A stretch of 13,738 nt of DNA from Phycisphaerae bacterium (lineage in GTDB: Bacteria > Planctomycetota > Phycisphaerae > Sedimentisphaerales > SG8-4): NCBI GenBank assembly GCA_030614945.1, contig JAUXAH010000021.1:1-13738 (forward strand), given 5' to 3'. Numbering within the stretch: position 1 is the stretch's first letter; each line of letters opens with the position of its first letter. Below are positions 1 through 13,738 of this stretch, one piece after another. The notes under the pieces were generated by a model, which was not told where the DNA came from, did not search any database, and saw only the letters and a program-made list of their open reading frames with translations. Both the position numbers and the translations under genes were made by a program.

Positions 1-966
1 GACGACGTTTGCCAGCCATTTTTGACTCTGGAGGTACCAGTCTATGGTCTTGTTAATACCTTGCTCAAAGCTGACGGAGGGTCGCCAATTCAGGTCCTTA
101 ATTATTTTGCCTGCGTCAATGGCGTATCGCCTATCGTGTCCCGGCCTATCGGTAACATGCTTAATCAGCGATTTTGGTTTGCTTAGGCGCTCAAGTATCA
201 GGTCAATGACTTCCAGATTTGTCTTTTCGTTACAGCCGCCGATGTTATAAATCTCGCCGGGCGGCGCTTCAATCAAGACCTTCCATATAGCCGTGCAGTG
301 GTCGTGTACATACAGCCAATCGCGCACATATAAGCCGTCACCATAAACAGGCAATTCTTTATCATTGAGAGCATTGTTAATCATCAGCGGGATTAATTTT
401 TCCGGGAACTGATATGGGCCATAGTTGTTTGAGCATCTGGTGATGTTACATTTTACCGCCCAGGTATGGCCAAAAGCTTTTACCAGATGGTCTGCGGCGG
501 CTTTACTGGCTGAATAGGGCGAATTTGGACTCAGCGGCGTTTGTTCGGTGAATTTGCCCTCCGGACCGAGCGAGCCATACACTTCATCCGTCGAAACTTG
601 AATAAACCGCTCTAACTTTTTATCGCGGGCGGCTTCGAGCAGGGTCAATGTACCGGTAACATTGGTTTCTATAAAAACCTTCGGCTCGTTGATTGAACGG
701 TCCACGTGGCTTTCGGCGGCAAAGTTAATAATCGTACCCACCTGGTACTGCTCGATGATTTTTTCTATCAGGGCCCCATCGCAAATGTCGCCCTTGATAA
801 ATTTGTGGTTAGGATGGCTTTCAAAGCCGGCAAGATTTTCGAGATTGCCGGCATAAGTAAGCTTGTCAAGATTAACTACGAAGCAATCCTTGTGCTCAGA
901 AAGCACCATTCGTACGAAGTTGCTTCCTATAAATCCTGCACCGCCTGTAACGAGAAGTTTTCTCAT
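1..966 (-). CDS. rfbB: dTDP-glucose 4,6-dehydratase, 3' end cut by window edge
   Basis: This enzyme converts dTDP-glucose to dTDP-4-keto-6-deoxyglucose, the second step of cytoplasmic dTDP-L-rhamnose synthesis. Translating leftward from the ATG at 964-966 gives 322 codons with no stop before base 1, so only a short C-terminal tail is missing (the family is usually 330-360 residues). It is an extended short-chain dehydrogenase. The NAD-binding GGAGFIGS lies at residues 8-15, the catalytic TDEVYG at 126-131 and the YxxxK (YSASK) at 151-155. The substrate-loop sequence SNNYGPYQFPEKLIP and a late RPGHDRRYAID stretch are typical of RfbB/RmlB. Its start lies 2 bp after the rfbD stop and has only a weak ribosome site, which suggests translational coupling. 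It is the last rfb gene visible here. Confidence 0.95.
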   Translation of the reverse strand, partial: MRKLLVTGGAGFIGSNFVRMVLSEHKDCFVVNLDKLTYAGNLENLAGFESHPNHKFIKGDICDGALIEKIIEQYQVGTIINFAAESHVDRSINEPKVFIETNVTGTLTLLEAARDKKLERFIQVSTDEVYGSLGPEGKFTEQTPLSPNSPYSASKAAADHLVKAFGHTWAVKCNITRCSNNYGPYQFPEKLIPLMINNALNDKELPVYGDGLYVRDWLYVHDHCTAIWKVLIEAPPGEIYNIGGCNEKTNLEVIDLILERLSKPKSLIKHVTDRPGHDRRYAIDAGKIIKDLNWRPSVSFEQGINKTIDWYLQSQKWLANVV

Positions 967-968
967 AA

Positions 969-1847
969 TTATCCGGGTCGCCGTTTTGTGCTCTCTTTGC
1001 AAAACGGCAACTCTCTCAAGAAACTTTCTAACGGCCCCTGCCAGGGCTCAATTGGCTCACTGAGCGAGGCCTTAATTTTGCTGCAATCGAAGCGGCTATT
1101 TAATGGCCTTACAGCGGCACTGACGTAATCGCTGGTTTTGCAGCCACTTAAGTCGACCGGCATATTGAGCTTATCAAAGATGAATTTTGCCATTTCAAAA
1201 CGGCTAACGTAGCCGGCACTTGCAAAATGAAATAAGCCCTCGGGTTTTTTCCGCAACAACCTGCAAATCACTTTAGCAACTTCCGTTGTAGCCGTTGGTG
1301 AACCTACCTGGTCATCAACAACCTTTAGCTGCTTGTCGGTCTCTGTTTTTTTTAGGAGTTTGGTTACGAAATTATTGCCGTGGCAACCATAGGTCCATTC
1401 GAGACGCATTATACACCAGCGGCAGCGGCTTTCAACTAAAAGCTGCTCGCCGGCCAGTTTACTTCTGCCATAAGCATTTATCGGGTTTGGCAAGTCGGTT
1501 TCAAGGTAAGGTCTTCCAGATTTGCCGTCAAAGACAAAATCAGTGCTGATGTGCAAGACCCATATACTGGCTTGTCTTGCAAGAGCACCCAAACGCCCTA
1601 CCGCCACTGCATTGACCTGGTATGCCGGATTGGTTTCGCTCTCGGCCTTTTCGACATCCGTATAAGCAGCACAGTTGATTATCGCTTTAGCATCCCTGAT
1701 AGCTTTGCCGAGATGCCGCTCGTTGGTGATATCAAACTCCGGCAGGTCAAAGACTTCAAAATGAATGCCCTGCTTTGTACATTCACGCGCCAAATCCGTG
1801 CCGAGCATACCCTTGCCGCCGAGGATTGCAACTGTGTCTTCAGCCAT
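969..1847 (-). CDS. rfbD: dTDP-4-dehydrorhamnose reductase
   Basis: RfbD/RmlD performs the last step, reducing dTDP-4-keto-L-rhamnose to dTDP-L-rhamnose with NAD(P)H. The preferred start is the ATG at 1845-1847, giving 292 residues. The frame stays open for 19 more codons upstream, but those lie inside rfbC, and starting here gives a clean nucleotide-binding N-terminus. Visible motifs are GGKGMLG at 10-16, STDFVFDG at 101-108, the catalytic YxxxK (YGRSK) at 126-130 and the family's late RPLNSRFD at 247-254. The ATG overlaps the rfbC stop by 8 bases (ATGGCTGA), which is typical of coupled translation. The next gene, rfbB, begins 2 bp after the stop. Confidence 0.93.
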   Translation of the reverse strand: MAEDTVAILGGKGMLGTDLARECTKQGIHFEVFDLPEFDITNERHLGKAIRDAKAIINCAAYTDVEKAESETNPAYQVNAVAVGRLGALARQASIWVLHISTDFVFDGKSGRPYLETDLPNPINAYGRSKLAGEQLLVESRCRWCIMRLEWTYGCHGNNFVTKLLKKTETDKQLKVVDDQVGSPTATTEVAKVICRLLRKKPEGLFHFASAGYVSRFEMAKFIFDKLNMPVDLSGCKTSDYVSAAVRPLNSRFDCSKIKASLSEPIEPWQGPLESFLRELPFCKESTKRRPG

Positions 1848-2367
1848 CTTTGCGAGTCCAGTCGTAGGGGATGTCATTGTCGTGCGGATGGGTGCGGAAC
1901 TCATCGGGGTCGGTATAGTTGTACATTTCTGAGACGATGTTTACTATGTAGGCCTCACTCCGGCTGACGCACATCCAGCCGTGCTGCACGCCCGGCGGTA
2001 TCCTAACCAGGCCGGGGCAGTGGTCGCCGAGGTAAAGCTCATTGACTGTCCCGTGCGTAGGCGAATCTTTACGTTCGTCATACAGCGCTATTTTTACCAT
2101 CCCTTTGATGACGTAGAAATGGTCGGTTTGTTTTTTATGATAATGCCAGGCCTTTACCACGCCTGGGTAGGTGGTGGTGAAATAGACCTGGCCAAATTTT
2201 TCAAACCAGGGGTCGTCGGCCCGCATCATCTCTCCGAGCCGACCGCGCTCATCTGACAATACTTTCGCCCGTCGGGCCTCTACACCATCGATAAGCTTTC
2301 CTGAACTGCGTATAATCAGCCCTTCATCTAAGGAAACTATCTTTAACGGCACTGTCTTTTTTGTCAT
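1840..2367 (-). CDS. rfbC: dTDP-4-dehydrorhamnose 3,5-epimerase family protein (cupin)
   Basis: The likely role is epimerising dTDP-4-keto-6-deoxyglucose at C3 and C5 to give dTDP-4-keto-L-rhamnose. The 175-residue length fits the family. The cupin core is visible: a WHYH segment with H75 and H77 where classical RmlC has its catalytic LHxQ-like histidine, then VIKGMVKIALYD, SPTHG at 102-106, IPPGVQHGW at 123-131 and a late YNYTDPDE (149-156). The family's C-terminal catalytic Tyr region matches the last motif. WHYHKKQTDHFYVIKG differs from the textbook GLHFQ signature, so this is a divergent subgroup, and a related epimerase role cannot be excluded. The ATG has a good AAGGAG site 8 bases upstream. 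It overlaps rfbD by 8 bp and follows rfbA by 62 bp. Confidence 0.85.
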   Translation of the reverse strand: MTKKTVPLKIVSLDEGLIIRSSGKLIDGVEARRAKVLSDERGRLGEMMRADDPWFEKFGQVYFTTTYPGVVKAWHYHKKQTDHFYVIKGMVKIALYDERKDSPTHGTVNELYLGDHCPGLVRIPPGVQHGWMCVSRSEAYIVNIVSEMYNYTDPDEFRTHPHDNDIPYDWTRKDG

Positions 2368-2452
2368 TGCGGTGGCTCCTTATTTTTATATGAACGAGCC
2401 CCTTTGCTGCGCTCAGGGTGACAAGCGGGTCATTGCGGCGGCTCCTTTATAA
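2365..2452 (-). repeat. duplicated ribosome site plus start-codon segment in the rfbA-rfbC spacer
   Basis: The sequence around the rfbC start (top strand cattgcggtggctcctt, from 2365) is repeated almost exactly at the end of rfbA (cattgcggcggctcctt, from 2431), with 16 of 17 bases identical. On the coding strand both copies read as a purine-rich AAGGAG followed by ATGAC. The upstream ATG overlaps the rfbA stop as AATGA and would encode only six codons before a TGA. Between the copies lies GTCACCCTGAGCGCAGC, a sequence that looks like a dispersed intergenic repeat. Confidence 0.6.
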
Positions 2453-3155
2453 CCAACTCGTTGACTCTACTAAAGGATTCGAAGGTCCCTGCATCACTCC
2501 ACCATCCTTCGAGAATGTCGAAAGCGAGCTCGCCTTTGTCTATGTAAGCATTATTCACGTCGCTAATCTCAAGCTCGCCACGAGCTGACGGCTTGAGCGT
2601 TCGTATAATATCAAAAACTGAGGCATCATAAAAATAGATGCCGGTTATGGCATAATCCGATTTGGGATTTCGGGGTTTTTCCTCTATTTTGATAACGCGA
2701 TTATCGGATATCTCCGCAACCCCGAAGCGCCGAGGGTCTTTGACCTGCTTTAGAAGCACCCTTGCGCCTTTTGCCTGAGCTTTGAAACGGTCGATATATT
2801 TCTTGAGGCCCGCCCTGAAAATATTATCGCCGAGAATGACAGTTAGCGGGTTTCCATAGGAAAAGTCTTCCGCAAGAGCCAATGCCTGGGCGATACCGCC
2901 GGCCTCATCCTGAACCTTGTAAGTGAACCGGCAGCCGAACGCTTTTCCGGAGCCCAGCAGGTTTACAACATCGCCCATATGTTCAATTCCGGTTACTATC
3001 AGGATTTCCTCAATACCTGCCGAGACAAGCTTCTCGATAGGGTAATAAATCATAGGTTTGTGCCCGATAGGCAGCAAATGTTTGTTTGTTACCTTTGTCA
3101 AAGGCATCAGACGTGAGCCAGTCCCCCCCGCCAGCACGACACCTTTTATACTCAC
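2430..3155 (-). CDS. rfbA: glucose-1-phosphate thymidylyltransferase, short form
   Basis: RfbA/RmlA makes dTDP-glucose from dTTP and glucose-1-phosphate, the entry step of the rhamnose pathway. The start chosen is GTG at 3153-3155, because AAGGAG sits 6 bases upstream (3161-3167 on the top strand) and the protein then begins directly with the nucleotidyltransferase fold (VSIKGVVLAGGTGSRL). A longer frame from 3215 adds 20 residues without a ribosome site. Motifs include LAGGTGSRL at 8-16, GDNIF at 109-113, EEKP at 158-161, ELEISDVNNAY at 194-204 and WWSDAGT at 218-224. At 241 residues it is shorter than the roughly 290-residue enterobacterial enzyme and resembles the short form known from Bacillus and archaea. 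It starts 69 bp after pheS ends. Confidence 0.93.
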   Translation of the reverse strand: MSIKGVVLAGGTGSRLMPLTKVTNKHLLPIGHKPMIYYPIEKLVSAGIEEILIVTGIEHMGDVVNLLGSGKAFGCRFTYKVQDEAGGIAQALALAEDFSYGNPLTVILGDNIFRAGLKKYIDRFKAQAKGARVLLKQVKDPRRFGVAEISDNRVIKIEEKPRNPKSDYAITGIYFYDASVFDIIRTLKPSARGELEISDVNNAYIDKGELAFDILEGWWSDAGTFESFSRVNELVIKEPPQ

Positions 3156-3224
3156 AATAACTCCTTTCCAGAGCGAACAGAGGCGATGAAATTTTTGAAC
3201 TCGTCTAAACAACAATGAGCAAAG

Positions 3225-4214
3225 TCAAAACTGCTCCAGGAATCGCAGGTCATTTTCAAAAAACAGGCGAATATCGGTAATACCGTATTTTCGCATAGCA
3301 AGCCGTTCTATCCCGAATCCGAACGCCCAGCCGGTATATTTTTCGCTGTCTATTCCAACGGCGTCGAAAACACTCGGGTCAACCATACCACAGCCACCCA
3401 TCTCTACCCAGCTTTCTTTACCGGTCTTATCGGCGAGGAGCAAATCAACTTCGGCACTGGGCTCGGTAAACGGGAAAAAGCTCGGCCGAAATCGCCATTT
3501 CGTATCTGGGCCAAAGAAGGCGTGGATAAATTGGGCAATGGCGGTTTTCATATCCACCATACTAACACCCTCGTCAACAACCAGTGCCTCAAGCTGATGA
3601 AACATATACATATGTGTTGCATCGACGGTGTCCGGCCGGTAGACGCGCCCCGGCGCAACAATTCGAATGGGCGGTTTGGTGTGTTCCATAATGCGGATTT
3701 GAACCGGGGATGTATGGCTACGCAAAAGGACGTTGTCGTCGATGTAAAAGCAATCAAAGGGGTCCCTTGCGGGGTGGTCGGGGCCGATATTGAGCGCGAC
3801 GAAATTGTGCCACTCGTCTTCGACTACAGGGCCATAGGCCACTGCGAAGCCCATTCGGCCGAATATCTCCAGCAGCTCATTCAGGGTTTGGGTAATAACG
3901 TGGGTTTTGCCGATGTTAACAGCTATGCCCGGCAGCGTAACATCTATCAACTCGCCCGTTTGCTCCTGCGATTGCAATAAAATGTTCTTTAGCTGGTCAA
4001 ACGCTTCGGTAACCTCTTTTTTTATTTTGTTTGCGAGCTGGCCTGCGCGTGGTTTTTGCTCCGGGGACAACTGCCCTATCCGGCCAAGCATCTGGATGAT
4101 TTTGCCTTTTCGACCTAAGTATTTTATGCGGAAATCTTCGAGAGCTGCCGGTTCGGTGACTTTTTTTAAGGCCGCAAGGGCATCTTTACCTATTTTTTCA
4201 AATTGCTCAAGCAT
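3225..4214 (-). CDS. pheS: phenylalanyl-tRNA synthetase alpha subunit
   Basis: PheS carries the catalytic class II domain of the (alpha-beta)2 enzyme that charges tRNA-Phe. The 329 residues match the usual bacterial length of about 330-340. The N-terminal 1-85 region is the helical tRNA-binding arm, with KYLGRKGKI at 31-39. Catalytic motifs follow: LLRSHTSPVQ at 163-172, motif 2 as GRVYRPDTVDATH (189-201) with FHQLE, FPFTEPSAEVD at 247-257, GCGMVDP at 274-280 and motif 3 as GWAFGFGIERLAM at 295-307. The start is the ATG at 4212-4214, 42 bp after rplT, with only a weak ribosome site. The beta subunit gene pheT, which normally follows, is absent; the rhamnose gene rfbA is next instead. Confidence 0.96.
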   Translation of the reverse strand: MLEQFEKIGKDALAALKKVTEPAALEDFRIKYLGRKGKIIQMLGRIGQLSPEQKPRAGQLANKIKKEVTEAFDQLKNILLQSQEQTGELIDVTLPGIAVNIGKTHVITQTLNELLEIFGRMGFAVAYGPVVEDEWHNFVALNIGPDHPARDPFDCFYIDDNVLLRSHTSPVQIRIMEHTKPPIRIVAPGRVYRPDTVDATHMYMFHQLEALVVDEGVSMVDMKTAIAQFIHAFFGPDTKWRFRPSFFPFTEPSAEVDLLLADKTGKESWVEMGGCGMVDPSVFDAVGIDSEKYTGWAFGFGIERLAMRKYGITDIRLFFENDLRFLEQF

Positions 4215-4256
4215 TGAAACTCGGCTTTTTTTTACAAGAGCATTTTCGGTTTTTAC

Positions 4257-4613
4257 TCAGGCGATTGCGGCTCTGGCAGCGGCAACGACAGCATCGAAGC
4301 CCTTTGGGTCGGCAATAGCGATTTCGCTGAGCACTTTTCGGTTCAGTCGAATGTCAGCTTTTTTGCAGCCATCAATGAACCGGCTGTATCTTATGCCGCG
4401 CTGGCGGCAGGCTGCGCTTAAGCGTGTAATCCACAGACCTCGGAAATCCCGTTTTCGGCGTTTGCGGTCAATGCGGGCATTGACCGCTGCCCGTACGACA
4501 GCTTCTTTTGCCTGGCGATACAGGTGACCTGCGGGGCCGCGATGTCCCTTTACGCTTTTGAGGATTCGTTTCTTTGCCTGGCGTCTTGCGGCACCTTTTC
4601 TAACTCTTGGCAT
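4257..4613 (-). CDS. rplT: 50S ribosomal protein L20
   Basis: L20 is a 23S rRNA-binding assembly protein of the large subunit. In several bacteria it also represses its own operon by binding the leader RNA. The 118 residues are the standard size. The basic N-terminus MPRVRKG, the long Arg/Lys-rich helix (RRQAKKRILKSVKGHRG) and the conserved RGLWITRLSAACRQ and RYSRFIDG segments identify it clearly. The ATG at 4611-4613 is preceded by a strong AAGGAAGG, the best ribosome site in this cluster. It lies 109 bp downstream of rpmI and 42 bp upstream of pheS. Confidence 0.98.
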   Translation of the reverse strand: MPRVRKGAARRQAKKRILKSVKGHRGPAGHLYRQAKEAVVRAAVNARIDRKRRKRDFRGLWITRLSAACRQRGIRYSRFIDGCKKADIRLNRKVLSEIAIADPKGFDAVVAAARAAIA

Positions 4614-4722
4614 ATCAGCCTTCCTTTGAGAATTTTCGATTCTTTAAGCTCGCTGGCGGCAGCTGATTCAAAGCCGAGAAGCAAGCCCACTTAATTAGAT
4701 TATTGATTATTTTTAGTGTCTT

Positions 4723-4917
4723 TTATTTACCGAGCCGGGTTTTGGCTGTTTTAGCCGTTGCACCGGTCATAACAGCCGAGCCGGCTACTCGCCTTCGACG
4801 CTTGGCGTTTTTGCCGCTCATAAGGTGGCTGCCGCCGGCGCATTTGTGCCTCACTTTACCGCCGGCGGTAATTTTGACTCTTTTGCTCAACCCCTTGTGA
4901 GTTTTCTGTTTCGGCAT
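4723..4917 (-). CDS. rpmI: 50S ribosomal protein L35
   Basis: L35 is a small basic protein of the large ribosomal subunit. The 64 residues are the normal length. The MPKQKTHKGLSKRVKITAGGKV start, the SGKNAKRRRR stretch and the strongly basic composition are diagnostic. It is the first gene after an intrinsic terminator and a promoter in the infC-rpmI gap, and its leader carries two small hairpins. Its own ribosome site is weak (GAAAG about 10 bases upstream), which would suit control at the level of translation initiation. That last point is inference. Confidence 0.97.
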   Translation of the reverse strand: MPKQKTHKGLSKRVKITAGGKVRHKCAGGSHLMSGKNAKRRRRVAGSAVMTGATAKTAKTRLGK

Positions 4918-4956
4918 TTAGCTAATTCTTTCAAGATAATCTATCTAAGACAGTCG

Positions 4957-4983
4957 AAAGGGTTCTCCCTTTGCGCTCCCGCA
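4957..4983 (-). promoter_or_regulatory. two adjacent hairpins in the rpmI leader
   Basis: On the transcribed strand, a perfect 6-bp stem AAAGGG/CCCTTT (top strand 4957-4972) with a 4-base loop directly abuts a 4-bp stem TGCG/CGCA (4972-4983). They sit 40-66 bases before the rpmI ATG. Leader RNA at this point is where L20 represses rpmI-rplT in enterobacteria, so an autoregulatory role is possible. No homology to a known L20 leader was established. Confidence 0.4.
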
Positions 4984-5011
4984 CGCCGGGGCCCAAAAAT
5001 GTAAAACCAAT

Positions 5012-5040
5012 AGTTTATGTTATTTGCAGTCGCCGGTCAA
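5012..5040 (-). promoter_or_regulatory. predicted sigma-70 promoter for rpmI-rplT-pheS-rfb
   Basis: Reading leftward, TTGACC (top strand 5035-5040) is followed after exactly 17 bp by TAAACT (5012-5017). The match is 5/6 for the -35 box and 4/6 for the -10 box, including the key first A and final T. It lies 22 bp downstream of the terminator at 5062-5104 and would give a leader of about 85-90 bases to rpmI. Confidence 0.55.
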
Positions 5041-5061
5041 TGGCATAAGGTGCAAATTCTC

Positions 5062-5104
5062 TAAAAAAAACGAAAAAACGACTTGCGATTTTTTAGCAAA
5101 TCGT
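5062..5104 (-). terminator. intrinsic terminator after infC
   Basis: On the transcribed strand, ACGATTTGC (top 5096-5104) pairs with GCAAGTCGT (5078-5086) as a 9-bp stem with one G-U pair and a 9-base loop. Five U, then CG, then eight U follow (down to 5063). This is a strong Rho-independent terminator 85 bp beyond the infC stop. It either ends the thrS-infC unit or works as an attenuator for the genes downstream. Confidence 0.82.
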
Positions 5105-5133
5105 CCGTTTTACAGCAATACACAATGGCAAAT

Positions 5134-5189
5134 CTCGTATTTCGTATATCAATAATCAATCATTAATTCAGACTTTACGAGATACGAAT
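5134..5189. repeat. 7-bp repeat ladder in the infC-rpmI gap
   Basis: From 5134 the top strand splits into successive 7-mers in one register: CTCGTAT, TTCGTAT, ATCAATA, ATCAATC, ATTAATT. TACGAGA and TACGAAT then follow, still in phase. The ladder runs up to the infC stop codon. Confidence 0.6.
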
Positions 5190-5704
5190 TATTTTGGCAC
5201 CAGTAACAAAGTCATACGCCTTCCGGCCATTCTGCCTGGTCGTTCGACCCTGGCTAAATCCTGCAACGATTCGGCAATTTGCTCGAGCATCGCATAGCCT
5301 TTGTCTTTGTGCAGCATCTGACGTCCTCGGAAGAACATTGTGAACTGTACCTTGTGGCCTTTTTCCAGGAATTCACGGGCGTGATTGAGCTTGATATCCA
5401 GGTCGTGTTTGTCGGTTTCGGGCCTGAGCCTGATTTCCTTCAGCGTTGTACTGTGGCGTTGGCTTTTTTTATGGGCCTCGCGAATCTTGCGTTTTTGCTG
5501 ATACAGCCACTTGCCATAATCCATTATCCGGCAAACCGGCGGGTCGCTTGTGGGGGCAACTTCGACAAGGTCTAAGCCGACCTCGCGGGCTCTGCTCATT
5601 GCTTCGCGTGTGTCTATGATTCCTACTTGATTGTTTGATTCGTCAATTAGCCGAACTGTCTCAACCCGAATTCTCCCATTTACCCTTAAACCTCGTTTAC
5701 TGAT
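5189..5704 (-). CDS. infC: translation initiation factor IF-3, probable AUC start
   Basis: IF3 binds the 30S subunit, keeps it apart from 50S and proofreads initiator tRNA and start codon. The first ATG in frame (5599) would remove part of the conserved N-domain. Extending upstream to an ATC at 5702-5704 restores it (SKRGLRVNGRIRVETVRL) and gives 171 residues, close to the 170-180 of the family. The block VAPTSDPPVCRIMDYGKWL at 49-67 is diagnostic, and the C-domain has MFFRGRQM at 123-130. A purine-rich AAGGTAAGGTGG lies 6 bases before the ATC, and no in-frame ATG, GTG or TTG lies nearby. IF3 genes commonly use AUU or related rare starts, which lets the factor repress its own synthesis. The gene follows thrS by 74 bp. 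Confidence 0.93.
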   Translation of the reverse strand: MSKRGLRVNGRIRVETVRLIDESNNQVGIIDTREAMSRAREVGLDLVEVAPTSDPPVCRIMDYGKWLYQQKRKIREAHKKSQRHSTTLKEIRLRPETDKHDLDIKLNHAREFLEKGHKVQFTMFFRGRQMLHKDKGYAMLEQIAESLQDLARVERPGRMAGRRMTLLLVPK

Positions 5705-5765
5705 TGTGCACCACCTTACCTTTCTAAAAAGAACTAAAATAATTGATTCTTTTTAATGTCTTTTC

Positions 5766-5793
5766 CAATTATCAATTATCAATCATCAATTTC
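5766..5793. repeat. 7-bp repeat ladder across the thrS 3' end
   Basis: CAATTAT, CAATTAT, CAATCAT and CAATTTC follow in perfect 7-bp register. The ladder includes the thrS stop codon (5779-5781) and the last codons of the gene, so the final IDD residues are written by repeat units. Confidence 0.65.
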
Positions 5794-7707
5794 AAATGCT
5801 AAATCTATTTTTTTATCGGCAATTTTACGTTTTGCCATTCTTAAAAACTCGCCAATCTCCATTGTTCTGGTTTCTTTATCTCCTCGGATTCTTACGTTGA
5901 CGGTATTGGACCGGGACTCTTTCGGGCCGACTACCAACATACAGGGTAACTTTTGGCTATGTGCTCTGGCAATTTTAGCATTTATTTTTTCGTTCGATAG
6001 ATCGCAACTGTATCGCAATTGTGCGTCTTTGAGCTTATCTTCAATGATTTTGGCGTAATCATTGCTTTTTTCACTTATGGGCAGGATTCTTACCTGCTCG
6101 GGCGAAAGCCATAGAGGCAAATTGCCGCCATAGTGTTCTATAAGAATGCCGATAAAGCGCTCGAGAGAGCCCAGGACCGCTCTGTGAATCATAACCGGCG
6201 TTTTCTCGGTGTTGTCTCTGTCGGTATAAACCAGGCCGAAGCGCTCCGGCATCCAAAAATCCAGTTGAATTGTGCCGAGCTGCCAGGACCTTTTCAGGCA
6301 ATCCCTTATATGAAAATCTATTTTGGGCCCGTAAAATGCACCATCGCCCTCGTTGATTTTGTATTCAATTGTTTTGTGCCCGAGTGCGTTTTTGAGGGCA
6401 TTTGTGGCAACATCCCAAATCTCGTCCGAACCTATGTGCTTTTCGGGTTTGGTTGACAGCTCAATGCGGTAATCTTCGAACCCGAAGGCTTTATATATCT
6501 CGAAGGTAAGGCCAATGACCCCTATTATCTCGGACTCTATCTGCTCAGGGGTGCAGAAAATATGGGCATCGTCCTGGGTGAACTGCCTTACCCTGAAAAG
6601 CCCGTGCATAACGCCGCTGGCCTCGTGCCGATGCACCAGGCCAAGCTCGGCAACGCGCAGCGGAAATTCGCGATATGAATGCTGTCGGGTCTTATAAACC
6701 AAACATCCGCCGGGACAATTCATCGGCTTTATCGCATAGCTGGCGTCGTCAAAACTGGTAAAGTACATATTCTCTTTGTAATTGTCCCAATGGCCGCTCC
6801 TGTGCCACAGCTCTTCGTTGAGAATGATAGGTGTCTGGATTTCCTGGTAACCGTATTTATTGTGAACACCGCGCCAGAAGTCCACTATGGCGCTCCAGAT
6901 AATCATTCCTTTGGCGTGAATGAATGCGAAGCCCGGGCCGGCCTTGTTGAAACTAAATAAATCCAGCTGCCTGCCTAAGACCCTGTGGTCACGTTTTTTT
7001 GCCTCCTCCAATCTCTGCAGATAGTCGTCAAGGTCTTTTTGGGTTGGCCATGCGGTGCCATAGACGCGCTGGAGCATTTTTTGCGTTGGGTCACCGTGCC
7101 AATAAGCTCCGGCTACGGACATTATCTTAAAGCTTCCGACTCTACCTGTGCTGGGCAGATGCGGGCCCCGGCACAAATCCTCAAAGCCGTCTCCGTGCGA
7201 ATAGAAACTAATAATGTTACTGTCTGTGTGGCTTATATTATCGGTTTTATATTTGTCGCCGGCCAGTTTGTCCAGGGCCTCGGTTCGGGTCTTCTCTTTG
7301 CGAACAAATGGTTTGTCGGCCTTGATGATTTCGCGCATCTTTTTCTCTACGCGTTCGAAATCGTCCGGGCGAATCGGCTCATCAAGGTCAACGTCGTAGT
7401 AAAATCCGTCTTCAACGCTTGGGCCATAGACCAGCTTCGTATCCGGCCAGATACTGCATATCGCCTCGGCCATTATATGTGCGCAGCTATGCCGCATTAT
7501 TTCGAGGCCTTCGTCATCTTCGGGGGTGATGATTTGAACGGCGGCATCGCCATTTACAGGCGTGGATAAATCTACCAATTGCCCATTTATTCGCGCCGCT
7601 ACGGCCGCTTTTGCCAGTTCCGGCCCAATTTGCTCTGCCAATTGCTTTGCGGTTATGCCGTCAGCAGTTTCTAATGTGCTGCCATCCGGCAGTGTTACTT
7701 TTGCCAT
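5779..7707 (-). CDS. thrS: threonyl-tRNA synthetase
   Basis: ThrRS charges tRNA-Thr and hydrolyses mischarged Ser-tRNA-Thr. The ATG at 7705-7707 is chosen over a TTG seven codons upstream because MAKVTLPDG is the usual start and gives 642 residues, the same as E. coli. The TGS domain spans about 1-62. The editing domain has H73xxxH77 and C179RGPH183. Catalytic zinc ligands are C331, H382 and H508, each offset by 3 from the E. coli residues. Motif 2 has RHEASGVMHGLFRVRQFTQDD and motif 3 has HRAVLGSLERFIGIL; the anticodon domain follows from about 535. The leader from the predicted promoter is only about 56 bases, too short for a T-box. It is the first gene of the leftward cluster. Confidence 0.98.
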   Translation of the reverse strand: MAKVTLPDGSTLETADGITAKQLAEQIGPELAKAAVAARINGQLVDLSTPVNGDAAVQIITPEDDEGLEIMRHSCAHIMAEAICSIWPDTKLVYGPSVEDGFYYDVDLDEPIRPDDFERVEKKMREIIKADKPFVRKEKTRTEALDKLAGDKYKTDNISHTDSNIISFYSHGDGFEDLCRGPHLPSTGRVGSFKIMSVAGAYWHGDPTQKMLQRVYGTAWPTQKDLDDYLQRLEEAKKRDHRVLGRQLDLFSFNKAGPGFAFIHAKGMIIWSAIVDFWRGVHNKYGYQEIQTPIILNEELWHRSGHWDNYKENMYFTSFDDASYAIKPMNCPGGCLVYKTRQHSYREFPLRVAELGLVHRHEASGVMHGLFRVRQFTQDDAHIFCTPEQIESEIIGVIGLTFEIYKAFGFEDYRIELSTKPEKHIGSDEIWDVATNALKNALGHKTIEYKINEGDGAFYGPKIDFHIRDCLKRSWQLGTIQLDFWMPERFGLVYTDRDNTEKTPVMIHRAVLGSLERFIGILIEHYGGNLPLWLSPEQVRILPISEKSNDYAKIIEDKLKDAQLRYSCDLSNEKINAKIARAHSQKLPCMLVVGPKESRSNTVNVRIRGDKETRTMEIGEFLRMAKRKIADKKIDLAFEIDD

Positions 7708-7737
7708 AAATCCGTCCGATATTACCAATGCATTCCA

Positions 7738-7800
7738 TTGATTATTGGTTACTGAGTATTGATTATTGAATTATAAATTGTCAATTGTCAATTGTCAATT
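7738..7800. repeat. nine-unit 7-bp repeat ladder upstream of thrS
   Basis: From 7738 the top strand divides without a slip into nine 7-mers: TTGATTA, TTGGTTA, CTGAGTA, TTGATTA, TTGAATT, ATAAATT, GTCAATT, GTCAATT, GTCAATT. The last three are identical. On the other strand they supply the thrS promoter boxes. Confidence 0.75.
7770..7798 (-). promoter_or_regulatory. perfect-consensus promoter for thrS
   Basis: Reading leftward, TTGACA (top 7793-7798) and TATAAT (top 7770-7775) are separated by exactly 17 bp, a 12/12 match to the sigma-70 consensus. Both hexamers arise inside the 7-bp ladder. Predicted transcription starts near 7763, about 56 bases before the thrS ATG. Confidence 0.75.
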
Positions 7801-7818
7801 ATCGTCTGATTTTATTTG

Positions 7819-7847
7819 TTGCTATATGCCGCTTTTTCCTGTATAAT
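7819..7847 (+). promoter_or_regulatory. promoter of the FHA gene, divergent from thrS
   Basis: TTGCTA at 7819-7824 and TATAAT at 7842-7847 have a 17-bp spacer. The -10 is perfect and the -35 matches 4/6. The -35 box lies only 20 bp from the thrS -35 on the other strand, so the two promoters are back to back and could share a regulator. The start near 7854 gives an 85-90 base leader. Confidence 0.7.
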
Positions 7848-7866
7848 AAGGGGACTTTACTTTGCC

Positions 7867-7903
7867 GGGCTTCCGTTGCGGGGCCCTCGCAAAATGGGAG
7901 CCC
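7867..7903 (+). promoter_or_regulatory. strong hairpin in the leader of the FHA gene
   Basis: GGGCTTCC (7867-7874) pairs with GGGAGCCC (7896-7903) over 8 bp including one G-U. Inside it, TTGCG (7876-7880) pairs with CGCAA (7888-7892). No U-run follows, so it is not a terminator. It ends about 40 bases before the ATG and may protect or regulate the mRNA. It matches no riboswitch that I recognise. Confidence 0.5.
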
Positions 7904-7942
7904 AATAGTCGGGGCGAGACTTAAATTAACGGTGAGGAAGGT

Positions 7943-8425
7943 ATGACGGATGTAAATTTGGTTCTGCTCAAAAAGAACAACTCACAGAAAGCATTCTCTC
8001 TGTCGAGCGGCATCACGGTGATTGGCCGGCGCCATGATTGCGATTTACGTATTTCCCTTATGTCGGTTTCCAGAAGGCACTGTCAGTTTAACCGTGACGA
8101 AGGGGTATTGAAAATTCGCGACCTCGGCTCACGTAACGGCACTTACGTCAACGGTAAGCGTATTGATGAAGCGGTGATTCGAGCAGGCGATTATATCGAA
8201 GTAGGCCCTCTAAAATTCGTACTTCAGATTGACGGAGAGCCCAAAGACATCGCCCAACCGCAGGTGCCCGCACAGGCCTTGCCGCAGGAGAAGCCGTCAA
8301 CGGGCGATTCAGCAGCCGATGACTTTGAGGCATTTGCAGACCTGGATGAGCTCGACTCATTAGAGGAGGGTTCCGCTTCATTACTGGAGGAGCTCGACTC
8401 ATTAGACGAAATTGGTCCTGCTTAA
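7943..8425 (+). CDS. FHA-domain protein with acidic C-terminal tail
   Basis: Forkhead-associated domains bind phosphothreonine peptides, usually in Ser/Thr-kinase signalling or secretion-system control. The 160 residues contain one FHA domain at about 5-97. Its key residues are present: G28R29, S43RRH46 and GSRNGTYVNG at 62-71 (phosphopeptide loop with S64 and N65). A Pro/Gln-rich linker (101-120) and an acidic tail follow. The tail repeats ELDSL at 136-140 and 150-154, encoded by two exact 17-bp copies. No signal peptide or membrane segment is seen, so it should be cytoplasmic. The ATG has a GAGG ribosome site 5 bases upstream. It stands alone, divergent from thrS. The specific partner is unknown; no kinase gene is in the window. 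Confidence 0.88.
   Translation: MTDVNLVLLKKNNSQKAFSLSSGITVIGRRHDCDLRISLMSVSRRHCQFNRDEGVLKIRDLGSRNGTYVNGKRIDEAVIRAGDYIEVGPLKFVLQIDGEPKDIAQPQVPAQALPQEKPSTGDSAADDFEAFADLDELDSLEEGSASLLEELDSLDEIGPA
8348..8406 (+). repeat. 17-bp direct repeat inside the FHA gene tail
   Basis: GAGCTCGACTCATTAGA occurs exactly at 8348-8364 and 8390-8406, 42 bp (14 codons) apart and in the same frame. It encodes the duplicated acidic ELDSL segment. Confidence 0.85.
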
Positions 8426-8813
8426 TCTGCTGCATCATTTTATAGACTTACCCCACCATTATTTCTAATTCTGTCTTCCGACCTCTGTTTTCCGTCTTCT
8501 GCTCTTGCACCTGATATGCTGCTGTCCTGATAACCTCCATCCTGATTTTCTGATCATCTGATAACCTAAGCAACAATTCTCTAATTCTCTAATCCACTAA
8601 AATTTATTTGCCTTTTCCCTTCTTTTCTGTTATTTTGTGCCCTTAATGATAACAGCACCTGTCAGATCAAGGCTGCCTCGAAAATAACTTAAAATAAATT
8701 GACCTAAACGCTATACGCTAAACGCTATCTTTTGTCCTGAGCGGAGTTGATGGATCTCAACCTTTATCACAGTATCTGCTTGCGACGTACTCTCCAGCGG
8801 CTTGTTACTCCTA
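8426..8813. other. gene-free gap with short degenerate tandem repeats
   Basis: No convincing gene or RNA is seen. From 8469 to 8503 five 7-mers lie in register (TTCTGTC, TTCCGAC, CTCTGTT, TTCCGTC, TTCTGCT). From 8527 CTGATAACC recurs within about 15-bp units. At 8575-8598 an 8-mer (AATTCTCT) is repeated. At 8704-8728 four 7-mers appear (CTAAACG, CTATACG, CTAAACG, then a partial unit). A short frame at 8747-8962 has no gene character. No clear terminator for either the FHA gene or the leftward operon was found. Confidence 0.7.
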
Positions 8814-9521
8814 TTAAGCCGAGTCAAGGCCCAGCGCGGCCTTTATGTTACCACGGATCCCTAATAGTAGTTTTCTTTTGGCAGCAGTTGCAAAATCCTC
8901 CCAGAGTTCGCGCCCAGAAGTGCATAGAAACAATTGGTGGACGATTTCCTCTCCGTCACTGAAAGATTTAACCACGATCGACAGTGTACTTTTGACGTGT
9001 TTCGTATCTGCCAGCGACTTGTGCTCTACCCACTTTCCGGGAATCTGCCCATGCACGATAGATGAAATCTTCTTGTACCATTCTTTGCAGTTACCCACTA
9101 GTCCAAATTGTTCCTGCGATTTACGAAAGTCCGCCGTATGCATCTTGTGATAGTCGAGCAAATCCTCCTTATATATGACAAACTTTGATTTGCGTGCTAA
9201 AGTTGCCAACTCGGAAGGATGTGTGCGAAAATATGTGTAGTAAAGAGCTGCTTCCAGCATCGTCCTCATAGCAGCTGCGGCTGGTTTATAAAGCGCCAAG
9301 CTGGTCAAGGCCACAACATGATGTCCTGAAACCTGCATCTCCCTTATGAAGGCAAGTGCAGGGTTACCTTTATCTGCGTTCTCGAACTGTTTAGCCCAAA
9401 TAGCCAATCGCAGATTACACTTTGCCATATTATCGCAAACGGATTTGTCCTTAAGGAACACAGATATGTTAGCATTCCAATCGACAGTCGAGAGGGCCGA
9501 TTTCAGCTTGTTATGGGGCAT
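8814..9521 (-). CDS. helical protein with HEPN/DUF5677-like features, third gene of the ParA operon
   Basis: Function not recognised. The 235-residue protein looks mostly helical and soluble, with no signal peptide. The centre (60-100) is an Ala/Leu-rich region ending in RTMLEAALYYTYF, with R86 and E90. At 148-158 is WYKKISSIVHG. An R...LE helix followed by a later S..VHG motif is the pattern of DUF5677-type helical proteins and resembles HEPN-fold proteins, some of which are RNases of defence and toxin-antitoxin systems. There is an R60-x6-H67, but not at the usual HEPN position, so nuclease activity is unproven. The ATG at 9519-9521 has GAGGT overlapping the previous gene's stop, and the gap is 12 bp. 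It therefore belongs to the ParA operon. Family assignment is tentative. Confidence 0.8.
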   Translation of the reverse strand: MPHNKLKSALSTVDWNANISVFLKDKSVCDNMAKCNLRLAIWAKQFENADKGNPALAFIREMQVSGHHVVALTSLALYKPAAAAMRTMLEAALYYTYFRTHPSELATLARKSKFVIYKEDLLDYHKMHTADFRKSQEQFGLVGNCKEWYKKISSIVHGQIPGKWVEHKSLADTKHVKSTLSIVVKSFSDGEEIVHQLFLCTSGRELWEDFATAAKRKLLLGIRGNIKAALGLDSA

Positions 9522-9533
9522 ACCAAGACTACC

Positions 9534-10010
9534 TCACCTTTTTCGCATGATACCTCTTAAGTAAGGATCGGAGGCACTGATTCCTTTATCGAGCCAATGA
9601 ATGAATTCAGAAACGGACCGTTCAGACGCACCCTTGAAGAAAGCATCCACCATTTCTCTCACTGTCCGCTTAGGTTGCCGAAAATAGTTTTTCATCTCCG
9701 GACACAAGGCTTTAAGAATCGGCACAATTTCTCTCTTGGGAATCCTCCTTTTATTAATGAGCAACATGGCTTTGTCGGAGGCACCACCGTGCCTTTCATA
9801 ATGGGGCATGAGGTGTTTTGTGTGACCCAAGTAGGTAGATGCATCTATTCTCATAAACACATCTTTAATCAAAAGACCGAGATGCTGTGAAAAGTCAGAG
9901 TCATTTACCAAGGCTTTTCCTATCTCCTGAATCTCGGTCATAGTCAGATCAGACCTCAAGAGCGACGATAAAATGATTCGCCTTGCACGTTCCCATGTTT
10001 TACTTTTCAT
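9534..10010 (-). CDS. unrecognised small helical protein, second gene of the ParA operon
   Basis: No family was recognised. The 158-residue protein is basic, with many Lys and Arg (TWERARRIILSSLLRS near the start and RGIMRKR at the end), and is predicted mostly helical. It has no membrane segment or signal peptide. A central HLMPHYERHGG (66-76) and KRRIPKREIVPILKAL (87-102) are the most distinctive parts. Small basic partners encoded next to ParA-type ATPases are often DNA-binding or adaptor proteins, so a centromere-binding or bridging role is possible, though no helix-turn-helix is clear. The ATG at 10008-10010 follows parA by 15 bp, with GAGGT 7 bases upstream. It is real by context: strong ribosome site, tight spacing and no competing frame. 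Confidence 0.82.
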   Translation of the reverse strand: MKSKTWERARRIILSSLLRSDLTMTEIQEIGKALVNDSDFSQHLGLLIKDVFMRIDASTYLGHTKHLMPHYERHGGASDKAMLLINKRRIPKREIVPILKALCPEMKNYFRQPKRTVREMVDAFFKGASERSVSEFIHWLDKGISASDPYLRGIMRKR

Positions 10011-10025
10011 GATATTACCTCAGAT

Positions 10026-10886
10026 TCAAATTCGATGAATAAATTCTTCTGCGACGGCACAAAGGTTATGGAAAGCGTATGTGCTCCACGGTTTACGGCT
10101 ATTCCATACAAAGCCCTTTCCCTCAAGCGGTTCGGAAAACACTCTATAGCGCTTCAATGTAGCGGTCATGCATAATTTAGCAAACTTTTGGTTAGATCGG
10201 ATTTCTCTTTCCTCCTTCGAAATTCCGATTCTGTTTGTTAAGTTAAATAGTACGTGCGGTGTCGGTGCATGGGTTCCTAGCCCTTTTGACTCAATGAACT
10301 GCATCATGAGCCCTATCCCTCGAACAGCATATCGTTGGGGAACCACCGGAATTATTACGTGGTCGGAATTCCTCAGAGATGTCTTTGTAAAAAGTGATCC
10401 CGCAGGGTGGCAATCAATAAAGATTATATCATATTTCTTTCGGCACTCTGCCATAAACTTTTCGAATCGTTCCTCGATTGGTTTGGTTCGCTTTAATGAC
10501 TGTCCAAGAACAATGTACATTAAGTCGAGTGTAGACGGTATAAGGTCTAGTTTAGTCCCATCAACAAAGCGGTATACCTTATGTGTTAAGTCTACAACCT
10601 TAGGAGGTATCTCATTCCCCGATACTTGAAGCCTAAACGGATCCAGATCTATTTCATTATCTTGTAAAATTGCCAGCGTAGTCTTTCGTTTCTTCTCTAT
10701 CTCAAAATACTTGTTTGCGGGAATAAAAGCTTGTGAGAGATTAAACTGTGGATCATAATCGAACAAGAGCACTTTTCTGCGCTTACCACCCACCTTGTAT
10801 CTCGCAATCAGGCCGCCAAGATGCATTGCCACGGTCGTCTTGCCCACTCCGCCTTTCATGTTCATTATTGTAACTACTGTCCCCAT
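10026..10886 (-). CDS. ParA/MinD-superfamily ATPase
   Basis: These P-loop ATPases dimerise on ATP and bind DNA or membrane to segregate plasmids, chromosomes or protein complexes. The 286-residue protein has the deviant Walker A MKGGVGKTT with K11 and K16, Walker A' as FDYDPQFNLSQAF with D43 and D45, and Walker B as IIFIDCHPAG at 154-163. The TSLRNSDHVIIPVVPQRYAVRGIG stretch that follows is typical of ParA. There is no N-terminal helix-turn-helix extension, so it resembles the short ParA type. A strong AAAGGAG lies 6 bases before the ATG. No parB-like gene is adjacent; the two downstream genes are of unknown families. It could serve in partitioning a mobile element or as the ATPase of a defence cassette. 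Confidence 0.93.
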   Translation of the reverse strand: MGTVVTIMNMKGGVGKTTVAMHLGGLIARYKVGGKRRKVLLFDYDPQFNLSQAFIPANKYFEIEKKRKTTLAILQDNEIDLDPFRLQVSGNEIPPKVVDLTHKVYRFVDGTKLDLIPSTLDLMYIVLGQSLKRTKPIEERFEKFMAECRKKYDIIFIDCHPAGSLFTKTSLRNSDHVIIPVVPQRYAVRGIGLMMQFIESKGLGTHAPTPHVLFNLTNRIGISKEEREIRSNQKFAKLCMTATLKRYRVFSEPLEGKGFVWNSRKPWSTYAFHNLCAVAEEFIHRI

Positions 10887-10911
10887 ACTTTTGCTCCTTT
10901 TGGAGAAGTCA

Positions 10912-10964
10912 TTTGCTATTATCTACGCTTACTTCCCATCTGCAAGAAATTTCCTTTGCTATTA
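10912..10964 (-). promoter_or_regulatory. possible parA promoter with a 10-bp direct repeat
   Basis: Leftward, TTGCAG (top 10940-10945), 16 bp and GATAAT (top 10918-10923) make a moderate promoter, 3/6 and 5/6, starting about 25 bases before the parA ATG. The 10-mer TAATAGCAAA occurs twice on that strand (top 10955-10964 and 10912-10921), 43 bp apart or about four helical turns. One copy overlaps the -10 box, which would suit an autoregulatory operator. Confidence 0.4.
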
Positions 10965-11092
10965 CATCGTTATGAGCTTTAGACGGATGAGGGGTAAAGC
11001 TAGCCCCCCACCTATTTTTGCAGACTCAATCGACTTTTTCAACACCCCTCTATCCCCAAAAGCCCACCTCGCAGGGGGGATTCTTTTCCCCA

Positions 11093-11443
11093 CTAGTCAA
11101 AAATATTGCATACCGGGCATTTCCAGTTCGTCCCATCAGGACGTGCCGGATGGACATCATTCCCTGGGGGATTGAAATCATGGTAGTTTTCGCATTCTTT
11201 TTCGAATGCCGCCTTTGCTGACGTTGCGTAGCTAAACTTGAAAAGAGGGCGTTTGGTTTTTCCTATCCAAGATTTGAGCCTGCCATTGACGTCAGAGTCA
11301 GCTCTCCCTACGTAGCCGACGAGAAAGCTCCCATCGGGATCTTTGCGGCCGAGGGCATAGTTGCCGGGAGCCTTCTTTGTGACTTTGGCGTCAATAGTGT
11401 CTCTGTCAAGTTTATATGGTCCATTCATACCTAGCGAAGCCAT
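11093..11443 (-). CDS. GIY-YIG-like small protein with C-terminal CPxC
   Basis: GIY-YIG proteins are single-domain nucleases in homing, repair, restriction and mobile elements. The start chosen is the ATG at 11441-11443, preceded by a near-perfect AAAGGAGG. A longer frame from 11470 has no such site. The 116 residues show PGNYALG (26-32) matching the GxY strand, GYVGRADSDVNGRLKSW (43-59) matching the YIG motif plus the conserved Arg R55, and FEKECENYHDF (80-90) offering the catalytic Glu. The tail DVHPARPDGTNWKCPVC ends in a CPxC (109-112) that may bind metal with H98. Spacing fits the superfamily, though the loops are short. It lies 107 bp downstream of the 98-residue gene and 206 bp upstream of parA, all in the same direction. 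Nuclease activity is inference. Confidence 0.8.
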   Translation of the reverse strand: MASLGMNGPYKLDRDTIDAKVTKKAPGNYALGRKDPDGSFLVGYVGRADSDVNGRLKSWIGKTKRPLFKFSYATSAKAAFEKECENYHDFNPPGNDVHPARPDGTNWKCPVCNIFD

Positions 11444-11506
11444 TGTATCCTCCTTTCGGTATTCAACCATTAATTAATTGTTTCCGTATAATGCCAAGCT
11501 CACCGG

Positions 11507-11522
11507 CGCCGCATATGCGGCG
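11507..11522. promoter_or_regulatory. 16-bp perfect palindrome between two small genes
   Basis: CGCCGCATATGCGGCG is fully self-complementary. It lies midway in the gap between the 98-residue and the GIY-YIG-like genes, about 64 bases before the latter's start. It could be a dimeric repressor or nuclease site, or an mRNA hairpin between two cistrons. No U-run follows on either strand. Confidence 0.6.
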
Positions 11523-11550
11523 TCCGTATTTGGCTGATGGTTCTCGTGTC

Positions 11551-11847
11551 CTACTTCTTACGCGTTGATCGCTTGATGATATTCCCTTGGTTGTCCATCA
11601 CACCTATGGTTGTGTTCTTGGTAATTTCAATTGCTTTTTGAACCGCTCCGGCATTGGTACCTGCGATATAAGCAGGACCCTTATGGCCTCTTAATTGTCC
11701 AGGTGCATCCTTTACAGTATTCGGGCCTTCTACCTCCACTGTTGCTCTCGTAGATTTAATGTCTACCCCTTTACCGTTGTTGTAATCAGTATTGTACTTT
11801 TTGGCAATTCGGTTTGATGTTGCTTTGTGTGATTTACTTTCAGACAT
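11551..11847 (-). CDS. small unrecognised protein with weak restriction-endonuclease-like features
   Basis: No family is recognised with confidence. The 98-residue protein is basic at both ends. It has a KGVDIKSTRATVEVEG stretch (26-41), then HKGPAYIAGTN (55-65), an Ala-rich helix and IGVMDNQGNIIK (81-92), suggesting an alpha/beta fold. An acidic D29 followed by a strand carrying E38xE40 resembles the D...(D/E)xK arrangement of restriction-like nucleases, but the final Lys is replaced by Glu, so this is weak. The ATG at 11845-11847 has AAAAGGAG 7 bases upstream, and a good promoter lies at 12008-12035. It is the first gene of the accessory block and points toward the GIY-YIG-like and ParA genes. 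Its context suggests mobile or defence DNA. Confidence 0.72.
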   Translation of the reverse strand: MSESKSHKATSNRIAKKYNTDYNNGKGVDIKSTRATVEVEGPNTVKDAPGQLRGHKGPAYIAGTNAGAVQKAIEITKNTTIGVMDNQGNIIKRSTRKK

Positions 11848-12007
11848 TTCTAAACTCCTTTTTCAAAATAACTGCTCATATTTACATAAAGTCACACTAC
11901 AGAAGCTAGCCTGACGTGGAAAGCGGTATTTATGCGAGTTTGAGCCCCCGACATATGCTCAAGCCCCCACCGACGATCCATCGTCAAGATGGCCGTCCTT
12001 ATATTTT
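11848..12007 (-). other. leader region of the 98-residue gene
   Basis: About 150 bases lie between the predicted promoter and the gene. They contain a GACGAT-CC-ATCGTC inverted repeat (11972-11985) and two C-rich stretches on the top strand, AGCCCCCGAC (from 11943) and AAGCCCCCACC (from 11961). A similar TAGCCCCCCACC occurs upstream of parA near 11001. No open frame with gene character is seen. Confidence 0.5.
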
Positions 12008-12035
12008 GTTATAAACCGAAAACCGGTTAAGTCAA
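12008..12035 (-). promoter_or_regulatory. promoter of the 98-residue gene
   Basis: Leftward, TTGACT (top 12030-12035) and TATAAC (top 12008-12013) are each 5/6 matches with a 16-bp spacer. The spacer holds an AACCG/CGGTT inverted repeat that could be an operator. It is the best promoter candidate for the accessory block. Confidence 0.62.
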
Positions 12036-12040
12036 GAATT

Positions 12041-12068
12041 ATTTAGTATTTAGTATCTGGTATTTAGC
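12041..12068. repeat. four-unit 7-bp ladder
   Basis: ATTTAGT, ATTTAGT, ATCTGGT and ATTTAGC follow in register just outside the promoter of the accessory block. Confidence 0.65.
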
Positions 12069-12129
12069 TTTTTCCGCCGTCTGTAAGACGGCGCTATTTA
12101 TGTGCTTATAAAGCACTTTTTTGGCCGTT

Positions 12130-12404
12130 TTTTTGTCCCTTTTGTGCATTTTGTCCCTTTTCGTGGCTATATTTCTCTGTGTTCTCTGTGTCCTCTGTGG
12201 CTGTTTTTCTTCGTGCCCTTCGCGTCCTTCGTGGTGAAAACCCCGTGAAATCAGTGAAATCTGTGGCCAATTTTTTTGTGCCTTTTCGTGGCTAAACAAA
12301 ATCCGCGTTAATCCGTGTTAATCCGTGGTTAATAAAAAAAGATAAAATCTCTGCGTTCTCTGTGCCTAATTCTTATCCTGAAATCTGTGAAATCTGTGGC
12401 TAAT
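12130..12404. repeat. array of 9-10-bp repeat phrases
   Basis: Each phrase is two to three copies of a 9-10-bp unit. Read on the bottom strand, most begin CCAC. CACAGAGRA units give 12175-12200; CRCGAAGGR units give 12209-12234; CACNGATTT units give 12245-12266 and 12379-12404; ATTAAYRCGG units give 12301-12333; and a CACAGAG-like phrase lies at about 12349-12366. An 18-bp unit starting TTTTGTCCCTTTT is repeated at about 12132 and 12150. A bottom-strand open frame across 12039-12299 is produced by these repeats and is not called as a gene. Confidence 0.8.
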
Positions 12405-12573
12405 TTTCAATCAAATCTGCAGGTAGTTGTCAACAAAAATCGAAAAATCGAAAAATTTTTTATCTCCTTTTCTCACAACGAGTTAATCCTGTTTATCCCG
12501 TCAAAAACACCCCAATTTTCGACTCAAACGCGCACATTCGCCCAATTATAGAGGCGCGTTGTTTTACCGCCGA
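12405..12573. other. gene-free AT-rich spacer
   Basis: No gene is seen. It holds a duplicated AAAAATCG-type stretch near 12435 and a 7-bp inverted repeat AACGCGC/GCGCGTT (12527-12533 and 12554-12560) followed by GTTTT. Confidence 0.55.
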
Positions 12574-12671
12574 GAACTATGAACCACGAACCACGAACCA
12601 CGAACTACGAACTACGAACCACGAACTATGAACAACGAACTATGAACTACAAACTACCAACTACAAGCTAC
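12574..12671. repeat. fourteen-unit 7-bp tandem repeat (GAACYAC)
   Basis: From GAACTAT at 12574 the sequence runs as 14 consecutive 7-mers close to GAACYAC, with no slip in register and decay only toward the right end (AAACTAC, CAACTAC, AAGCTAC). The open frame starting at 12579 only reflects the 21-bp superperiod and is not called as a gene. Confidence 0.9.
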
Positions 12672-12743
12672 CCAAACCGCCTAAACGACCCAAAATCCAC
12701 TTTGTGCCTTAGTGCCTTTGTGGCTATGCCTTCTTTCCTCTAC

Positions 12744-12767
12744 ATTTGTAGAGAACGCTCTACAAAT
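12744..12767. repeat. 10-bp perfect inverted repeat (hairpin)
   Basis: ATTTGTAGAG (12744-12753) and CTCTACAAAT (12758-12767) form a perfect 10-bp stem with loop AACG. CACCCC and TTTTT follow on the top strand, which is too distant for a standard terminator. It lies just before the 111-bp duplication. Confidence 0.75.
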
Positions 12768-12783
12768 CACCCCTTTTTATGCA

Positions 12784-13005
12784 AAACAAAGCCAATTTGC
12801 TGGATGTCCAAATGAACGTAAATAAAGTATTAACAAAGGATTATGAAAATAAGACACTTGGTGGATGCGGGAAAAACAAACCCAATTCAAACCCAAACAA
12901 AGCCAATTTCCGAAAAGCCAAAATGAACATAAATAAGGTATTAACAAAGGATTATGAAAATAAACCACGCCTCCGGGCTAAGGCAAAACAAACCCAATAC
13001 AAACC
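12784..13005. repeat. two tandem copies of an approximately 111-bp unit
   Basis: Copy 1 (12784-12894) and copy 2 (12895-13005) both start AAACAAAGCCAATTT. Both contain a nearly identical core running from AAATGAAC to a shared 23-24-bp stretch ending GATTATGAAAATAA (to 12852 and 12963), and both end in repeated CAAACCCAAT words. The 111-bp period is a multiple of three, so open frames on both strands (12779-13081 and 12777-12968) persist. Their composition, dominated by Lys, Asn and Pro with internal repetition, argues against real proteins. Confidence 0.82.
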
Positions 13006-13020
13006 CAATACAAACCCAAT

Positions 13021-13207
13021 CTTGACTGTCGTCAGACAAGTTTCAAACGTTACCTTGCAAAAATGGGCCATCACGAGTTGAAATACATTGACAGGTTGGG
13101 GCAATTAACGTTAAATCTTATAAAGGACAGACAATCCAATTAAATGTTACATAAACCTCGGCGGGCTCTGCGTTCTCCGCGGTAAAAAAAAGCGAAGGAT
13201 AAGCTCA
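13021..13207 (+). promoter_or_regulatory. upstream region and promoter of the DHQ synthase II gene
   Basis: Two overlapping promoters are possible: TTGACA (13088-13093), 17 bp, TTAAAT (13111-13116); or TTGGGG (13096-13101), 17 bp, TATAAA (13119-13124). The leader of roughly 80 bases contains TCTGCGTTCTCCGCGG (from about 13168), a form of the 9-bp phrase seen at 12349. A hairpin with one mismatch lies at 13021-13040. GAAGGAT about 8 bases before the ATG is the ribosome site. Confidence 0.5.
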
Positions 13208-13738
13208 ATGAAGAAATTATGGATCAACGCCGTTCCGTATAATAAGGAAATCACCATAGCTGCGCTTGAAAGCGGGGCTGAGGCGGTGGTTTTGCCGAAT
13301 GGCCAAAGCGAAAAGGTGCGGCAATTCGGCAAAATCAAAACGGTCGAAAAAAGCGGGGATATTCGCCCAGGCGTGGATGTCGAGTTTATAGATATAGCCG
13401 GCAAGAGCGATGAAGATAAGGCCGCGGCAGTGCCGAAAAACAAAATTGTTGTGCTGCGAATGCTCGACTGGACGATTATTCCGATTGAGAATCTCTTGGC
13501 CCGGCGGGGTAAAAATATTATGGTGCAGGTCGAAACAAGCGAGCAAGCCAGGCTTATGGTCGAAATCCTTGAAAAAGGTGTTGACGGTGTTGTGCTCAAA
13601 ACCACGGATATAAACGAGATTAAAAAAACCGCTGAAATTATTCACGGCATAAGCGAAAAAATCGCTCTCGTAACGGCTACGATAACAAGTACAAAACAGC
13701 TCGGAATGGGAGACAGGGCCTGCCTCGACACCTGCACG
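13208..13738 (+). CDS. 3-dehydroquinate synthase II (archaeal type), 3' part beyond window
   Basis: This enzyme family, first known from methanogens (MJ1249 type), makes 3-dehydroquinate by oxidative deamination and cyclisation of an amino-ketoheptose derived from aspartate semialdehyde, in place of classical AroB. The ATG at 13208-13210 opens 177 codons that run off the window; full-length relatives have about 320-370 residues. Diagnostic blocks are LDWTIIPIENLLA (86-98), matching the archaeal RDWTIIPLENLIA, then ILEKGVDGVVLK (120-131) and MGDRACLDTCT at the edge (167-177), matching GDRVCIDTCS. It could instead be the GriH-type relative used to make 3-amino-4-hydroxybenzoate precursors. No other aromatic pathway gene is in view. 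Confidence 0.9.
   Translation, partial: MKKLWINAVPYNKEITIAALESGAEAVVLPNGQSEKVRQFGKIKTVEKSGDIRPGVDVEFIDIAGKSDEDKAAAVPKNKIVVLRMLDWTIIPIENLLARRGKNIMVQVETSEQARLMVEILEKGVDGVVLKTTDINEIKKTAEIIHGISEKIALVTATITSTKQLGMGDRACLDTCT

Follow-up and report, generated by a model that had tools for sequence, protein, structure and literature searches.

Altogether, our results support a model whereby a ParA-type ATPase (A), a small adaptor protein (B) and a HEPN-like protein (C), encoded by three adjacent genes, form a mobile immunity or toxin–antitoxin module in which A and B hold or aim the effector C in a defence of the abortive-infection type, a reading to which we give a probability of roughly 55%. Because the three genes occur together in every locus examined and occupy a site at which relatives often keep anti-phage genes, they probably constitute an undescribed immunity or toxin–antitoxin module, and there is a fair chance that this module is a new defence system. 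In hand are the unit itself, the correlated divergence of its members, the predicted fold, the conserved residues and the setting at swap sites, a setting that fits immunity better than partition.

The window, that is, the whole stretch of 13,738 nucleotides analysed here, is chromosome-like and carries rfb-type sugar genes, pheS, rplT, rpmI, infC and thrS on the minus strand (names read from translations). A gene for an FHA-domain protein (7943–8425; Pfam) lies between the thrS-type gene block and the trio, and beyond the trio follow two small genes without a Pfam or NCBIfam family (11093–11470, with one weak PADLOC match, and 11551–11847); no tRNA was found in the window. The initial annotation had proposed a three-gene operon with spacings of 15 and 12 bp, and its ORF coordinates, minus-strand orientation and gaps (15 nt between A and B, 12 nt between B and C) were all reproduced (Table 1). 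The purine-rich ribosome sites, which it had called strong, are visible before all three genes: AGGAG precedes A, while GAGG before B and GGTGAGG before C rate as moderate rather than strong.

Table 1. Positions in the window of the three genes and of their conserved motifs
Feature	Position	Strand	Basis
Gene A, ParA/Soj-type ATPase, 286 aa	10026–10886	minus	Pfam AAA_31 8.5e-31; PHROG 164 ParA-like 4e-36
A, deviant Walker A KGGVGKTT, signature Lys11 and Lys16	10833–10856	minus	invariant in 18 sequences
A, Walker A' DYDPQ, residues 43–47	10746–10760	minus	invariant in 18 sequences
A, Walker B IDCHP, residues 157–161	10404–10418	minus	invariant in 18 sequences
Gene B, 158 aa, basic protein of two helical blocks, without a family; putative adaptor and partner of the ATPase	9534–10010	minus	B-position ORF in 19/19 loci
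B, N-terminal basic helix, residues 3–19, invariant Arg11	9954–10004	minus	alignment and model
B, C-terminal motif DPYLRGI, residues 148–154	9549–9569	minus	D148, L151 and G153 invariant in 24 sequences
Gene C, HEPN-like/DUF5677-like protein, 235 aa; proposed effector	8814–9521	minus	AF2 model, structure matches, 242 homologues
C, R86..E90 (RxxxE), core helix 2	9252–9266	minus	invariant in 29- and 15-sequence alignments
C, H101..E104, insert after helix 2	9210–9221	minus	invariant
C, Y149-x3-S153-x3-H157, end of helix 3	9051–9077	minus	invariant; Y-x7-H spacing also in DUF5677 set

Loci were collected with a profile of C alone, built from 29 of the 120 listed homologues (242 homologues at E ≤ 1e-3; 119 of the 120 among the matches listed are 231–242 aa long); because ParA was ignored in these searches, the locus set carries no bias towards it. 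The searches returned 19 loci, 18 of them distinct: 17 came from the genome collection and two from the viral collection, one of the latter being the same trio as a genome locus (L011). In all 19, a 59–68% identical A lies directly upstream, an ORF of the size of B separates A from C, and the gene order is A-B-C. Given this constant order and the many homologues of C, the arrangement is no product of chance. The initial annotation had held that homologues of B and C occurring mostly without ParA would speak against a three-gene unit; ParA is present every time, and the unit is obligate across the loci examined. Neighbouring genes of the trio overlap by up to 14 nt or stand up to 26 nt apart across loci, with start codons chosen by us. 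Over 19 tips (the window plus 18 loci), the A proteins share 63% identity in the mean of all pairs, the B proteins 27% and the C proteins 50%; the pairwise distances of A, B and C correlate (r 0.86, 0.82 and 0.77), as shared descent alone would also make them do. These correlated distances, together with the low identity of B, point to a single unit with a fast-evolving middle gene.

B belongs to no Pfam, NCBIfam or PADLOC family and has no PHROG-type match. The relatives found in searches (five close ones besides itself and, with a profile, 17 others besides the B of the window, several of them already profile members), together with a dN/dS of 0.10 in one close pair (L013/L014), argue that it is a real gene. 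With a threshold of E ≤ 1e-3, BLASTP recovers B in 13 loci; in the remaining six of the 19 it was identified by its position, its N-terminal helix and its DPYLxGI-type tail. An alignment of 24 sequences shows no variation at R11, D148, L151 and G153. The predicted structure (pLDDT 78.5, pTM 0.46) comprises two helical blocks separated by a low-confidence linker (residues 59–74), and its fold has no useful match in the PDB (37 matches, best E 2.2). Known ParA activators rely on an Arg or Lys that is essential and lies in a basic helix at their N-terminus. Because the basic helix at the N-terminus of B resembles them, we propose that this end of B sits on A and that its tail sits on C.

The ParA family of ATPases is noted for its part in the movement and partition of DNA and other cargo. 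A carries the traits by which the family is recognised, namely a deviant Walker A motif with the signature lysine and the A' and B motifs, the last within the stretch IDCHPAG; as had been claimed from the window alone, the Walker motifs are intact, being constant throughout an alignment of 18 sequences that takes in the A of the window. Its nearest families are ParA partition ATPases.

For C, the AF2 model is all-helical and of high confidence (pLDDT 93.4, pTM 0.91). Foldseek returned no match at E ≤ 0.001 in the PDB, and a viral structure library likewise gave none at that threshold. A second structure aligner placed HEPN domains first, with Z values of 9.5 for sacsin, 9.4 for AF_0298, 9.4 for TT1696 and 8.1 for 4nqf (residues 48–208); these values are middling and within what helical models can reach by chance. 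Because a designed bundle also scored 8.1, equal to the fourth HEPN match, the margin is modest. We favour a HEPN-like fold for the model of C, as had been suggested for the 235-residue protein, given that HEPN domains head the structure list by this modest margin; no Pfam HEPN model matches C at E ≤ 1. The predicted core helices span residues 56–74, 78–98, 141–156 and 177–200, and H157 follows directly after the third. W42, R86, E90, H101, E104, Y149, S153 and H157 are invariant in 15 sequences, an alignment that includes two cousins at 19–20% identity. The R...LE helix and the SSIVHG motif to which the initial annotation had drawn attention are both among the conserved motifs (R..LE and SS.VHG).

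The HEPN RNase motif Rx4-6H, by contrast, is not conserved among 29 aligned C proteins. An Arg at this spacing (position 150 or 151) occurs in 11 of the 29 and has no fixed position, Lys or Arg stands at 150/151 in 18 of the 29, and 42 of 113 listed C homologues carrying the HGQxPG motif have an Arg at the spacing; in the window, Lys150-Lys151-Ile152 precede H157, with no Arg. Since the motif is not conserved, C may not be an RNase; RNA cleavage finds no support here. According to the excerpted parts of Anantharaman et al. 2013 (PMC3710099), Rx4-6H sits in the C-terminal part of HEPN helix 3, some HEPN families lack it and probably bind RNA without cleaving it, and AbiV and AF_0298-like HEPN proteins draw an alternative His from an insert that separates helix 2 from helix 3. 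By that description, H101 of C falls in the same insert as the alternative His of the AbiV/AF_0298-like proteins.

A relationship to DUF5677 (PF18928), also raised initially, held for the motifs and less well for the family score. C reaches 16.5 bits against this family, below the Pfam cut-off of 27.1; two cousin C proteins reach 25.5 and 23.3 bits, and those of L065 and L094 give no match. Yet like C, 14 sampled Pfam-DUF5677 proteins show R-x3-[E/D] and Y-x7-H, with the R and the H in 14 of 14, the Y in 13 of 14 and the Y-x7-H spacing as in C, and in 13 of the 14 a Ser or Cys occupies the place of S153, four residues ahead of the His. With cousins added, the motifs align in register in hhalign (E 4e-4, probability 34%); without them, profile comparison gives a probability of 7.6%. 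On the strength of the common R, Y and H motifs in register, C appears to work like DUF5677 proteins and probably descends with them. The two differ in the family score and in setting: none of 22 loci of canonical Pfam-DUF5677 genes (most with about 1.5 kb per side) has an adjacent ParA, and we rejected the idea that every DUF5677 gene is ParA-linked.

Single copies of the trio occur in each of 17 genomes. Thirteen of the 17 genome records are Alphaproteobacteria by name and the rest are Desulfobacterales, Thiomargarita, Janthinobacterium and Methylovorus; the C homologues also include one from Corallococcus. Among 397 genomes of one order, C was found at full score in three and as a weak relative in one, and the A profile (E ≤ 1e-40) returned these three again, at scores above 500 bits, together with one genome at 163 bits, which carries a distant A-B-C triad; in both order-wide searches, scoring was limited to the top six or seven candidates of each genome. 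In the class of L011, C matched in one of 369 genomes, that of L011 itself. The trio is sporadic over several phyla and probably moves horizontally.

The C and A profile searches also revealed three further, far more divergent triads of ParA, a small protein and C (L031, L093 and L065/L092). The B proteins of L031 and L093 are related (35% identical). L065 scores 28 bits with the C profile and 163 with the A profile; L031 scores 23 and 73 bits, the latter being what an ordinary ParA might score. A C profile enriched with L031 and L065 matched five of 229 genomes: two main-family members, two triads (that of L065 itself and the new L093) and L094, whose C-like gene lies without ParA between a GIY-YIG-like ORF (no Pfam match) and an ORC-CDC6-like ATPase. 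In the class of L011, the enriched profile matched one of 274 genomes, again that of L011. The cousin triads, taken with the DUF5677 loci devoid of ParA, suggest that the A-B-C layout is older than the main family and, in our sample, confined to it and its cousins.

The closest precedent is an operon of two genes, a ParA/Soj-like ATPase and a MAE_18760-family HEPN protein, predicted by Anantharaman et al. 2013 with the ATPase as proposed antitoxin; in the excerpts of that source (PMC3710099) it is a prediction with no experiment on it. Like the trio, this dyad joins a ParA/Soj-like gene to a HEPN or HEPN-like one, whereas the trio has B as an extra gene, and the MAE_18760 family keeps Rx4-6H (PMC3710099, excerpts), which C does not conserve. 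Compared by Pfam and by motif, C shows no MAE_18760 match at E ≤ 1. Within the literature covered, where the dyad is represented by this source in part, the ParA–HEPN kind of operon appears to be known only as a prediction, of which the trio would be a three-gene form. MNT-HEPN (HpeT) toxin–antitoxin systems, a subset of which keeps Rx4-6H (PMC3710099, excerpts), differ from the trio in having a nucleotidyltransferase regulator and two genes. The triad is not named in the titles and abstract openings of the literature searched, a scope outside which most subscription papers and preprints fall, and A, B and C have no match in PADLOC 2.0.0 at E ≤ 1. For the AbiV/AF_0298-like HEPN-T proteins, we know of no ParA or B partner.

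The setting of the trio is clearest in Tardiphaga robiniae (L007), where sister genomes in a genus set of 18 (L007 included) have the flanks in common and lack the trio; the comparison of swap sites covers 10 of the 17 sister loci. Common sequence ends near position 6525–6528 of L007 in L047–L051, L055 and L056 and at 6539 in L054, and it resumes at 8755–8792 in L047–L050, L052 and L054 and only at 9387–9396 in L051, L053, L055 and L056. Between these edges, L007 has the trio and no other recognised gene. Sisters with both edges in common have at this site a KAP NTPase matching PifA (L048, 1e-99), an AIPR protein matching AbiU (L054, 1e-35) or PDC-S14 (L047, 2e-77), and sisters with the left edge in common have a SMODS cyclase (CBASS, 3e-104) with 2TM effectors (L056) or the candidate pair PDC-M41A/B (L051, 5e-74 and 2e-106). 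Strong PADLOC matches are thus found in five of the 10 sisters, a raw count to be read without a background rate from random sites. L049 and L050 have no PADLOC match at the site, L052 and L055 have weak ones only (DpdF, 8e-6, and ZorA, 9e-4), and L053 has an 850-bp stretch in which no gene was scanned. Sensor kinase-like ORFs are seen at the site in L049 and L052.

At a second site, in Rhizobium sp. FKL33 (L016), four of five sister loci share the left flank up to 6336 and the fifth up to 6329, and the inserted piece again holds the trio alone. There, L057 has another gene, low in GC and unmatched in PADLOC and Pfam, and L059–L061 have short segments that lack the trio; for L058, no right flank turned up within the stretch compared. 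Elsewhere the trio neighbours SspB, SspC and a PtuA-like ATPase (L001) or a type II methylase, a weak REase match and a helicase matching ZorD/DpdE (L011). The setting is thus defence-like at the L007 site and in these two loci. Among 132 neighbouring ORFs, Pfam gave two phage integrases, VirB8 once and DUF3363 once in the 25 families listed of 83, and for PADLOC 25 families of 219 are listed; because these ORFs were called mechanically, many of them false in GC-rich DNA, and the tally is control-free and partly listed, we do not take it as evidence of enrichment. Some copies of the trio lie near mobile-element genes. Integration at tRNA ends was rejected as a rule, a tRNA being present within 2 kb in three of 18 loci (L003, L009 and L010).

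A plain addiction module, with C as toxin and A and B together as antitoxin, kept because its loss is lethal, is in our judgement unlikely. Antitoxins are usually one small unstable protein, whereas the antitoxin proposed here would be made of two genes; the L007 and L016 inserts hold the trio alone, and addiction would bring their hosts little; and half of the examined sisters carry defence genes at the L007 site. Its appeal lies in the tight, partly overlapping genes, in copies near mobile-element genes (the two integrase matches in neighbouring ORFs) and in the ParA/Soj–HEPN operon interpreted as toxin–antitoxin in the excerpts of PMC3710099.

Less probable still is a role in segregation or positioning, in which A and B would partition a mobile element, with B as a small centromere binder, or position C as nucleoid cargo. 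The kinship of A with partition ATPases and the basic helix and flexible linker of B, which resemble adaptor proteins, would suit it, and ParA/ParB or ParA/small-adaptor systems likewise join an A-type ATPase to a basic helical partner. Unlike them, however, the trio includes C, stands as trio-only pieces at two chromosomal sites (L007 and L016), and has no close match among PLSDB plasmids: tblastn finds C in none of 72,556 plasmids, and the best 15 plasmid matches of A listed are 25–30% identical. No centromere-like array is seen either, eight regions upstream of A (the window and seven loci) having no iteron array and direct repeats of at most two copies; AT-rich inverted repeats are present upstream of A in L002. 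These observations uphold the initial view that plain plasmid partition is less likely, and we rejected it as the main reading. Phage origin was also rejected: tblastn finds no C in 50,697 phages, the cousin C proteins of L031 and L065 have no match in the same phages or plasmids and no relative among viral contigs, and IMG/VR yields two contigs with C, the same two being recovered with A. We think it least probable that the trio is a regulatory or metabolic accessory module outside defence, with C binding a nucleotide or RNA without cleavage at swap sites that are merely permissive, because the sporadic spread in single copies across phyla and the defence genes in half of the examined sisters speak against it, although the lack of a conserved Rx4-6H, the probable RNA binding without cleavage of HEPN domains lacking this motif (PMC3710099, excerpts) and the ordinary-looking genes at the L007 site (L049 and L052, without a strong PADLOC match) are points in its favour.

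For the favoured immunity or toxin–antitoxin module, we infer binding partners, trigger, substrate and defence role as follows. C, a HEPN-like protein probably of DUF5677 descent whose conserved polar residues form a non-canonical site, would be the effector; A would be an active ParA-type ATPase serving as an ATP-driven switch, and B its dedicated, fast-evolving partner and the variable coupling part. The N-terminal half of B would contact A through the basic helix and invariant Arg, as in known ParA activators, while C would be held by the other half, which bears the DPYLxGI tail. In the uninfected cell, ATP-bound A and B might keep C in an inactive state, distribute it over the nucleoid, or both; on infection, sensed through foreign DNA, damage to the nucleoid or the targeting of A or B, C would be released or activated and would then stop growth, with RNA or a nucleotide as its most likely target. 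We tentatively go one step further, at well below even odds, and speculate that the trio represents immunity of a new class: a nucleoid-binding ParA and a fast-evolving adaptor would together be sensor and safety catch, the effector under their control would combine a HEPN fold with a new active site (R..E / H..E / Y-x3-S-x3-H), and the class would comprise at least three deeply divergent subfamilies.

The trio gives DUF5677-type proteins, a domain hardly named in the full texts searched, a genomic address. Because it is small, self-contained and spread over several phyla with named hosts, the idea is directly testable. If the model is correct, the ParA family would gain a new use, with a dedicated member as the switch of an effector in immunity or toxicity, a use foreseen only as a prediction for the two-gene dyad (PMC3710099, excerpts).

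At the Tardiphaga robiniae locus (L007), a segment of ~380 bp (6148-6526) lies to the left of the swap site, where sister genomes carry other genes in place of the trio, and several members of the genus carry further copies of this segment elsewhere, with ~84% identity. Because the end of this recurring segment coincides with the cassette edge, we suggest that it may mark the insertion site. At L001, another trio locus, the trio is flanked on both sides by the beginning of one and the same methyltransferase-like ORF (6111-6536 and 9334-9927), as if insertion had partially duplicated this ORF.

In the window, two small genes lie beyond the trio, followed by repeats, of which the low-complexity type was spotted by reading the sequence. 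To judge from its sequence, the 125-aa product reads like a short GIY-YIG-type protein; PDC-S14, the candidate defence family that it weakly matches, also occurs at the swap site of the sister locus L047.

Small genes and repeats beyond the trio in the window
Feature	Position	Strand	Match or type
125-aa ORF	11093-11470	-	PDC-S14 (PADLOC), weak, E 0.01
98-aa ORF	11551-11847	-	Family-less (Pfam, NCBIfam, PADLOC)
Repeats	12149-12407; ~12580-12670		Imperfect direct repeats, low-complexity GTTCGTAGTTCGT-type

Large proteins with a GHKL-type HATPase_c_3 domain are encoded <5 kb from the trio at two loci (L014, 12796-14841; L015, 8820-10673). The ORF adjoining the divergent triad of L031 (134-931) has no Pfam match at 1e-4 and reads like a CI/LexA-type repressor. 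At L094 (238-2804), a GIY-YIG-like ORF is followed by a protein resembling the HEPN-like third member of the trio and then by an ORC-CDC6-like ATPase, possibly representing a different ATPase-effector pairing.
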